Positions 1 to 64,000 of a stretch of 64,000 nucleotides of DNA are shown here, piece by piece. The position numbers and the translations under genes are program-made. This DNA comes from Holophagaceae bacterium. GTDB taxonomy: Bacteria; Acidobacteriota; Holophagae; Holophagales; Holophagaceae. Position 1 is the first letter of the stretch, and the number at the start of each line of letters is the position of its first letter. The notes below the pieces were generated by a model. It was not told the origin of the DNA. It ran no database searches and worked only from the letters and a program-made list of their open reading frames with translations. The stretch spans positions 62,001 to 126,000 of the forward strand of contig JALRCU010000009.1 in the NCBI GenBank assembly GCA_023257195.1, given 5' to 3'.

Positions 1-96
1 CTTTATGCGAGCGAAGATACCTGTAAGACAGCTATTGGTTGGCTTCACAAGCAAAAGCCTGATTGGAAAATTTATGACATTGGACTTCCTCGATGA
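1..96 (+). CDS. C-terminal end of an unidentified protein (partial)
   Basis: An open frame runs from the first base to a TGA at 94-96 and gives the last 31 residues of a protein, ending in DIGLPR. Its stop overlaps the ATG of the following MFS gene in an ATGA arrangement, so the two are probably translationally coupled in one operon. The fragment is too short to assign to a family and no function is proposed. Confidence 0.6.
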   Translation, partial: LYASEDTCKTAIGWLHKQKPDWKIYDIGLPR

Positions 97-1364
97 AATA
101 TAGAGCGAAATTTACACTCTTATTTACGGTCTTTATCGATCTTCTTGGATTCGGGATTGTCATACCTATTCTTCCTCTTTACGCTAAAAACATTTCGGAT
201 AACCCTAGCCCGTGGATGGTTGGTATTAATGAATGGTTTAGTTTCAGTAACCCCGGCGCCTTTTGGGCAGGATTAGCTATGGTGAGTTATACATTAATGC
301 AATTTATAGCAACCCCCATCCTGGGTCGATGGTCAGATAAAATTGGCAGACGCCCCTTGCTATATATTTCTCTCATGGGATCAGCTCTTGGCTATCTTGT
401 TTTGGGTTTGACTATGAGATATGAGTGGGTCATCGCAGCACGTATTTTGGATGGCTTGACCGGTGGCAATATTGCCGTCGCTCAAGCCGCTATGGCAGAT
501 ATTTCTACCCCTGAAGATAGGAGTAAATCATTAGGAATGATGGGTGCCGCCTTTGGTATGGGCTTCGTTTTGGGGCCTGCGCTAGCGGGAATCTTAAGCG
601 GTTCCTCCTGGGGTAATTGGCTTCTAGACATGCACGGCATACATCTACCCTTCATAGTCGCTTCGGTAATGAGCTTAACTGCATCGGTATCTGTCCTTTT
701 TTTCTTACCGGAAACGCTTTCTGAAGAAAATAGAAAAAAAACTAATAGTACAAAAAGAGGGCATGCACTTTTGCAAGTATTAAAACGGCCTCAAATGCCA
801 ACGCTTATAGCAATCTCTCTCCTGACTGTCACGGGCTTTGGTATGTTTGAAGGCTCCTTTTCTCTTATGGCTAATGAGCGTTTTGGATTTGGACAAAGAG
901 AGGTCGGATATCTTTTTGGTGTCGTGGGCCTTCTGATTGCTATTTATCAAGGCGCCATGGTGAGGATTGTCAGTGCATTAATTTCCGAGCAGAAATTATT
1001 AGTTCTTGGCTTAACCTTTTTAATTATTGCCTTTATCTGCTTACCAGTTGCACCGCTTTATTGGCCTTTTTATCTTTGCATCATTCCTGCAGCGTGGGGT
1101 TCGGGGATGAACAATACTTCCACCTTCGCTTTAGCCTCCAAACTTACTCCCCCGGAGGATCAAGGAAGTCTTTTTGGTGCCCTAGGAGCTGTCCAAAGCC
1201 TCGGTAGAATTTTAGGTCCTGCAATTGGAACCCTCGCCTTTGCACAATACGGTTATCGTATGCCCTTCCATATTGCGGTTGGATTTATTGTATTAGCTTT
1301 AGCTGCAGCCTTATTTCTACTATCAGATTCCCTTAATGATTCGAACAAGTCTCAGCATCCATGA
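93..1364 (+). CDS. MFS drug/multidrug exporter, TetA-like (DHA1 family)
   Basis: This 423-residue inner-membrane protein has about twelve hydrophobic segments. The N-terminus contains the GFGIVIPILPLY stretch seen in class TetA and related proton-driven drug exporters. The loop between segments 2 and 3 carries the MFS motif A as GRWSDKIGRRP near residues 78-90. TetA-type pumps exchange a drug for protons, but the substrate cannot be read from the sequence and need not be tetracycline. It overlaps the preceding gene by four bases. Its end overlaps the longest possible reading of the downstream HAD gene, though not the start preferred here. Confidence 0.85.
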   Translation: MKYRAKFTLLFTVFIDLLGFGIVIPILPLYAKNISDNPSPWMVGINEWFSFSNPGAFWAGLAMVSYTLMQFIATPILGRWSDKIGRRPLLYISLMGSALGYLVLGLTMRYEWVIAARILDGLTGGNIAVAQAAMADISTPEDRSKSLGMMGAAFGMGFVLGPALAGILSGSSWGNWLLDMHGIHLPFIVASVMSLTASVSVLFFLPETLSEENRKKTNSTKRGHALLQVLKRPQMPTLIAISLLTVTGFGMFEGSFSLMANERFGFGQREVGYLFGVVGLLIAIYQGAMVRIVSALISEQKLLVLGLTFLIIAFICLPVAPLYWPFYLCIIPAAWGSGMNNTSTFALASKLTPPEDQGSLFGALGAVQSLGRILGPAIGTLAFAQYGYRMPFHIAVGFIVLALAAALFLLSDSLNDSNKSQHP

Positions 1365-1377
1365 AGGAACGCGGCAT

Positions 1378-2088
1378 ATGGAACTTTTCGATCGATCCCA
1401 ACCCGCGACTATTCTTTTTGATCTTGATGGAACTTTGGTAGATCCTTTTTTGGGGATCAAACATTGTCTTCAAAAAATTTCTAAATCTTACAATTTCCCA
1501 ATGCCCGAGGACCAACAAATCAAGGACTCCATTGGCTTGGGCATGAAAGAAACTCTTCGCCGACTGGGTTTATTTCCTAACATAAAAGATCTTGACAACG
1601 CGCTTTTATCTTTTTGGGACGCTTACCGTGAAGAGGGTTTATTTGAGCATGAGCTTTACCCTGGTATCTACAGTTTATTACATCGGCTTAAACGCCAAGG
1701 ACACCACATTTATATCGTAAGTTCGAAACCGGGAATTTTTGCCCGGAGAATTGCATACCAGTTTGACCTTAATCTAATTTTCGATGCCATCTTGGGATCT
1801 TCTCTTTCAGAAGAATGGCAATCCAAGAGAGAGGTTGTAGATACGCTGATGGCCTCTGGAGCCATCAAGGGCCGAGGCATTATGGTTGGTGATAGAGCCG
1901 ATGACATTGTCGCCGGAAAGATTCATGGCTTATTCACGATTGCCGTGGCTTATGGCTATGGATCCCCTAGTGAAATCATAGAAAGTCAGCCAAATTTAAT
2001 TGTTCAATCAGTCGGTGAGTTAGAACAATGGTTTCAATCGGCGTTCCCTTCTGATGAACTTTTTGATCCCTTCAACCGATCCGAGTAA
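1378..2088 (+). CDS. HAD-superfamily phosphatase, phosphoglycolate phosphatase (Gph/PGP)-like
   Basis: The protein has the HAD motifs in order: DLDGTLVD at residues 15-22 with the nucleophile and acid/base aspartates, a motif II serine in VSSKP, a motif III lysine in SKRE, and GDRADD as motif IV. A helical cap lies between motifs I and II, as in the Gph/PpaX group that hydrolyses small phosphorylated metabolites. An in-frame ATG exists at 1336 inside the MFS gene. I chose 1378 because an AAGGAAC ribosome-binding site lies just before it and it gives a normal 236-residue length. It follows the exporter by 13 bases and is probably co-transcribed. Substrate is unproven. Confidence 0.85.
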   Translation: MELFDRSQPATILFDLDGTLVDPFLGIKHCLQKISKSYNFPMPEDQQIKDSIGLGMKETLRRLGLFPNIKDLDNALLSFWDAYREEGLFEHELYPGIYSLLHRLKRQGHHIYIVSSKPGIFARRIAYQFDLNLIFDAILGSSLSEEWQSKREVVDTLMASGAIKGRGIMVGDRADDIVAGKIHGLFTIAVAYGYGSPSEIIESQPNLIVQSVGELEQWFQSAFPSDELFDPFNRSE

Positions 2089-2153
2089 GGAACGGGTACT
2101 AATTCGAAGATCACTAAATTCATAGACCCTTAGATACCTGTCGTGACATAGTT

Positions 2154-3035
2154 ATGAATATGGAATTCATCTATGCCATTATCTTAGGTGCTGTTCAAGG
2201 GATTACAGAATTTTTACCTGTAAGCTCAACAGCCCATCTGACTCTTACCGAGCATTTATTGCTCGGGAAAGGAATGCCTTTAGCGTTTGATGTCCTCCTT
2301 CATTTGGGAACTCTGATGGCACTCCTCATCTATTTTCGTGAAGAGATTAAATCAATCTTCTGGGGTCTCTATGGCAGAAGCCAAGAAGGGGCAAATCTTG
2401 CGAGGATGATCGCTGTTGCAATGGTCCCGACAATTGCATTCGGACTATTGACAAAACCTTCTAAGGAGTGGGCTAAAGATCACTTATGGGTTTATGGCTT
2501 AGGTTTACTAATTACAGCTTGGATGCTCTATACAGCCAATCTCAAATCTGCTCTGAATGCAGGTAAACCCCTTTCTTCTTTAGACAAGAGTGACGCATTG
2601 GCGATCGGGGCCATTCAGGGAATTGGTGGAGGTTTTGGGATTTCAAGATCAGGATCGACCATTTCTCTGGGCGCCCTTCGAGGACTTAGCTTAAACGCTG
2701 CAACGCGGTTTAGTTTTCTCTTAGGGATTCCTACCATAGCCGCTGCTACGCTATTCGAATTTAAATATTTTATCAAGGCGTGGATGTTCGATGCTCCTTT
2801 GCCTGAAACAATCGGGTTTGAAGGGGGAAATTTTCCCTTACTCTCTTGCCTCACGGGTGTCATTACCGCATTTGTTTTTGGTTATTTTTCTATCTCCCTA
2901 CTTGATCGTCTGACCAAGAATCCAAAGCTGAACGGGTTCGCTTTTTATTGCCTCTGCATGGGTACACTTCTTCTAATTTTGGGAACTGTTGGAATTGATG
3001 GATTGCAAAATTTAGGAAGCATTCCGCATCGGTAA
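2154..3035 (+). CDS. uppP: undecaprenyl-diphosphatase UppP (BacA)
   Basis: This 293-residue polytopic membrane protein matches UppP, which recycles undecaprenyl diphosphate to the monophosphate carrier for peptidoglycan and O-antigen synthesis and can give bacitracin resistance. The first signature is clear as GITEFLPVSSTAHL near residues 16-29, with the catalytic glutamate and serines. The second signature is present as GFGISRSGST near residue 160, but the usual PG before the SRSG core is FG here. Two start codons lie close together (2154 and 2160) and neither has an obvious ribosome-binding site. A terminator-like hairpin follows the gene. Confidence 0.93.
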   Translation: MNMEFIYAIILGAVQGITEFLPVSSTAHLTLTEHLLLGKGMPLAFDVLLHLGTLMALLIYFREEIKSIFWGLYGRSQEGANLARMIAVAMVPTIAFGLLTKPSKEWAKDHLWVYGLGLLITAWMLYTANLKSALNAGKPLSSLDKSDALAIGAIQGIGGGFGISRSGSTISLGALRGLSLNAATRFSFLLGIPTIAAATLFEFKYFIKAWMFDAPLPETIGFEGGNFPLLSCLTGVITAFVFGYFSISLLDRLTKNPKLNGFAFYCLCMGTLLLILGTVGIDGLQNLGSIPHR

Positions 3036-3050
3036 AAGCTTAAATAATAG

Positions 3051-3083
3051 TAGTCCTGATATGATTTTAATGGACTATTTTTT
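3051..3083 (+). terminator. putative intrinsic terminator after uppP
   Basis: TAGTCC at 3051-3056 pairs with GGACTA at 3072-3077 across a 15-base AT-rich loop, and six T residues follow at once. It begins 15 bases after the uppP stop and lies before the promoter region of the ABC genes. The stem is short (6 bp plus a possible G-U pair), so efficiency is uncertain. Confidence 0.55.
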
Positions 3084-3210
3084 CCATAATCACTATTCAC
3101 GCATAAGAAATAAACTGGTCGCCAAGGGTTTCGTTTAAAGATATGTTTTGGTATAGTGTACTTAATCCTCCAAATTTTTTAAAAGGTGGCCCATCGAATG
3201 ATTTTTTCTT

Positions 3211-3978
3211 ATGATTGAAGTTTCTAATATTTATAAGTCTTTTACCTTAAAGGACAAGCGAACCCTGAAGATAAAGACGATTGCGGCTGTTCAGGACATA
3301 TCATTTAGTGTTCTGCCTGGAGAAATTTACGGTCTTTTAGGTCCTAATGGGGCAGGTAAAAGTACGACTCTTCGCATGATTGCAACTTTAATGTCTCCGG
3401 AAAAGGGTTCTATAAAAGTAAGCGGACTGTCCACCACGCAACATCCCAATGAGGTAAGGGCCAAACTAGGATTTTTAGCGACAGATATGGATGTTTATGA
3501 ACGCTTCACTCCAAGAGAGCAGCTTAAAATTTTTGGAGAATTCCAAGGCATGGACCCTGAAAGTGCAGAAAAGCGTGGGCTACAACTGCTCGATAACTTA
3601 GGAATATTAGATTTTGCCAATGTCAAAATGGATGGTTTTTCTTCCGGACAAAGACAGAAATTTAATATTGCGCGTGCTCTTCTGCACGATCCACAGGTAA
3701 TCATTTTTGATGAGCCTACTACAGGTCTTGACGTACTAACAGCTAAGACTGTGCTCGATCTCCTTATAAATTTAAAGACTCAAGGAAAAACCATTATACT
3801 TTCGACTCACATTCTTCCCATGGTTGAAAAAATATGCTCAAAAGTTGGAATTATCTATCAGGGCAAGCTCCAAACCGAGGGCTCTCCTAAACAGGTAATG
3901 GAAAGATTTAATTCTAACAGTCTCGATGAAGTATTTTTTACGTTAGCAGACTCTAAAGAACCCAAGGGGGGGCAATGA
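3211..3978 (+). CDS. ABC transporter ATP-binding protein, NatA-like
   Basis: The 255-residue ATPase has Walker A GPNGAGKST at 44-52, the ABC signature FSSGQRQK at 143-150, Walker B VIIFDEPT at 163-170 and the switch histidine in STH at 198-200. FSSGQ in place of LSGGQ is typical of the NatA sodium-exporter/ABC-2 group. It overlaps the permease gene that follows in an ATGA arrangement, so the pair forms one ATP-driven exporter. The start has no ribosome-binding site of its own. An AAAAGGTGG stands instead in front of a six-codon open frame at 3198-3218 that overlaps this start, which may couple translation. Sodium is the family precedent, not a demonstrated substrate. Confidence 0.88.
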   Translation: MIEVSNIYKSFTLKDKRTLKIKTIAAVQDISFSVLPGEIYGLLGPNGAGKSTTLRMIATLMSPEKGSIKVSGLSTTQHPNEVRAKLGFLATDMDVYERFTPREQLKIFGEFQGMDPESAEKRGLQLLDNLGILDFANVKMDGFSSGQRQKFNIARALLHDPQVIIFDEPTTGLDVLTAKTVLDLLINLKTQGKTIILSTHILPMVEKICSKVGIIYQGKLQTEGSPKQVMERFNSNSLDEVFFTLADSKEPKGGQ

Positions 3979-5219
3979 AGGGTGCTTGGTTAGTACTGAA
4001 AAAAGAGATGCTCTACTGGACCAAAGATCGACGTACTCTTTTTTTAACCTTGTTCTTTCCCTTAATTCTTTATCCTCTCTTGTTTGGCATCATGACCAAA
4101 ATGAGCCTCAATGACTCAAGGAGACTCAGCACTTCAGTCACGCGAGTCGCCATAGACGACCCAAGAAATATCCTCTCCTCAATCCTTTTTAGAGAAGGCT
4201 CCGGTTTTGAGAAGTTTACTGAATCCCTCGAGAATATTCCATTAGCTTTAAGTCAAGAAAAAATACATTTATCCATCAAAGTACCTCAAGACGCAAAAGA
4301 TTATGTTGCCTCTCAGAAACCAATTGATCTTCAAATCACCTATGACCCATCAAGAGATATGTCTGAAAAGGGTTTTTTTAAAATACAAAAATTCATCAAA
4401 GATAACGACGCCATGATCGTAGTCGGAAGATTGAATGAATTAAGACTGACGAGCGATATTCTGGAACCCACCCGAATCTCCATCATTAAGACAACTGGGG
4501 CTAATGAAGAGATCGGGAAATTAATTGGACTCTTTTTGCCTTATTTTCTATTGATTTCTATGTATGCAGGGGCAATGCAATTTGGCGCGGATATCACTGC
4601 GGGTGAAAAGGAACGCGGTACCCTTCTCTCTTTATTAACTACTCGTCTGTCAAGGCTCCAAATTATGCAGGGGAAGATGTTGGCTATTTTTTGTGTCTCT
4701 ATTTTGGGGATCGCCATGAACCTTATAGCCATTGGCCTAGGAGGATTTACGGCAGGAAATCTTGCACTTTATGATCGAGTTGAAAAAACTAAAGCAATGG
4801 CGATTTCCATGGGCTCACCTACCCCCCCTACTATCGACCTTCAATCAATCCTGACACCGCAAGCAATTTTACTCACCCTCGGGTTACTAATCCCCTTAGG
4901 GCTCTTGTTCTCAGCCATCATCTTGACCATTGGGGCACAGTCTAAAAGCGTCAGAGAGGCAAATGTTGCAATGGTTCCTGGTATTTTTATCGTCTTAGCT
5001 ATCGGAGTTTTTTCACTGTCGCCTGGAATTGAAAAACTGACCTACCTACCCTTCGTTCCCCTCATGAATATCACTGTGGTGATAAGGAAACTATTCACTG
5101 GTCAATTTGTTGCATGGGAATACCTCATTACCCTTTTAATGACCCTTTTATTGAGTTGGTTCACTGTGGCTCTATCGGGTCGCCTGTTGAGTAGGGAGAA
5201 TGCTTTATTCAAATCATGA
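3975..5219 (+). CDS. ABC-2 type permease, NatB-like
   Basis: This 414-residue protein has one hydrophobic segment near residues 20-40, then a large soluble, probably extracytoplasmic domain to about residue 180, then a cluster of about five or six membrane segments. The stretch GADITAGEKERGTL, just after the second membrane segment, is the conserved cytoplasmic motif of NatB/YhaP-type ABC-2 permeases. With the overlapping NatA-like ATPase upstream it should make an exporter. NatAB exports sodium in Bacillus; other members export drugs or peptides, and the cargo here is unknown. Confidence 0.88.
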   Translation: MKGAWLVLKKEMLYWTKDRRTLFLTLFFPLILYPLLFGIMTKMSLNDSRRLSTSVTRVAIDDPRNILSSILFREGSGFEKFTESLENIPLALSQEKIHLSIKVPQDAKDYVASQKPIDLQITYDPSRDMSEKGFFKIQKFIKDNDAMIVVGRLNELRLTSDILEPTRISIIKTTGANEEIGKLIGLFLPYFLLISMYAGAMQFGADITAGEKERGTLLSLLTTRLSRLQIMQGKMLAIFCVSILGIAMNLIAIGLGGFTAGNLALYDRVEKTKAMAISMGSPTPPTIDLQSILTPQAILLTLGLLIPLGLLFSAIILTIGAQSKSVREANVAMVPGIFIVLAIGVFSLSPGIEKLTYLPFVPLMNITVVIRKLFTGQFVAWEYLITLLMTLLLSWFTVALSGRLLSRENALFKS

Positions 5220-5278
5220 TAAAGACTTTGGCGATGAATAATTTTGAGGTAAACTAGGGGGCTATAGAGGTTTCGCTT

Positions 5279-5776
5279 ATGTCATCAAAAAATGCCACTT
5301 CCCCTCCTAGAATTCTTATTGATCAACTAGAAAAAGCCATCAAGGCAGTTGATAGTAAAAAATATGAAGAGGCTCAATCTCTCTTGGATATCCTCAGTCT
5401 TTCGTCCAAAGAGTTGGGGGATACAGCGATTCAAAGTGTTGCTCAGAAATACTTATCGATTCTGAAGAGAAAGAGAATGCTCGCTCAGCCGCGCCCCGAT
5501 GATCCCATGATGGATATTCAAATTGAACTTAATCGAAAGAACTGTGATCAGGCCTTATCACTGATTGCTGCACAAGTAGAAAATCCTCAGAATAAAGCCA
5601 AACTTCATTATCTCAAAAGTCTCGCTTATGCCCAAAAAGGGGATGCTGAGCAATGCTCGTCGGCATTAAAATCTGCTATTGGGCTCGATAAGAATCTAGC
5701 TTTTCTTTGGAGACTTGAGCCAGACGCTCAAGAAATGAGAAAGAATCAAATATTCGCCTTCGCGGAAGAAGATTAG
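5279..5776 (+). CDS. hypothetical protein with TPR-like helical repeats
   Basis: This 165-residue soluble, mostly helical protein has no signal peptide. Two regions read like degenerate TPR units (AIKAVDSKKYEEAQSLLDIL and KAKLHYLKSLAYAQKGDAEQ), spaced as in helix-turn-helix repeats. A GAGG ribosome-binding site precedes the ATG. It stands between the ABC pair and the YvcK-like gene on the same strand. No specific family or partner can be named; a scaffold role is a guess from the repeats. Confidence 0.7.
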   Translation: MSSKNATSPPRILIDQLEKAIKAVDSKKYEEAQSLLDILSLSSKELGDTAIQSVAQKYLSILKRKRMLAQPRPDDPMMDIQIELNRKNCDQALSLIAAQVENPQNKAKLHYLKSLAYAQKGDAEQCSSALKSAIGLDKNLAFLWRLEPDAQEMRKNQIFAFAEED

Positions 5777-5807
5777 AAATCTTCCTCTCTAATCCATTAG
5801 ATTTTTC

Positions 5808-6791
5808 ATGCTTAATCCTGAAAGCCCCCTTAGAGTTGTCGCCCTCGGAGGAGGGACGGGCTTATCCGGAACACTCAGAGCGCTTAAACCAGAGGCTGTC
5901 AGGCAGCAAGATCCTTGGAAGATCTCTGGGATCGTCACTACTTCTGATGATGGAGGATCTAGTGGTCGTATCCGTGAAGAATTTGGATCTATCCCACCTG
6001 GAGATTTGAGAAACTGTCTCTCCGCACTCATTAGGGATAACTCTCCCCTGTCGGACCTTTTAAACTACCGCTTTAAGAGCGATGGTCCTCTATCGGGTCA
6101 TTCACTCGGAAATCTCATGCTCTCTGCTCTTGCTGATGTTTCTGGAAACTGGGTCAGAGCAGTCCGACAATTGTCAAATATTCTTGTAACGGTCGGTCAC
6201 CTATATCCATCTTCCGTAGAACCCATCACGCTCCATGCCGAAGATGCTAATGGTGAGCGACTCACGGGGGAATCTAATGTCAACCGAGGCCGAGCTCCTT
6301 TCAGAAGTTTTTGGATTCAACCAAGAGAGGTGGAGTCTCTTCCCGATTCAGTCTTAGCAATCCAAAGGGCAGACATAATCATCTTAAGTGCAGGTAGTTT
6401 ATATACTTCAACCCTAGCGAACCTGCTTATTGGAGATATACGAGAAGCCATTCAGGAATCTAAAGCTCCCATTTTATATATTGCCAATATCATGACCGAG
6501 CCCAATGAAACTATCGGCATGACTCTTGTAAATCATTTAGAAGCAATTGAACAGTGGGGTAGAATTAGGCCCAATGGAGTCATTGTTAACCAAACTGAAC
6601 TCCCCGTTGAGATGAAAAAACGCTACGAACTCGAGGGTGGATCTCCCATTACTTATTCAGATAAAAGCTATGGCGAAACCCAAGTATTTTATGGTGATTT
6701 GCTTGACTTAAGTGAAACCATGGCCCGTCATTCGTCCTCAAAACTTAACTATGCCATCAAGGAAGCTATAGGAAAATTGAAGAACCGTTAG
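5808..6791 (+). CDS. YvcK/CofD-like protein (gluconeogenesis factor family)
   Basis: The 327-residue protein carries the nucleotide-sugar-binding signatures of the YvcK/CofD fold: GGGTGLSG near residues 14-21, TSDDGGSSGRIR near 45-56 and PPGDLRNCLSAL soon after. In Firmicutes YvcK binds UDP-sugars and is needed for growth on gluconeogenic carbon and for cell-wall homeostasis; CofD relatives transfer phospholactate to a deazaflavin. The length and the SDDGGSSG core favour YvcK. The start at 5808 has no visible ribosome-binding site, and there is no rapZ or whiA neighbour as in Bacillus. The stop codon is embedded in an inverted repeat. Confidence 0.85.
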   Translation: MLNPESPLRVVALGGGTGLSGTLRALKPEAVRQQDPWKISGIVTTSDDGGSSGRIREEFGSIPPGDLRNCLSALIRDNSPLSDLLNYRFKSDGPLSGHSLGNLMLSALADVSGNWVRAVRQLSNILVTVGHLYPSSVEPITLHAEDANGERLTGESNVNRGRAPFRSFWIQPREVESLPDSVLAIQRADIIILSAGSLYTSTLANLLIGDIREAIQESKAPILYIANIMTEPNETIGMTLVNHLEAIEQWGRIRPNGVIVNQTELPVEMKKRYELEGGSPITYSDKSYGETQVFYGDLLDLSETMARHSSSKLNYAIKEAIGKLKNR

Positions 6792-6815
6792 CCTAAAGGT
6801 TTAGACTTAAGGCTA
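6789..6815. repeat. 10-bp inverted repeat spanning the yvcK-like stop codon
   Basis: TAGCCTAAAG at 6789-6798 pairs with CTTAAGGCTA at 6806-6815 with nine of ten matches around a 7-base loop. The first three bases are the stop codon of the upstream gene. The next gene starts 10 bases after the repeat and no T-run follows. It therefore looks more like a processing, attenuation or protein-binding site than a terminator. Confidence 0.5.
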
Positions 6816-6825
6816 TGAGGACTTT

Positions 6826-7533
6826 ATGAATATAATGCGTTTACTTCTAATCGTGATTTCCATATTTTCACTTATCAGTGCCCAACAAAAACCCGTAACA
6901 ACTGCTCAAATGAAAAAACAGATTGAGCTACTGGTGGCTGAGCGAGACGATCTCCAGTCAAAATTGACACAATACGAGGAAAATAGAGATGCCTTACTCT
7001 CTCTTCAAAAAGCTCTAGAGCTTTTGAAAAATGAAAATGAAGACCTGAGGCTTAAACTCGAACAAATGAAGAATACGATATCTGAGAATGATCAAGGCAG
7101 CGAGACTATGTTGAAAGAGTTTGCAGATAACAAGAAAGAGCTCGAATTCCTGCGAAATAGAGTATCTCAACTCGAAAAAGAAAATGATGATTTGAATCCC
7201 TACTCTAAAACTGGAATCAAAGAGGGTTCTCTAGTTGTACTTTCAGAGGAGATCACACCCGCAAAACCCATGAATCTCGATCGTGTGAATCCTAGGTTAG
7301 GTCCACCCTGGGGTCGACCGCGCGGTATGGTCATTATTAATGTATTAATCAATGAGCGTGGCGAAGTTTTATCGGCTCGCATTCTCCAAGGCCTCACAGG
7401 TGAATCTAGTGAAATCAAAGATGCCAATGAGGCCTGCCTAGAAGCAGCCAAGCGTGTTCTCTTTGATCCTGCACGAAGTAAAGAAGGTCGTCGAGTCAAG
7501 GTCTGGCAGGCTGTAGGCTTCTATCTAGATTAA
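6826..7533 (+). CDS. secreted coiled-coil protein with TonB-like C-terminal domain
   Basis: The 235-residue protein opens with a signal-like segment (MRLLLIVISIFSLISA, probable cleavage near residue 19). Heptad-rich coiled coil follows from about residue 25 to 125, with many K/E/L positions. The last 100 residues resemble a TonB C-terminal domain: the VNPRLGPPWG lead-in, VLINERGEVLSARIL as the beta-strand pair, and ACLEAAKRVLFDPA before the final strand. Classical TonB has a membrane anchor and a proline-rich linker, whereas here a cleavable signal and coiled coil replace them. It may act as a periplasmic adaptor; substrate and partners are unknown. Confidence 0.65.
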   Translation: MNIMRLLLIVISIFSLISAQQKPVTTAQMKKQIELLVAERDDLQSKLTQYEENRDALLSLQKALELLKNENEDLRLKLEQMKNTISENDQGSETMLKEFADNKKELEFLRNRVSQLEKENDDLNPYSKTGIKEGSLVVLSEEITPAKPMNLDRVNPRLGPPWGRPRGMVIINVLINERGEVLSARILQGLTGESSEIKDANEACLEAAKRVLFDPARSKEGRRVKVWQAVGFYLD

Positions 7534-7545
7534 AGTATCAATCTT

Positions 7546-7833
7546 TTATCCTTGAAAGCATTCAACATCTGATTTAGCCCAAGCTTGGCAAGCCAATCGT
7601 TGATCATCTTTTGCTTTAAGTGTTGTAAGAATTTTTTTCTCAGAGGCCCCAATTGGACTTAGGTGTTCTTGGCCCTTTCGAATAGTCACAAGACATGATC
7701 CGCATCGTGCATGACCTCCACATCGATGGGTCAACTCAATCTTTGTTGACCGAGAGGCTAAAAGGATCGAAGTTTCATTTTCACAAGAGGCTTCGTCACT
7801 TCCCTTTGAATTTATTACTTTAACTTTAAACAT
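7546..7833 (-). CDS. 2Fe-2S ferredoxin (plant/adrenodoxin-type fold)
   Basis: The 95-residue protein has cysteines at 38, 44, 47 and 82 in the C-x5-C-x2-C...C spacing of adrenodoxin-type [2Fe-2S] ferredoxins, with the RCGGHARCGSC core intact. Such proteins carry single electrons to oxygenases or other redox enzymes. An AAAGGT ribosome-binding site precedes the start. It is divergent from the SDR gene and shares a 70-bp promoter region with it. No obvious reductase or oxygenase partner lies next to it; the flavoprotein at 14.3 kb is one candidate, but that is speculation. Confidence 0.88.
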   Translation of the reverse strand: MFKVKVINSKGSDEASCENETSILLASRSTKIELTHRCGGHARCGSCLVTIRKGQEHLSPIGASEKKILTTLKAKDDQRLACQAWAKSDVECFQG

Positions 7834-7903
7834 AATTACCTTTTGAATGGAAAGCGTGTAATCTAATTAAATGATAAAAATCTTAGTTTAACAGGAGATT
7901 TTC

Positions 7904-8734
7904 ATGCCCCGTCCTGTCGCTGCAATTACTGGAGGAGGAAGCGGTTTAGGAGAGGGTATGGCGCTTCTATTCGCAGAATCAGGTTATGACCTTGCTTTAT
8001 GCGGTCGAAGAATTGAAAAACTTGAGCAGGTAGCGGAAAAATCAAAGGCCTTAGGGGCTGCCGTCTATATTCAAAGTGTTGATGTCCGAAATTATGAATC
8101 CGTTGATAATTGGCTAATAAAAGCTCGTGAGAAATTTGGACAGCTCGATGCGTTAATCTGTAACGCAGCTGGAAATTTCATTGCACCTAGTATCGAGCTG
8201 TCTCCTCGTGCATGGAAAGCGGTTACTGAGATCAATATGGATGGGACTTTTTTTGCATCGCAATCGTTTGGAAAAATTCAGATTGAGGATAAAAGACCAG
8301 GGTCGATCACCTCGATCATCGCAGCTTATGCACGCAGTGGCCAACCCGGGACTATCCATAGTGCAGCCAGCAAAGCAGGGGTTCTCGCCATCATGAGAAC
8401 CCTAGCGGCCGAATGGGGTCGTTTTGGTATCCGATGTAATTCAATCTCACCTGGGCCTATCCACACCGAGGGTACCGATAAGAATCTTTGGAGTTTTCCG
8501 GGTGCTGAAAAACGCATGAAGTCCACCATTCCTCTTGGCCGAATTGGTGAAGTAAAAGACATCGCTCAAGCTGCGCTTTTTTTAGCTTCACCCCAGGCCT
8601 CTTGGATCTCGGGGGCCGACTTAGATGTCGACGGAGCTCAATGGCTGAATGGTGGAGTCTTTGGATGGGATCCAAACGATCTTCCAGGACCTATGCTTGC
8701 CCTAATGAAAGCAATGAGAGGCTCCAAATCCTAG
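7904..8734 (+). CDS. SDR-family oxidoreductase, 2,4-dienoyl-CoA reductase-like
   Basis: This 276-residue Rossmann enzyme has the TGGGSGLG cofactor loop at residues 9-16 and NAAGN at 87-91. The canonical SDR YxxxK is missing. Instead Tyr142, Ser153 and Lys157 reproduce the spacing of the mitochondrial 2,4-dienoyl-CoA reductase active site (Tyr-x10-Ser-x3-Lys), followed by the typical KAGVLAIMRTLAAEW. The reaction would be NADPH-dependent reduction of 2,4-dienoyl-CoA in unsaturated fatty-acid oxidation, with trans-2-enoyl reductases as the alternative. An AGGAG site precedes the ATG. Its TAG stop shares a CTAG with the stop of the convergent photolyase gene. Confidence 0.85.
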   Translation: MPRPVAAITGGGSGLGEGMALLFAESGYDLALCGRRIEKLEQVAEKSKALGAAVYIQSVDVRNYESVDNWLIKAREKFGQLDALICNAAGNFIAPSIELSPRAWKAVTEINMDGTFFASQSFGKIQIEDKRPGSITSIIAAYARSGQPGTIHSAASKAGVLAIMRTLAAEWGRFGIRCNSISPGPIHTEGTDKNLWSFPGAEKRMKSTIPLGRIGEVKDIAQAALFLASPQASWISGADLDVDGAQWLNGGVFGWDPNDLPGPMLALMKAMRGSKS

Positions 8735-10143
8735 GGGGTATCTCTCTTTAGGTGAACTTTGGCTGCCGCTAAGAATCTCTGACGGCCTTCGTCGAGTCCT
8801 ATAATAGGATTGGGATATCTCCACTGAGATCTCAGATCCTCTGGAGCAAGCCACGGCGTGTGAATCCATTCATTTGAGACCTCAGAGAGTTCAGGGACAT
8901 ATTTTCTTACATACTCTCCCGAAGGATCGAACTTCAGTGCCTGAGTGATGGGATTAAATATCCTAAACCAAGGTTGAGCATCACACCCGCAGCCCGCACT
9001 CCACTGCCACCCTGCGTTATTTTGAGCCCAATCCCCATCAGTGAGATATTTCATGAAATGCTCTTCTCCTCGCCTATAGTCAATTAAAAGATGCTTGGTA
9101 AGGAAACTGGCGCTTATCATACGAGCGCGATTGTGAACGTACCCTGTTGTGAGTAATTCTCGGGCGGCCGCGTCCACAATGGGATATCCCGTCTTTCCTT
9201 CTAGCCACGCTCGCCAATCTTCCTGATTATTTAAGTATGGAAAGTCTCTGAAATCTTGGCGAAAGGGGGTGGATAGCAATTCGGGCCACTCCCATAACAT
9301 GTGGTGGCTGAATTCGCGCCAAAGTAATTCATTTAAGAACTTGCGGGTATCGTCCGTGAGTCCGGAAAGGATGGTCTTTTGCCAAATGCTACGAATTGAT
9401 AGAGTTCCAAACTTGATATGGGCACTAAGTCTTGAAGTGCCACGATGATCCATTCGATCTCTCATAGAGGAATAACTTGAAACCGGACCAGAAAGAAAGG
9501 CATGAAGTATTTTTTTTCCCTCGGACGATCCTCCTTTTTGGATATGAGGGTTTCTTTCAATTTTTAACTGGGTGAGACTTGGTATTGATATCGAATGAAT
9601 CTTAATATCACTAGGAATTGGGGGTAAAGAAGTAGGGGTTGATTCTTTATTGTGAATACCTCGGGACCAGCAGACCTTAGAGAATGGGGTAAATACCCTA
9701 AACATTTGGTCCGAGCCGTTTCGAATAGAACCTGGTGGAAACAACGTCTCTCCTTCTAGCAAAGTCATGGGAATCGAGTGGGTCTTAAGAGCATCCGAAA
9801 GACGCTGATCTCTTTCTCTTCCAAAGGGCTCAATCCATCGGCAGCAGAATACTTGGTCGATTTTCCATTCTTTGGCCAATTGAGGAATAAGATCTACAGA
9901 TTTGCCTTCACGAATGATTAATTCTGTTCCTAGATTATGAATAGCCTCCTTGAGTTCTTCGAGAGACTCTAAAAGGAATTGAATACGATGGGGCATTTCC
10001 TTAGCGCGCTCAGGCTTGAAGAAATAGGGGTCTATGATAAAAAGAGGGATTACCTCATCATCAGGGCTGAGGGTTTCAAAAAAAGGATGATCCTCGATAC
10101 GAAGATCCTTTCCTCGAAACCACCAAAGGACACGACGTTTCAA
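8731..10143 (-). CDS. phr: deoxyribodipyrimidine photolyase (cryptochrome/photolyase family)
   Basis: The 470-residue protein has an N-terminal Rossmann-like antenna domain beginning WWFRGKDLRIEDH. The helical FAD-binding domain contains the conserved WQWSAGCGCDAQPWFRIFNP stretch and LWREFSHHML. It repairs UV-induced cyclobutane pyrimidine dimers using FADH- and blue light. The start is TTG at 10141-10143, whose last two bases overlap the TGA of the upstream algH gene (TTGA), so translation is probably coupled. No in-frame ATG keeps the conserved first strand. CPD specificity is likelier than 6-4 repair given the class I-like residues. Confidence 0.93.
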   Translation of the reverse strand: MKRRVLWWFRGKDLRIEDHPFFETLSPDDEVIPLFIIDPYFFKPERAKEMPHRIQFLLESLEELKEAIHNLGTELIIREGKSVDLIPQLAKEWKIDQVFCCRWIEPFGRERDQRLSDALKTHSIPMTLLEGETLFPPGSIRNGSDQMFRVFTPFSKVCWSRGIHNKESTPTSLPPIPSDIKIHSISIPSLTQLKIERNPHIQKGGSSEGKKILHAFLSGPVSSYSSMRDRMDHRGTSRLSAHIKFGTLSIRSIWQKTILSGLTDDTRKFLNELLWREFSHHMLWEWPELLSTPFRQDFRDFPYLNNQEDWRAWLEGKTGYPIVDAAARELLTTGYVHNRARMISASFLTKHLLIDYRRGEEHFMKYLTDGDWAQNNAGWQWSAGCGCDAQPWFRIFNPITQALKFDPSGEYVRKYVPELSEVSNEWIHTPWLAPEDLRSQWRYPNPIIGLDEGRQRFLAAAKVHLKRDTP

Positions 10144-10649
10144 CGAAGTTCAGCAGCCAGGACAGCTTCCCAGAGAGAAGCTGGAGTAGTCGATAAGAGC
10201 CATTCTGAAACCAAGGGTCGAATAACCCAAGTCCCCTCGGCAATTTCAAAATCAAGTTGACCCGGTCCCCATCCTGCATAGCCCAAAAATAATCGAAACT
10301 GCTGAGTGACATCATCCATTAGGATCTCGAGAAGGTCTTTTCGGGTAGAAACAAAATGTGTAAAGTCCAAAACAGTATCCTCTGGCATTGGAAGACCCCC
10401 TTTAACAATAACCATTCCCCGTTGAGGCTCCACGGGTCCACCATAGTAAGCCATCGCCTCAGGGGTAAGTTCACAGGGCAATCCTGACTCCTTAGCAATG
10501 GTCTGAAGACTAATTGGAAGAGGCTTATTGATAATAACCCCCAGGGAACCCTTATCGGTATGCTCAATGATCAAGATGACAGTACGCTTAAAGCGCTCAT
10601 CCTGCATGGAGGTGGTAGCTACTAGCAAAGCGGGTGAATGCAAGGACAT
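10140..10649 (-). CDS. YqgE/AlgH family protein
   Basis: The 169-residue protein has the family landmarks: F-x-R-T-V-I-L-I-x-EH at the start, GSLGVIINKP, YYGGPV and RLFLGYAGWGPGQLDFEI, ending with a tryptophan/proline-rich strand. The family (DUF179) is widespread; AlgH was linked to alginate regulation in Pseudomonas, but its biochemical role is unknown. Here it leads a minus-strand unit in which the photolyase overlaps its stop by four bases. Confidence 0.92.
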   Translation of the reverse strand: MSLHSPALLVATTSMQDERFKRTVILIIEHTDKGSLGVIINKPLPISLQTIAKESGLPCELTPEAMAYYGGPVEPQRGMVIVKGGLPMPEDTVLDFTHFVSTRKDLLEILMDDVTQQFRLFLGYAGWGPGQLDFEIAEGTWVIRPLVSEWLLSTTPASLWEAVLAAELR

Positions 10650-10695
10650 TAGACGATCATACTCCTAAATATGCTGATTATACTTAGCTTATAAA

Positions 10696-10965
10696 CTAAA
10701 AATCCATGAAACGGGGATCGGTTAGGGTCATTCCATGGCCTTTATCGAGTGCTTCTTTAATTTCAGGCGAAAGCGATTGAAGAATCTCAAGCCAAAGAGG
10801 ATCTATACTTCCATTGAAAAAAATAACTGAGGGCTCTCCTTGATCATAATCATCTTGATTATTCCAAAGATGTATCCAGCCGATATAGTTTTTTTTAACA
10901 AATACTGTAGCGCTAATCACAAGGACTGCCCGAAACTCCATCCCTTTTAAGAATTGTACAAGCAT
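10696..10965 (-). CDS. hypothetical small protein overlapping mog
   Basis: The frame encodes up to 89 residues, ending TLTDPRFMDF, with a hydrophilic middle rich in Asp, Gln and Trp (WIHLWNNQDDYDQ). The longest ATG start overlaps the end of mog by 53 bp. Later starts at 10941 (ATG) and 10920 (GTG, 8-bp overlap) are equally possible, because none has a convincing ribosome-binding site. It lies between mog and algH on the same strand and could be read through from mog. I do not recognise the family. Confidence 0.5.
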   Translation of the reverse strand: MLVQFLKGMEFRAVLVISATVFVKKNYIGWIHLWNNQDDYDQGEPSVIFFNGSIDPLWLEILQSLSPEIKEALDKGHGMTLTDPRFMDF

Positions 10966-11395
10966 GCAGAAGGATAGGCCAAGCTACTTCGATTTGTTCC
11001 ACGGCTCCTTGGGGACTCCCGCTTAAATTAAGGATGAGCGTCTTACGAATAGACCCACAGATAGCCCGACTTAGAGGAGACATAGGATGCTTATTTTTCG
11101 AGCGAATTAATTCTGTGACTCCAGGAATTTCTTTTTCAATAATTTCTTTAGTTACATCAGGCGTGATATCTCGAGACGAGATGCCCGTTCCCCCACACGT
11201 AAGAATTACGTCAAGATTTTGATTTAAAAGAATCCTAAAAGAGTCCATGAGTTGATCCCTGTCGTCAGAAATGAGTTCCTTAATGAGATGAGTAACTCCA
11301 TGATCAGCCAACCATCTCTCTAAGTTAGGCGTAGAGAGGTCCTTATAGAGCCCTTGATAAGCTCGATCCGATAGTGTAATGAGAGCAACTTTCAT
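10913..11395 (-). CDS. mog: molybdopterin adenylyltransferase (MogA/MoaB family)
   Basis: The 160-residue protein has the MPT-binding signatures TCGGTGISSRDITPD near residues 66-80 and LNLSGSPQGAVEQIE near 121-135. MogA adenylylates molybdopterin before MoeA inserts molybdate, giving molybdenum cofactor in the cytoplasm. A MoeA homologue is encoded 24 kb away at 34.9 kb, so both late steps are present in this window although they are not clustered. The divergent purK gene starts 74 bp upstream. Confidence 0.9.
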   Translation of the reverse strand: MKVALITLSDRAYQGLYKDLSTPNLERWLADHGVTHLIKELISDDRDQLMDSFRILLNQNLDVILTCGGTGISSRDITPDVTKEIIEKEIPGVTELIRSKNKHPMSPLSRAICGSIRKTLILNLSGSPQGAVEQIEVAWPILLHACTILKRDGVSGSPCD

Positions 11396-11469
11396 ATCCC
11401 ATTAGGATAAACGCTTTGATCATAAAAGTTTCCCTCTTATGCGAAAATAATTCTTTGGGGGTTTTGGAG

Positions 11470-12609
11470 ATGAAAGAGCATCCCGAGAGAATTGGGATTC
11501 TAGGGGGTGGACAACTCGGCCTAATGCTCTGCAAAGCTTTGCAGCAACTAGGAGTCAAGGTTTCTGTCTACGACCCAACTCCTGATTGCCCATGTGCGTC
11601 TATAGCAGATTATTTTGCGGAAGGATCTTTTTCTGATCATCAAGCGATTCTCGGATTCGCTAGCGATATCGAGATTCTTACATTCGAATTTGAAAATATA
11701 TCTTCAGAGACCCTTATTGCCATTGAAAAGATTAAAAAAATACACCCCTCTCCAGCGGTTTTATATATTTCACAGGATCGGATTCGCGAAAAAGGATATC
11801 TAAATTCGATTGATATTCCTACTGCAAAGTGGAGGGAAATCAATACTCTTTCTGACCTCACTAGTGGTGTCGATGCCCTGGGAGTTCCCTCGATACTTAA
11901 GACATCTTCAATGGGCTATGACGGTCGAGGTCAAATCAGACTGTCATCATCAGAACCTGCTTATCTCAAAGAATGTCTTGATAGATTTGAAGGCCGAGCA
12001 GCAGTCCTTGAGCAATGGGTTCCATTTATTCAGGAATTTAGCCTGATCGGGGCCAGGGACAGTCGAGGGAACATGTCCTTTTGGGATCCCTTTGTCAATC
12101 ATCATGAAAACCACATCCTTGAAAGTACCCTCTACCCAGGATTCATTCCTCCCAAGTCGGCTGAATTGGCATTATCCATGGGCAAGAAGATCATGGAGTC
12201 AATGAATGTCGTCGGACTTCTCACGATTGAATTCTTCCTCCTACCTGATGGGCGAGTCTTAGTTAACGAACTCGCTCCTCGTCCCCATAATTCAGGTCAC
12301 ATCACGATCGAGGCATCTGAAACAAGTCAATTTTATCAGCTAGCACTTATTCTAACGGGTCGGCCTCTGGGCTCTGTCGGCGTTATCAAACCGGGGGCAA
12401 TGATCAATCTTCTTGGCGATCTTTGGCTGGGTTCAAAGGGAGAACCGGACTGGAATACAGCCTCAGGAATTCCTGGAGTCTTCCTTCATCTTTATGGAAA
12501 AAAGACCCCAAAAAATGGAAGAAAGATGGGGCATTTAACTTTTCTCCACCAGGACCCCTGCGAAGCCTTAGTCGCCCTCAGAACTCTCAAACAGCGTCTA
12601 TCGAATTAG
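11470..12609 (+). CDS. purK: N5-carboxyaminoimidazole ribonucleotide synthase PurK
   Basis: This ATP-grasp enzyme starts with RIGILGGGQLGLML, the canonical PurK nucleotide-binding strand. It has KTSSMGYDGRGQ in the ATP-grasp lid region and NELAPRPHNSGH near the metal-binding end. It makes N5-CAIR from AIR, ATP and bicarbonate in purine synthesis; the partner PurE is not in the window. A longer frame from a TTG at 11416 exists, but this ATG gives the usual length of 379 residues with GGAG-type sequence just before it. Its stop overlaps that of the convergent amidase gene by four bases. Confidence 0.92.
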   Translation: MKEHPERIGILGGGQLGLMLCKALQQLGVKVSVYDPTPDCPCASIADYFAEGSFSDHQAILGFASDIEILTFEFENISSETLIAIEKIKKIHPSPAVLYISQDRIREKGYLNSIDIPTAKWREINTLSDLTSGVDALGVPSILKTSSMGYDGRGQIRLSSSEPAYLKECLDRFEGRAAVLEQWVPFIQEFSLIGARDSRGNMSFWDPFVNHHENHILESTLYPGFIPPKSAELALSMGKKIMESMNVVGLLTIEFFLLPDGRVLVNELAPRPHNSGHITIEASETSQFYQLALILTGRPLGSVGVIKPGAMINLLGDLWLGSKGEPDWNTASGIPGVFLHLYGKKTPKNGRKMGHLTFLHQDPCEALVALRTLKQRLSN

Positions 12610-14279
12610 TTCTTAAAATAACCTTTAATCGCTTCGCATACACTTTCTGCAAATCTCGATCTAAACTCAGGGTCAGAGAGATTTTCTGCATCGACAGGAT
12701 TATTTAGATTAGCCACTTCGATAAGAATCTTGGTGGAAGATTTATTGTATCTAATCACAGCAGGAACAAAGGCCGTTCCTTCCCTTTGTATGATATTTCG
12801 TATGGCTCGATTTTTGTGAATGGGTAGTTGATTTTGAGCTAATTTTTTAATCAAAGACTCTGCAAACTGACGACTCCTGACTTCTCCGAGGAAACGTTCT
12901 TGGGGTGTAAAAGTAACGGATCCATATTTAGGTAGCTCATTTACTTGAACACCCTTGAGACCCCGTATCTGAAAGCGGTCGGGGACCCCCGATGATCCCG
13001 GAACATAAACCATTGTTCCAGAGGCAGAGGGATGAAGACTATCGGCATGGAAAGAAATAAAAAGTGTTTTTTTCGGATCCCCTTGGGCGCTGATGAATTT
13101 ACTAGTCCATGAATTACTAACTATCCAGCGAAGATGGACGCCAACCGAACTAGGATTCTCTCCATCGTTTCTGTAGGGGGGTGACGTGAGGATTTCAGCT
13201 GAGGGTGATATTTTTTTAATTCGATTCCTTATAGTATTTCTAACGCCAGGATATGAGATTACATTTCTCACTGTTGCCTGCGTCTCTTTTAATAACTGAC
13301 TTCTGACCCTGTTGGCAATGTCATATACAAAGTCGGATTCCCAAAGGCCATTCGCAGAAGCTCCGGGGTCGATACCCCCGTGGCCAGCATCTAAAATGAT
13401 TGCTACCCCTTTGAGGTTTGGACTTGCTGATAGGGACTCGGTTTGCTTGATCTTGTCACGTACTTCTTTTTCATCTTTAAGCGCCACCGATCCCTCTGGT
13501 TGAAAGGGGCTTGCTAGGTAATCAATAGGAATTAATAAAGCCTGACCGGGCTTGATGATTCGTACATCCCTAATACCACTTTTTTTAGCTATAAGAAGAG
13601 ATAAAGCATTCACTTCGAGGGGGAAAACTCGGTCCGTATACCTTAGGACTACATCTGAATAAATTGCTTCACCTTTTCTCAAATGATAAATTGCATACTT
13701 TTCATCGGCCTTCAATTGGTAAGTTAAAAGTCTTCGATAAGCCTCGATTTTAGCTTCGTCATCAAGGCTATCTTCAGGACTGGACTTATTCGGTCTAATT
13801 TTTAGACCCCCTAATTCTTTTGCTAAAAGCTGTCGGGGGATAATCCACTGATCTCCTTTTCTCACTTTTTCTGGCAACAAAGGGTTAATCGACATCAATT
13901 CATCATAATTTTGACCATGGCCAGTGAAAAAAGTACTGATGAGCCAAACTGTTTCTAATTCTGGATATGCCACCTGGTGAATAACTTGATTTTCTTTCCA
14001 CTCATCTTTGGGGAATAAAACCAAAAGAGCCCACCGTTTCCCATCTGAATTGAGATCTCGGTAGTCAATCCAGGTCTCTATTGTTACTCCAGGTTTTAGG
14101 AAGCCTTTGGGGATCGCACGACCTTGGACCATAATGCCTTCGTTGGGTTTAAACCAAACCAGGGCCTGGGACCCGGTCGGAAGATTACCCTTAACGGTCA
14201 TGGAAGCGTGCTGTCCTCGTATCCAAGACGAGGCCCACAGCACTAAACAGAGAGTTAGGAGACTGACTTTTAGTCTCAA
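12606..14279 (-). CDS. N-acetylmuramoyl-L-alanine amidase (Amidase_3) with LysM-like regions
   Basis: An N-terminal signal peptide (SLLTLCLVLWASSWIRG) is followed by about 270 residues containing two LysM-like stretches (around NPLLPEKVRKGDQW and IIKPGQALLIPIDYL) that would bind glycan. The C-terminal Amidase_3 domain starts near IILDAGHGGIDPGA. It keeps the zinc/catalytic set: His in DAGHGG, Glu in LWESDF, His in SFHAD and Glu in IEVANLN. It should cleave the amide between MurNAc and the stem peptide in the periplasm, as AmiC does at division. The start is taken as TTG at 14279, six bases after AAGGAG; another TTG at 14285 abuts that site. At 557 residues it is long for the family. Confidence 0.9.
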   Translation of the reverse strand: MRLKVSLLTLCLVLWASSWIRGQHASMTVKGNLPTGSQALVWFKPNEGIMVQGRAIPKGFLKPGVTIETWIDYRDLNSDGKRWALLVLFPKDEWKENQVIHQVAYPELETVWLISTFFTGHGQNYDELMSINPLLPEKVRKGDQWIIPRQLLAKELGGLKIRPNKSSPEDSLDDEAKIEAYRRLLTYQLKADEKYAIYHLRKGEAIYSDVVLRYTDRVFPLEVNALSLLIAKKSGIRDVRIIKPGQALLIPIDYLASPFQPEGSVALKDEKEVRDKIKQTESLSASPNLKGVAIILDAGHGGIDPGASANGLWESDFVYDIANRVRSQLLKETQATVRNVISYPGVRNTIRNRIKKISPSAEILTSPPYRNDGENPSSVGVHLRWIVSNSWTSKFISAQGDPKKTLFISFHADSLHPSASGTMVYVPGSSGVPDRFQIRGLKGVQVNELPKYGSVTFTPQERFLGEVRSRQFAESLIKKLAQNQLPIHKNRAIRNIIQREGTAFVPAVIRYNKSSTKILIEVANLNNPVDAENLSDPEFRSRFAESVCEAIKGYFKN

Positions 14280-14305
14280 ATGCAACTCCTTCTTGTAAAA
14301 TTCTT

Positions 14306-15331
14306 ATGAGGCGCCATCATATCTTTATGATGGCAGAGACTGAAATATTTGATTTGATCATTGTTGGTGCTGGACCCGCAGGGATAGCAACGGCGGTCGA
14401 ATCAAAAAGAGTAGGTATTCAGAAAGTACTACTAATTGAGAAAGGTCCTCGGCACAGTTACTCCATTGAGAAACTCTATACACCGGGTAAGCGCGTTGAC
14501 AAAGTCTACTTAGGCCAAGATATTGAATGTGAGGGATCGGTTTGTATTGTCGATGGGACAAGAGAAACCGTCCTGAAAACCATGGATCAATTCATTGAAG
14601 AGTATGGACTTGAAATTATCGCCAACACCGAGGTCGATCATATCGAACAAGTTGCCAATGATTTGTTTGTTATTACCGATTTAGAAAAGCGGCAGTGGAG
14701 GACACGGACTGTAGTTATTGCGATTGGCGTTTATGGACGACCGAATAAACCCAACTACCCGCTTCCATCCTCCCTAAAGCAAAATATCTGGTTTGACCTT
14801 TCTCAAAACATACCTGCAAGAAGCCGTGTACTCATTGTTGGAGGTGGTAATACTGCCCTCGAATATGCTCAATACCTATATAGTGACCATCAGGTAACGC
14901 TTTGTTACCGAGGAAAAGAATTCACAAAGGCAAACGAAGTAAACAAAAAGATTGTTTCGGATCTAGAAAAAAATCGACACATCGAAATATTGCTTGAGTC
15001 TAACGTGGTTAACATCTGTGATCGACAACAGCACCCTAGGATTGAAGTCACGTTCCAAGATGAAACTCGTAGACAATTCGATGACATCTTGTACGCTATC
15101 GGAGGAACGACTCCTGAATCTTTTTTAAAGAAAGTAGGAGTTACTTTGGAGGGAAAACATCCAACAACTTCCCATGCTTACGAGTCAGGTATTCCAGGTC
15201 TCTACCTTGCGGGCGATTTAGTTTCAGGAGGAAAAGGAACAATAGTCAAAGCTTTCAATACTGGAAAGACAGTCGTATGGGATGGTTTATGTCAAGGACA
15301 ACTTGAATGCCGGATTCCTATTCCAAGGTAA
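14306..15331 (+). CDS. thioredoxin reductase-like FAD/NAD(P)-dependent oxidoreductase (YpdA-related)
   Basis: The 341-residue flavoprotein has an FAD-binding GAGPAGIA near residues 22-29, an NADPH-binding VGGGNTALEYA near 180 and a C-terminal FAD motif in GLYLAGDLV. It lacks the redox-active CxxC of thioredoxin reductase, as do YpdA (bacillithiol disulphide reductase) and ferredoxin-NADP reductases of this fold. YpdA is the closest family I can name, which would imply bacillithiol, but a ferredoxin reductase is possible given the ferredoxin gene at 7.5 kb. Starts at 14306, 14327 and 14330 are all possible and none has a good ribosome-binding site. Confidence 0.72.
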   Translation: MRRHHIFMMAETEIFDLIIVGAGPAGIATAVESKRVGIQKVLLIEKGPRHSYSIEKLYTPGKRVDKVYLGQDIECEGSVCIVDGTRETVLKTMDQFIEEYGLEIIANTEVDHIEQVANDLFVITDLEKRQWRTRTVVIAIGVYGRPNKPNYPLPSSLKQNIWFDLSQNIPARSRVLIVGGGNTALEYAQYLYSDHQVTLCYRGKEFTKANEVNKKIVSDLEKNRHIEILLESNVVNICDRQQHPRIEVTFQDETRRQFDDILYAIGGTTPESFLKKVGVTLEGKHPTTSHAYESGIPGLYLAGDLVSGGKGTIVKAFNTGKTVVWDGLCQGQLECRIPIPR

Positions 15332-15376
15332 ACAATATATATATTCTGATATGATGAAAGTAAGTAGGAGGTTCTG

Positions 15377-15601
15377 ATGTCGATTAGTTGCCAACATTGT
15401 GGATCTGATCTAACGGCTCCACAAAGCGTGCGCATTGCTGAATATCATTTCGGTCGACTTGAGGCTTTACAGCAAGATCCTGTGGAGGGCCCGGGTTTTA
15501 AATACCACTTTGAACAACCGGATACATACACAATTCTGTGCAATATTTGTAAAAGACTGGTTCGAACACTCCCTATTAAAGCAGTCTTAACTCCTAAATA
15601 G
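15377..15601 (+). CDS. small zinc-ribbon protein
   Basis: The 74-residue protein has two CxxC pairs, Cys5/Cys8 (CQHC) and Cys55/Cys58 (CNIC), 46 residues apart, which is typical of a structural zinc ribbon. A strong AGGAGG site precedes the start. It sits 45 bp after the flavoprotein gene and probably shares its transcript. Its final eight bases overlap the convergent PP2C gene. Function is unknown; nucleic-acid or protein binding is common for such ribbons. Confidence 0.72.
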   Translation: MSISCQHCGSDLTAPQSVRIAEYHFGRLEALQQDPVEGPGFKYHFEQPDTYTILCNICKRLVRTLPIKAVLTPK

Positions 15602-16307
15602 CATCAATTAATACAGCCGTAATATTGTCGGCCCCTCCCTCTCGGAGGGCGGCTAGGATCAGTTGAGATAGGCATTCTGATTGATTTTCGATTCCCAGGG
15701 TTTGCTCGATAGTCTTCTCATCAATCATGCCGTTCAAACCATCGGAACAAAGCAGAAATCGGTCGCCCGTAGAGGCTGTAAACGAGGTGATTTCAACACG
15801 AATAGATGTGGTGTTACCTAGAGCCTGGGTAATCACATTACGCATAGGATGAGAACTGATTTCTTTTTCACTCAAGAGTCCCTTCTCGAACTGTGTCTGA
15901 ACCCAAGTATGATCGATCGTTAATTGTTTGATTTTTTTATCTCTTAGTACATAAGATCTCGAATCACCCACATGAGCTATGGTTACTTTACTACCCTCGA
16001 CCAAAATGGCTACAGCGGTCGAAGCCATGGACATATGATCAGGATTTACCTTGATGTGTTCAAGTATCGACTCACTTGCCTCACGAAAAGCCAAATCCAT
16101 TCTCACTTCAGGGGTTTTGAGATGACTATCTTTAACGGAGTCAATAATCGATTCAACAGCTATCTTACTTGCAACCTCTCCTGCTGTATGACCTCCTAGG
16201 CCATCCGCAACAATATATAAACCTAAATAATCATCATGATAGAAATAATCCTCATTGAGTTCTCTGATTAGACCCGGGTGGGTCGTCCCGGATGAAAGAT
16301 ATGGCAT
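15594..16307 (-). CDS. PP2C-family serine/threonine phosphatase (PrpC/Stp-like)
   Basis: The PP2C metal and catalytic motifs are in order: an RELNEDY start, VADGLGGH, AHVGDSRSYVLR, LLCSDGLNGM and GGADNITAVLI. These place the aspartates that bind two Mn/Mg ions. Bacterial PrpC-type enzymes dephosphorylate proteins phosphorylated by Hanks-type kinases, but no kinase gene is in the window. A TTG at 16322 extends the frame. I chose the ATG at 16305-16307 because GAGG stands nine bases before it, giving 237 residues, the usual length. Confidence 0.92.
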   Translation of the reverse strand: MPYLSSGTTHPGLIRELNEDYFYHDDYLGLYIVADGLGGHTAGEVASKIAVESIIDSVKDSHLKTPEVRMDLAFREASESILEHIKVNPDHMSMASTAVAILVEGSKVTIAHVGDSRSYVLRDKKIKQLTIDHTWVQTQFEKGLLSEKEISSHPMRNVITQALGNTTSIRVEITSFTASTGDRFLLCSDGLNGMIDEKTIEQTLGIENQSECLSQLILAALREGGADNITAVLIDAI

Positions 16308-16387
16308 CGCAAGAAACCTCAAATGGGTGAGAAAATAAGTTTACCAAGTCCCCTTTCCTTTCATTCAATTTCTAGGATTTAAAAGTT

Positions 16388-16789
16388 ATGGCATCCTGGC
16401 AAGACATTCTCAAAAATACGAGGTCTGTAGCAATCGTAGGTCTCTCAGATAAACCCTGGAGAGCCAGTTATGGGGTAGCTAAATACCTAAGAGATTCGGG
16501 CTACCTCATTTATCCCGTAAATCCAGAACTCCATTCTTCACTGTGGGATATTCCCGCTTCTAAGAATCTCTCGGAAATTCAGGAAGTAGAGGTGATTAAT
16601 GTCTTTAGAAAAAGCGAAGATCTCCCCGAACTTGTTAATGAAATTTGTGGACTCCCTTGGATTCCACAAATGTGTTGGTTCCAATTGAATATGAAATTAG
16701 AGCCCTCCGATGAATACCGACTTACCCAAAAGGGTATTCTTGTCGTCACAGATAAATGCTTAATGGTAGAACATCGCTTGATGAATTAG
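16388..16789 (+). CDS. CoA-binding domain protein (YccU-like)
   Basis: This 133-residue stand-alone CoA_binding_2 Rossmann protein has the strand-loop SVAIVGLSDKPWRASYGVA, the YPVNPE turn and the closing GILVVTDKCLMVEH that marks this family (usually VxDRCPxxE). It binds CoA or a related dinucleotide; its cellular role is unknown. It is the first gene of a plus-strand run with gatA and the E2 gene, and 66 bp separate it from gatA. Confidence 0.88.
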   Translation: MASWQDILKNTRSVAIVGLSDKPWRASYGVAKYLRDSGYLIYPVNPELHSSLWDIPASKNLSEIQEVEVINVFRKSEDLPELVNEICGLPWIPQMCWFQLNMKLEPSDEYRLTQKGILVVTDKCLMVEHRLMN

Positions 16790-16855
16790 GGGTTCGAATT
16801 CTCCTTTTGCGGACCTATCAATATCTGCGAAACTTGAGTATAAGGATCCTAGTTC

Positions 16856-18325
16856 ATGACACTCCCTCATTCAACACAATGGAGAACACTCCTTCAAAAG
16901 GGTGATGTATCTTCGAGGGATTTGGTTGAAGAATCTTTTAAAAAAATTAGGGAGTTCGAACCTAAATTGAATGCGATCATCTCGCATTATTATGAAGAAT
17001 CAATCGAGCTATCCCTAAAGTCAGATCGGCGAATCAAAAGTGGGGATCGAGGAGCTATGGTAGGTTTACCCATTGCCCTGAAGGATAATTTTAATTGGTC
17101 AGGGTCTCTTATGACTTGTGGTTCTAAGATTCTCAAAGGATTCACCTCCCACTACAACGCTACAGTTGTGGATAAATTGCTAAGGGCGGGGTCAATCCCC
17201 ATTGCGAAAGCCAATATGGATGAATTCGCCATGGGAAGCAGTGGTGAATTTAGTGCTTACGGTCCTACTTTGAATCCTTGGGACACCCAACGCGTTTCTG
17301 GTGGGAGTTCGAGTGGTTCTATTGTTTCAGTAGCAGCACAATACGTTGTCTCTTCCCTTGGAAGCGATACAGGCGGCTCTGTTCGCCTCCCTGGTAGTTT
17401 CTGCAATGTCACTGCAATGCGACCAACCTATGGAATTCTGAGTCGATACGGGCTTACCTCGATGGCGTCGAGTTTGGATGTTGTAGGGCCTTGTGCTTCA
17501 TCAGCCTTCGAGGTGGGAGCACTACTTAGTGTTCTTGTTGGTCAAGACGCTAAAGACTCGACCTCAATCGAACTACCAAAGTGTGAATCCCTTTATCCAC
17601 TCAAGCCACTGGATTTGCGAGGAATTCGTGTTGGGCTACCCAGGGAATACTTTACTGACGGAATTGATCCTAGTGTTCGAAAAGTAATCGAAAAGAGTAT
17701 TGATGAATTCAAGAGTATGGGCGCATCCATGATTCCTATTTCGCTTCCTCACACAGCCTACGCTATTGATACCTATTATCTTATTTGCGTGTCAGAAGTA
17801 TCTTCAAATTTAGCGAGGTTTGATGGAATTCGATTTGGTTATCGAACCTCGAAGTCCGAAAACCTAATCGACTTAATCGCTAAGACCCGAGATGAGGGTT
17901 TTGGTGAAGAGGCTAAAAGAAGAATTCTACTTGGTGCTTTTTGTTTAAACCAAGGGCATGTCGATGAATACTACCACCGCGCACTAAGGGCAAGAAATCT
18001 AATCACCCAAGATTTCAACAAAGCTTTTCAAGAGGTGGACTTTTTACTCACTCCGGTCAGCCCCTCAGTTGCATTTCCTCTAGGGAGCAAATCTAAGGAT
18101 CCGGCAGAAATGTACCTATCTGATGTATACAGCGCTGCAACCTCCCTTTCGGGGCTACCTTGTCTATCTATCCCAGGAGGCTTTGTTCAATTGCCTAACT
18201 CTCCAGTTAGACTTCCTGTGGGTATTCAACTGATTGCACCAGCCTTAAGTGATGTCAAACTATTAGAATTAGCTCACGCTTTTCAGTTATCAAATACTCA
18301 CCATCTAACCCAGCCTGTACTCTAG
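16856..18325 (+). CDS. gatA: aspartyl/glutamyl-tRNA amidotransferase subunit A
   Basis: This 489-residue amidase-signature enzyme has the catalytic lysine in ALKDNF, the GGSSSGS loop, and SDTGGSVRLPGSF with the cis-serine and nucleophile. Length and the NMDEFAMGSSGE stretch before the signature are typical of GatA, which releases ammonia from glutamine for Glu-tRNA(Gln) and Asp-tRNA(Asn) amidation with GatB and GatC. Neither partner is in the window. AAGGAT sits eight bases before the ATG. A general amidase cannot be excluded, but the fit to GatA is good. Confidence 0.88.
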   Translation: MTLPHSTQWRTLLQKGDVSSRDLVEESFKKIREFEPKLNAIISHYYEESIELSLKSDRRIKSGDRGAMVGLPIALKDNFNWSGSLMTCGSKILKGFTSHYNATVVDKLLRAGSIPIAKANMDEFAMGSSGEFSAYGPTLNPWDTQRVSGGSSSGSIVSVAAQYVVSSLGSDTGGSVRLPGSFCNVTAMRPTYGILSRYGLTSMASSLDVVGPCASSAFEVGALLSVLVGQDAKDSTSIELPKCESLYPLKPLDLRGIRVGLPREYFTDGIDPSVRKVIEKSIDEFKSMGASMIPISLPHTAYAIDTYYLICVSEVSSNLARFDGIRFGYRTSKSENLIDLIAKTRDEGFGEEAKRRILLGAFCLNQGHVDEYYHRALRARNLITQDFNKAFQEVDFLLTPVSPSVAFPLGSKSKDPAEMYLSDVYSAATSLSGLPCLSIPGGFVQLPNSPVRLPVGIQLIAPALSDVKLLELAHAFQLSNTHHLTQPVL

Positions 18326-18333
18326 GAGTTTTC

Positions 18334-19674
18334 ATGTCGTTCGATGTCGTTATGCCCCAAATGGGCGAAAGTATTGCTGAGGCCACTATTCTTAAGTGGC
18401 ATAAGAAGGTCGGAGATGTGATTGCGAAAGACGAGACTCTTTATGAGATATCCACTGATAAAGTAGATGCTGAAATTCCCTCTCCTTCGGCTGGGATTCT
18501 CACGGAAATCTTTGTTGAAGCCAACAAGACTGTTGCAGTTGGAACGGTAGTCGCTCGTATTGGCAATCAAGGTGAACCGAACCAGTCATCGCCGACTCCT
18601 AATCCCTCAACCGACAAAGTTTCGAACCTTGATAAAAGCACAACCGCGCCAAAGGCAAAGGAAAACCCAAAAGAAAGTCTTGAAGAAAGAGTCAAAACAC
18701 AATCGTCTCCCCTCGTTCGTGAAATGGCAAAACAGCATCAAATTGATCTGAGTCAAATTAAGGGTACTGGTGAGAATGGGAGAGTGACAAAGTCCGATAT
18801 CGAAAAAATCATAAGGGAAAAAAGGGTCGATATAGGTTCTCCAGGGCTCCTTGTTCCCATGCCCATGATGGGTCCGCGTCATGATCCTGCAGCTCCAACT
18901 TTGGGAGCTGTGCCAGGGCTTTCGATTCCCCCTACCCCTCATGTACCAGCCTTCACCCCAGAGGAAAGAGTCAAGATAGAGCCCATGTCCCGTATGCGAA
19001 AAATCATCGCAGACAATATGGTAAATTCAAAACTCAAAACAAGCCCTCATGTGTATACCATTTTTGAGATAGACATGACAAATGTGTCGCATCTTCGGAT
19101 TCGACACCGTAAGAAATTTGAAGAGACATATGATACAAAAATGAGTTATATGCCTTTTATCATGAAGGCTGTGATCAAAGCCTTGCAAGCATTTCCTGTC
19201 GTAAATGCCTCTGTGGATGGTGAGAGCATTATCTACAAACAAGATATCAATCTCGGGGTAGCGGTATCCCTCGATTGGGGCCTTATCGTTCCCGTCATAA
19301 AGAATGCCGATAGCCTGAATTTGGGTGGTCTTGCGCGAAGTCTCAATGACTTGGCTGAACGAGCTCGAAGCAAGAAACTATCACCCGATGAAATCTCAGG
19401 AGGTACCTTCACTATTACGAATCCTGGGGTATTTGGCGATGTTTTTGCCCTCCCCATTATCAATCAACCACAAGTAGCTATCCAAGCCATTGGAGCCATC
19501 ATCAAACGACCGATGGTTATGACCGATGAGGCTGGTAACGACTCTATTGCGATTAGACAAATGATGTTTAGTGGTCTCAGTTTTGATCATCGAATAGTAG
19601 ATGGAGCGGTAGCAGACCAATTTATGAGTATCATCAAAAAAGAACTTGAGACTGACGCTTTTGGTCTGGAATGA
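18334..19674 (+). CDS. 2-oxo acid dehydrogenase E2 component (dihydrolipoamide acyltransferase)
   Basis: The domain order is lipoyl (residues 1-76, lipoylated lysine Lys43 in STDKVDAE), a charged linker, a peripheral-subunit-binding domain (about 115-150, ending GENGRVTKSDI), a proline-rich linker, then the acyltransferase core. The active-site His419 and Asp423 lie in DHRIVDGA. It would transfer an acyl group to CoA in a pyruvate, 2-oxoglutarate or branched-chain complex; the single lipoyl domain and the linker resemble BCKDH/OGDH-type E2. E1 and E3 genes are absent here. It starts eight bases after gatA, and seven bases separate its stop from convergent dnaB. Confidence 0.92.
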   Translation: MSFDVVMPQMGESIAEATILKWHKKVGDVIAKDETLYEISTDKVDAEIPSPSAGILTEIFVEANKTVAVGTVVARIGNQGEPNQSSPTPNPSTDKVSNLDKSTTAPKAKENPKESLEERVKTQSSPLVREMAKQHQIDLSQIKGTGENGRVTKSDIEKIIREKRVDIGSPGLLVPMPMMGPRHDPAAPTLGAVPGLSIPPTPHVPAFTPEERVKIEPMSRMRKIIADNMVNSKLKTSPHVYTIFEIDMTNVSHLRIRHRKKFEETYDTKMSYMPFIMKAVIKALQAFPVVNASVDGESIIYKQDINLGVAVSLDWGLIVPVIKNADSLNLGGLARSLNDLAERARSKKLSPDEISGGTFTITNPGVFGDVFALPIINQPQVAIQAIGAIIKRPMVMTDEAGNDSIAIRQMMFSGLSFDHRIVDGAVADQFMSIIKKELETDAFGLE

Positions 19675-19681
19675 TTCAAAA

Positions 19682-21058
19682 TTAAGAGAGGCTATCTAGA
19701 CCATCAGTTGTTCTATCAAGAGCATAGTACGTTGCATGATCGGGCTGGAAAATGAGTGGCAGATTAGCTGTCGGCCCATTTCGATGTTTTGCGATGAGAA
19801 GTTCGGCATGATTGTCCGGTTGGTTACTTTCTGGTGACGGATTCATTCGTCGATGTATAAAAGCCACAATATCGGCATCTTGCTCAATGGCGCCCGAGTC
19901 TCTGAGATCTGATAATTGGGGTTTACCGCCAGTTCGATGTTCTACCTCACGATTCAATTGGGAGAGAACAATAATTGGGATTTGGTAATTTTTGGCAATC
20001 AGCTTTAGACCACGGCTGATTTCTCCGATTCTTATAGCTTCATTTTGACGACTTCCACGGCTCGACTCAGGTGAACTAATGAGTTGTAAATAATCAATGA
20101 TCACAAAATCGAGTCTTTGATTGTTGGAGCTCTGGTGCTTAAGAATCATCGCTTCAATTTGGGGAACTGTAATAGATGCTTGATCACAAACATAGATAGG
20201 CAGCGTAACGAGAGTATCCCGACCAGCATAGAGTTGATTGAGCTGATCATCATTGATTCTTCCCGACTGAATATCCTTCATATTAATTTTAGTTAACGAG
20301 GACAATAGACGAAGAAATACTTCCTCATGACTCATTTCTAAGGAAAAAAAGGCTCCCTTAGTCGAATGAACTTGGGCAGACCGGAGAATCCAATTTAAAG
20401 CTAATGAAGTTTTACCCACCCCTGGACGCGCCGCCAAGACAATGAGATTCCCTTCTTGGAAGCCCTGGGTAACGTCATCAACGCTCGGAAACCCAGTGGG
20501 AACTCCCAGGTAACCTTTGGTTTTGAGTCGCTTGTGGATACGCTCAAAGACACGTTCCGAGACCTGTTCGGTACTCATCAAGCCTTTTCGTCTTAAATCA
20601 GAACTTTCCTTAAGTCGATAGAGCTCCCCTGCGATTTCTTCGATTAATAATTCGGGGTCTTTTTCGTCAATACCAGCCAATTGACCCATCTGGGCGCTGA
20701 TCTTAATAAGCTTTCTTAGTTTGGTCTTACGGCGAAGCAGATCAGCTAGGACTGAAGGTTCTCCAACCTCAGGGCTCGCTAACAGCTCAGTAATGCCAAT
20801 AAAACCTTCGCATAAATTTAATTCGCCATTTTGATCGATTACATCTTTCAAGGTTATAGCGCTAATTTCAATTTGATTCTGAACTAAAGTCCTGAGAGCC
20901 TTAAAAATAATACGATGCTTGGGGACTATAAAATCGTCTTCATTGAGAGTGGATATCACATCGGCAGCAATTTCACGGGCTCCAGACCCTGCGCAAGTGG
21001 CAAGCAGGGATCTTTCTGCTTCAATATCTTCGGGGACTTGATTTAACCACTCCGCCAC
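19682..21058 (-). CDS. dnaB: replicative DNA helicase DnaB
   Basis: The helicase has an N-terminal primase-interacting domain (VPEDIEAERSLL) and a RecA-like core with Walker A AARPGVGKTSLAL. The core also carries DYLQLI as Walker B and the SQLNREVEHR and LRDSGAIEQDAD stretches of DnaB. As a hexameric ring it unwinds DNA ahead of the replication fork. An ATG at 21118 would overlap the upstream gene. The GTG at 21058, with GAAGAGG five bases before it, gives a standard 458 residues and no overlap. Confidence 0.95.
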   Translation of the reverse strand: MAEWLNQVPEDIEAERSLLATCAGSGAREIAADVISTLNEDDFIVPKHRIIFKALRTLVQNQIEISAITLKDVIDQNGELNLCEGFIGITELLASPEVGEPSVLADLLRRKTKLRKLIKISAQMGQLAGIDEKDPELLIEEIAGELYRLKESSDLRRKGLMSTEQVSERVFERIHKRLKTKGYLGVPTGFPSVDDVTQGFQEGNLIVLAARPGVGKTSLALNWILRSAQVHSTKGAFFSLEMSHEEVFLRLLSSLTKINMKDIQSGRINDDQLNQLYAGRDTLVTLPIYVCDQASITVPQIEAMILKHQSSNNQRLDFVIIDYLQLISSPESSRGSRQNEAIRIGEISRGLKLIAKNYQIPIIVLSQLNREVEHRTGGKPQLSDLRDSGAIEQDADIVAFIHRRMNPSPESNQPDNHAELLIAKHRNGPTANLPLIFQPDHATYYALDRTTDGLDSLS

Positions 21059-21080
21059 AGACACCTCTTCGGAATTTAAT

Positions 21081-24000
21081 TTAAGGCAGAGGAGGAGTGT
21101 AACCTGACCCCGATACATTTATAAAGATGGGATTTGAAATCGCTATAGGATATAGCCCTTTTGAATATTTTGACCACACGGTATTGGGAGCATAGACACC
21201 GCTGATATTTAGGGGCACTCCGGCTTCTACCACTAACCAAGCACCTTTACCTACAGCAACGGAAGACATTGGGATAATCAGAGTGGCAGTGAAGTGACGA
21301 CTATCATTAACATCCCTCACAAGATTTGATTTTGAAATACTAGTGATGACTGTGCCATTGAGTACAACTCTTATTTGATCTAAGGGAATCCAATCAGGAC
21401 AATAAATATCAAGATTCAAAGAGACCGATGCAATAGGCGCACCTGTGGAAACTAGCCCACCGGGACCTACTGAGCCTATTGAGGGGATAACTAAGGGACC
21501 CGTACTTGCAACAATCTTTCCTGATTGCAGGGCTGTTAATACTGAACTCAAGTCAGACTGAGTAAGAGTAGCGCTGCCGATATTTAAATATGATCGGGCT
21601 GAACCCACTTGGGTATCCAAGCTAACTAATGCACTACTGAGGCCTAGCGCTTTAGTGAATTTGGTGGGTGATTGTTTTCCAATTAAATTGAACCAGTCTT
21701 GCCGAAGAACTAGAAACTCACCCCACCACGCTGATGGGTTGAGGGGATCAAAAGACTGAGATCGAATGAGTTCGATGGCGTCAAAGTCACCGGTCTTCTT
21801 CCCTCCAGAAAGCGATGAAGTCGCCGCCCACCAACTATTAACGCCCGAACCTAGGGGCACCGAAGCATTTATTCCGCCGTTAGTTGTGAAAAGCCCCTGG
21901 GGACCTCTAGGTCGGTGAACCACTGTATAACTGTGACCTCCCTGATTAATGAAGTCAGCTAAAGTCCAAGTGGCAGAAGAAATAGCTCCCCCAAATTGAA
22001 TGGCAGAAACCTTTGGGGTGAAGAGACCCGTGGCTGATGCTTGAGAAAAGCTTCCCGTTCTTGAAGGGACAATAAAGGGAAAATCTCCGATAGGATTTCG
22101 GGAAGAGGCGTCAATTCCGGGCGTTAAGAATTGCTGGCGAAAACTCGTATAGAGAGATTGGTCGTCAATGAAATAATCAATGTCAGTTCGACCTACTACT
22201 TGCAGGCCCTGAGCCAAGCCCGAACTCAATTGCTCGGCAGGTGTCATATATCCTGTTGTTCTTTGTGTTGGTCCTGGTAGATCAAAAGCAATCCATCCCG
22301 AAGGCATCCTAAGAGGGGCCATAGCAAAATCGTGTGAGTTTAAAGCGTTCCCATTATAGGCTGAGAAATTCTTTACGTCAGGAATAGAAAGGGGTCCTCT
22401 CAGTGCGATAGCTGAGTAGGAGCCTGTTGGGAAGAAGCCCAAGAAAGGGGAAAGATTAGATGCTTGAAAGGCTGAACCAAAAACTGAATTACCAGCAGCA
22501 AACTGATAAGCTCCGGATGTTGAAGACAGCAGATAAATATCTTTCGCCATTACATCGTAGAAAGCACCATTTGTTCGGGTTCGCTTCATCCATGGATCTA
22601 GGGAACTTTGCATCTGGCCGAATGCATCAAGTCCGGCAAAAATAATTGTCGCTGGAGCATATTGAGCTACAAGATCAGTTCCTATCTCCTTAACTGAAAA
22701 AGCGTGAGGGGTAACAATGCTATTAATCACTTCTCCGCTGCTATTAACGAGCAGGGATCTTTCTGGAGCCAAAAGCTCACCCAGGATGAAAGGAGTGTTA
22801 TCTACAGTCGCGTATATACTCCGAGGCCGTAAGAGCCTTTGAGAAGTGGGATTTGTTGCATCGCTTGCATCCGAAAAGCGGATCATAGTACTTGAGTACT
22901 CAGCGCTCTTAGTAACAACTCGGTAAGGCATCATCGAGCCTGGAATGTTGGGATCAGCTACAAGAGGGAGATAAACAAGTGACAAGTTTCCACCTCCTGA
23001 TTCATCGACAGAGGTATCGAATCCTTCTAGCCAATCTATTCGTTCAAGTTTCCAACTAGGGTCCGACAAGAGTGCATTGTCCGACTTGAGTAAGGTTCCC
23101 GTGGTTGTTGTTTGGCCCGTGAAGCGCTCAAAACGAATTTCATTTGCTGCATAGCCTTTCCTCTGGCTTGTACCAAAGGTCCCGAACTGAACTGCTCCAA
23201 TATCAATGCCCCTTAGAGTGTGACTTTCCGAAAGAAGTAGATTTTGGATGCTAGTTGTTTCGCTTGGAAGGAGAGCTGGATCCCCTGAAGAGCCCGAGGT
23301 GATATAGAATCTCCTTTCGTATTTAATAGACGTATTCGGGCTTAAAGAGGAAACCTCTTTGCCTCCTACTACAACACGAGAAGGAAAAATAGGTCTGGGA
23401 TTTCCGAGTGAATCCTGTGGATCACTCGTTACAAGAACTTGTCCGTCCGTGACTGGAAGAATGCCAATGCTTGAATGCTGATCCAAAGTGCCATCTGAAG
23501 GCTCAGATCCCAGGAATACAACATATGGAGCCCTCACGCTTGTCATTAGCGGTGAGGAAAAATTAGATCCATTCAGTTCTGTAGATTGGGGAATATTTAC
23601 TCCCCAATTAGAGACGCGCGTAAGGGGATTACCCATTGAGTCAGTCGAGAAGGAACCATAAGCTGGGGCAACAATACGATATCCCCCGCCACCTTGATGA
23701 AGAAAATCACTAATATTTCTGATCGGCAGAGTCGAAGTTCCATTATTGGTAATAGTTGTAGTAACTGTAAGATACCTAGATTTGGTTCCCAGCTTTATCT
23801 GCTGGCTTACGGATACATTGACAACACAGTTGGAACTATCCCTGGTAACACCTATTAGTTTTTGAGTTGGATCTTGGAGTTTACCAATCATATCCAAAGT
23901 TAAACCATCGCTCGTGGACGAGGGGACATAGGATGAAAAAACAAGCGGAAGTTCTGGGTCTTGATTGACAACAACACCCAGTCTCTCGATCATGTCATCG

Positions 24001-24371
24001 CTTGGAAGATAACGACTATATGAAGAGTCTAATTTGACTGAACTAAAGTCGAGGATTGCTCCTCCCGAAGGGGCATACATACCCCGAGACGGATTATGAA
24101 ATTGACCCAAGGATTGACCAAATTTGGCTCCATCGATCGAAATGGCTAAATAATCATTTTGAAAAAAGAAATCGCCCGGGCCTGCCGAAGCCTTCATCCC
24201 CTTGATTCGATCACCACCCGTCACCGGGATTTCCGTTAGCGTGGCCGCCGGACTTGGGGACCCAGAGGCTCTAAAACAAGCTACCGTAGTTAAAATTAAA
24301 AAGAGTCCAAGCAACGCATGGGACTTTTTTATTTTTGTGGTTAGGTTAGAAAAAATACATATTTTTTTCAT
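21081..24371 (-). CDS. large exported protein, CehA/McbA-like with degenerate PHP region
   Basis: The 1096-residue product begins with a hydrophobic export segment (SHALLGLFLILTTVAC). The Cys after TVA could be lipidated, though the lipobox is imperfect. Serine-, glycine- and threonine-rich beta-type sequence follows. The last 260 residues follow the order of CehA/McbA-family metallohydrolases: FDAIELIRS near 859, QDWFNLIGK near 885, SARSYL near 925, ALQSGKIVASTGP near 945-957 and WIPLDQIRVVLNG near 990. The histidine/aspartate segment expected between QDWFN and SARSYL is missing, so the PHP metal site seems lost. It lies just upstream of dnaB on the same strand. A surface or periplasmic binding role is an inference. 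Confidence 0.6.
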   Translation of the reverse strand: MKKICIFSNLTTKIKKSHALLGLFLILTTVACFRASGSPSPAATLTEIPVTGGDRIKGMKASAGPGDFFFQNDYLAISIDGAKFGQSLGQFHNPSRGMYAPSGGAILDFSSVKLDSSYSRYLPSDDMIERLGVVVNQDPELPLVFSSYVPSSTSDGLTLDMIGKLQDPTQKLIGVTRDSSNCVVNVSVSQQIKLGTKSRYLTVTTTITNNGTSTLPIRNISDFLHQGGGGYRIVAPAYGSFSTDSMGNPLTRVSNWGVNIPQSTELNGSNFSSPLMTSVRAPYVVFLGSEPSDGTLDQHSSIGILPVTDGQVLVTSDPQDSLGNPRPIFPSRVVVGGKEVSSLSPNTSIKYERRFYITSGSSGDPALLPSETTSIQNLLLSESHTLRGIDIGAVQFGTFGTSQRKGYAANEIRFERFTGQTTTTGTLLKSDNALLSDPSWKLERIDWLEGFDTSVDESGGGNLSLVYLPLVADPNIPGSMMPYRVVTKSAEYSSTMIRFSDASDATNPTSQRLLRPRSIYATVDNTPFILGELLAPERSLLVNSSGEVINSIVTPHAFSVKEIGTDLVAQYAPATIIFAGLDAFGQMQSSLDPWMKRTRTNGAFYDVMAKDIYLLSSTSGAYQFAAGNSVFGSAFQASNLSPFLGFFPTGSYSAIALRGPLSIPDVKNFSAYNGNALNSHDFAMAPLRMPSGWIAFDLPGPTQRTTGYMTPAEQLSSGLAQGLQVVGRTDIDYFIDDQSLYTSFRQQFLTPGIDASSRNPIGDFPFIVPSRTGSFSQASATGLFTPKVSAIQFGGAISSATWTLADFINQGGHSYTVVHRPRGPQGLFTTNGGINASVPLGSGVNSWWAATSSLSGGKKTGDFDAIELIRSQSFDPLNPSAWWGEFLVLRQDWFNLIGKQSPTKFTKALGLSSALVSLDTQVGSARSYLNIGSATLTQSDLSSVLTALQSGKIVASTGPLVIPSIGSVGPGGLVSTGAPIASVSLNLDIYCPDWIPLDQIRVVLNGTVITSISKSNLVRDVNDSRHFTATLIIPMSSVAVGKGAWLVVEAGVPLNISGVYAPNTVWSKYSKGLYPIAISNPIFINVSGSGYTPPLP

Positions 24372-24466
24372 TTGAATATCGGAGACTTTCTAGGGTGAAA
24401 CAAAGTGACATGAAGACTAACCCTAATTCTAATCTGACATTGGATTTTGCCAAACAGAAAGGATGC

Positions 24467-25084
24467 ATGAATAAGATGACCCTATCGAGGAGAGTCTGGG
24501 GCTTAATGTTATTCATTTTATTGTGCGATATGCAATGGACCCTCATTTGGTTCCCAAAAAGATTCGATCAAAGGATTTTCAAGGCTCACGAAGTTCCCCA
24601 ATGGGGCGCACCGATCATGATACTTGGCAACTCTGTTACTAAGAGCGGCGAGCCAGGAAAAAGACTCCAGGAGCGATTATCAGCTGGAAGAGACCTATGG
24701 GGATCGACAAAAGCCAATAAGATCATTCTAAGTGGGGATGGGCGCTCTCGTTATTACAATGAGCCCAGAGCTATGGCTAATTGGATGAAGGACCAGGGAG
24801 TTCCAGAGGATGTTCTATTCCAAGACAGTGAAGGTATAAGAACTCGAGAGAGCGTTAATCGCCTCAGAAACTATTACAAAATTAATAAAATCATCCTGGT
24901 GACCTCAAAATCCCATATGGCTCGCTCTCTGTATCTTGCCGACAGCTTTGGTGTTGAGTCTATCGGTGTAGTACCGACTGTTGAAGATATTAGTTTTCTC
25001 CAAAAACTTTATGCTCTTATTTATGAGTATTTTGCCATCCATCGTGCAATTATTGAGCAGATACTAAGCCCACCTGAAAAATGA
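24467..25084 (+). CDS. SanA/YdcF-like DUF218 membrane protein
   Basis: The protein has one N-terminal membrane segment (VWGLMLFILLCDMQWTLIWF) and a DUF218 domain with APIMILGNSV, KIILSGDGRSRYYNEP, a TRESVNRL helix and LVTSKSHMARSLYLAD. SanA affects envelope permeability to vancomycin at high temperature in enterobacteria, and the family may act in cell-envelope metabolism. Several starts are possible (GTG 24395, ATG 24410, 24467, 24476). I chose 24467 because AAAGGA lies just before it and the length (205 residues) suits the family. It is divergent from the CehA-like gene. Confidence 0.78.
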   Translation: MNKMTLSRRVWGLMLFILLCDMQWTLIWFPKRFDQRIFKAHEVPQWGAPIMILGNSVTKSGEPGKRLQERLSAGRDLWGSTKANKIILSGDGRSRYYNEPRAMANWMKDQGVPEDVLFQDSEGIRTRESVNRLRNYYKINKIILVTSKSHMARSLYLADSFGVESIGVVPTVEDISFLQKLYALIYEYFAIHRAIIEQILSPPEK

Positions 25085-25106
25085 AGTTCACCAGGCAATG
25101 GTCAAT

Positions 25107-25136
25107 ATAGGTCCATTCAACGGCGAAATAGGTCCA
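25107..25136. repeat. direct repeats ATAGGTCCA spaced 21 bp, upstream of the ABC ATPase
   Basis: ATAGGTCCA occurs at 25107-25115 and 25128-25136, so start-to-start spacing is 21 bp, about two helical turns. The pair lies in the 125-bp gap before the ABC ATPase gene. This geometry is typical of paired half-sites for a dimeric or co-operative regulator, but no regulator is identified and chance cannot be excluded. Confidence 0.4.
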
Positions 25137-25209
25137 ATGAGGGACGAGGAATCCCTAAAAGACTCCAAGATGTTCCTCCTTGTTAGACTATGGAATTAGG
25201 AGTGACCTG

Positions 25210-25944
25210 ATGTCCAACGCCCCCCTTATTCGATTTAAAGATGTTAAAAAAATATACGAAATGGGTGATTTTCAAGTCCGAGCCCTTGATGGAATTAATT
25301 TGGAAATATTTCGAGGTGAGTATGTGGCCATCATGGGTCCCTCGGGTTCCGGTAAATCGACTATGATGAATTTAATTGGATGCTTAGATACTCCCTCGAG
25401 CGGAATCTATGAACTAAATAATAAGAATGTTTCAGTAATGACAGACGATGAGTTGGCTCAAATTCGTAACGAGGAAATAGGTTTTGTTTTCCAGACTTTC
25501 AATCTACTTGCCCGCACTACGGCTATTCAAAATGTTGAATTACCCTTGGTCTACTCAGGGACAACTCCTGAAGACCGGCATAGTCGCTCTCAGAAGGCTT
25601 TAGACAATGTAGGGCTAGGTCAAAGAACAGATAGTTTCCCCAATCAGCTCTCGGGAGGACAACGTCAACGTGTTGCCATCGCAAGAGCATTGGTTAATGA
25701 TCCCTCTATTTTGCTAGCCGACGAACCTACCGGAGCACTTGACTCAAAGACATCAATCGAAATCATGGCCCTGTTCGAAGAGCTTTTTCAAAAGGGAAAC
25801 ACTATCATTTTGGTGACTCACGAGGAAGATATAGCTCGGAAAGCTCACCGAATCGTTAAATTAAGGGACGGGAAAATTCTTAGCGATGAAAAAAATATTC
25901 CAATAACTGAAGCTGAGCATTTATCGCGACTAGAATTGCTTTAA
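25210..25944 (+). CDS. ABC transporter ATP-binding protein, LolD/MacB type
   Basis: The 244-residue ATPase has Walker [10 protein letters not shown], the signature [15 protein letters not shown], Walker [14 protein letters not shown] and the switch VTHEED, all typical of the LolD/MacB/FtsE group that works with FtsX/MacB-fold permeases on lipoproteins or exported substrates. The frame can open at TTG 25180. The ATG at 25210 has AGGAG eight bases upstream and removes ten unconserved residues. No permease is adjacent (the next gene, lpxA, is convergent and directly abutting), so the ATPase is an orphan here. Confidence 0.88.
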
Positions 25945-26730
25945 CTACCCCCGGTGGACACCTCGGGCACTCTGCTTGATGAAATCGACTAGATAAGCAA
26001 TCTCTGGAATATTCCCAAACTTATTTGCGACTTCGCTAAGAGCCTGGTCCCGATCTAGATTTATGTGAAATAACATCCGATGCGCTTCTTTAAGATTAGA
26101 AATTTGATCACGACTAAACCCTTTACGTTCTAGTCCCAAAGAGTTAACTCCAAAACTCTTGGTTTCGCGCGCTCCAACGGTTTTCATAAACGGCAGGCAA
26201 TCTAAGGTAGCGACCGTAAAGCCGCCCAAGAAAGCATGGTTGCCCACTCGGCAAAACTGGTGAACGGCGGAAAAGGCTCCAATATTGCACTCTGACCCCA
26301 ATTCGACATGACCTGCCAGAGTCGCATGATTAGCAAAAATATTTTTGTCACCAACCTGACAGTCGTGAGCGATATGGGTAGAAGTCATCATAAAATTATC
26401 ATTCCCTACGCGAGTGATCGCACCTCCCTTTTGCGTCCCTCGATTAACCGTAGTTCCCTCCCTGAAGGTATTCCTATCGCCAATCTTGCAATAGGTGACT
26501 TCGCCATCAAATTTGAGGTCTTGAGGGTCTAGGCCTAACGATACAAAGGGATAGACATCATTATTTGACCCCAGGACTGTATGGGGACCGATAATGACAT
26601 GACTTCTCAGTTGGGTGCCATCTCCAATTACAGCTGTGGCGTCAACCGTACAGAAGGGGCCAATGAAAACATCGTTACCGAGCTCTGCTTGGGGACTTAT
26701 GATTGAGGTGGCGTGAATGATACGAGCCAT
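25945..26730 (-). CDS. lpxA: acyl-ACP--UDP-N-acetylglucosamine O-acyltransferase LpxA
   Basis: This 261-residue left-handed beta-helix protein shows hexapeptide repeats, NTFREGTTVNRGT in place of the family REYVTIHRGT, and the catalytic region THIAHDCQVGD with His122 matching E. coli His125. A helical C-terminal tail follows FGVNSLGLERKGF. It starts lipid A synthesis by acylating UDP-GlcNAc in the cytoplasm. It is downstream of fabZ with a TAATG stop/start overlap, as in many lpx operons, but lpxD and lpxB are not next to it. Confidence 0.96.
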   Translation of the reverse strand: MARIIHATSIISPQAELGNDVFIGPFCTVDATAVIGDGTQLRSHVIIGPHTVLGSNNDVYPFVSLGLDPQDLKFDGEVTYCKIGDRNTFREGTTVNRGTQKGGAITRVGNDNFMMTSTHIAHDCQVGDKNIFANHATLAGHVELGSECNIGAFSAVHQFCRVGNHAFLGGFTVATLDCLPFMKTVGARETKSFGVNSLGLERKGFSRDQISNLKEAHRMLFHINLDRDQALSEVANKFGNIPEIAYLVDFIKQSARGVHRG

Positions 26731-27197
26731 TAAATGCCTCCATCAGGTAAGGATTGGAGCATGGATACAAATTCAGCCTCAGCAACTTTAATGCCTCCTA
26801 CAAAAGCCTCCCCACGCATTTTAGAGATACGGCTCCGAAAGCTAAGAACTTTCACTTCCATAATAAGTTCATCTCCTGGATTAACGGGCTTTCTAAATTT
26901 AATAGCATCCAAAGACATGAAGTAGATGACTTTGTTCTTAGGATCATCAATTTCTTGCATAAGGAGACACCCGCCCACTTGAGCCATAGCTTCAACAATC
27001 AAGACTCCCGGATAAATAGCTCGTCCAGGAAAATGGCCTTTAAAAATAGGATCTGAGGACTGAATCTTTCGGTAGCCCCTAATCCATTCACCTGGTTCAA
27101 AATCCAGGATCTTATCCACGAGCAGAAACGGATCCCTGTGAGGAATTAGGGCCTTAATTTGCTCCTGCGTTAAGGGATTAGGAGTACGATTCATCAT
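26730..27197 (-). CDS. fabZ: 3-hydroxyacyl-ACP dehydratase FabZ
   Basis: The 155-residue hot-dog fold protein contains IPHRDPFLLVD, the catalytic histidine in GHFPG and the catalytic glutamate in VLIVEAMAQ. It dehydrates 3-hydroxyacyl-ACP in fatty-acid elongation. Co-expression with lpxA is usual because both draw on the 3-hydroxyacyl-ACP pool. Two adjacent ATG codons open the frame. A 62-bp region separates it from the divergent methyltransferase gene. Confidence 0.95.
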   Translation of the reverse strand: MMNRTPNPLTQEQIKALIPHRDPFLLVDKILDFEPGEWIRGYRKIQSSDPIFKGHFPGRAIYPGVLIVEAMAQVGGCLLMQEIDDPKNKVIYFMSLDAIKFRKPVNPGDELIMEVKVLSFRSRISKMRGEAFVGGIKVAEAEFVSMLQSLPDGGI

Positions 27198-27259
27198 AAG
27201 TATCTATTGTGGCATAAGGGATAACGTGTGCTTTAGGTGGATGTGAAACAATAGAATAA

Positions 27260-28483
27260 ATGCGATTAACTCGGCGAAAAATAAATTCAACTGTACCTCA
27301 AGAAAAATGGTCAGGAGAGGTTCTTCGTCTTGCATGGGGAGGAAAGGGAATTGCTTCTCACCAAGACGGTCGATTACTAATTTTAACTTCTCCCCTAGCC
27401 CTATTTCCAGGTGAAATAGTCGAGGCGCAGGTGACATGGAAAAAGAAACATGGCGAGGGTCTCGTTACTCGGTGGCTCTCGCCTAGCACCAAGAGAGTTC
27501 CTAGCCAATGCGAATTTGGGGAACTTTGCGGTGGATGTGATTTATGGGAATCGGATTCATACGGTTCTGAATTGAAGAAACTGATGATTCAGGATTTATT
27601 TCAGCGTCAATTGAATTGCCAGGATTTCAAATGGATGCCGGCTCCGGTCCAGACTAAGCGACATCGAATACAACTACATTGGGACGGTATGAAACTTGGT
27701 TTTTTTGAACGAAAAAGCCATCGAATTATAGAAATCCGTGAGTGTCCAACCGCTCATCCCTCTTTGTCTCAGGCAATTAATTACCTGAGAGACAGCCTTG
27801 TCAATCAAAGAGTTCCTTCTCACCCTCAACGTTGGGAATTGGGCACAGGTACCCCTTCAATAGGCGTCATTGCAACGACAGAATCGGGTATCCATTTCTC
27901 ATTAAATGATGGTCAATTTATACAGGGTGATTACGTCCTTAGAGAACAATTGGGTGATCTCATTCTCAATCATCGGCCGGGAAGTTTTTTTCAGGCTTGT
28001 CCCGAGTGGGCCTTTGAGTCTTTTTCTTCTATTCTTCAAGATTGGCCACTTTCCGGTGATCGTCTTTTTGATCTCTATGGGGGAGTTGGTCTTTTCAGTG
28101 CCATCCTTCGTAGGCACTTTAAATATTTTTATCTGATAGAGTCCTCAGCTGAATCGGTTGAATATGCCAAAAAAAATTTTGATCGACTTCAAATCAATGG
28201 AATATGCATTCAGGGCGATGTCGCCAAAGTGGATTTGGCCTCCCTTTGTTCTTCCCGAGATACGGTTCTCATCGACCCTCCTCGGGTTGGATGCTCTGTA
28301 AACCTTCTCGAACAGGTAAATTCCTGCAGAGTTAAAACGGTTGTGATGATAGGTTGTGATGGTGCCACATGGGCTCGCGATATAAAACGGCTCTCAAACT
28401 ATCAAATCGAATCCCTTGCTGCTATAGATCTCTTCCCAAACACCCATCATGCAGAGTGTTTGGCCTTACTAAGGCGAATCTAA
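27260..28483 (+). CDS. 23S rRNA (uracil-5-)-methyltransferase, RlmD/RlmC/TrmA family
   Basis: The 407-residue protein has an N-terminal TRAM-like beta domain (SGEVLRLAWGGKGIA), a [4Fe-4S] cysteine set CEFGELCGGC plus a later Cys in RECPT, and a class I SAM methyltransferase domain. That domain carries FDLYGGVGLFS, IDPPRVGC and the catalytic-cysteine motif IGCDGATWARDI. The iron-sulphur cysteines favour RlmD/RlmC-type RNA m5U synthases over TrmA. The exact uracil target cannot be read. Its TAA stop overlaps the stop of convergent ogt by four bases. Confidence 0.88.
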   Translation: MRLTRRKINSTVPQEKWSGEVLRLAWGGKGIASHQDGRLLILTSPLALFPGEIVEAQVTWKKKHGEGLVTRWLSPSTKRVPSQCEFGELCGGCDLWESDSYGSELKKLMIQDLFQRQLNCQDFKWMPAPVQTKRHRIQLHWDGMKLGFFERKSHRIIEIRECPTAHPSLSQAINYLRDSLVNQRVPSHPQRWELGTGTPSIGVIATTESGIHFSLNDGQFIQGDYVLREQLGDLILNHRPGSFFQACPEWAFESFSSILQDWPLSGDRLFDLYGGVGLFSAILRRHFKYFYLIESSAESVEYAKKNFDRLQINGICIQGDVAKVDLASLCSSRDTVLIDPPRVGCSVNLLEQVNSCRVKTVVMIGCDGATWARDIKRLSNYQIESLAAIDLFPNTHHAECLALLRRI

Positions 28484-29013
28484 TCAATCCCAGGAAGAGG
28501 TTGGGTAAGCACTTCTTGAGATTTGGGAATAGAGCCTTCAAGTTGTAGGAGTTTAGTTTTTTTATCTAGGCCGTATCGATATCCCACTAAGGTACGATCT
28601 GAGCCAATGACGCGATGACAAGGAATGAGAATCATAATGGGGTTGGCAGCTGAGGCCGCTCCAACAGCTCGGCTCCCCAAGGGGTCCCCTGCTGCCTCAG
28701 CCAAAGTCTTATAGCTCATGGTAAAACCATACTTGATCTCTCTTATCAGAGACCAGATTTTTTGCTGATACGCACTTCCTTTTGGTTGAACTGGTAAATT
28801 GAATTGTCTCAGTCGACCATGAAAGTAATCAAATAATTGACGACCTAAGTAGAGTCGAGTTGTTGCTACCTCTTTAGGGGGGCGTTCTAGACAAGCGGCA
28901 TAATTTATCTCTCCGAAACCTAACTCGCAGATAAATCCGCTTTCCTCGATAAGACCAGTCATAACCCCAAGTGGGGTATCCATTTGAACTGTCCACAATT
29001 TGGGGGATTCCAT
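28480..29013 (-). CDS. ogt: methylated-DNA--protein-cysteine methyltransferase (Ogt/MGMT)
   Basis: The 177-residue protein has the suicide-cysteine motif IPCHRVIGS with RAVGAASAANP before it, and the closing GYRYGLDKKTKLLQLEG. It removes the alkyl group from O6-alkylguanine to its own cysteine. There is no Ada regulatory domain, so this is the constitutive Ogt form. It faces the rRNA methyltransferase tail to tail, and mqnA is divergent 49 bp away. Confidence 0.95.
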   Translation of the reverse strand: MESPKLWTVQMDTPLGVMTGLIEESGFICELGFGEINYAACLERPPKEVATTRLYLGRQLFDYFHGRLRQFNLPVQPKGSAYQQKIWSLIREIKYGFTMSYKTLAEAAGDPLGSRAVGAASAANPIMILIPCHRVIGSDRTLVGYRYGLDKKTKLLQLEGSIPKSQEVLTQPLPGID

Positions 29014-29062
29014 TCTCTTAGAATGGCAGAACTATAAAACAAGGGGTCGCTAGACTAATAGA

Positions 29063-29875
29063 ATGCCTAGCGAATTATTAAGACTCTCCATTATCAACTA
29101 TCTCAACGCAGAGCCCTTGAACTATGGGTTTAAGAGGGGGCTTCATTATCAGAATTTTCATTTAAAGTTTCAGAAGCCCTCCGAAAGTTGTGATTCGCTC
29201 AAGTCAGGGGAAGTGGATGCAGGTCTAATTAGCTCAATAGAATATTTGAGAATTCCAGATCTTAAGATTATCCCGAATCTTTGTATCGGATCTCAAGATT
29301 CAGCACGAAGCGTTTTGATATTTAGCAAGGTTCCCTTTGGTGAAATTAAAAAACTTGCTCTTGATATTTCTTCTAGAACCTCCGTTATCTTAGCTCAGAT
29401 TTTGTTGAAAGAGAAATTTGGGTGTGATCGTTTCGAAACAAACTACTTACTTCCTGATCTTAACTTTATGCTTAAGGATCACGACGCAGCGTTGATGATT
29501 GGAGATCAAGCGATGAGATCCGATCCCCAAAGTCTCTCGGTACTCGACCTCTCCCATGAGTGGAAAATGCACACTTCACTACCGTTTGTATTTGCCTTTT
29601 GGGCTATTCAACCAAAAGCTCCTCGCGTGTTAGATGGTAAACCCCTTCAATGGTTCTTCGAAGAAAGTTTTAGACTTGGAACTGAAAATTTATCCACAAT
29701 TATCGAAGAGGCTAAAATCCCCTCCAGGTGGTCGGAAACCCAATTAAGGACCTATTTTACAGAAAATATCTCGTACCGTTTAGGGCCTCAAGAGCAAGAT
29801 TCCTTAGACCTTTTTTATAGAAAGGCCTTCAGGCATGGATTTGTCCCCCAAGTTCGCGAACTCTCATTCCTCTAA
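29063..29875 (+). CDS. mqnA: chorismate dehydratase MqnA (futalosine menaquinone pathway)
   Basis: The 270-residue periplasmic-binding-protein-fold enzyme begins RLSIINYLNAEPL and contains LKSGEVDAGLISSIEY and SQDSARSVLIFSK, the standard MqnA substrate-pocket segments. It removes water from chorismate to make 3-enolpyruvylbenzoate, the first step of the futalosine route to menaquinone. The remaining mqn genes are not in the window. It leads a plus-strand run with the peptidase genes, without a visible ribosome-binding site. Confidence 0.9.
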   Translation: MPSELLRLSIINYLNAEPLNYGFKRGLHYQNFHLKFQKPSESCDSLKSGEVDAGLISSIEYLRIPDLKIIPNLCIGSQDSARSVLIFSKVPFGEIKKLALDISSRTSVILAQILLKEKFGCDRFETNYLLPDLNFMLKDHDAALMIGDQAMRSDPQSLSVLDLSHEWKMHTSLPFVFAFWAIQPKAPRVLDGKPLQWFFEESFRLGTENLSTIIEEAKIPSRWSETQLRTYFTENISYRLGPQEQDSLDLFYRKAFRHGFVPQVRELSFL

Positions 29876-29897
29876 TTTCTATTAGAATCATAATTCT

Positions 29898-31211
29898 ATG
29901 GCTGACTTAAATGCTTTGTTTAGGGAGCATATTCAAATTAGAGAATCCTCTGCCTCAGAGGTTCTATCTAAGACGGGATATGACTGCCTAGTTATTTCTA
30001 GTGGACGGCCTTTTACCTACTTTGCCGACGATAACGATGCGCCTTTTCATACTGTGCCTCACTTCAATCATTGGTGTCCCCTAGGAGGTGCTCATCATTT
30101 TTTGATTATCAGACCCGGCAGAAAAGTTTCTCTTTACCGCTATTCACCTGAAGATTTCTGGTATGAGCAAAAACCCCTTGGAGATCCCTTTTGGACACCT
30201 TTTTTTGATATTAAGGAGTTTTCAAACCTCGAGACCCTTAAAGAATCCCTCAAGGACTTTGGTAAGGTAGCTTACATAGGTAATGAATTGGATTTTCTAA
30301 GCGATAAAGATTGGGCTATGAATCCGGAACCTATAACAAAGCATCTTGATTGGACTCGTAGTTTCAAATCAAACTATGAAATTCACTGCATTTTGGAAGC
30401 TGAAAAACTTGGAGCAAGTGGTCATCGTGCTTCCCGGGAGGCTTTTTTATCGGGTGCAAGTGAACTAGAAATCCATCATGCTTTTGTCAGGGCAGTTGGA
30501 TGCACGGATGACGATTTACCCTATACCACCATTGTTGCCCTCAATGAAAAAGGGGCGACTCTTCACTACCACGGAAAACGTGCTGAAATTCATAAGGGTT
30601 CTGTCCTCCTCCTAGATGCAGGGGCTAAATGGAATGGGTATGCATCAGATATTACGCGTACCCATGTTTCACCCTCCTGCCACGAGCGTTTTCAATCCCT
30701 TTTGAAGGGCATGGAAAAAATTCAACAAGATCTTTGTCAGTCTTTGAAACCAGGAATGCATTATGCAGATTTTCATCACGATGCTCATGTGCGCATAGGC
30801 CAATTATTAGTTGAGCAAAATTTACTTAACTGTTCCATGGATGAAGCACACACCAAAGGCTACACGATGCCATTCTTCCCACACGGTTTAGGACATCACC
30901 TCGGACTCCAAGTTCACGATGTAGCTGGAAAACAATTAACACCTCAGGGAGATGCAGCTCCCCAGCCTTCTGCTCACCCTTATCTTCGAACGACCCGCAA
31001 GATCGAGGAGGGTCATGTTTTCACGGTAGAGCCAGGCCTCTATTTCATACCCATGCTGCTTCGTAAATACCGAGATAACGGTGGTGCAAATATTTTTAAC
31101 TGGAAATTAATTGATGAACTCACTCCCTTGGGTGGGATCCGCATTGAGGATAATGTCCTTATTACTAAGTCAGGTCATCGTAATTTAACTCGAGAGCACT
31201 TGCCCAACTGA
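29898..31211 (+). CDS. pepQ: Xaa-Pro dipeptidase (prolidase, M24B; PepQ-like)
   Basis: The 437-residue pita-bread metallopeptidase has the five metal ligands in order: Asp in LLDAGAK, Asp in YASDITRTH, His in PHGLGHHLG, Glu in TVEPGLYF and Glu in IRIEDNV. The long N-terminal domain with NHWCPLGGAHH and the tail RKIEEGHVF are typical of proteobacterial-type PepQ, which splits Xaa-Pro dipeptides in the cytoplasm. It is followed at 22 bp by a DPP-IV peptidase and then a peptide transporter, which together fit uptake and breakdown of proline-containing peptides. Confidence 0.93.
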   Translation: MADLNALFREHIQIRESSASEVLSKTGYDCLVISSGRPFTYFADDNDAPFHTVPHFNHWCPLGGAHHFLIIRPGRKVSLYRYSPEDFWYEQKPLGDPFWTPFFDIKEFSNLETLKESLKDFGKVAYIGNELDFLSDKDWAMNPEPITKHLDWTRSFKSNYEIHCILEAEKLGASGHRASREAFLSGASELEIHHAFVRAVGCTDDDLPYTTIVALNEKGATLHYHGKRAEIHKGSVLLLDAGAKWNGYASDITRTHVSPSCHERFQSLLKGMEKIQQDLCQSLKPGMHYADFHHDAHVRIGQLLVEQNLLNCSMDEAHTKGYTMPFFPHGLGHHLGLQVHDVAGKQLTPQGDAAPQPSAHPYLRTTRKIEEGHVFTVEPGLYFIPMLLRKYRDNGGANIFNWKLIDELTPLGGIRIEDNVLITKSGHRNLTREHLPN

Positions 31212-31233
31212 AATTAAAGAGAGGTTTGCGTCG

Positions 31234-33441
31234 ATGTGTTTTCATTGGCTTAAATTCAAAAACTTAAACATTGTTTCTTTAGTTTTAATTCAAAGTATCC
31301 CTCTTTTTGCCCAGGTAGCCTCTAGAGAAACAGGGGCGATTACCCTGAATGGACTTACGCATCCTATTGAGAAAAAAACTTATGTCACGACTCCCGTTGT
31401 TAGATTGGAATGGATGGAGGATGGATCGCTCATTCAAACCGAAATGGATAAAAGAGGAGTGACTCTTTTAAAAGTAAACCCATCCAGTTGGGTAAAAACC
31501 CCACTATTTTCCTCAGATCTCCTCATTGAATCTCTAACTAAAGCAGGGGCTCCTGAAGTATCGGCTAAGAGGTCATTAGCCCGAGCTCAATTTACCTGGA
31601 ATCAGTCCCGTAATGGCTTTTTGGTCACCATCGATGAAAATATTTTTTTGGTTGATCTCGTTTCGTTAAAAGCCAAACAACTTACCTTTAGTTCGGGTTC
31701 CAAAGATGAACCCTCCTTCAGTCCCTCGGGAAAGCATATTGCTTTTTTGAAAGGCAATGATTTATTTATCTCCTCCATTGAAACTCCTCGTGAAATTGGC
31801 CTTACTACCGGTGGATCTGACACGATATTCAATGGACGACTGAATTGGGTTTACATGGAGGAACTCTATGGTCGAGGTAATGTCAAGGGGTATTGGTGGA
31901 ATCCAGATGGGACTTCGATTGCGTACTTGAGTCTCGACGAAACTCAAGTGCCCATCCATACCCTAACGGATGATCGAGGATTACGTCAGATAAAAAAGGA
32001 GACCCGGTACCCGCAAGCAGGAGATCCAAATCCCATCGTAAAACTAGGGTTAGTCAGCATTGATAAGCCAAAGTTCACACAATGGATTTCTGACCCATAT
32101 CCCAATCAAGAAATTCTTATTGTTCAAGTTGGTTTCACGCCTAATGGGGACCTATTAGCAAGTTATCAAAACCGAATACAAACTTGGCTTGACCTGAGAT
32201 TATTCCCGAAAAATAATGTTGGCCAATCTTTGGTTCTTATTCGAGAACAAAGCAAGGCCTGGCAGGAGCGACTCCCCTTACCCGTCTTTCTCTCCGATGG
32301 TAGCTTTTTATGGGAATCCGATCGAACTGGCTTCAGGCATCTCTATCGCTACACGGCTAAGGGACAACTAATTAACGCAGTGACCCAAGGGGAATGGAAC
32401 GCTGAGTTTCAGGGGCTACATCCCATGAACGATAGGGTCTATTTTTCCTCCTCGGAGCGAATCGCTACAGGTCAGGACTCATATTCGATCCGCATAGATG
32501 GAACCAACAAAACAAGGCTTACCCAGGAGAGGGGTTTTCATCAAACTCGCTGGAATCCCCAATTCACTTTGTTCATTGATCAGTGGAGTCACGCAGAAGC
32601 TGCTCCCAAAGTTGCTCTAAGAGACGAAAGGGGAGAGATATTAAGACTAATAGATCAAGGCACTATGACGGATATCAAATGGGGTACTGTGCGTTTTCAA
32701 CAAGTGCCTACACGAGACGGTTTTTTAATGGAAACCATGTTGGTTTTACCACCCGATATGATACCGGGAAAAAAATACCCTGTTTTTCAGCATGTCTATG
32801 GGGGTCCTAATGCACCGCAAGTCCTGGATCGCTGGAATTCCTCTATGCTATGGTTTCATTTTCTTGCCCAACAGGGCTACATTGTCTGGGTATGTGATAA
32901 TCGAAGCGCAACGAACAAAGGTGTACAAAGTGCCCACCCTATTTACAAGAATATGGGATCTCTTGAGCTACAGGACCAATTAGACGGGCTTCAATGGCTA
33001 GGACAACAAGGCTTTGCAGACATGAGTCGTGTCGCCCTTGAGGGCTGGAGTTATGGGGGGTACCTTACCGCATTTGCACTTACTCATTCCAGTGCGTGGA
33101 AACTTGGTATCGTGGGGGCCCCTGTTACCGATTGGCGTTACTACGATTCCATATATACCGAACGGTATATGGATCTACCACAGAATAACCCCAAAGGATA
33201 CGAAGCTTCATCGGTTATCCAATCGGCATCTAATTTACAGGGAAAAATCTTAATTCTCCATGGAACGATGGATGATAATGTCCATCCCATTAACAGCATT
33301 TCATTGATTAACAAACTCCAAGAAGCCAATAAGCCCTACGATTTCCAGATTTTTCCTGGATCAGATCATGGAGTGCGCTTTCCTAGTCAAATCCATTCTA
33401 GACAAATGAAAATTTGGTCATTCATACAATCTAATCTTTAA
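31234..33441 (+). CDS. dipeptidyl peptidase IV family serine peptidase (S9B), exported
   Basis: An N-terminal signal (NIVSLVLIQSIPLFAQ) leads into a beta-propeller domain and a C-terminal alpha/beta hydrolase domain. The double glutamate that holds the substrate amino terminus is at 209-210 (YMEELYG). The triad is Ser606 in GWSYGG, Asp680/681 in HGTMDDNVH and His712 in SDHGVR. The enzyme removes Xaa-Pro dipeptides from peptide N-termini, probably in the periplasm. These products would feed the POT transporter ten bases downstream and the prolidase upstream. Confidence 0.94.
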   Translation: MCFHWLKFKNLNIVSLVLIQSIPLFAQVASRETGAITLNGLTHPIEKKTYVTTPVVRLEWMEDGSLIQTEMDKRGVTLLKVNPSSWVKTPLFSSDLLIESLTKAGAPEVSAKRSLARAQFTWNQSRNGFLVTIDENIFLVDLVSLKAKQLTFSSGSKDEPSFSPSGKHIAFLKGNDLFISSIETPREIGLTTGGSDTIFNGRLNWVYMEELYGRGNVKGYWWNPDGTSIAYLSLDETQVPIHTLTDDRGLRQIKKETRYPQAGDPNPIVKLGLVSIDKPKFTQWISDPYPNQEILIVQVGFTPNGDLLASYQNRIQTWLDLRLFPKNNVGQSLVLIREQSKAWQERLPLPVFLSDGSFLWESDRTGFRHLYRYTAKGQLINAVTQGEWNAEFQGLHPMNDRVYFSSSERIATGQDSYSIRIDGTNKTRLTQERGFHQTRWNPQFTLFIDQWSHAEAAPKVALRDERGEILRLIDQGTMTDIKWGTVRFQQVPTRDGFLMETMLVLPPDMIPGKKYPVFQHVYGGPNAPQVLDRWNSSMLWFHFLAQQGYIVWVCDNRSATNKGVQSAHPIYKNMGSLELQDQLDGLQWLGQQGFADMSRVALEGWSYGGYLTAFALTHSSAWKLGIVGAPVTDWRYYDSIYTERYMDLPQNNPKGYEASSVIQSASNLQGKILILHGTMDDNVHPINSISLINKLQEANKPYDFQIFPGSDHGVRFPSQIHSRQMKIWSFIQSNL

Positions 33442-33450
33442 GGAAACTAT

Positions 33451-34821
33451 ATGGTCTCACTTCAATCTTTCTCAGATAGCTCCGGCATTGCAGGACATCC
33501 GAAGGGATTGATGGTTCTCTTCTTTACGGAGATGTGGGAAAGATTCAGTTATTACGGCATGAGGGCTCTACTAATGCTCTACATGATTGCTCCCCTGGAA
33601 TTAGGAGGGCTGGGATTTGGTAAAGGATATGCAGGGCTTGTCTATGGCATTTATACCTTTTCTGTTTATGCATTTTCTATCCCCGGCGGCTGGATTGCCG
33701 ATCGATATACCGGCTATCGAAAGGCAGTCATGGTTGGGGGTCTTTTGATTGCTCTAGGACAAGGCTGTCTGGCCTTAGGAAATGAATCTCTTTTTTATGT
33801 TGGACTTCTTGGTCTTGTCCTCGGTACTTCATTCCTGAAGACAAACTGCTCAACGATGGTTGGGCAACTCTATGCAGATAATGATCCTAGGCGAGATGCA
33901 GGATTTAGTATTTATTACATGGGTATTAACTTAGGGGCGCTTATCGCACCTTTGATCTGTGGATATTTTGCCCAAGATCCCCGATTTCTATCTTTCCTTG
34001 ATTCTATTGGCCTATCCTCAAGGAGCGGATGGGCATGGGGGTTTGGTGGAGCTGGAGCCGCAATGCTCTTAGGCGTCCTTCAGTTCTATGTCCAACAGGA
34101 TAAATTGGGATCTGTCGGCCTAAAGACAGGCATTCATCTCGACCAAAAAGAAGGCAAAGATCTTCCTGCCCTGACGGGTGATGAAAAATCGCGTATGTGG
34201 GTTGTGGGCATTCTTATGTTTTTCATTATGACTTTCTTTTTTCTATTTGAACAAGCTGGGACCACCTTGAATTTATTTGCCCTGGAAAATACCCAGAATC
34301 AATATTTCGGTATTTCATTCCCAAGCAGTTGGTTCCAGAGTGTTAATTCAATTTGGCTCCTAATGCTAGCTCCATTATTTAGTTGGCTTTGGATACGATT
34401 GGGATCAAAAGAACCTAGCAGTCCAATAAAGTTTGCTTGGGGGCTATTATTTGTTGGCTTTGGAATGCTTCTACTAGTTTTACCGAGTCAGTCTATTGCT
34501 CTACAGCCCGGTCTTAAAGTTTCTCCGAATTGGTTAATATTTACCTACATGTTTCATACTATTGGCGAATTGTGTCTCTCACCCGTTGGGCTATCGACGA
34601 CAACAAAGTTGGCCCCTGCCCGCTATTCGGGCATCATGATGGGTCTCTTTTTCTTTGCGATCGGAGCCGGTAATCTTCTAGCTGGTCTGGTTGTTCCCTT
34701 CAGTGAGAAACTTGCTCCCACAACCTTATTTTTTGGTCTATTTTTAGTTACCATAGCAATGGCTATAGTTCTTGTTATTCTCACTCCACGAATCAAAAAG
34801 ATGATGGCAGGTGTTCGCTAA
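33451..34821 (+). CDS. POT/PTR family proton-dependent di/tripeptide transporter
   Basis: This 456-residue membrane protein has about 14 hydrophobic segments. The proton-coupling ExxER motif is present as EMWERFSYYGMR near residues 27-38, and the second signature as IYYMGINLGALIAP. Members import di- and tripeptides with protons. Placement directly after the DPP-IV peptidase gene suggests that it takes up the dipeptides that enzyme releases. Confidence 0.94.
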   Translation: MVSLQSFSDSSGIAGHPKGLMVLFFTEMWERFSYYGMRALLMLYMIAPLELGGLGFGKGYAGLVYGIYTFSVYAFSIPGGWIADRYTGYRKAVMVGGLLIALGQGCLALGNESLFYVGLLGLVLGTSFLKTNCSTMVGQLYADNDPRRDAGFSIYYMGINLGALIAPLICGYFAQDPRFLSFLDSIGLSSRSGWAWGFGGAGAAMLLGVLQFYVQQDKLGSVGLKTGIHLDQKEGKDLPALTGDEKSRMWVVGILMFFIMTFFFLFEQAGTTLNLFALENTQNQYFGISFPSSWFQSVNSIWLLMLAPLFSWLWIRLGSKEPSSPIKFAWGLLFVGFGMLLLVLPSQSIALQPGLKVSPNWLIFTYMFHTIGELCLSPVGLSTTTKLAPARYSGIMMGLFFFAIGAGNLLAGLVVPFSEKLAPTTLFFGLFLVTIAMAIVLVILTPRIKKMMAGVR

Positions 34822-34863
34822 ATAAAGTAAGTTGATAAATTAGATCTGAGGGGACCTGCCGAT

Positions 34864-35976
34864 ATGATTTCCATCGATAAGGCTCTTGAACAACTTTTGT
34901 CTTCGATCCAATTAGTATCAGCGATACACCAGGAATTACGATCTGATCGAGATGATCCAGCCGTTGACAAAAGCGCCATGGATGGCTATGCAATCAACAC
35001 CAAGCATACGAAAGGTACTCGAAGAATTATCGGAACCCTTTATGCGGGAGAGGACCCTTCCATATATTCCTTGAAACAGAATGAATGTTTAAAAATTATG
35101 ACCGGAGCATGTATTCCTCTCGGTGCTGATGCCGTTGTCCCCATTGAACAATGCCAAGTTGAGGATGGATCCTTGGTACTAACAAAGGGGGTGATGCCAG
35201 GTGACTTCATTCGAAAAAAAGCATCTCACGCAAAAAAAAATGACCTCCTATTGCTTCACTCTCACAAAATGAATGCTCCTCGCTTTGCGCTCTATGCTCA
35301 AGTAGGGCAAGTGCCTCCCCCTATCTTGTCTCCTAGGATTGTCGTCTGTTCAACGGGAGATGAATTGTGCGATCGACCATCTGAGTTTCAGATCAGAGAC
35401 TCCAATTGGCACTCACTTTCATATCTTCTAGCCCGATTGGGGCACGAGTGTCAGCAAGGCCCGATTTTGAGAGACAACCCCACCCAGATAACTCACTTTA
35501 TTAATACCGAACCATTTGACATCCTTATTACAACTGGAGGCGTGTCAGCAGGGGATAGAGATTACCTTCCCCGTATTTTGAAAGAGATCGGAGCTCGAAT
35601 TATTTTTCACAAACTTAATCTTAAGCCCGGAATGCCCATGCTCGCTGCAATATTCAATAAAAAGATCATTCTTGGACTTCCCGGAAATGCTGTCTCAACC
35701 TACGTTACTTCATTGATCTTTCTTCCGCCACTCTTAGCAACTCTCAAGGGAATGACTACGACTAGGTATTGGACAGAGGGGGTCCTTCAAAGTGACGTTG
35801 ATCATAGTGGAAATAAAGAATGGATCATTCCTGCTCTTTTAACTGACGGGTTTTTGAATCCTCACAAAAGTCGAGATTCATCCGATCTTGTTGCCTTAGC
35901 TCAATCTGACGTACTCATAAGAATCAACTCTCCAAAAAAGAAAGGGGACGTTGTCTACTATCAAAATATTCTTTAA
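34864..35976 (+). CDS. moeA: molybdopterin molybdenumtransferase MoeA
   Basis: The protein has the MoeA landmarks: VDKSAMDGYAI near residue 40, TGACIPLGADAVVPIEQ near 80-96, TTGGVSAGDRDYL, and LPGNAVSTYV. MoeA inserts molybdate into adenylylated molybdopterin made by the MogA enzyme encoded at 10.9 kb. At 370 residues it is shorter than E. coli MoeA (411), mainly at the N-terminus and the C-terminal domain IV. A GAGGGG sequence is about ten bases before the ATG. Confidence 0.92.
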   Translation: MISIDKALEQLLSSIQLVSAIHQELRSDRDDPAVDKSAMDGYAINTKHTKGTRRIIGTLYAGEDPSIYSLKQNECLKIMTGACIPLGADAVVPIEQCQVEDGSLVLTKGVMPGDFIRKKASHAKKNDLLLLHSHKMNAPRFALYAQVGQVPPPILSPRIVVCSTGDELCDRPSEFQIRDSNWHSLSYLLARLGHECQQGPILRDNPTQITHFINTEPFDILITTGGVSAGDRDYLPRILKEIGARIIFHKLNLKPGMPMLAAIFNKKIILGLPGNAVSTYVTSLIFLPPLLATLKGMTTTRYWTEGVLQSDVDHSGNKEWIIPALLTDGFLNPHKSRDSSDLVALAQSDVLIRINSPKKKGDVVYYQNIL

Positions 35977-36004
35977 TTTCATACGAGTTAGATATTCTTA
36001 AGGA

Positions 36005-36598
36005 ATGTCAATCATCCAAGACCGCGAAGTATGGTTAGATCTTAGGCGCCAGGGTATCACTGGTACCGATGTCGCTAAGATTTTGGGTCGATCTAAATGG
36101 GGCAAGGCCTTGGATGTTTACAGGGATAAGTTAGGTTTAAGTGGTCCGCCTCTTATGAATTCCGCTATGCTTCATGGTATTGAAGCGGAGCCACGAATTA
36201 TAGAGATGTATGCTAAAAAAAATAGCGCAACTGTCGTTCAAGTGGGGCACTTGATTCATAAAGAGGAATCTTGGATTATCGGTAACCCCGATGGAATCGT
36301 AGTCAATGAAAAAAAAGAGTGGATTAAGGGCCTTGAAATCAAGACTGGATCGAATAAGCGATATTGGAGCTCTGCCTATGATGCCGAGGTTTTTATACCC
36401 GAGGAATACATGTGGCAATGCCGTTGGTATATGGCCCTGACCCAGTTGCCCCAATGGGATGTTGCCGTCCTTTTGCGAAATGAAGAGTATCGTCAGTACG
36501 AAATTTTTCGAGATTCTGCCCTAGAAAATAAAATGCTTCAAGAATGTAGATATTTTTGGTTTGAAAATGTCTGCAAAAGAATCGAGCCTCAGACTTGA
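36005..36598 (+). CDS. YqaJ-type phage exonuclease/recombinase nuclease
   Basis: The 197-residue protein starts with the YqaJ signature REVWLDLRRQGITGTDVAKILG and LHGIEAEPRIIEMY. The PD-(D/E)xK active site follows, with Asp in GNPDGIV and Glu/Lys in GLEIKTGS, then EEYMWQCRWYMALT. YqaJ is the lambda-exonuclease-like half of phage single-strand-annealing systems. No annealing protein, integrase or other phage gene is nearby. Its TGA ends one base from the encoded CCA end of the convergent tRNA-Arg, a classical integration position, so it may be the last piece of an integrated element. Confidence 0.85.
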   Translation: MSIIQDREVWLDLRRQGITGTDVAKILGRSKWGKALDVYRDKLGLSGPPLMNSAMLHGIEAEPRIIEMYAKKNSATVVQVGHLIHKEESWIIGNPDGIVVNEKKEWIKGLEIKTGSNKRYWSSAYDAEVFIPEEYMWQCRWYMALTQLPQWDVAVLLRNEEYRQYEIFRDSALENKMLQECRYFWFENVCKRIEPQT

Positions 36599-36599
36599 G

Positions 36600-36676
36600 T
36601 GGTGCACCCGGAGAGATTCGAACTCCCGACCTCCAGATTCGTAGTCTGATGCTCTATCCAGCTGAGCTACGGGTGC
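36600..36676 (-). tRNA. tRNA-Arg (anticodon ACG)
   Basis: The minus strand folds as a full cloverleaf. The acceptor stem GCACCCG pairs with CGGGTGC, the D stem GCTC with GAGC, and the anticodon stem TCAGA with TCTGG including a G-T pair. The loop is CTACGAA with ACG at positions 34-36, and the T arm is GGGAG/CTCTC around TTCGAAT. The CCA end is encoded. ACG (A34 usually converted to inosine) reads CGU, CGC and CGA. It is a single gene with no tRNA cluster around it. Confidence 0.97.
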
Positions 36677-37122
36677 CGAAAGACTGATTTTAACCTATGC
36701 CAAGAGATCGTCAAATGGAATGATTGACCAATATCCGCAGTATAAAACCATATTTCAATACGGATGTACCCAGGAATAGGGGATATTTGTTGAAGTAACT
36801 ATAAAACCCAAAAGAGTATCCTCTATCATCGATCAATCTATACCTCGTGACCGCTTTGAATGAAGTCCTAGACGTTCTTAGATTGTTAGGGCATCGAGAG
36901 AAAACAGGGGCTACAAGAGCCGTAGCCTAGGATCTTCGTGACCCATTATGATGCATGTTCTAAGATTTCTATCTTAAAATAGCCGGCGTAGAAGCCTCGA
37001 TTAATATCACAACTACTAGAGGCCAACAACATGAGAGTTATTAAGGCTTCGTCGATGTTATAAAAACAGGTTAGTTCGAAATATAAGCCATTAAAGTAGA
37101 ATAGAGAAGCAGGGAGAAATTA
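36677..37122. other. 446-bp intergenic region, no clear gene
   Basis: No complete gene is visible. It must hold the promoter of the tRNA (leftward) and of the acyl-CoA dehydrogenase gene (rightward). A 6-bp inverted repeat GGCTAC/GTAGCC with a 7-base loop lies at 36909-36927. Short open stretches interrupted by stops occur in two plus-strand frames, including one of about 40 codons ending KTGATRAVA before TAG; these could be relics of a decayed gene, but I cannot match them to a family. Confidence 0.5.
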
Positions 37123-39021
37123 ATGTCGGATCATCTTCAAGCAAGCGTTTCTGATTTGAATATAAATACAGGAAAGAGATTATCTGAAGAGGAATCTAGA
37201 CAGGTTGCCGAAGATGCACGACAAGATACTTGGACCTCGGAGAGCTTTGTTAAAGAAATATTTGGAGGCTCTTTTAATCTCGGGATTCTCACATCTGTGC
37301 CAACTGCTAAGCCCTTTAGTGATGATTTCCTTAAGTTTTATTCCCAGATGAAAACTTTTCTTGAAACTCAAGTAGATTCTAATCGAATTGATCGAGAAGG
37401 CCAATACCCGCCCGAAATTATACAAAAGCTGGCTGAGATGGGTGCCATGGGAATGAAAATACCAAAAAAATATGGGGGGTTAGGATTTACGTTGTCCGAG
37501 TATGGAAAAATTATGGAATTACTTGGATCACAAGATTCGAATCTACTAGCTTTGCTATCGGCACATCAGAGTATCGGAATTCCTAATCCATTGATGCATT
37601 TTGGGACGGAGGCACAAAAAGAGAAGTATTTACCTCGGGTAGCAAAGGGAATGATTACAGCTTTTGCTCTTACGGAAGGTGAAGTTGGATCGGATCCCGC
37701 CAATCTAAGTACAACCCTAACCCGAACTAACGAGGGAGATTTCGTACTGAACGGGGAAAAGCTTTGGTGCACCAATGGGACTATTGCCGGACTTTACGTG
37801 GTGATGGCTCGCCACGAAGACACCAAGAAAATATCAGCTGTGATTGTGGAAAGAAATTGGCCGGGAGTGGAAGTTGTCACTCGGTGCCATTTCATGGGCA
37901 TGCGTGCTCTTGAAAATGGAATCATTCGTTTCACCAATGTTCGTATTCCCAAGGACAACCTTCTCTGGAAAGAAGGTAAAGGTTTAAAATTAGCCCTTGT
38001 AACACTCAATACCGGTCGACTCTCAATTCCCAATGGAGTGGTAGGTGGCGGTAGGCGACTCACGCAAATTGTTAGAGCATGGGCTTCAAAAAGATATCAG
38101 TGGGGCAGTGTCATTGGAAAACACGAGGCTATAGCTCACATGGTTTCTGATATCACGTCCACTTCTTTTGCAATTGAATCCATGGCTTACCTTTGTAATC
38201 GTATGGCCGATCAAGGAACGCGGGATATTCGTCTCGAGGCTGCGGTTGCTAAGTTATGGACTACCGAAGAAGGTTGGAAAATGGTGGATACCACTCTCCA
38301 AATCAGGGGTGGACGAGGATTTGAAACTGCCGATAGTCTCATCAACCGGGGTGAACCTGGTGTTGCTATCGAGCGCATGTTGAGAGATTTTAGAATTAAT
38401 TTAATATTTGAAGGTAGTTCGGAAATTATGCATCTTTTTATAGCTCGCGAAGCTCTTGATAAACATTTGTCCAAGGCTTGGGATTTGGTGAATCCGAAAA
38501 GTAGTTGGATTACTAGAATAAAAGCGATTCCTAAAGTAATCGCATTTTATTCTTGGTGGTATCCTAGTCGTTGGTGGGGATTATCGACCTTTCTTAAGTA
38601 CCATTCGTACGGTGCTCTTGGTCAACACCTAAGAAAATCGGAACGATTTGCCCGAAGACTTAGTCGATCTATCTTCCATCAAATGGTTATTCATGGTCCA
38701 AAGCTAGAAAAGAAACAGGCGACCCTCTTTAGGGCTGTAGACATTGGTGCAGATCTTTTTGCTCTTTCTGCAGCCATTATTCATGCTGACGATCAAGTCA
38801 GATCCAAAACGAGTAATTCAAGAGAAAAAACCATATTAGCTGACCTTTTTGCCCGAAGAATGCTCCGTCGCATTCAGAGTAAGTTCAATGATCTTAGTTC
38901 GAATGACGATTCCAAGAAAGTTAAGCTTTCTCGGGCAATTCTAGAAGGGGATTATAAATTTATAGAGCATGGTGTAACCTTCGATAAAGAAATAGAATTT
39001 ATGGAATTCGGAAAGATATAA
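37123..39021 (+). CDS. acyl-CoA dehydrogenase (long, VLCAD-like)
   Basis: The protein has an N-terminal helical domain, FAD-site motifs FALTEGEVGSDPANLSTT and LWCTNGT, and the C-terminal domain with LRDFRINLIFEGSSEIM, where the glutamate after IF is the expected catalytic base. About 165 extra residues follow, rich in Arg, Lys and helices, making 632 residues against 380-400 for short enzymes and close to the very-long-chain form. It would start beta-oxidation by 2,3-dehydrogenation of acyl-CoA, passing electrons to ETF. AGGGAG precedes the ATG, and an MFS transporter follows at nine bases. Confidence 0.92.
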   Translation: MSDHLQASVSDLNINTGKRLSEEESRQVAEDARQDTWTSESFVKEIFGGSFNLGILTSVPTAKPFSDDFLKFYSQMKTFLETQVDSNRIDREGQYPPEIIQKLAEMGAMGMKIPKKYGGLGFTLSEYGKIMELLGSQDSNLLALLSAHQSIGIPNPLMHFGTEAQKEKYLPRVAKGMITAFALTEGEVGSDPANLSTTLTRTNEGDFVLNGEKLWCTNGTIAGLYVVMARHEDTKKISAVIVERNWPGVEVVTRCHFMGMRALENGIIRFTNVRIPKDNLLWKEGKGLKLALVTLNTGRLSIPNGVVGGGRRLTQIVRAWASKRYQWGSVIGKHEAIAHMVSDITSTSFAIESMAYLCNRMADQGTRDIRLEAAVAKLWTTEEGWKMVDTTLQIRGGRGFETADSLINRGEPGVAIERMLRDFRINLIFEGSSEIMHLFIAREALDKHLSKAWDLVNPKSSWITRIKAIPKVIAFYSWWYPSRWWGLSTFLKYHSYGALGQHLRKSERFARRLSRSIFHQMVIHGPKLEKKQATLFRAVDIGADLFALSAAIIHADDQVRSKTSNSREKTILADLFARRMLRRIQSKFNDLSSNDDSKKVKLSRAILEGDYKFIEHGVTFDKEIEFMEFGKI

Positions 39022-39030
39022 GCCTTTTTT

Positions 39031-40251
39031 ATGTTAAACAATATACGTCGAGCTTGTACATTGACTGTTCTGGTAGCAGCCTTAGGTTATTTCGTTGATA
39101 TTTTTGATTTACTACTTTTTGGAATTGTCCGACAGCAAAGTCTTATTGGTATTGGTATCCCTATGGAGGAAACGCTTCCTGTAGGCATATTTTTGCAAAA
39201 TATGCAGGTGTGGGGGCTAGTGATCGGAGGCGTTTTTTGGGGAATTCTTGGCGATAAGAAAGGAAGACTCTCGGTTCTATTTGGATCGATTGCAGTTTAT
39301 TCGGTCGCTAATATTGCTAATGCTTTTGTTACTACCGTTCCCCAGTATGCCGTCTGCCGCTTAATTGCTGGGTTTGGTTTAGCAGGTGAGTTGGGAGCAG
39401 CCATTACGCTTGTGGGTGAATCGCTTCCTTCTGATATCAGAGGTTACGGAACGACCATCGTAGCTTCAGTAGGGGTGAGTGGGGCCATCTTTGCTAATTT
39501 AGCTGGACAGTATTTGTCTTGGAGTCATGCTTATCTCACCGGAGGTATCTTAGGACTAGCTCTTTTGTTTCTCAGAGTTGGCGTAGGCGAAAGTATTCTT
39601 TTCAAAGAATCTCAGAATCGCGAGGTGCCTCAGGGGGACTTTCTTTCACTTTTCAAAACACGAGAACGCTTCATGCGTTTTGCTCGATGTATAGGGGTTG
39701 GGATTCCTCTTTGGTATGGAGTTGGAATCTTGATGTTTTACTCTCCTGAGTTTGCAATCTCTCTACGTTACACCGGTATTGTGGAAGCCGGTAACGCGAT
39801 TGCATCCTGCTACGCGGGGCTAGTTTTGGGAGATATTCTGAGTGGATTTCTTAGTCAAATATTGGGAAGTCGTAAAAAAATACTCTATATTTTTGTCCTA
39901 CTCAGTGCCCTTTGCTCTCTTGTCTTTCTTATGACTCCAGGGCTCAGCCCCTCGCAATTCTATCTTTTTGCATTTATCTTCGGGATAGCCCTGGGTTATT
40001 GGGCAGTTTTTGTAACGACTGCGAGTGAGCATTTCGGAACGAATCTCAGATCAACCGTAACCACTTCAGTCCCCAATTTTGTTCGATGGTCGGTAAGCCC
40101 AATGTCGATTATTTTTCTAGCGCTCAATCACCGGATCGGAAATTTAACTTCGGCCCTTGTAATTGGAGTTGTCGTTTTTGCCATTGGACTTTTGTCAATC
40201 CGTGGGATGCAAGAAACGCACAGCAGATCCCTAGAATTTCTAGAAGATTAG
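39031..40251 (+). CDS. MFS transporter of unknown substrate
   Basis: This 406-residue membrane protein has about twelve segments. The MFS motif between segments 2 and 3 reads GILGDKKGRLSVL and is followed by an AGFGLAGELGAAITLVGE segment resembling the sugar/organic-acid porter groups. Nine bases separate it from the acyl-CoA dehydrogenase, so the pair is probably one transcript. An acid or lipid-related substrate is a guess from that pairing. The gene ends four bases before a convergent SDR gene. Confidence 0.85.
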   Translation: MLNNIRRACTLTVLVAALGYFVDIFDLLLFGIVRQQSLIGIGIPMEETLPVGIFLQNMQVWGLVIGGVFWGILGDKKGRLSVLFGSIAVYSVANIANAFVTTVPQYAVCRLIAGFGLAGELGAAITLVGESLPSDIRGYGTTIVASVGVSGAIFANLAGQYLSWSHAYLTGGILGLALLFLRVGVGESILFKESQNREVPQGDFLSLFKTRERFMRFARCIGVGIPLWYGVGILMFYSPEFAISLRYTGIVEAGNAIASCYAGLVLGDILSGFLSQILGSRKKILYIFVLLSALCSLVFLMTPGLSPSQFYLFAFIFGIALGYWAVFVTTASEHFGTNLRSTVTTSVPNFVRWSVSPMSIIFLALNHRIGNLTSALVIGVVVFAIGLLSIRGMQETHSRSLEFLED

Positions 40252-40255
40252 AGAA

Positions 40256-40996
40256 TTAGCCAGGGTGTACGGCTCCTGCTCCGCCATCGAAAGGGATAAC
40301 TGCGCCCGTAAGCCACTGGCTCTCGGATCCCAAAAGATAAACAACGAGAGAGGCAATTTCCTCAGCTTGTCCAATACGATTTAGTGGGTTTACCTTTTTA
40401 AGATTATTTAAGCTTTGTTCTGGCTCAAGAGAGTCTTTAACCCGATCAAGAAGCATATCTGTGGCTACTGGTCCGGGTGCAATTGCATTTACTCGAATTT
40501 GCCTAGGGGCCCATTCCTGAGCAAGATATTGAGCCAACATATGAACTCCAGCTTTTGCTACACCATAGGCTGCCTGCAAAGGGACAGCTCGAATACCTAC
40601 ATTAGAACCCGTGAGGACAACGCTAGCACCCTCGGTCAAATGTGGCCCCAAATAGTGAGCCATATTCCATGGACCTGCTAGATTCTGCTGAATCATATGG
40701 TGAAATATCGCTGGATCACCCTTTTCTACGTTTCCAGTCTCGTAAGATCCCGCATTGAGGAACATGCCATCAAGCGGTCCACACTGCTTCGAGAATTTTA
40801 TTAATTCACTTTGGTTGCTATGGTCTAATCCAATAGATTGAGCCTTTGGTAGCGTTTCTTTTAATTTATCTAGGCGACGCCCAATCAATATTAACTCTGC
40901 GCCCATTGAACTTAACCTGCGTGCGGTAGCCCTTCCTATTCCACTTCCTGCTCCTGTCACTAAGATTTGTCTACCCTCAAAAGGCTGATTACTCAT
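40256..40996 (-). CDS. SDR-family oxidoreductase, FabG-like
   Basis: This 246-residue classical SDR has TGAGSGIGRAT for NAD(P) binding, NAG in FLNAGSY, a catalytic serine in LTGSN and the YGVAK tetrad, followed by VNAIAPGPVATDM. Reactions of this group are ketone/alcohol interconversions; the substrate is unknown. A longer frame from 41041 overlaps the DUF502 gene. I chose the ATG whose A is shared with the TGA of that gene (TGATG), because this leaves MSNQPFEGRQILVTG as a normal start. Confidence 0.87.
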   Translation of the reverse strand: MSNQPFEGRQILVTGAGSGIGRATARRLSSMGAELILIGRRLDKLKETLPKAQSIGLDHSNQSELIKFSKQCGPLDGMFLNAGSYETGNVEKGDPAIFHHMIQQNLAGPWNMAHYLGPHLTEGASVVLTGSNVGIRAVPLQAAYGVAKAGVHMLAQYLAQEWAPRQIRVNAIAPGPVATDMLLDRVKDSLEPEQSLNNLKKVNPLNRIGQAEEIASLVVYLLGSESQWLTGAVIPFDGGAGAVHPG

Positions 40997-41604
40997 CAAC
41001 GAGAGCCTTTGGGAATAATGACTCCACAACTTACAACCCATGTAAAGGCTTCGTCGGGAGCAATCGAAGTGGATTTGATTTTTTCCCTAGGCAACATTAC
41101 GACGTACCCATTACTTGGGTTTGGCGATGTAGGAATAAATACGGAATACCACTCAGTACCTTGAGGACTAATCCAAGAGCAATCTTTATGAGCGATAAAT
41201 CCAAGTGTCTGACTTCCCGCATTTGGAAATTCGACCATCACAACCTCATTGAAACTAGCTTTATTTGGATTTTGTATTGCTGATGTCAGATGGCTAATTG
41301 AACTGTAGATACTTTTTATAATAGGAATTTTTAGAATTAGTTCTTCAACCCATTTAAGAAGTTGTCGACCAATAGTATTACTGACTATAACTCCAAAGAT
41401 AAAAAGAATTAAGAAGGTTCCTATGATTGAAAAAAGGAAAAGCTCCAAATCAGAAGGATTGCTATAGCCAAACATGTCGAATAATTCCAAGAGTGGGCTT
41501 TGATATAGGGAAATCAACCAACCGCTTACTAACTTCAAAATTAGAAAAGTAATTAAGAGGGGTAAAAGTGTAAATAGTCCACTCCAAAGATAACGCTTAG
41601 TCAT
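40996..41604 (-). CDS. DUF502 family membrane protein
   Basis: The 202-residue protein opens with LWSGLFTLLPLLITFLIL, has a second membrane segment at FLFSIIGTFLILFIFGVIV and the family stretch IPIIKSIYSSISHL. A soluble C-terminal part carries VVMVEFPNAGSQTLGFI. The function of DUF502 is unknown in bacteria (it includes plant LCV-like proteins). It is sandwiched by overlaps: eight bases with pgsA upstream and one base with the SDR downstream, so the three genes are one unit. Confidence 0.9.
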   Translation of the reverse strand: MTKRYLWSGLFTLLPLLITFLILKLVSGWLISLYQSPLLELFDMFGYSNPSDLELFLFSIIGTFLILFIFGVIVSNTIGRQLLKWVEELILKIPIIKSIYSSISHLTSAIQNPNKASFNEVVMVEFPNAGSQTLGFIAHKDCSWISPQGTEWYSVFIPTSPNPSNGYVVMLPREKIKSTSIAPDEAFTWVVSCGVIIPKGSR

Positions 41605-42238
41605 TTTTAAGGTCTCCGTTTGATTGAAGGTGATTCCAATAAATTGTTAGATACCGATAGCCACTCCAGAGAGCGACTATTAGAGAAATCCATAAAATAA
41701 GGGTCCCCATCCCTAGAAAAAAAGCAAAAGGATAACGGAGGGTAATAAAGTATTGAAATAGTCGCAGGTCGGTCCACTCGTAGAACCACTGGTCTAATTT
41801 AGGACCCAATATAAGTAAGGAAATAGCAGCGATCTGAAGACCGACTTTCCATTTTCCAAGAATACCTGCACTAATAATCAGACCGTCTTCAGCTGCGATG
41901 GATCTTAAGCCCGTAATGGCAAACTCTCTGATCAAAATGATAAAAACCATCCAGGCTGGGGCAAGACTATGTCCATCATGTTGCAACTCGATCAAAGAAA
42001 TTAGTGCACCGGTAATCAACATCTTATCAGCAAGAGGATCAAGCAAGGCTCCTAGCGTAGTGACTTGTCTCCAGCGACGTGCTAGATAACCATCTAAACC
42101 ATCTGTAATTGCGGCGATCCAAAAGACAACCACACCGATTACATGGTAATGCTCTATCCGCGTTAGTAAAACTACTACTAAAACTGGTACAAGCAAGATC
42201 CTAGCCAAACTAAGATAATTAGAGAGGGTCATTCTCAT
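41597..42238 (-). CDS. pgsA: CDP-diacylglycerol--glycerol-3-phosphate 3-phosphatidyltransferase PgsA
   Basis: The 213-residue membrane enzyme contains the CDP-alcohol phosphotransferase motif DGLDGYLARRW...GALLDPLADK with all the conserved aspartates (D-G-x2-A-R-x8-G-x3-D-x3-D). It makes phosphatidylglycerol phosphate at the inner membrane. The N-terminus NYLSLARILLVPVLV is typical of PgsA. It overlaps the DUF502 gene by eight bases. Adjacent alternative starts exist at codons 1 and 3. Confidence 0.94.
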   Translation of the reverse strand: MRMTLSNYLSLARILLVPVLVVVLLTRIEHYHVIGVVVFWIAAITDGLDGYLARRWRQVTTLGALLDPLADKMLITGALISLIELQHDGHSLAPAWMVFIILIREFAITGLRSIAAEDGLIISAGILGKWKVGLQIAAISLLILGPKLDQWFYEWTDLRLFQYFITLRYPFAFFLGMGTLILWISLIVALWSGYRYLTIYWNHLQSNGDLKND

Positions 42239-42329
42239 AGGATGTCCATTTACCTAGGCTATCCAAAGGAAGGCAAAACCACTATCCCCGAATCAACTAC
42301 ATTCAAGAATTTACAAGTAAAGCAGCACG

Positions 42330-43292
42330 ATGAACCCAATAGATCTTAAAAAAATGATAGTGAATTTGGCCTTAGCTGAAGGGTTCGGTCGGGTAGGTAT
42401 AGCTGGTTTAGATCCCTTCGAAAGTGATTCCAAAAAACTAGACAGTTGGTTTAAAAAAAACCATCACCAACACTTACCCTACCTTGATCCCATTAAACTC
42501 CTTAACCCAAAGAGTATAGAAGGATCTGCACAGGTAGCTTTAGTGGTCTTTTACCCTTACGCTCGTCCTGATTGTATTCCAGGCAAATTGGGAGCCCAGA
42601 AAGCTTCGCGCTATCTTTGGGGCGAAGATTATCATTGGGTCATCAAAAAAAAGCTTCTTCAAATCTTAGAAACTATTCAAAAGTTCAACTCTTCGATAGA
42701 GGGTAAGGTTTGTGTAGATACCGCTCCTCTCCTTGAGCGACAACTCGCCCAAAGGGCTGGAATAGGATGGCAAGGCAAAAATACCTTGCTTATTGCTGAC
42801 CAAGACGGTAGCTGGGGGTTCCTAGGTGTTCTTCTTTTGAGTGTTGAATTGCCCCCAGATAACCCTTTCCCTTTTGAACAATGTGGAACCTGCTCTGCAT
42901 GCCTAGATTCCTGCCCAACTGGGGCGCTTACCCCTTTTGAGCTTAATCCCAATCTCTGCATCACAACCTATACAATTGAGACCGACCAAGAGCCTCCTCT
43001 GATTGTTTCAAAGGCCATTCGAGAGACAGGTTGGATCGCAGGATGCGATATTTGTCAGGAGGTTTGCCCGTGGAACCGACGACCTCTTTGGGGCGATGCC
43101 GACGTCTGGGGTGGGCCAAACTCTATTCACAGCGTTGCAACCTCTGATCTACCCTTCTCCTCATCGCAATGGCGAAAATTCAACCGTAAATCAGCCCTTC
43201 GCAGGGTTAGTAGGCGACATTGGCTTACAACTCTAAGGCGTGCTGGGCTCTTGTTGGACCCCCTCAATGGTAGTTTGATGAAAGAAAAATGA
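42330..43292 (+). CDS. queG: epoxyqueuosine reductase QueG
   Basis: The 320-residue protein has the cobalamin-binding N-terminal domain with VDTAPLLERQLAQRAGIGWQG, then two [4Fe-4S] clusters: CGTCSACLDSCPTGAL and CDICQEVCPWNRRP. It reduces epoxyqueuosine to queuosine in tRNA, using cobalamin. The HEAT-like tail of longer QueG proteins is missing; 320 residues is at the short end of the family. It is divergent from pgsA. Confidence 0.94.
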   Translation: MNPIDLKKMIVNLALAEGFGRVGIAGLDPFESDSKKLDSWFKKNHHQHLPYLDPIKLLNPKSIEGSAQVALVVFYPYARPDCIPGKLGAQKASRYLWGEDYHWVIKKKLLQILETIQKFNSSIEGKVCVDTAPLLERQLAQRAGIGWQGKNTLLIADQDGSWGFLGVLLLSVELPPDNPFPFEQCGTCSACLDSCPTGALTPFELNPNLCITTYTIETDQEPPLIVSKAIRETGWIAGCDICQEVCPWNRRPLWGDADVWGGPNSIHSVATSDLPFSSSQWRKFNRKSALRRVSRRHWLTTLRRAGLLLDPLNGSLMKEK

Positions 43293-43364
43293 AAATTATG
43301 CTTTATTATTTCCCCTTTTTTCCTTATAAATCATATTCACCTCTCTTCGAACCTCAAGGATGCT

Positions 43365-45263
43365 ATGCCTCTTAAATGGACCGTTCAGGATGCAGCTAAA
43401 CTCTATGCCATTGACGAATGGGGGGATGGCTATTTTGGGGTAAACGCTAAGGGTCGAATTGTCGCTATGCCAACACGGGATGAATCGATCACAATTGATC
43501 TTTATGAAGCAATACTTCGCCTTAAGAAACTAGGTGTTCAAACACCTGTGACACTTAGATTTCCTCAAATACTAGAGGGAAGAATCAAAGAGATCTGCGG
43601 GGCCTTTGAAAAAGCTATTACTGAATTTAATTACAATGGAGATTACAACTGCATCTACCCAGTCAAAACAAATCAGATCAAAGAAGTAGTACAAGAAATA
43701 GTTAAGATAGGCAACGATTTCAAGCTAGGTCTAGAATGCGGAAGCAAGCCTGAATTAATTCTTGCCTTATCTATTAATTTACATCCGGATTCCTTGATTC
43801 TATGCAACGGCTACAAAGATGAAGGCTTCATTAAGATGGCACTCTTGGCGCGAAAAGCCGGCAGACGTATTGTTATTACTGTTGAAAAGATGTCTGAACT
43901 GCCGATGATTCTTAAAATTGCCAAATCCCTTAAGGTAAAACCACTCATTGGCTTGAGGGCAAAATTAAACGCTCAGGGATCGGGTAAATGGGAAACAAGC
44001 GCGGGCGATCATGCCAAGTTTGGCCTAACAACTCGAGAAATCCTTGAAGCTGTTGAGATTTTGAAAAAAAAGAAAATGCTGGATAGCATCATTGAACTAC
44101 ATTTTCATATTGGCTCACAAATTACGGATATTCGTAAGGTCAAAATTGCAGTGAAGGAAGCCACAAGGATCTATGCCAAATTAAGAAAGATGGATGTGCC
44201 GATTGAATATATGAACGTCGGTGGGGGACTTGCCGTAGACTACGATGGCTCAAAGACCACTTTCACATCGAGTATGAACTATACCGTAGAGCAATATGCT
44301 TCTGATGTTGTATATAATGCAAAAGATATTTGCAAGATGGAAGATGTACCCGTTCCCAATCTGCTCACTGAAAGCGGTCGAGCTTTGACGGCATACCACG
44401 AAGTCGCTATTGTAGATGTGATCGGACTCATTGATACAACCCACTCAAAATACAGTGTCGAAGTTTCGGGAAAAGAAATTCAGATTATCAAAGATTTATC
44501 TTACATTCGAGACAATATCGGGACCAAAAATTACTCCGAAATGTATAGCGATGCCGTAGCCTCAAAAGACGAAATTAATAGTTTGTTCAATCTTGGCTAT
44601 CTCTCTCTCGAGGATCGCTCTAAAGGAGAAACTTTATTTTGGGAGATACTAAGAAAGCTTTCCAAGATTTTGACCCACAAATCGATCAAATATATTCCCG
44701 AAGAGTTTAGGGATTTGAACAAAAGTTTGGCGGATAAGTTCATCGCTAATTTCAGTATTTTTCAAACTATGCCTGATCACTGGGCAGTCGAACAATTATT
44801 TCCTGTGGCTCCTATCCACCGCCTTAAAGAAAAACCAACACTGAGTGCAACACTCTGTGATATCACATGCGATAGCGATGGAACTATTGAGAAGTTCGTC
44901 GATCTTAAGGATGTTCGAGACGAGATTGCGCTACATGAACCTACCGATGAACCTTATTTTATTGGCATATTTCTCACTGGGGCATACCAAGACATCTTGG
45001 GAATGAGGCACAATCTCTTTGGGGCTCCCAGTGAAGCATTCTTAATTGCTGAAGACGAGGATAACTTCCGAATTGATAAGGTGATTCCAGCTGAAACTAT
45101 TGATGACATGCTACGTAGTGTTCATTTCAATCCAGAGAGCATGGGGCGTATTGCAATCAATGGCCGGAAGGTTAAAGCAAAAGTTGATGCCTCAGAAGAT
45201 CTACATTCCCTCATCATTAAACACCGAGGATCCCATACTTATCTGAACCCGGAAGAAGATTAG
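43365..45263 (+). CDS. speA: biosynthetic arginine decarboxylase SpeA
   Basis: The 632-residue fold III PLP enzyme has the PLP-binding lysine in YPVKTNQ, followed by LGLECGSKPEL. The HFHIGSQITDI and YMNVGGGLAVDYDG segments bind cofactor phosphate, and the C-terminal LCDITCDSDGTI stretch is characteristic of SpeA rather than diaminopimelate or ornithine decarboxylases. It makes agmatine for polyamine synthesis. AGGAT lies a few bases before the ATG. Its stop overlaps that of the convergent acylase gene by four bases. Confidence 0.96.
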   Translation: MPLKWTVQDAAKLYAIDEWGDGYFGVNAKGRIVAMPTRDESITIDLYEAILRLKKLGVQTPVTLRFPQILEGRIKEICGAFEKAITEFNYNGDYNCIYPVKTNQIKEVVQEIVKIGNDFKLGLECGSKPELILALSINLHPDSLILCNGYKDEGFIKMALLARKAGRRIVITVEKMSELPMILKIAKSLKVKPLIGLRAKLNAQGSGKWETSAGDHAKFGLTTREILEAVEILKKKKMLDSIIELHFHIGSQITDIRKVKIAVKEATRIYAKLRKMDVPIEYMNVGGGLAVDYDGSKTTFTSSMNYTVEQYASDVVYNAKDICKMEDVPVPNLLTESGRALTAYHEVAIVDVIGLIDTTHSKYSVEVSGKEIQIIKDLSYIRDNIGTKNYSEMYSDAVASKDEINSLFNLGYLSLEDRSKGETLFWEILRKLSKILTHKSIKYIPEEFRDLNKSLADKFIANFSIFQTMPDHWAVEQLFPVAPIHRLKEKPTLSATLCDITCDSDGTIEKFVDLKDVRDEIALHEPTDEPYFIGIFLTGAYQDILGMRHNLFGAPSEAFLIAEDEDNFRIDKVIPAETIDDMLRSVHFNPESMGRIAINGRKVKAKVDASEDLHSLIIKHRGSHTYLNPEED

Positions 45264-47536
45264 CGAACTTCGATAACGAATCGAGGGGGATTGGCGAATT
45301 TAGTTTTTTTAAGTCCATAATCTCCTTCAATCCAATCCTGGCGCATGTTGGTCCTAAAAGGACTTAAAACATGGCCACTCATTCCCAAGGGGAGAACTAT
45401 AGTCGAAGCATCTAAATCTCTTACGTCGGCTAGAAATCTCATACTTTGGCCATACGTGGGTTGATTGGCTCGTACGGCACGATAATTACCACTTTGTGGT
45501 TCTTCGTTAATGCCGAAAATAGATCTTAAAATAAATCCTCCTTGTCCTAAGGGATGCTGGGGTCTCGATGGATTATAATCACCCCATTTTTTTAAGGGGT
45601 TTCCTTTTATTTGTTGATCAGAGATTTTTATAACTTCCATAAGAAAAGTTCGTTTGTCGCCAAGACCCGAAAACGTCCACTCTTCTTGCGAAGCCAGCAA
45701 TGATTCAATTAAAGGAGCGTCATTATTCGTAAAATTAAGGGTAGATCCATCGAAGCCTGTTCCTAAAAGAATTTTTTTATACAGTTCATCTCGATAGTTG
45801 ATCCGGATAATTTCAGCCTGAGTAAATAGTTCACTGTCACGATCAGAGTTTCCATCCCAAGAAGTGAATAGTGTTCTCATTTCCTGAGGCATGAAGGGAA
45901 TTAGGAGTTTTATGAGATCACGATGAGGAATAGAGACGGTATCCAACTGAATATTGTTCATATCGTTTAAATCTAATTGTTCGCGAAGACCAATTAATTG
46001 GTTTATGCGTTGAGCTCTTGCAGGACTTGCCCAACGTGATGAAATATAAAGAGGACTAGAATTTCCAACTATTCTTTGGTTTGCTGTTGTGATCCACCCG
46101 CTCTTTGGGTTATAAATTCTAGGCATTGTATTTTGATCGAGATAACCCTTCCAACTTAAGTGTCCTGGAATCGGCAGCGCCCCATTAAAACCCGGAGGAC
46201 GAAGAGGGATTAATCCAGCAGCTCGCCAACCAATATTTCCCTCAATATCTCCGTAGGTCACATTCATTAAGGGTCCACGATAGTCATCGAAGGCCTTATT
46301 GAATTCATTCCAATTAGTTGCTGTCATGATTTTGACCATTGGAAAACTTACCAGTCTTGAGTCGAGTGCAGACCAGGCCAATGAATATCCGGGGCGAACC
46401 TGTGGTCCATGATTACCCTCATAGACTCTCATTCTGTCTTCGGGATGGTTTCTGATTTTAATCAGTTCAATACGTTCACGAATTGCTGTCTCACGAAAAA
46501 GATCTTGCTCATCTGCCGATAAATTTGTGAAGCCCCATGCGATATGCTGATTTTGGCCAAGTAGGATGCCGGGCAGGAAAGGGAGAGCTACACCCTGAAT
46601 GATAAATGCTTGAGGACTCTTAATTACGAAGCGCACTGGGAACCAGTATCCTGGGCTACGAATATCCATATGAGGGTCATTGGCTAGGAGAACGTGGCCA
46701 TTTTTACTTTTTATGGGTGATATCACCCAGGAGTTAGACCCAAAAAGCGGAGGGTCAATCTCGGGAAGATTTGGAGTAGATGGATTTAGTAAAGACTGGA
46801 AACTTTTCAATCGCCCGGGGGAGTTTGACTTAAAAAAGAAAAGGGGGTCATTTAGATCAGACTGTTTATCCGGAATAAGTAACTGATCGGCGGAAGTGTA
46901 TACGGGGAAGATAAATTTTCTCTCGCGCTCACTAAGAAATTGAAGTGACTCATTTCGAAGATCATCTTTCCAAGAGTTTGCTTGAGATTCAGTCATCAGC
47001 AATAAGCAGGCCAAGGAGTCCTCTGGGGTCCAAGGTTGCGGTTTCACCCGAAGGATCTCGAACTCAATACCCAAACCCTTTTTCCACCCTAAGGATTTTT
47101 CATGAATTTCAATAAATCGATTCACCCCCCAAGAAAAATGTCTTAGTGCCTCTTGCTGATTTGTATCAAGTCCTTGCCAAGCTCTTTCGGCTACCTGAGC
47201 AAACCCTAGTATTCGGTGCCACCGATCATTCGAAAGGGTAGACGGTCCCAATATTTCCGACAAAGATCCTTTGGCTGCCCTCCTGAGAAGTTCCATTTGG
47301 AACAGTCTCTCGGAAGCTACGAGATAACCCTGGATTTTGAAGGCATCAGATAAATTTTCTGCCTCAATTGTAGGTATTCCACGCTCATCGATCATAATTT
47401 TTGCAGGATGAGAAATCTGATGTATCTCGATCAAATCTGGAATCTTCGACTGAATAAAGATATATCTCCATGCTGTGAATATAGCTAGAGACAGTCCAAG
47501 TATTATGAAAGTTGCAATTTTAGTTTTAAAACTCAT
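45260..47536 (-). CDS. penicillin acylase family (Ntn-hydrolase) amidase
   Basis: This 758-residue preprotein has an N-terminal membrane/signal segment (IATFIILGLSLAIFTAW) and the alpha-subunit start MIDERGIPTIEAENL. The autocatalytic site GSNSWVISP follows, with Ser267 as the new N-terminal nucleophile of the beta subunit. The beta subunit shows LLANDPHMDIRSPGYW and the WGFTNLSADEQD region. Members hydrolyse amides such as penicillins, acyl-homoserine lactones or peptides in the periplasm; the substrate here is unknown. The ATG at 47536 lies four bases after the purD stop; an upstream ATG at 47557 would overlap purD. Confidence 0.92.
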   Translation of the reverse strand: MSFKTKIATFIILGLSLAIFTAWRYIFIQSKIPDLIEIHQISHPAKIMIDERGIPTIEAENLSDAFKIQGYLVASERLFQMELLRRAAKGSLSEILGPSTLSNDRWHRILGFAQVAERAWQGLDTNQQEALRHFSWGVNRFIEIHEKSLGWKKGLGIEFEILRVKPQPWTPEDSLACLLLMTESQANSWKDDLRNESLQFLSERERKFIFPVYTSADQLLIPDKQSDLNDPLFFFKSNSPGRLKSFQSLLNPSTPNLPEIDPPLFGSNSWVISPIKSKNGHVLLANDPHMDIRSPGYWFPVRFVIKSPQAFIIQGVALPFLPGILLGQNQHIAWGFTNLSADEQDLFRETAIRERIELIKIRNHPEDRMRVYEGNHGPQVRPGYSLAWSALDSRLVSFPMVKIMTATNWNEFNKAFDDYRGPLMNVTYGDIEGNIGWRAAGLIPLRPPGFNGALPIPGHLSWKGYLDQNTMPRIYNPKSGWITTANQRIVGNSSPLYISSRWASPARAQRINQLIGLREQLDLNDMNNIQLDTVSIPHRDLIKLLIPFMPQEMRTLFTSWDGNSDRDSELFTQAEIIRINYRDELYKKILLGTGFDGSTLNFTNNDAPLIESLLASQEEWTFSGLGDKRTFLMEVIKISDQQIKGNPLKKWGDYNPSRPQHPLGQGGFILRSIFGINEEPQSGNYRAVRANQPTYGQSMRFLADVRDLDASTIVLPLGMSGHVLSPFRTNMRQDWIEGDYGLKKTKFANPPRFVIEVR

Positions 47537-47540
47537 TAAG

Positions 47541-48851
47541 TTAAGACCAGAGATCATACAAACTTTTACCCGCGCGATGATGTCTTAGTGCTTTTTCTCC
47601 GATATCAGGGCGATACTGCATTCCGAACCAAGCCACTTGGCCAATGATCAATTTTCCTCTTTCCTGTGCTTGCTCAAGGTTTTTACCAGAGACCACTACA
47701 TTGAGAACTCGACCTCCGTGGGTAAACCAACGATGATCCTGTAATTTAGTGCCAGCATGAATAATACTTGGATTACCTATCGGTAAGTTCGGAATTTCAA
47801 CAGGCTGAAAAACCTTGTCTGGGTATCCCGCAGAGGCTAGTACATAGGTGAGATGAGTACCCGGCTTTACCTCTACCATCTTCTTTGAGAGACGCTGTTC
47901 GGCCACTTGAAGCAAAAGAGGAAGTAAGGGCTCATTCATCATCGCCATCAACACCTGTGCTTCTGGATCGCCAAACCGGCAGTTGTATTCTAGTAGTTTT
48001 GGACCCTCAGAAGTCCACATGATGCCGAGGAAAAGAACCCCTCTCGCGACGAGACCCTCTGAATGCAGACCATCAAGCGTAGGATCGATGATCTTGCACT
48101 TCAAAACTTCAACATCATCCTCGGTTAAAAAAGGGATGGGGGCGAAAGCACCCATCCCCCCCGTATTGGGACCTTTATCGTCTGACATAAGTTTTTTATG
48201 ATCTTGGCAAGCTGGTAACAAACAGTAATTTCGGTGATCTGGAGTGACGTCTATCAATAAATGCTGAGAAAGTTCAATTCCATTTAAATATTCTTCAAAG
48301 ACGATTTTTTTACTAGCTTCTCCAAATTTGCCATCGAGAAACGAGCGAAGTGTTTTTAGTGCTTCTTCCTTAGTTGAAGCAATAACCACTCCCTTTCCAC
48401 TAGCAAGTCCATCTGCCTTGAGCACAATGGGCAACAAATGAGGCCAATGAATGATCAGTGATTCTCCAGTGCTCCAGTCTGAAATATCATAGGATGCTGC
48501 GGTCGGAATTTCATATTTTTTCATAAAGTTTTTAGCAAAAGATTTGCTGCCCTCTAAAAGGCTGGTCGATTGATCGTGTCCAAATACCTTGAGGCCATGA
48601 TCGACGCAACTATCCCCCAATCCTGCAACCAAGGGGCCTTCAGGCCCTATAATAACGAGGTCTATTTTTTGTTTTTCGGCCCAATCAGCTACTAGATCGA
48701 CCTCGAGGGGGTTTAAATCAATGCATTGTCCGAATTCTTGCATGCTATCAGATCCAGGCAGAAAATATAGATCACAATCGGGGCTATCTAAGTAAATCTT
48801 TTGGGCTATGGCATATTCTCGACCGCCTGAGCCGACTAAAAGAATACGCAT
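47541..48851 (-). CDS. purD: phosphoribosylamine--glycine ligase PurD
   Basis: The 436-residue ATP-grasp enzyme has the N-terminal ILLVGSGGREYAI, IGPEGPLVAGL, the lid LKADGLASGKGVV, GGMGAFAP, and the metal-binding LEYNCRFGDPEAQ. It makes GAR from phosphoribosylamine, glycine and ATP in purine synthesis. PurK of the same pathway is encoded 36 kb away. It lies 31 bp downstream of polA and just ahead of the acylase gene on the same strand. Confidence 0.96.
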   Translation of the reverse strand: MRILLVGSGGREYAIAQKIYLDSPDCDLYFLPGSDSMQEFGQCIDLNPLEVDLVADWAEKQKIDLVIIGPEGPLVAGLGDSCVDHGLKVFGHDQSTSLLEGSKSFAKNFMKKYEIPTAASYDISDWSTGESLIIHWPHLLPIVLKADGLASGKGVVIASTKEEALKTLRSFLDGKFGEASKKIVFEEYLNGIELSQHLLIDVTPDHRNYCLLPACQDHKKLMSDDKGPNTGGMGAFAPIPFLTEDDVEVLKCKIIDPTLDGLHSEGLVARGVLFLGIMWTSEGPKLLEYNCRFGDPEAQVLMAMMNEPLLPLLLQVAEQRLSKKMVEVKPGTHLTYVLASAGYPDKVFQPVEIPNLPIGNPSIIHAGTKLQDHRWFTHGGRVLNVVVSGKNLEQAQERGKLIIGQVAWFGMQYRPDIGEKALRHHRAGKSLYDLWS

Positions 48852-48882
48852 CTGGAAGTCCTCTTTAAACAGTGTTTCTTGC

Positions 48883-51693
48883 CTATTTACATTCTAACCA
48901 ATTGGCACCTTTTCTTACCTCAACAACGAGTGGAACTCCGAGTGGCTTAATGTCATCCGCTTTCTCCATTGAGCGCTTTAAGATATTGGAGACCTCGTCA
49001 TATTCCTCTGGTGGTGCCTCTAAAAGTAATTCATCATGAACTTGAAGTAATATTTTGGCTGAAAATCCCCCTGACTTTAATTCATTGTGAAGTTTGACCA
49101 TCGCCCGACGCATAATATCAGCAGCCGTTCCTTGGACAACCGTATTGACCGCGACTCTTAATCCTGTTGCTCTAATATTGCCATTGGCACTTTCTAAATC
49201 AGGAATTCTTCGAGTTCGACCCCAAAAGGTTGTGGCTTGTCCTTCTTTCTCTGCAATCATTTTTGTTTTTTCGATCCATTCAGCAACTTTAGGCATTCGT
49301 TCAAAATATCGATCAATAAACTCTTTGGCCTCTTTGTGGGTAATTCCTAAAGAACCGGCTAAGGCGAAAGCTCCTTGACCGTAGAGAAGCCCGAAGTTAA
49401 CTGTCTTTGCTCTAGATCGCTCCTCTGCGGATACTGCTTCAATTGGAATGCCCATCACTTCGCTTGCTGTTCTTCGGTGAATGTCTTCTCCACGCTTAAA
49501 TGCACCAAGAAGAATAGGATCTCCAGCCAAAGCTGCGACTACTCTCAATTCAATCTGGGAGTAGTCGGCATCCATAAGATACCAACCCGCCTTCGGAATA
49601 AATGCTCTTCGTATTGATTTACCTTCATCGGTTCTCACTGGTATATTTTGCAGATTAGGGTCCGAACTCGCTAATCGACCACTAGCAACGGCTGCCTGGT
49701 GAAGGCGAGTGTGCACTCGGTTAGTTAGGGGATTTATCATTTGAGGAAGGGCATCGATATACGTCCCAAGCATTTTTTGGAGTTCTCGGTATCTGAGAAG
49801 TACTTTAGCAATCTCGGAATTATGATTTTTTGCTAGCTCTAAAAGGGAGTCTTCATCAGTGCTTGGAGACTTCGACTTTCCGGTATAGCGAATAACGGGT
49901 AAATTTAATTTTTCAAAGAGAATTTTTCCTAATTGAGATGGTGAGTTTAGATTGAAATTTTCACCAGCAATTTTGATTGCCTTTGCTTCGCAGAGATTCC
50001 TTTCTTGAGTAAATTGCTTACTAAGATTTTCAAGAACCTTACGATCAAGAGAGATACCTATTTTTTCAATATCTGAAAGGACTCTTAAGAGGGGCAGATC
50101 GACATCCCGGTAAATTCGACTTTGAGCAGGCTTATCCATACGCTTTTTTAATAAAATACAGAGACGACGTGCTAAATCTGAATCCTCCGCAGCATACTGT
50201 GTGGCTATCTTGATGGACACTTCATCAAATCTTTTTTGAGTTCGACCCTTTCCGGTAATTTCTTCATAACTAATTGGTTTTATATTTAAGTGTCGAACTG
50301 AAAGATCGTCAAGATTGTGTCTAAGATCAGATTCAAGAATATAGGAAAGGAGCATACTGTCATCATCAATACCATCGATAACAAAACCGTGTCTTTCAAG
50401 AACTTGAAGATCATATTTCAAATTTTGTCCGCACTTTTTAATATTCGGATCAGAAAAAATGGGTCCCAAAATGTCCCGTACTTCTGAGAACGGTAAATTT
50501 TCTTCATCGAGATAGCTAGAAATTTTTTTATAATATAGGGTAGCTTCTCCGACTAGATCCCAATCATTTTCAGGTAGACCTGACTCTGGCATCAGTCCCG
50601 GCAAGGCTCCCTCTTGGTCACTATTTTCCGATTTGAGATGGGCTAAGGGCACATAAATACCGTGGTGATCTTGCCATGCCAAGGAGATACCTACGAGATG
50701 GCCTCGGGTTGCATCGATACTTGTAGTCTCGGTATCAAAAGCAAAATGACCAACCTCGCTACATATATTAGCTATCTTCTTTAATTGATCCAAAGTTTTA
50801 ACCTGCTCATATTTTCTAGGAACTGAGCTTGTAAGGACGTGGCTATTAGAGGTGAATTCTTTTGCGAGTGAATGAAATCCCAGGTCAAGGAATGTTGTTC
50901 GAGCTTTATCGAAATCAAAGCCTTTAAAATGCAAATCTTTCACCTCTACGGAAACATTTAGATCTCTTACGATTGTTACCAATTGTTTTGAAAGATTCCT
51001 CCACGAAGCCGATTCTTCAAGACCAGCCTGTTGCCGAGGCTTTAATTCAGAAATATGTTCAATAATATTTTCGAGCGTCCCATATTTTTCTAGAAGCTGC
51101 GCGGCCCCTTTCTCCCCAATTCCAGGAACTCCTTGAATATTGTCTGACGCATCTCCAACGATTGTTAGGAAATCTATGATTTGCTCCGGGTAGACTCCCA
51201 TGCGTTCACGAACACCTTCACGGTCGTACCATATTTCTCCATCTCGAATATTCAGGACCTGAATATCTTCATTACGCACTAATTGAAGTAGATCTTTATC
51301 TGGACTCACAATGACAGAACGTAAATTAGCCCTGCTACTTTTTTCCGCAAGAGTACCGAGTACATCGTCTGCTTCAAAACCCTCTACTTGTACGATGGGA
51401 ATAGAGAGACTCTCTATAATTTCTCGAATCATCGGAATTTGAGGCACCAGATCCTCCGGCATTGCATCTCGATTCGCTTTATAGGCCTCCGACAATTTAT
51501 GCCTGAATGTGGGTGTAGGTGTATCAAAGACGCATGCGATATATTCAGGCTGATAGGTTTTTATGATCTGAAGGAGAATTTTTGAAAACGTAAAAGCTGC
51601 CCCATTTTTGAGATTCTTGTTTGCGAAATATGCCCTAAAGATAAAGGCAAAAGTATCAATGAGAAATACTTGCGAAGTTTTGGAATCTGGCAT
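48883..51693 (-). CDS. polA: DNA polymerase I PolA
   Basis: The 936-residue protein has all three domains. The 5'-3' exonuclease has FEADDVLGTLA and VSPDKDLLQL; the 3'-5' exonuclease keeps its residues (FDTETTSID, NLKYDLQVL, YAAEDSDLA), so proofreading looks intact; the polymerase has DADYSQIELRV, the O-helix KTVNFGLLYGQG and VHDELLLEAP. It fills repair gaps and removes RNA primers. Length and order match the E. coli enzyme (928). Confidence 0.97.
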   Translation of the reverse strand: MPDSKTSQVFLIDTFAFIFRAYFANKNLKNGAAFTFSKILLQIIKTYQPEYIACVFDTPTPTFRHKLSEAYKANRDAMPEDLVPQIPMIREIIESLSIPIVQVEGFEADDVLGTLAEKSSRANLRSVIVSPDKDLLQLVRNEDIQVLNIRDGEIWYDREGVRERMGVYPEQIIDFLTIVGDASDNIQGVPGIGEKGAAQLLEKYGTLENIIEHISELKPRQQAGLEESASWRNLSKQLVTIVRDLNVSVEVKDLHFKGFDFDKARTTFLDLGFHSLAKEFTSNSHVLTSSVPRKYEQVKTLDQLKKIANICSEVGHFAFDTETTSIDATRGHLVGISLAWQDHHGIYVPLAHLKSENSDQEGALPGLMPESGLPENDWDLVGEATLYYKKISSYLDEENLPFSEVRDILGPIFSDPNIKKCGQNLKYDLQVLERHGFVIDGIDDDSMLLSYILESDLRHNLDDLSVRHLNIKPISYEEITGKGRTQKRFDEVSIKIATQYAAEDSDLARRLCILLKKRMDKPAQSRIYRDVDLPLLRVLSDIEKIGISLDRKVLENLSKQFTQERNLCEAKAIKIAGENFNLNSPSQLGKILFEKLNLPVIRYTGKSKSPSTDEDSLLELAKNHNSEIAKVLLRYRELQKMLGTYIDALPQMINPLTNRVHTRLHQAAVASGRLASSDPNLQNIPVRTDEGKSIRRAFIPKAGWYLMDADYSQIELRVVAALAGDPILLGAFKRGEDIHRRTASEVMGIPIEAVSAEERSRAKTVNFGLLYGQGAFALAGSLGITHKEAKEFIDRYFERMPKVAEWIEKTKMIAEKEGQATTFWGRTRRIPDLESANGNIRATGLRVAVNTVVQGTAADIMRRAMVKLHNELKSGGFSAKILLQVHDELLLEAPPEEYDEVSNILKRSMEKADDIKPLGVPLVVEVRKGANWLECK

Positions 51694-51702
51694 AGTCAGC
51701 CT

Positions 51703-52551
51703 TTAATGCTTTAAACCGTAAATTTTTTGGGCGAGAGCCTCGTACCAAGACATAGGGATTAACTTTTTTAAGATCAGAACTATGTGAGCATCGGGACCTA
51801 TCAATACTCTCCGAGGGGGGTGAATACTATTTATTGCCTTTGCAATCTTCTCTGCTGATCGATCAGGATCTCTGGCCCAACGCTGACTTACCTCTTTGCC
51901 AAAAGATAAATAGCGATTAAGGATGGCCTCGTATCTTGTACCTTTTACTCGCCTGGGAAGGTCTCCCCAAACTTTAGTGGCGGTATTCCTCAGTTCGGTA
52001 CGCACTGCCCCGGGCTCTACTAATATGACTTTGATATCAGGTGCGAGTTCCATTCTAAGGGCCTCCCCAAGGGACACAACTGCATACTTACTAGCTGAAT
52101 AGGCTCCCCCAAGAGGAATACTCACTCTTCCAAGCATAGACGCGATATGAACAATGCGGCCTTCGCCGGGGTGCGCATTACGTCTTATGAGTGGTAGAAA
52201 ATAATTCGTCACACGATGAAGCCCCATCACATTAGTCTCCATTTGATTTCTTAATTCCTGAGTAGTTATGTATTCAAGGGGACCTACTTGGCCATAGCCA
52301 GCATTATTAATGAGACCAACGATTCTTAAGTGCTGATACTGTTGCACAACAAGACTTACAGATTCATCAGAAAGAACATCTAAGGCTACTCTAACAATAT
52401 CTTCGCCATCAGGTAGATCGATCAGACTTTCCAATCTTCGAGCTGTTGCAATAACCCCCCATCCCTGTCTCCGCATAGCCCAGACCAAAGATCGACCAAT
52501 ACCGGATGAGCATCCCGTAATTACAATCCATTTAGTGGGTTGATTTTGCAT
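51703..52551 (-). CDS. SDR-family oxidoreductase
   Basis: This 282-residue classical SDR has TGCSSGIGRS for the cofactor, NNAGYG, a serine in VHIASMLGR and the YSASKYA catalytic tetrad, then LVEPGAVRTEL. The length with a C-terminal KKLIPMSWYEALAQKIYGL helix resembles the retinol-dehydrogenase-like SDRs. The substrate is unknown. It sits nine bases downstream of polA and 15 bases upstream of the outer-membrane barrel gene. Confidence 0.88.
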   Translation of the reverse strand: MQNQPTKWIVITGCSSGIGRSLVWAMRRQGWGVIATARRLESLIDLPDGEDIVRVALDVLSDESVSLVVQQYQHLRIVGLINNAGYGQVGPLEYITTQELRNQMETNVMGLHRVTNYFLPLIRRNAHPGEGRIVHIASMLGRVSIPLGGAYSASKYAVVSLGEALRMELAPDIKVILVEPGAVRTELRNTATKVWGDLPRRVKGTRYEAILNRYLSFGKEVSQRWARDPDRSAEKIAKAINSIHPPRRVLIGPDAHIVLILKKLIPMSWYEALAQKIYGLKH

Positions 52552-52566
52552 GGGATTAAAAGTACA

Positions 52567-53376
52567 TCAGAAAAGTCGAACAATATTAAAAGCTAAGCCC
52601 CAATCCCCACCAGCTCTTGCACCAATCCCTTGATAGTCGCCTGGAATAACTTGATGGGCTGTTGTTCCTTGTGTATTCGTGCCTATGAGGGTAAAACGAT
52701 GTCCGAAGGTTTGAAATTGGTACCCTAAAGAAAATCCGACTCTAAGAGAGCGACGAGCAGGGATGCTCACAGGAACCTGGTAATTTCTCAAAGAGCTTGG
52801 GACAGGGTAAAACTCAACAATTAAGCTTTGCTTATTTGAGATTTGGTATTTCATTGCCAGAGGTATATTAAATACTGAGCGACCTGTGCTTGTTTGGGTA
52901 ATAAAGGTGGGAGTAATGCCTATAGTCCAGGGTCCCGAGAAGTATTCTGTTGGTAGTTGATAGGTGACTCCAGAAATACCTTCATAAACATTAATAGTCG
53001 ATATATTTTCATTTACTTTTTCGTTAAAGTGCTCAACTCGAAGGGAGGATCGTAAGGCTTTTTCCGAATAAAGGACTCCCTGAACACTAACTACGATTGT
53101 TTTTTGATCACTAGTTCGATAAATCCCATAATTTAATTCGGGAATACCCGTAACGGAGCCCCAAAACCCAATACCAGAGTAAGCGTACCCATCGAGACCG
53201 AAAAGGTTTTGGCTATTTCCCCTCACCGACTCGGTAAACCGGTGCGTAAATATTACTCCCCAACCCTCCCTCAGGTACGAAGTCGTTGGAAGATTGAGAT
53301 TTAATGGAATCTCTTGCTGTGCAAACAGGATAGGAAAAGACAAAAGGAGTAGTAGAAACTTTTTCGGACCCATCAC
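52567..53376 (-). CDS. probable outer-membrane beta-barrel protein (DUF5777-like)
   Basis: The 269-residue protein has a signal peptide (FLLLLLSFPILFAQQ) and then alternating hydrophobic/polar beta strands ending in a C-terminal phenylalanine (FNIVRLF), the usual outer-membrane assembly signal. The opening THRFTE and NLFGLDGYAYSGIGFWGS resemble DUF5777 proteins. Function is unknown. It lies 26 bp downstream of the cytochrome c biogenesis gene ccsA in the same direction. Confidence 0.75.
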   Translation of the reverse strand: MMGPKKFLLLLLSFPILFAQQEIPLNLNLPTTSYLREGWGVIFTHRFTESVRGNSQNLFGLDGYAYSGIGFWGSVTGIPELNYGIYRTSDQKTIVVSVQGVLYSEKALRSSLRVEHFNEKVNENISTINVYEGISGVTYQLPTEYFSGPWTIGITPTFITQTSTGRSVFNIPLAMKYQISNKQSLIVEFYPVPSSLRNYQVPVSIPARRSLRVGFSLGYQFQTFGHRFTLIGTNTQGTTAHQVIPGDYQGIGARAGGDWGLAFNIVRLF

Positions 53377-53402
53377 CTCGCCCCCTTCCCTTTGAGTTTA
53401 GA

Positions 53403-54323
53403 TCAATACATCTCTCGATTGACACCTTTGACGTCTTTACCCTCGTCCGGCGGCAGCGGTTCTGTATAGATGTGCATACTTTGGCTTTTGGTAGGTAGGT
53501 ACGACATACCAAAATAAGTAAATAAAATCAGAAACCAAGACGCAGCACTCACTTTCAGAACTGTGCGGCTTTTCAGGAAGGAGGTGTGGTGCATATGAAG
53601 TACCGCGCCGTAGATCAGCCACGAGATCAGACCCCAATTTTCTTTCGGATCCCAAGCCCAGTAGTCAGACCATGCAAATTTGGCCCATAAGCCTCCGGTG
53701 ATTAAGCCTCCTAAAAGAAATAAGTAGCCAATACGAACCCAATCTCGATGTAAGACCTCAAAATTCACTTCTTGGCGTCCGATGGCACGAGCCCAAAAAG
53801 AATCTTTATCTAAGTTTATAGTTCCAGTTCGAATTAGAGCCAAGATACTCAATATAAAGGCGACTGTAACACTAGAATAGCCTGAGAAATAGATCGTGAC
53901 GTGAGGAAGAAACCAACCGCTATTTAATGCCGGTGGAACAGTAACAATATCGATATCTTGTTTAAGTAAAGCAAATAGCTCAGCTGAAAGAATGATGATT
54001 AATGAAAGAAATCCTAATAATTTTATCTTTTTGAGCCATTCGATGGATAGCGCCAATAAACCGAATAGAAAACTAAAGTAAAGAAGACTCTCGTAGAAAG
54101 TCTTAAAGGGTGGACGACCGGCTATAATACCTCTTGAGACGAGAATATAGACATTCACACACCAACCTAACAGGAAGATAAGCCGAGCAGCCTTGTAGAT
54201 CTCACTTTCATATTTCGATCGAAGGATACTGAGAGCATAGGCGATGCAGGCTACTGTGTAGGCGATCAGCATGAGCTGAAATCCTATTTCAGCTTTGGCA
54301 AAATTAAAATAAAAACTCATCAT
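53403..54323 (-). CDS. ccsA: cytochrome c biogenesis protein CcsA/ResC
   Basis: This 306-residue protein with about eight membrane segments has the haem-handling WWD-type motif SDYWAWDPKENWGLISWL and nearby conserved histidines such as HMHHTSF. With ResB it forms the System II synthase that delivers and attaches haem to apocytochromes c on the outer side of the inner membrane. It starts four bases after resB, so the two are one unit. Confidence 0.93.
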   Translation of the reverse strand: MMSFYFNFAKAEIGFQLMLIAYTVACIAYALSILRSKYESEIYKAARLIFLLGWCVNVYILVSRGIIAGRPPFKTFYESLLYFSFLFGLLALSIEWLKKIKLLGFLSLIIILSAELFALLKQDIDIVTVPPALNSGWFLPHVTIYFSGYSSVTVAFILSILALIRTGTINLDKDSFWARAIGRQEVNFEVLHRDWVRIGYLFLLGGLITGGLWAKFAWSDYWAWDPKENWGLISWLIYGAVLHMHHTSFLKSRTVLKVSAASWFLILFTYFGMSYLPTKSQSMHIYTEPLPPDEGKDVKGVNREMY

Positions 54324-54327
54324 ATTC

Positions 54328-56355
54328 TCAGACTCCTTGGCGTTTTTTTATAATTGGTTTCAAATAAAACATCCATATTGTTCCGATAACAATCATGGCA
54401 AATCCTAGGTAAGTTACCCATAGGCCTGGCTCGTAAACAACCATAATCCCGCTCACGGTAGGATCTTCAGGGTTATAGTTACTTTGGTAAAACCATAATC
54501 CTTTATAGACCAAGGGGTCGTTAACCGAAATTTCTTTTTGAGCTAAAGTCTTTCCTGACGGATCAATAAGAGTAATTTTTGATCGAAAGTCTCTTGCCTC
54601 TTGATCTTTTAAACGGTAGATGAAGCCTATTTTTTTATCGAAGAAAGTTGTTGGCTTTGCTTCTCGTCCATCGAGCCATGCCGTTTCTGTCTTCCCGGTA
54701 CGAGGGTCAGACAGGGAAATTTGTACAGCGGGATTACGCTCTGAAATAGGTCGAACTTGGGTGTTTGGGATGTACTTCCCATCGACTCTCGCATTCAAGA
54801 GAAGAGCCAAAGGTGTAGCAGAAAACCCATTCTTAAAAATAAAAGGGCGATCAAACAGTAGGGGACTTTCTTTGAGAATTTGTGCATTTTCTATCAAACG
54901 AATCTTCATATCTTTCTTCGAAAAGACGACAAATTGCGAAAAGGCTTCTTCGCCAGATGTTTGATATTGAAGACTGAGTCCTGGAGGCAGATTTGCGGCA
55001 TTTAAACTCTTAGAAAATTCAGGATTGCGAGAACTCAGGAGGATTTTAGCCTGCTGACCATCATTTGTAATTAATTCTAGTTCCGCCCAATTTCCCCTGA
55101 GCTCTGGAGGAACTGTTTCAATTTTTACAGGCTTACCATTAGGATCATTTTTAAAAGGAAAATCGTTGAAGAGACGAATCATTTTTAGTTTAAAAACGGG
55201 GAAATCCCATATGCTACCTTTTTTGAATTCTTTATCAAAGGTTTTACCTGCAAATGTTAGTTGAACAAGATGGCTTTTGGGCTCACTTTTCTTGAAGCGA
55301 CTGAGATCATTAACTTTAAATTCCTCACTAAAGACCAGCGCAAACCTTCCTTGGGGATCATTAAATCTTTGGGTTCTTGAATCTTGAGCGACTAGAAACC
55401 CCAAAAGTGGATTTGAGGTACCGGTTCCTAGCATGACTTGCAAAACCGGGTTTTCTGGCGCAGTAATATCGTTTATCCAAGTACTTCGATTAAGTGCATC
55501 CGGAAGTGCTTGGAGTATCTCTAGGCGCTTCCATGTCAGCGGGAGTCTTGCCTTGAGCCCCGCTTCAGCATCATAGGATTTTGGGTTATCTTCAAACCCA
55601 CCCCTACCATCAGGTTGGGTGAAAGCGTATAGGCGATACTCAGGATCATGCTTGACCACCTCGAATTGATCAAGGCGAATAAAGAACGGGAGAGAGAATG
55701 GGTTTTTCCAATCGCCAGGATCGGGCCCTTTGACTTTCCAAAAAATCGAGACTGGTTGATTTTGCTTCAGTTCGTTGAAGGCTCTGACGAAGCCGTATTT
55801 ACCTAGGAGTCCACCCAATAAAATAACTGATGTAGCCAAGTGGACCAGAAGGAAACCCCCTCTTGGGAGGGTGTAGGGTCGTCGCTTCCAGGCAACGGCT
55901 AGGGTACTAGCAGATAAGAGGGCTAAGAGTGAGAGAAACCATAGGGATCGATAGAGATCGTAGGCAAAAGCATACTTAACCAACAAAAGGGCTAGGTCGC
56001 CCCACCAAACTGAGCCATAGAGGTCTAAGTATTCAGAAAACTTCAATTCCTGAAGAATAAGTGTACCTAGAGCAGTTGCTGCGGCTATGAATACCAATTG
56101 AGAGATGGCAAAAGGAATACTAGTGAGTAGTTTATAGGTCCAAGTAGAGGCAAATCCGATGACCAGCCCGGTAATGATAATCAAAACGGCTAAAAAGCCG
56201 GAAATCTGTTGAACATCATTCCATTGCAGACTGTTAAATAAATGCTGAATTAAAATCCATAGGCATACCCAAATAATCAGGGCAAGATTTTGTTGAAGAA
56301 TATTGTCACGAAAGAGTCTTTGATCGGCTTTAGGTGCTACTTTATCTAAGATCAA
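54328..56355 (-). CDS. resB: cytochrome c biogenesis protein ResB (Ccs1)
   Basis: This 675-residue membrane protein has four N-terminal membrane segments, a last one at VTYLGFAMIVIGTIWMFYLKP, and a large periplasmic domain between them. The domain includes LLGGLLGKYGF, RGGFLLVHLATSVIL and the closing VNDPLVYKGLWFYQSNY, a ResB hallmark. It partners the adjacent ccsA product. It is the long form with an extended periplasmic part. Confidence 0.88.
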   Translation of the reverse strand: MILDKVAPKADQRLFRDNILQQNLALIIWVCLWILIQHLFNSLQWNDVQQISGFLAVLIIITGLVIGFASTWTYKLLTSIPFAISQLVFIAAATALGTLILQELKFSEYLDLYGSVWWGDLALLLVKYAFAYDLYRSLWFLSLLALLSASTLAVAWKRRPYTLPRGGFLLVHLATSVILLGGLLGKYGFVRAFNELKQNQPVSIFWKVKGPDPGDWKNPFSLPFFIRLDQFEVVKHDPEYRLYAFTQPDGRGGFEDNPKSYDAEAGLKARLPLTWKRLEILQALPDALNRSTWINDITAPENPVLQVMLGTGTSNPLLGFLVAQDSRTQRFNDPQGRFALVFSEEFKVNDLSRFKKSEPKSHLVQLTFAGKTFDKEFKKGSIWDFPVFKLKMIRLFNDFPFKNDPNGKPVKIETVPPELRGNWAELELITNDGQQAKILLSSRNPEFSKSLNAANLPPGLSLQYQTSGEEAFSQFVVFSKKDMKIRLIENAQILKESPLLFDRPFIFKNGFSATPLALLLNARVDGKYIPNTQVRPISERNPAVQISLSDPRTGKTETAWLDGREAKPTTFFDKKIGFIYRLKDQEARDFRSKITLIDPSGKTLAQKEISVNDPLVYKGLWFYQSNYNPEDPTVSGIMVVYEPGLWVTYLGFAMIVIGTIWMFYLKPIIKKRQGV

Positions 56356-56373
56356 ATCAACCTCGAATTTAGT

Positions 56374-58095
56374 TTAAATAAGAGCCAAGAGACCAAGTAA
56401 GGCGAAGCTAAATTCGGGACGAACATCAATCCGGGGTTTACCGGCTGAAAAACGATGATGATAAAACCACCAATAAAACATGGGATAGCAAAGGGATAGG
56501 ACCAAAATAATGTCCAAAAAGATCCAATTTTTCACCGACAAAAAGGGGTTGACTGTTAGAGCAAGGATTATTGTGCTTAGTAGCATTACGCCGATCAACC
56601 ATAGAGATTTTATTTTACCTAGGGCGATAGGTAGTGTTTCTTTTCCTAATACTTGGTCTTTCTGCATATCCCTTAAGTCGTAAATGAACGTTCGAGAAAG
56701 AGCTAAGGTAAAAATGATCATAAAAACAACACCATGTTGTATGCCAAGGGTGGATTGGTACTGAATACTAGGCGCGGTGACCATGAGGATTGCAATAGAG
56801 AGAGGAACAAAAAAATCCTTACTGCCTGGTATCGATCGCAAGCTAAAGGTTCTCTTGTTGGATCCAGATATACCAATTCGATAGAAGAGACTGGCGCTGA
56901 ATACAATCAGGTAACAAATAAAGTAGGAAAACCCGACTTCCCTCGCAGACACTATAGAGATAAGAGCTGCGATCATACTGGTATTCAATATCAATCGACG
57001 ATGGGCTTCCAGAAATTTAGCTTGGGCGGGACCTTTTACTCCTAGACCTAGGGGTTCGAGGTACGGAGCAGATAGGTACATTGAGATTATAAAAAAACCT
57101 GACGAAATAGCGATAAATAGAGAATCGGGATAATCCAAAAATTTGGAGACCCCAAAAGCCGAAAAGAAAACAGACGTACCCCAAACTAAAGGGTTAGTAA
57201 AAGCACGAGTTAATGTTTTAGTCCATCTTGAAAAATTATCAGAAGTCTCTTCGAGATAATCTACTACTTCATCGACAAGCCAAGTGGGAGTCGATGCGCC
57301 TGCAAGGACACCAACGGTTTCAGAACCCGTAAATTTTGACATGTCAATTTCCTGCGCTGTTTCGACATACTGAACAGGTTTTCCATAACGTTGGGCTAAC
57401 TCTGCAAGATGTTTTGTATTACTTGATTCTTTACCACCCACAACAATAACGTAATCAACTCTTTTGCTTAACGATTCAGCCTCGTCTTGTCTCATCCAGG
57501 TATCTTCACAGATCGTGTTCTCTACAATACAATCAGTGGCTCTATCTTCTATATAAGAAGAAATTGTATGAAAATCTTTAACCGTATAGGTGGTTTGAGC
57601 AACAATCAAACATCTAGAAAGTTCTTTTGCTGTCAACTGCTTTGCTTCCTCCATCGTAGAAATGATGATCGACCCATTTTCAGCAAAACTTCTGTGGGCA
57701 ATGGACTCCGGATGGCCTTTAGAACCTAGGATGATAGTGAAGTAGCCTTTAGGGCTCCATTTCTTAATTTTATTGTGGACTTTTGCAACTTCAGGGCAAG
57801 TGGCATTGACAATATCGAGTTCCCCTTGACTTTGCCTTTCTTTAAGTCCGCGCAAAGCTTGAATCGGGATTCCATGAGCTCGGATTACAACCGTGCCAGA
57901 TTGAACCTGCTCTGGTCCTGTAACCACCGAGACACCTCTATTCTCGATGAGCGCTAAGGCTTGAGGGTTATGGATCAGAGGCCCGAGTGTTTGAACCCTA
58001 GGATTATTGCTTCGGGTAGATGCTTCAAGCACAGCATCCATTGCCCGCTTAACACCCCAACAAAAACCTGCAGTCTTAGCAACAATTACTTTCAT
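56374..58095 (-). CDS. ispH: IspH-UbiA fusion: HMBPP reductase with C-terminal prenyltransferase-like membrane domain
   Basis: Residues 1-285 are a complete IspH: iron-sulphur cysteines Cys12, Cys100 and Cys196, substrate histidines His42, His74 and His128, and the acid Glu130. It reduces HMBPP to IPP and DMAPP. From about residue 297 an eight- or nine-segment UbiA-type membrane domain follows without a break. It keeps the second aspartate motif (Asp473, Asp476, Asp480 in YDLRDMQKDQ). Where the first NDxxD motif should lie there is only LEPLGLGVKGPAQAKF. The domain may be a divergent prenyltransferase. It is 18 bp upstream of resB, so its product may be tied to haem or quinone chemistry; that is inference. 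Confidence 0.9.
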   Translation of the reverse strand: MKVIVAKTAGFCWGVKRAMDAVLEASTRSNNPRVQTLGPLIHNPQALALIENRGVSVVTGPEQVQSGTVVIRAHGIPIQALRGLKERQSQGELDIVNATCPEVAKVHNKIKKWSPKGYFTIILGSKGHPESIAHRSFAENGSIIISTMEEAKQLTAKELSRCLIVAQTTYTVKDFHTISSYIEDRATDCIVENTICEDTWMRQDEAESLSKRVDYVIVVGGKESSNTKHLAELAQRYGKPVQYVETAQEIDMSKFTGSETVGVLAGASTPTWLVDEVVDYLEETSDNFSRWTKTLTRAFTNPLVWGTSVFFSAFGVSKFLDYPDSLFIAISSGFFIISMYLSAPYLEPLGLGVKGPAQAKFLEAHRRLILNTSMIAALISIVSAREVGFSYFICYLIVFSASLFYRIGISGSNKRTFSLRSIPGSKDFFVPLSIAILMVTAPSIQYQSTLGIQHGVVFMIIFTLALSRTFIYDLRDMQKDQVLGKETLPIALGKIKSLWLIGVMLLSTIILALTVNPFLSVKNWIFLDIILVLSLCYPMFYWWFYHHRFSAGKPRIDVRPEFSFALLGLLALI

Positions 58096-58166
58096 GCTTA
58101 TATTCTATCATTTCGGGCAGTTAGATTACTCTATATCACCTGAATATTAGTGATTTGTATGGATGT

Positions 58167-58934
58167 CTAGTTTACAGAAACAAACCAAAAATGAACGCCT
58201 AAGGTGTCTGCAGAATATCCTTGGGGTAAGGGAGGGAATGATCCTGATCTCATAATTGCAAGTCGTGCACTTTCGTCGAAAAAACGATTGCCGCTTGGAC
58301 TTTCAACTTGTAGTCGATCGAAATCGATACTGCCATCTTTTTTTATTCGAAAGTAGATGGCAACCCGACCTTGGCTCCCTGACTTTGACCAATTGGCTGT
58401 AATTTTATTCTGGACCTGTTGTAAGTAGTAGGTGTAGGGGAATTCGCTATCAGTAGCGGAAAGAACTCCTTGTCCCCCACTGATTCCAGAAGAAGCTCGA
58501 AGGCCTGGCATGGGAGTTCCGTTTCCGATTCCCCCACTATTTCCTCTACCCACTGCACCCTGCATCTTGACTTGAGATGGATCGAGTGACTTTGGCGCAT
58601 TAGGAGCTACTCCTAGAGATTGATTATCCAAATTAGTTCCTTTGGCGATCAGGCCTTTTGATTTAGCTCCAAGACGATCTGGTGGCGTTGCAGCGATAGA
58701 TTTTTCATCGTTACGGGCTGCGACCTGCTGCTTTGAACGGACGCGTTGAGGATTTTTTCCTAACTCATTGGCCTCCGCTCCACCACTCAGACCGCTCGAT
58801 GCCAAACTAATCCAAGTCACCTTCGTCGGGACCTGCTTATCAGGGGGGTTGTTGGAGGGAATAATCAAAGCTCCCAGAACTAGGCCGTGAAGGGCAAGGC
58901 TTTGAATGAGTGGTGGTCGCATGGTGCCATTCAT
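58167..58934 (-). CDS. TonB family energy-transducing protein
   Basis: The protein has one N-terminal membrane segment (QSLALHGLVLGALII), a long Gly/Ser/Asn-rich periplasmic linker and a C-terminal TonB-like domain (VQNKITANWSKSG, RVAIYFRIKKDGSIDF, FFDESARLAIMRSGSFPPLP). It should couple inner-membrane proton energy to outer-membrane receptors or the Tol system. A longer frame begins at 58991 inside exbD; I chose the ATG at 58934, ten bases after the exbD stop, giving 255 residues. The linker lacks the usual Pro-Glu/Pro-Lys repeats. Confidence 0.85.
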   Translation of the reverse strand: MNGTMRPPLIQSLALHGLVLGALIIPSNNPPDKQVPTKVTWISLASSGLSGGAEANELGKNPQRVRSKQQVAARNDEKSIAATPPDRLGAKSKGLIAKGTNLDNQSLGVAPNAPKSLDPSQVKMQGAVGRGNSGGIGNGTPMPGLRASSGISGGQGVLSATDSEFPYTYYLQQVQNKITANWSKSGSQGRVAIYFRIKKDGSIDFDRLQVESPSGNRFFDESARLAIMRSGSFPPLPQGYSADTLGVHFWFVSVN

Positions 58935-58944
58935 TGAATTGAAC

Positions 58945-59373
58945 TCATTTGGGAGGAGATTTAACTTCGAGAGGCGCTCCTTCGGTGACAAAACCTACTT
59001 GAGAGAAACCTGCTCCACGAACAGCATCAACCACTTCAATGACCCGTCCATAAAAGAGTTGCTTATCGGCACGAATAAGGATTGGTCGGTTCGATGAAAT
59101 CTGTGATTGTCTGATGAGTTCCTTTTTGAGGCTCTCGAGTGACATTCGTGTGTTTTCGAATTCGATAAACCCATCAGAAGTGATCGCAATAGATAAGGCT
59201 TGACTGTCTAGACTCTTTCCCGTTTGAGTTCGAGGAAGATTTACATCTAATCCACTCGTTAATAGGGGCGCAGTGACCATGAAGATAATAAGTAAAACAA
59301 GCATGACGTCAATGAGGGGCGTCATATTAATTTCGGCCATTTCTTTTTGTCGGTTATACGGACTAAAGGTCAC
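58945..59373 (-). CDS. exbD: biopolymer transport protein ExbD/TolR
   Basis: The 142-residue protein has the ExbD hallmark MAEINMTPLIDVMLVLLIIFM, where the membrane aspartate carries protons, followed by DVNLPRTQTG and a periplasmic domain ending RGAGFSQVGFVTE. It works with an ExbB/TolQ pentamer, but no exbB or tolQ gene is present upstream or anywhere in the window. The TonB-like gene follows at once, so these two are co-expressed. Confidence 0.92.
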   Translation of the reverse strand: MTFSPYNRQKEMAEINMTPLIDVMLVLLIIFMVTAPLLTSGLDVNLPRTQTGKSLDSQALSIAITSDGFIEFENTRMSLESLKKELIRQSQISSNRPILIRADKQLFYGRVIEVVDAVRGAGFSQVGFVTEGAPLEVKSPPK

Positions 59374-59381
59374 GAAGACTC

Positions 59382-60236
59382 CTACACTGCTACGGGTGTA
59401 ACAATATATTTTCCTTTTGTATCTCGAGAGACGATGCCTGCGGGTACATCAGGATCATGCTCAAAAATCAGGACGGTACCGGAGTCACAAACTTCATTGA
59501 GAACTTTGATCTTTTCATCAACACAAGTAACCACGTCTAGATCGTATCCCATGATCCATGCGGGTTGAATATGTCTGGATGTAGGGATTAGGTCAGCTAA
59601 ATAAATAAGTTTTCCTTCTTCGCCTTCAATTACAACATTCTGGAGAGCTTCGATATGCCCTGGTGCTAATCGAACTCGAATGCCTGGAAAGATCTCCTGG
59701 TCTCCCTCTACTGTTTCAAGAAGCCCTAACTCCTCGAGGCATTCCCAATTTTTAGAAAGATAACTTGCACGAACTCTGATGTGGGGGTTTTTTGCGTCCT
59801 CAAGGTCTTTTTTTTGAACAATATATCGAGCATTAGGAAAACTTGGTACGAGCCTGCCTTGGATATCAAAGCGAGTGCTGCCTCCAGCATGATCAAAATG
59901 CAAATGGGTAAGAATACAACAGGTGATATCCGTTGGGGTCAGATTGAAACGAGCAAGCTCACGATCTAGAACCCCTCGACCTTCGAATTTGAAGCGTGCC
60001 ATGAATACTTCATCTTCTTTATCCCCATTGCCATTATCAATGAGAATGTTTTCTTGTTTACCATTCACAAATCCTCGAACAAGAAGACAGTTTGTGGCCA
60101 TCAAGATTTGATTATCGTCATCGGCCGGATAGGCTTTGGACCAGACTACCTTGGGAACAGTACCAAACATCGCCCCTCCGTCAAGTGCGAATTGGCCGCC
60201 GCTAATAATTTGGATGTCCCAAGGTCCTATGTTCAT
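59382..60236 (-). CDS. metallo-beta-lactamase-fold hydrolase, lactonase-like
   Basis: The 284-residue protein has the metal-binding THLHFDHAG motif, a third histidine in APGHIEAL, a bridging aspartate in YLADLIPT and a last histidine in FEHDPDV, as in AttM/AiiA-type lactonases and related MBL enzymes. It hydrolyses an unknown substrate, possibly a lactone. It occupies the place upstream of exbD where exbB would be expected, and starts six bases after the stomatin-like gene. Confidence 0.87.
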   Translation of the reverse strand: MNIGPWDIQIISGGQFALDGGAMFGTVPKVVWSKAYPADDDNQILMATNCLLVRGFVNGKQENILIDNGNGDKEDEVFMARFKFEGRGVLDRELARFNLTPTDITCCILTHLHFDHAGGSTRFDIQGRLVPSFPNARYIVQKKDLEDAKNPHIRVRASYLSKNWECLEELGLLETVEGDQEIFPGIRVRLAPGHIEALQNVVIEGEEGKLIYLADLIPTSRHIQPAWIMGYDLDVVTCVDEKIKVLNEVCDSGTVLIFEHDPDVPAGIVSRDTKGKYIVTPVAV

Positions 60237-60241
60237 AAGAT

Positions 60242-61012
60242 TTATGCTCGAGGTTTTTCACTGTTAGCGTATTTTTCAAAAGCTTTTAGTAAATCCATTG
60301 GCACTGGAAAAATAATTGTACTATTTTTTTCAACGGCAATATCCGAGAGGGTTTGTAAATAACGCATTTGGATTGCAGCTGGATTTTGACTTATCATATT
60401 TGCGGCTTCTAAAAGTTGCTCAGCGGCCGCTAATTCACCCTCGGAATTAATGATTTTGGAACGTTTTTCTCTTTCTGCTTCCGCTTGTCTACCCATCGCT
60501 CTTTGGATTTGTTCGGGTAAATCGATCGATTTCAATTCAACGCTGGTTACTTCGACGCCCCAGGGTTCGGTCGCAAGATCTACAATTTCTCTGAGCCGCC
60601 TGACCAGCGCCTCTCGATCACTCAATATTTGATCAAGTTGAACTTCTCCCAAAATAGAACGGAGTGATGTCTGTGCTTTCTGACTTGTGGCGTAGTCGTA
60701 GTCTTCGACGCCTGTAACGGCTAGAACGGGGTTGGTAACCTTATAGTAAACAACAGCGCTCACTTTAAGGGTTACATTATCTTTTGTGATGATATCTTGA
60801 CTCGGGACGTTTAAAACTATCGACCGGAGTGAAACTTTTACTTGTCGCTCAAAGGGCCTAAAAACAAAAATGAGGCCGGGGCCCCTAATTCCAACCATGC
60901 GACCAAGCCTGAATATGACGCTGCGCTCATACTCATTCACAATGCTAATGCATGTAAAGCCATAAAAGAGTAAAAGAATTAAAAGGGGGGTTTGTAGAAA
61001 TAATTCAAACAT
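60242..61012 (-). CDS. SPFH/stomatin-like protein (slipin)
   Basis: The 256-residue protein has an N-terminal membrane segment (TPLLILLLFYGFTCISIV) and the SPFH domain (NEYERSVIFRLGR, GPGLIFVFRPF, VDLRT-like VSLRSIVLNVP). A helical region EAEREKRSKIINSEGEL and a short tail follow. Slipins form membrane scaffolds or oligomers, often paired with an NfeD protein, which is not found here. It lies between two MBL-fold hydrolase genes. Confidence 0.9.
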   Translation of the reverse strand: MFELFLQTPLLILLLFYGFTCISIVNEYERSVIFRLGRMVGIRGPGLIFVFRPFERQVKVSLRSIVLNVPSQDIITKDNVTLKVSAVVYYKVTNPVLAVTGVEDYDYATSQKAQTSLRSILGEVQLDQILSDREALVRRLREIVDLATEPWGVEVTSVELKSIDLPEQIQRAMGRQAEAEREKRSKIINSEGELAAAEQLLEAANMISQNPAAIQMRYLQTLSDIAVEKNSTIIFPVPMDLLKAFEKYANSEKPRA

Positions 61013-61031
61013 ACTGACTATCTCCTTAGGC

Positions 61032-61652
61032 TTATTGTCTCACGAATAAGTTGTATTCTTTTTCCTCTCCAATGGTTGTAAATTTCCCATGGCCAGGAAT
61101 AACTAGGGTTTCAGGATGACACGGGTAAATTTTCTTCAGAATACTCTCTTTTATTTGTTCTTTAGAGCCACCGGGTGTGTCAGTCCGACCCACACTCCGA
61201 TGGAAGAGAGTATCTCCTGATAAGAGGACTTTTCCTTGATGGAAGTCCCCAAGAAAACAGCAAGATCCCGGAGTATGGCCAGGCGTATGAAGGGTGTCCA
61301 CTCCCAAAAACTTATCTGAGTCCTCTAATTTTGTCATTGCGGGGGCTTCAATTGAAGGAAGACCGAAAAAGGCAGTCTGACGATCGAGGTTTTCGATCAA
61401 AAAATCATCATCGGGATGCAAATAAGCCGGGCAATCGTAATATTCCTGCAGCTCTTTCGTTGCTCCAACGTGATCGAAATGTGCATGTGTATGAAGTAAA
61501 GCCATGATTTGAATTTTTAGAATACCAACTTCTTCTTTGATCCGATTGGATTCCCCGCCGGGGTCTACAATGAATCCTTGATGAGTTACTTCGTTCCAAA
61601 CTAAACTGCAATTGCATTGAAGATCGCCTACTTTGAAGGTCTTAAGATTCAA
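61032..61652 (-). CDS. metallo-beta-lactamase-fold hydrolase, glyoxalase II-like
   Basis: The protein has the glyoxalase-II pattern: HTHAHFDHVGA, HTPGHTPGS, LLSGDTLF and IPGHGKFT, giving the two-metal site. Short members of this family (about 200 residues) hydrolyse thioesters or persulphides. ATG 61670 and a longer frame from 61727 exist, but GAGGAGAG about eight bases before the TTG at 61652 marks the likely start (MNLKTFKVG). The DUF1648 gene is divergent with 46 bp between starts. Confidence 0.88.
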   Translation of the reverse strand: MNLKTFKVGDLQCNCSLVWNEVTHQGFIVDPGGESNRIKEEVGILKIQIMALLHTHAHFDHVGATKELQEYYDCPAYLHPDDDFLIENLDRQTAFFGLPSIEAPAMTKLEDSDKFLGVDTLHTPGHTPGSCCFLGDFHQGKVLLSGDTLFHRSVGRTDTPGGSKEQIKESILKKIYPCHPETLVIPGHGKFTTIGEEKEYNLFVRQ

Positions 61653-61698
61653 CACCTGCCCTCTCCTCATGGATACAATGTAGTCTGAAGATAAAAGT

Positions 61699-62370
61699 AT
61701 GATACCGAATCGTAATAGCCCAAACAAGGACCCTCAGGTACCCTTACAAGCTCGATGGTCAATTTGGGATGTAGGTTTCATTTGCACTGTGGCTTTCGTC
61801 GGATTGATTTATTTTCAGTACTCACCTATTTTGCCTCCCCAAATTGCAACCCACTACAATCTCAGAGGCGTTGCAGATGGATGGACCTCTCGTCAGGATT
61901 TGGGTTGGCTTTTATTCGGTTTTCCTTTTCTAATATGGCTCATCCTTCTGGGGGTGTCCTTTATTCAAAACCCGAGGTTAGATTCTTGGCAAGAGGTTAT
62001 AAAAATTAAAGTTATCAGTAAATTGAGGGGGGCAATCTCCTTGGGTGTCACTATCATTGTCTCGGGGGTTACTTTCGTACCTATTTTTTTTAATGTTTCA
62101 ATTTCACGTTTTCTTACACTCGCTTTATTCTGTTTCTTCTTATCAATATTTTCTATACTTTATCAGACTCAAAGGATGATTCCCATAGAGCATCGCGGCC
62201 ATTATCATTGTTTAATTATTTATCACAATCCTGATGATCCATTGGTATGGGTGAGCCGAATATCAGGCATCGGATGGACGCTGAATTTTGCCCACAAGCA
62301 GGCATATATATGGTTAATTTTTATACTTCTTGCTCCCTTCTTAATGATTTTTTTATTTAATCGCACATAG
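61699..62370 (+). CDS. DUF1648 family membrane protein
   Basis: The 223-residue membrane protein contains the DUF1648 segment LPPQIATHYNLRGVADGW after the first membrane helix, and about four further hydrophobic segments. Such proteins resemble the immunity/regulator-type SdpI but lack clear assignment. The gene is followed seven bases later by uvrC and shares a promoter region with the divergent hydrolase. Confidence 0.8.
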   Translation: MIPNRNSPNKDPQVPLQARWSIWDVGFICTVAFVGLIYFQYSPILPPQIATHYNLRGVADGWTSRQDLGWLLFGFPFLIWLILLGVSFIQNPRLDSWQEVIKIKVISKLRGAISLGVTIIVSGVTFVPIFFNVSISRFLTLALFCFFLSIFSILYQTQRMIPIEHRGHYHCLIIYHNPDDPLVWVSRISGIGWTLNFAHKQAYIWLIFILLAPFLMIFLFNRT

Positions 62371-62377
62371 TGAGTAG

Positions 62378-64000
62378 ATGGGTCCTTCTAATCCGCATAA
62401 ACTCAAAGAATCCTCTCTGCTGAGAAGGAAACTTCTTGATCTCCCTGAGGGGCCGGGATGTTATCTCTATCGAGATTGCGACAAGAATTTGCTTTATATC
62501 GGTAAAGCGAAATGCATAAAAAAAAGAGTGAAAAGCTACTTCTATAGCAATCAACTCGATGCTAAGACTAAGCGACTGGTTTCCAGAATTTGGGACATCG
62601 AATTTTTTGTTTGCGCTACGGAACTCGAGGCCCTTGTTTTAGAAAATAACCTCATAAAAAAGTATCGTCCGCCTTTCAATATTTTATTGAAAGATGACAA
62701 AAGTTACCCGTATATTAAACTCACACGTGAACCTTATCCTAAAGTTTACGTCACTAGAAAGATTTTGAAAGATAAGGCTTATTACTTCGGTCCCTTTTTT
62801 CCTACGAGCGCAGCTTATCGAACAGCCGATCTTGTCTATCGTTTTTTCCAGATTCGAGACTGTGATATTCAAATTGATGGCAAGAGAGGGCGAGCCTGTC
62901 TCAAGTATCAACTACATCGATGCACCGCTCCTTGTATTGGAAAAGTTGACGAAATCGCTTATCAAGAGCAAACCAAGGGGGCAAAACTCTTCCTCGAAGG
63001 AAAGAGTGACGAATTAAAAAAACGTCTCGAAACAGCAATGTGGAAAGCTTCAGAGCTTCAAGCCTTCGAACAAGCAGCTCATCATCGGGATGCCCTCAAC
63101 CAATTGGACTCATGGTTCGCCAAACAAAAGGCTTCGAGCCCGGATCTTGTTGATACGGATATTCTTGGGTCAGCATTGCTTGATGATCGAGCTTGTATTC
63201 ATCGAATTCTTGTCAGAGGTGGAAATATTATTGCCCGCCATGAGTACCTTCTGGAAAACACGGAAGTTATGACTCCAAATATTTGGGCAGAAGTCATTCA
63301 AGGAATCTACTCTGAGGAAACTTGCCCGAGCCGACTGATTTTAGAAATGAGACCCGAGCATGAAGATATTCTTTTGCGTTGGCTTGGAGAAAATCGGACG
63401 TCAAGACCTAAGATTTTAGTCCCTCGACAAGGAAACAAAGTTGCATTACTGTCTATGGCGCAAGAAAATGCAAAATTAGCCCTCGAGAAGAAATTCGAAC
63501 CTGCTCAACTCACATTGGCTACCCTCGAGGGTCTTCAGAAGATGCTAAGTTTGGTTCGAATCCCTCACCGAATTGAGTGTTTTGATATAAGTCACAGTCA
63601 AGGCCAAGAGGTCGTAGCAAGTCTTGTATCTTTTTTAGATGGAAAACCTGATAAGTCGAACTATCGTCGTTTCAAGATGAGTATCGATAAGAATGATGAC
63701 TTTGCGCAAATGAAAGAAGCAGTGACGCGCCGCTATCGTCGTCTCAAAGAGGAGGGAGGAAATTTTCCTGATCTCGTTTTACTCGATGGCGGACTGGGTC
63801 AGCTTAATTCAGCTTTGCAGTCCCTTGAGCATTTAAATCTCTCTCATCTCGAGTGTGCTTCCATTGCCAAAAAAGAAGAATTGATTTATCGACCGGATAT
63901 TCCAGTCCCTCTGCGTATCCCAAAAACCAGTCCAGTTCTTCATCTTCTTCAGCAAATAAGAGATGAGGCTCACCGCTTTGCTATCACTTACCATCGAACT
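62378..64000 (+). CDS. uvrC: excinuclease ABC subunit C UvrC (truncated by window end)
   Basis: An open frame of 541 codons runs from ATG 62378 past the window end. Residues 25-45 hold the GIY-YIG nuclease start (GPGCYLYRD, YIGKAKCIKKR), followed by KDDKSYPYIKLT. The cysteine region RACLKYQLHRCTAPC lies near residues 172-186, with a UvrB-interacting helix after it. The C-terminal RNase H-like nuclease begins FDISHSQGQEVVASLV with LLDGGLGQL. It makes the dual incision in nucleotide excision repair with UvrA and UvrB. The final helix-hairpin-helix part is beyond the window. It starts seven bases after the DUF1648 gene. Confidence 0.96.
   Translation, partial: MGPSNPHKLKESSLLRRKLLDLPEGPGCYLYRDCDKNLLYIGKAKCIKKRVKSYFYSNQLDAKTKRLVSRIWDIEFFVCATELEALVLENNLIKKYRPPFNILLKDDKSYPYIKLTREPYPKVYVTRKILKDKAYYFGPFFPTSAAYRTADLVYRFFQIRDCDIQIDGKRGRACLKYQLHRCTAPCIGKVDEIAYQEQTKGAKLFLEGKSDELKKRLETAMWKASELQAFEQAAHHRDALNQLDSWFAKQKASSPDLVDTDILGSALLDDRACIHRILVRGGNIIARHEYLLENTEVMTPNIWAEVIQGIYSEETCPSRLILEMRPEHEDILLRWLGENRTSRPKILVPRQGNKVALLSMAQENAKLALEKKFEPAQLTLATLEGLQKMLSLVRIPHRIECFDISHSQGQEVVASLVSFLDGKPDKSNYRRFKMSIDKNDDFAQMKEAVTRRYRRLKEEGGNFPDLVLLDGGLGQLNSALQSLEHLNLSHLECASIAKKEELIYRPDIPVPLRIPKTSPVLHLLQQIRDEAHRFAITYHRT

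Follow-up and report, generated by a model that had tools for sequence, protein, structure and literature searches.

The ispH-ubiA fusion gene lies on the minus strand of a 64,000-nucleotide stretch of a Holophagaceae genome (GCA_023257195.1, contig JALRCU010000009.1), referred to here as the window. In the order of transcription, exbD and a gene for a TonB C-terminal protein precede it, and resB, ccsA, a DUF5777 gene, an SDR gene, and polA follow. The gene, its two domains, and its downstream neighbors resB and ccsA are located as follows.

56374..58095, minus strand: ispH-ubiA fusion gene, 573 aa with an ATG start; a single ORF with no internal stops, aligned with its homologs (101 sequences in all)
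57244..58095, minus strand: IspH (LytB) domain, residues 1-284; Pfam LYTB, 277 bits; solved IspH structures matched
56377..57210, minus strand: predicted UbiA-fold membrane domain, residues 296-573; Pfam UbiA, 30.6 bits, below cut-off; AlphaFold2 model with AfUbiA (4tq3) as the best PDB match
54328..56355, minus strand: resB (cytochrome c biogenesis), 18 bp downstream of the fusion; Pfam ResB, 95 bits
53403..54323, minus strand: ccsA/ccsB (cytochrome c biogenesis); Pfam Cytochrom_C_asm, 111 bits; TIGR03144, 133 bits, below its cut-off

A preliminary description of this DNA reported a complete IspH with three cluster cysteines that reads straight into a UbiA-type domain. Both statements hold: one uninterrupted reading frame spans the two domains, and C12, C100, and C196 are present. 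The LYTB profile (PF02401) covers residues 3-282, far above its curated cut-off of 24.5 bits. Among 12 IspH catalytic residues checked, 11 are invariant in 101/101 fusions (C12, H42, H74, C100, H128, E130, T169, C196, S224, N226, and S268), and S225 varies between S, A, and N. IspH catalyzes the final step in the production of isoprenoid precursors. The source genome (1.2 Mb in 56 contigs, 97% complete) encodes no other IspH, and no Rfam match was found near the fusion gene. By its size and family, the genome appears to fit the genus UBA12189 'Acidiparvus', a streamlined freshwater lineage encoding cbb3-type oxidases and proteorhodopsin (PMC11561045).

The C-terminal half is less readily recognized from sequence. 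The UbiA profile (PF01040) matches residues 370-548 of the window protein and does not reach its curated cut-off of 34.2 bits, because the first third of the domain is unmatched; the same domain in relatives scores 48-54 bits. Searching the PDB by sequence with the UbiA domain alone (query with an added N-terminal Met) returned one chance match only, and a profile of the domain matched chlorophyll synthase, but over the second half only. Structure prediction, which the preliminary description had proposed as a check, supports a UbiA fold. AlphaFold2 modeled the whole fusion with a pLDDT of 84.5 and the UbiA domain alone with a pLDDT of 88.7 and a pTM of 0.89, in both cases as ligand- and metal-free structures. 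Foldseek matched the fusion model to both IspH and UbiA structures, and the domain model to AfUbiA 4tq3 as its best PDB match (TM 0.63, E 3.8e-4, probability 1.00). In the model, residues 343-347 close membrane helix 2 and residues 473-480 close helix 6, where motifs 1 and 2 of UbiAs are expected. The last helix of the modeled domain is short.

The two motif positions and two further residues of the domain are located as follows.

57043..57069, minus strand: residues 343-351 (A343-P-Y-L-E347-P-L-G-L351), apparent remnant of motif 1, from the alignment of 101 fusions and per-clade counts, with the register set against the standalone NKWTDTDED
56881..56883, minus strand: Tyr405, putative counterpart of the near-universal UbiA Tyr (AfUbiA Y139); invariant in 96 sequences of four clades
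56818..56820, minus strand: Lys426, in the family signature IP[GA]SKD; invariant in 96 sequences of four clades
56656..56679, minus strand: motif 2, residues 473-480 (D473-L-R-D476-M-Q-K-D480), from the alignment and per-clade counts

The first aspartate motif had been described as missing. No NDxxDxxxD is present, but the site can still be recognized. In the alignment of 101 fusions, the motif-1 Asn aligns to A343, its Asp to E347, and its third Asp to L351, so that motif 1 is probably better described as eroded than as simply missing, and as eroded to a degree graded by lineage. A comparable Asp-rich loop at some other place in the domain, named beforehand as evidence that would overturn the loss, was not found in the alignments; the aligned position reads APYLE (343-347) in the window and, in the majority of relatives, [ST]PFLD. 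When standalone UbiAs were aligned profile to profile, only the motif-2 half was covered, and the motif-1 register therefore rests on the multiple alignment, on the location where the second predicted helix ends, and on an HMM alignment of L192. This 274-aa ORF (minus strand, genome G355) is the standalone UbiA closest to the fused domain among those examined. It has both motifs intact, and its N and D fall over residues 343 and 347.

Residues were tallied in 96 fusions from four clades: Holophagaceae (64 sequences), a second family of the class (f2; 8), a group of Nitrospinota type (15), and the group of genome G328 (9). The motif-1 Asn is kept in 3/64, 8/8, 12/15, and 9/9 of these, respectively, and the 61 Holophagaceae fusions that have lost it usually carry S, T, or A instead. 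Asp stands at position 347 in 57/64, 4/8, 7/15, and 9/9. Glu at that position occurs only in the three tallied sequences of the window's genus, and Glu can still bind Mg2+. The third Asp is found in none of the 96. Ten of eleven standalone UbiAs, taken from the source genome, Nitrospinota-type genomes, and genomes of the G328 group, keep NxxxDxxxD. Such loss of the motif-1 half-site across whole bacterial lineages appears to be the new element here, as no description of motif-1 erosion in IspH-UbiA fusions was found in the open-licence literature.

The other half of the site is retained. Motif 2 is complete as DxxDxxxD in the window protein, at the residues originally reported (D473, D476, D480). 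D480 is invariant and D476 is changed in one of the 96 tallied fusions; D473 is mostly E or N in other Holophagaceae. In AfUbiA, N68 and D72 coordinate Mg2+ whereas D76 does not do so directly, the substitutions N68A and D72A abolish binding of geranyl-PP (GPP), and binding is weaker in D198A and D202A; the four equivalent residues are all required for function in EcMenA (PMC4106721). We take D476 and D480 as counterparts of D198 and D202, and Y405 as that of Y139, whose role is described in the same study (PMC4106721). This numbering was transferred through family motifs and not by superposition, so that either R420 or K426 may correspond to K146. The conservation of D476, D480, Y405, and K426 exceeds what a mere anchor needs, and the same pattern is expected of a working enzyme.

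The preliminary description had also proposed surveying other genomes for the fusion, and it recurs widely. Matches reaching into the UbiA part were found in 27 of 32 genomes of other Holophagaceae genera, a count that enters G014 by its full-length match (G014:C105) and includes two partial matches, in G032 (residues 1-445 plus a short separate match at 534-572) and G029 (159-573). Both other genomes of the window's genus carry one as well. The Holophagaceae genomes without any match (G004, G021, G024, G026, and G033) are fragmented and 64-89% complete. The closest named matches come from Acidobacteria MAGs (76% and 71%), followed by further MAGs of Acidobacteria and Holophagaceae and by isolates of Geothrix, almost all of them at 52-59%. 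Beyond the family, the fusion occurs in f2, in single genomes of three further Acidobacteriota families (G058, G072, and G304), and in two other phylum-level groups: 18 of the 21 genomes in the phylum of G330, Nitrospinota or Nitrospirae by record titles (some matches partial), and 9 of 57 in that of G328. Most other Acidobacteriota match over the IspH part only. An assembly artefact is ruled out by the presence of the fusion in many independent genomes, including those of the Geothrix isolates. Second, shorter IspH-UbiA copies are present in G010 (L093, 517 aa) and G300 (L113, 525 aa); their IspH residues are intact, motif 2 has decayed further, and both form long branches in the UbiA tree.

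In that tree, the fused UbiA domains, all from groups outside Desulfobacterota, cluster together apart from eleven standalone UbiAs (support 99/98), with finer placement unsure owing to long branches. As the tree is unrooted, we infer the direction of the motif-1 change, namely loss, rather than read it from the topology. Divergence is uneven along the protein. UbiA-domain identity is 33% between the window's genus and other Holophagaceae and 48% among the others, and the corresponding IspH values are 71% and 74.5%. Between the window and its nearest relative, dN/dS (Nei-Gojobori style, own script) is 0.188 for the UbiA part and 0.042 for IspH, rough values given a dS of 1.3-1.5 that places synonymous sites near saturation. 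Geothrix-type pairs give 0.08-0.16 for the UbiA part versus 0.04-0.09 for IspH. These comparisons point to a UbiA-domain constraint in the window's genus that is relaxed and not lost, with purifying selection weaker but real.

The source genome encodes two UbiA proteins besides the fusion. The stronger, L084 (304 aa), is of UbiA/MqnP type; it matches TIGR01475 at 292 bits, above cut-off, and MqnP models at 245-256 bits, under their cut-offs, and its motif 1 is intact (NRLVDQEID). The second, L085 (289 aa), is a weaker UbiA match with NSSFDNDEGD at the motif-1 place. Its gene overlaps by one base an upstream gene for a 255-aa protein (L085:656-2292).

The position next to resB and ccsA was initially read as a hint of quinone or haem metabolism. 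The linkage does recur: in 7 of 11 Holophagaceae genera, resB is the gene immediately after the fusion (g1 3/3, g10 2/2, g11 4/4, g7 1/1, g8 1/2, g6 1/5, and g4 3/21), but it is seen at only three of the 21 loci of g4, the genus-level group that includes the Geothrix isolates and in which an SDR gene usually follows the fusion. No gene family is common to the 6-kb surroundings across other phyla beyond small sub-clades. The window's resB gave no BLASTP match in those surroundings, a search that a distant ResB would escape. Since the resB/ccsA neighborhood recurs only within Holophagaceae, it hints only weakly at a function in haem or quinone metabolism. Other neighbors, such as ParAB, an O-methyltransferase, and a cytochrome bd-type gene, are each confined to single lineages. 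In two Nitrospinota-type genomes, an O-methyltransferase gene (Methyltransf_2 plus dimerisation domain) stands directly downstream of the fusion (L077:7774-8790, L078:7749-8756). Elsewhere in the same phylum, a different sub-clade has parA and parB after the fusion (L188:7881-9665). Directly upstream, ExbD and the TonB C-terminal protein are found in the window's genus (window 58167-59373), where inspection of the adjacent genes turned up no ExbB.

With motif 1 lost, ordinary prenyl transfer becomes less likely in the window's lineage, and a changed role for the domain, one of the two options first put forward, is favored. The reading that we tentatively prefer, at somewhat under an even chance, is that the UbiA part anchors the protein in the membrane, offers a non-canonical half-site to a phosphorylated isoprenoid or another ligand, and no longer performs ordinary prenyl transfer. 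The cell's only predicted HMBPP reductase would be held at the cytoplasmic membrane face by its C-terminal domain. That domain would descend from a UbiA-superfamily prenyltransferase that lost its motif-1 metal site stepwise, from NxxxDxxxD in standalone proteins through NxxxD in many fusions and [ST]xxxD in most Holophagaceae to AxxxE in the window. What remains as a putative ligand site would be the aspartates of motif 2, the core tyrosine, and a lysine. Tethering may place IPP/DMAPP production beside the membrane consumers of these products, without the domain itself being an ordinary transferase.

A rather unlikely alternative, but one with a published basis, is that the domain has kept its prenyltransferase activity and coordinates metal in an unusual way: one Mg2+ would bind at motif 2 with help from Glu347 or Asp347, and IspH would supply the domain locally with IPP/DMAPP. 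Conservation of motif 2, Tyr405, and Lys426 and purifying selection on the UbiA part suit this "Rosetta stone" interpretation. Such a role is favored by Rao et al., who reported two DXXXD motifs in Desulfobacterales fusions (PMC4746011), and the O-methyltransferase downstream in two Nitrospinota-type genomes might fit a prenylated-aromatic pathway. Against it, AfUbiA cannot bind prenyl-PP, and MenA is inactive, without the counterparts of residues 343 and 347 (PMC4106721). The motif-1 Asn is gone in nearly all Holophagaceae, and no neighboring gene is common across phyla. Moreover, the donors of UbiAs are mostly longer prenyl diphosphates from separate synthases, so the products of IspH are usually not a direct UbiA substrate.

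An improbable second alternative draws on animal UBIAD1 and treats the domain as a feedback sensor that would bind a downstream isoprenoid, either a prenyl diphosphate or a quinone, and tune IspH. There is an animal precedent for a membrane UbiA protein physically coupled to an isoprenoid-precursor enzyme (PMC9579336), and a ligand site partly conserved while the metal site is partly lost would agree with sensing. The argument is by analogy only, however: UBIAD1 does catalyze prenyl transfer itself, and what has been lost here is the set of residues that AfUbiA needs to bind prenyl-PP (PMC4106721). A decaying relic, kept only through fusion to an essential enzyme and on its way out in a streamlined lineage, would accord with faster change in the window's genus, the short C-terminal helix of the model, graded motif loss, and the still more degraded second copies in G010 and G300, but is also improbable given dN/dS far under 1, persistence of the full-length domain in a 1.2-Mb genome, where dispensable sequence usually goes, and conservation of the motif-2 residues, Tyr405, and Lys426 across phyla.

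In a bold and speculative idea that we consider improbable, the fused UbiA domain would be a pseudo-prenyltransferase that now regulates IspH in response to isoprenoids or serves it as a scaffold for product channelling. Such a protein would be a counterpart of the UBIAD1-HMG-CoA reductase pair in kind and not by descent. The series of motif-1 states, intact in standalone proteins, partial in many fusions, and lost in the window's genus, offers natural variants with which to ask whether the domain acts as enzyme, anchor, or sensor. Geothrix isolates provide cultured hosts for the IspH-UbiA question, which has stood since 2015.

The fusion itself is already known. Rao et al. described IspH-UbiA "Rosetta stone" fusions in 2015 from 47 sequences, primarily of Desulfobacterales, with a UbiA part assigned to PT_UbiA_5, two DXXXD motifs, and hosts said to be all sulfate-reducing anaerobes (PMC4746011). 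Delivery of IPP/DMAPP by the fusion to a membrane prenyl enzyme is likewise a hypothesis of that study, in which expression of an active full-length protein was unsuccessful and the function was left unknown (PMC4746011). Among open-licence papers, only this one (PMC4746011) and one that cites it were found to treat 'IspH-UbiA', and no biochemical test of any IspH-UbiA protein was found. The window protein resembles those fusions in its N-terminal IspH, its C-terminal UbiA-like membrane domain, and the presence of a separate UbiA-type prenyltransferase in the genome. It differs in keeping motif 2 only, with motif 1 lost, whereas two DXXXD motifs are reported for the published fusions. The hosts reported here are Holophagaceae, other Acidobacteriota families, and two other phylum-level groups rather than mainly Desulfobacterales, suggesting that the fusion also exists outside sulfate-reducing anaerobes.

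Compared with prenyltransferases of the UbiA superfamily (AfUbiA 4tq3, ApUbiA 4od5, MenA, and DGGGP synthase), the window's domain shares the predicted fold, motif 2, and the conserved Tyr, but has APYLE..L in place of NDxxDxxxD and a Pfam score below the curated cut-off. IspH-RPS1 fusions (Rao et al. 2015) are likewise a recurrent fusion of IspH, although the partner there is ribosomal protein S1 and not a membrane domain. In animals, human UBIAD1 senses GGPP and controls HMG-CoA reductase (PMC9579336). This pair also couples a UbiA-fold membrane protein to a key isoprenoid-precursor enzyme, a likeness by analogy only, since the two proteins are not fused, the enzyme and pathway are different, and UBIAD1 works as a prenyltransferase.
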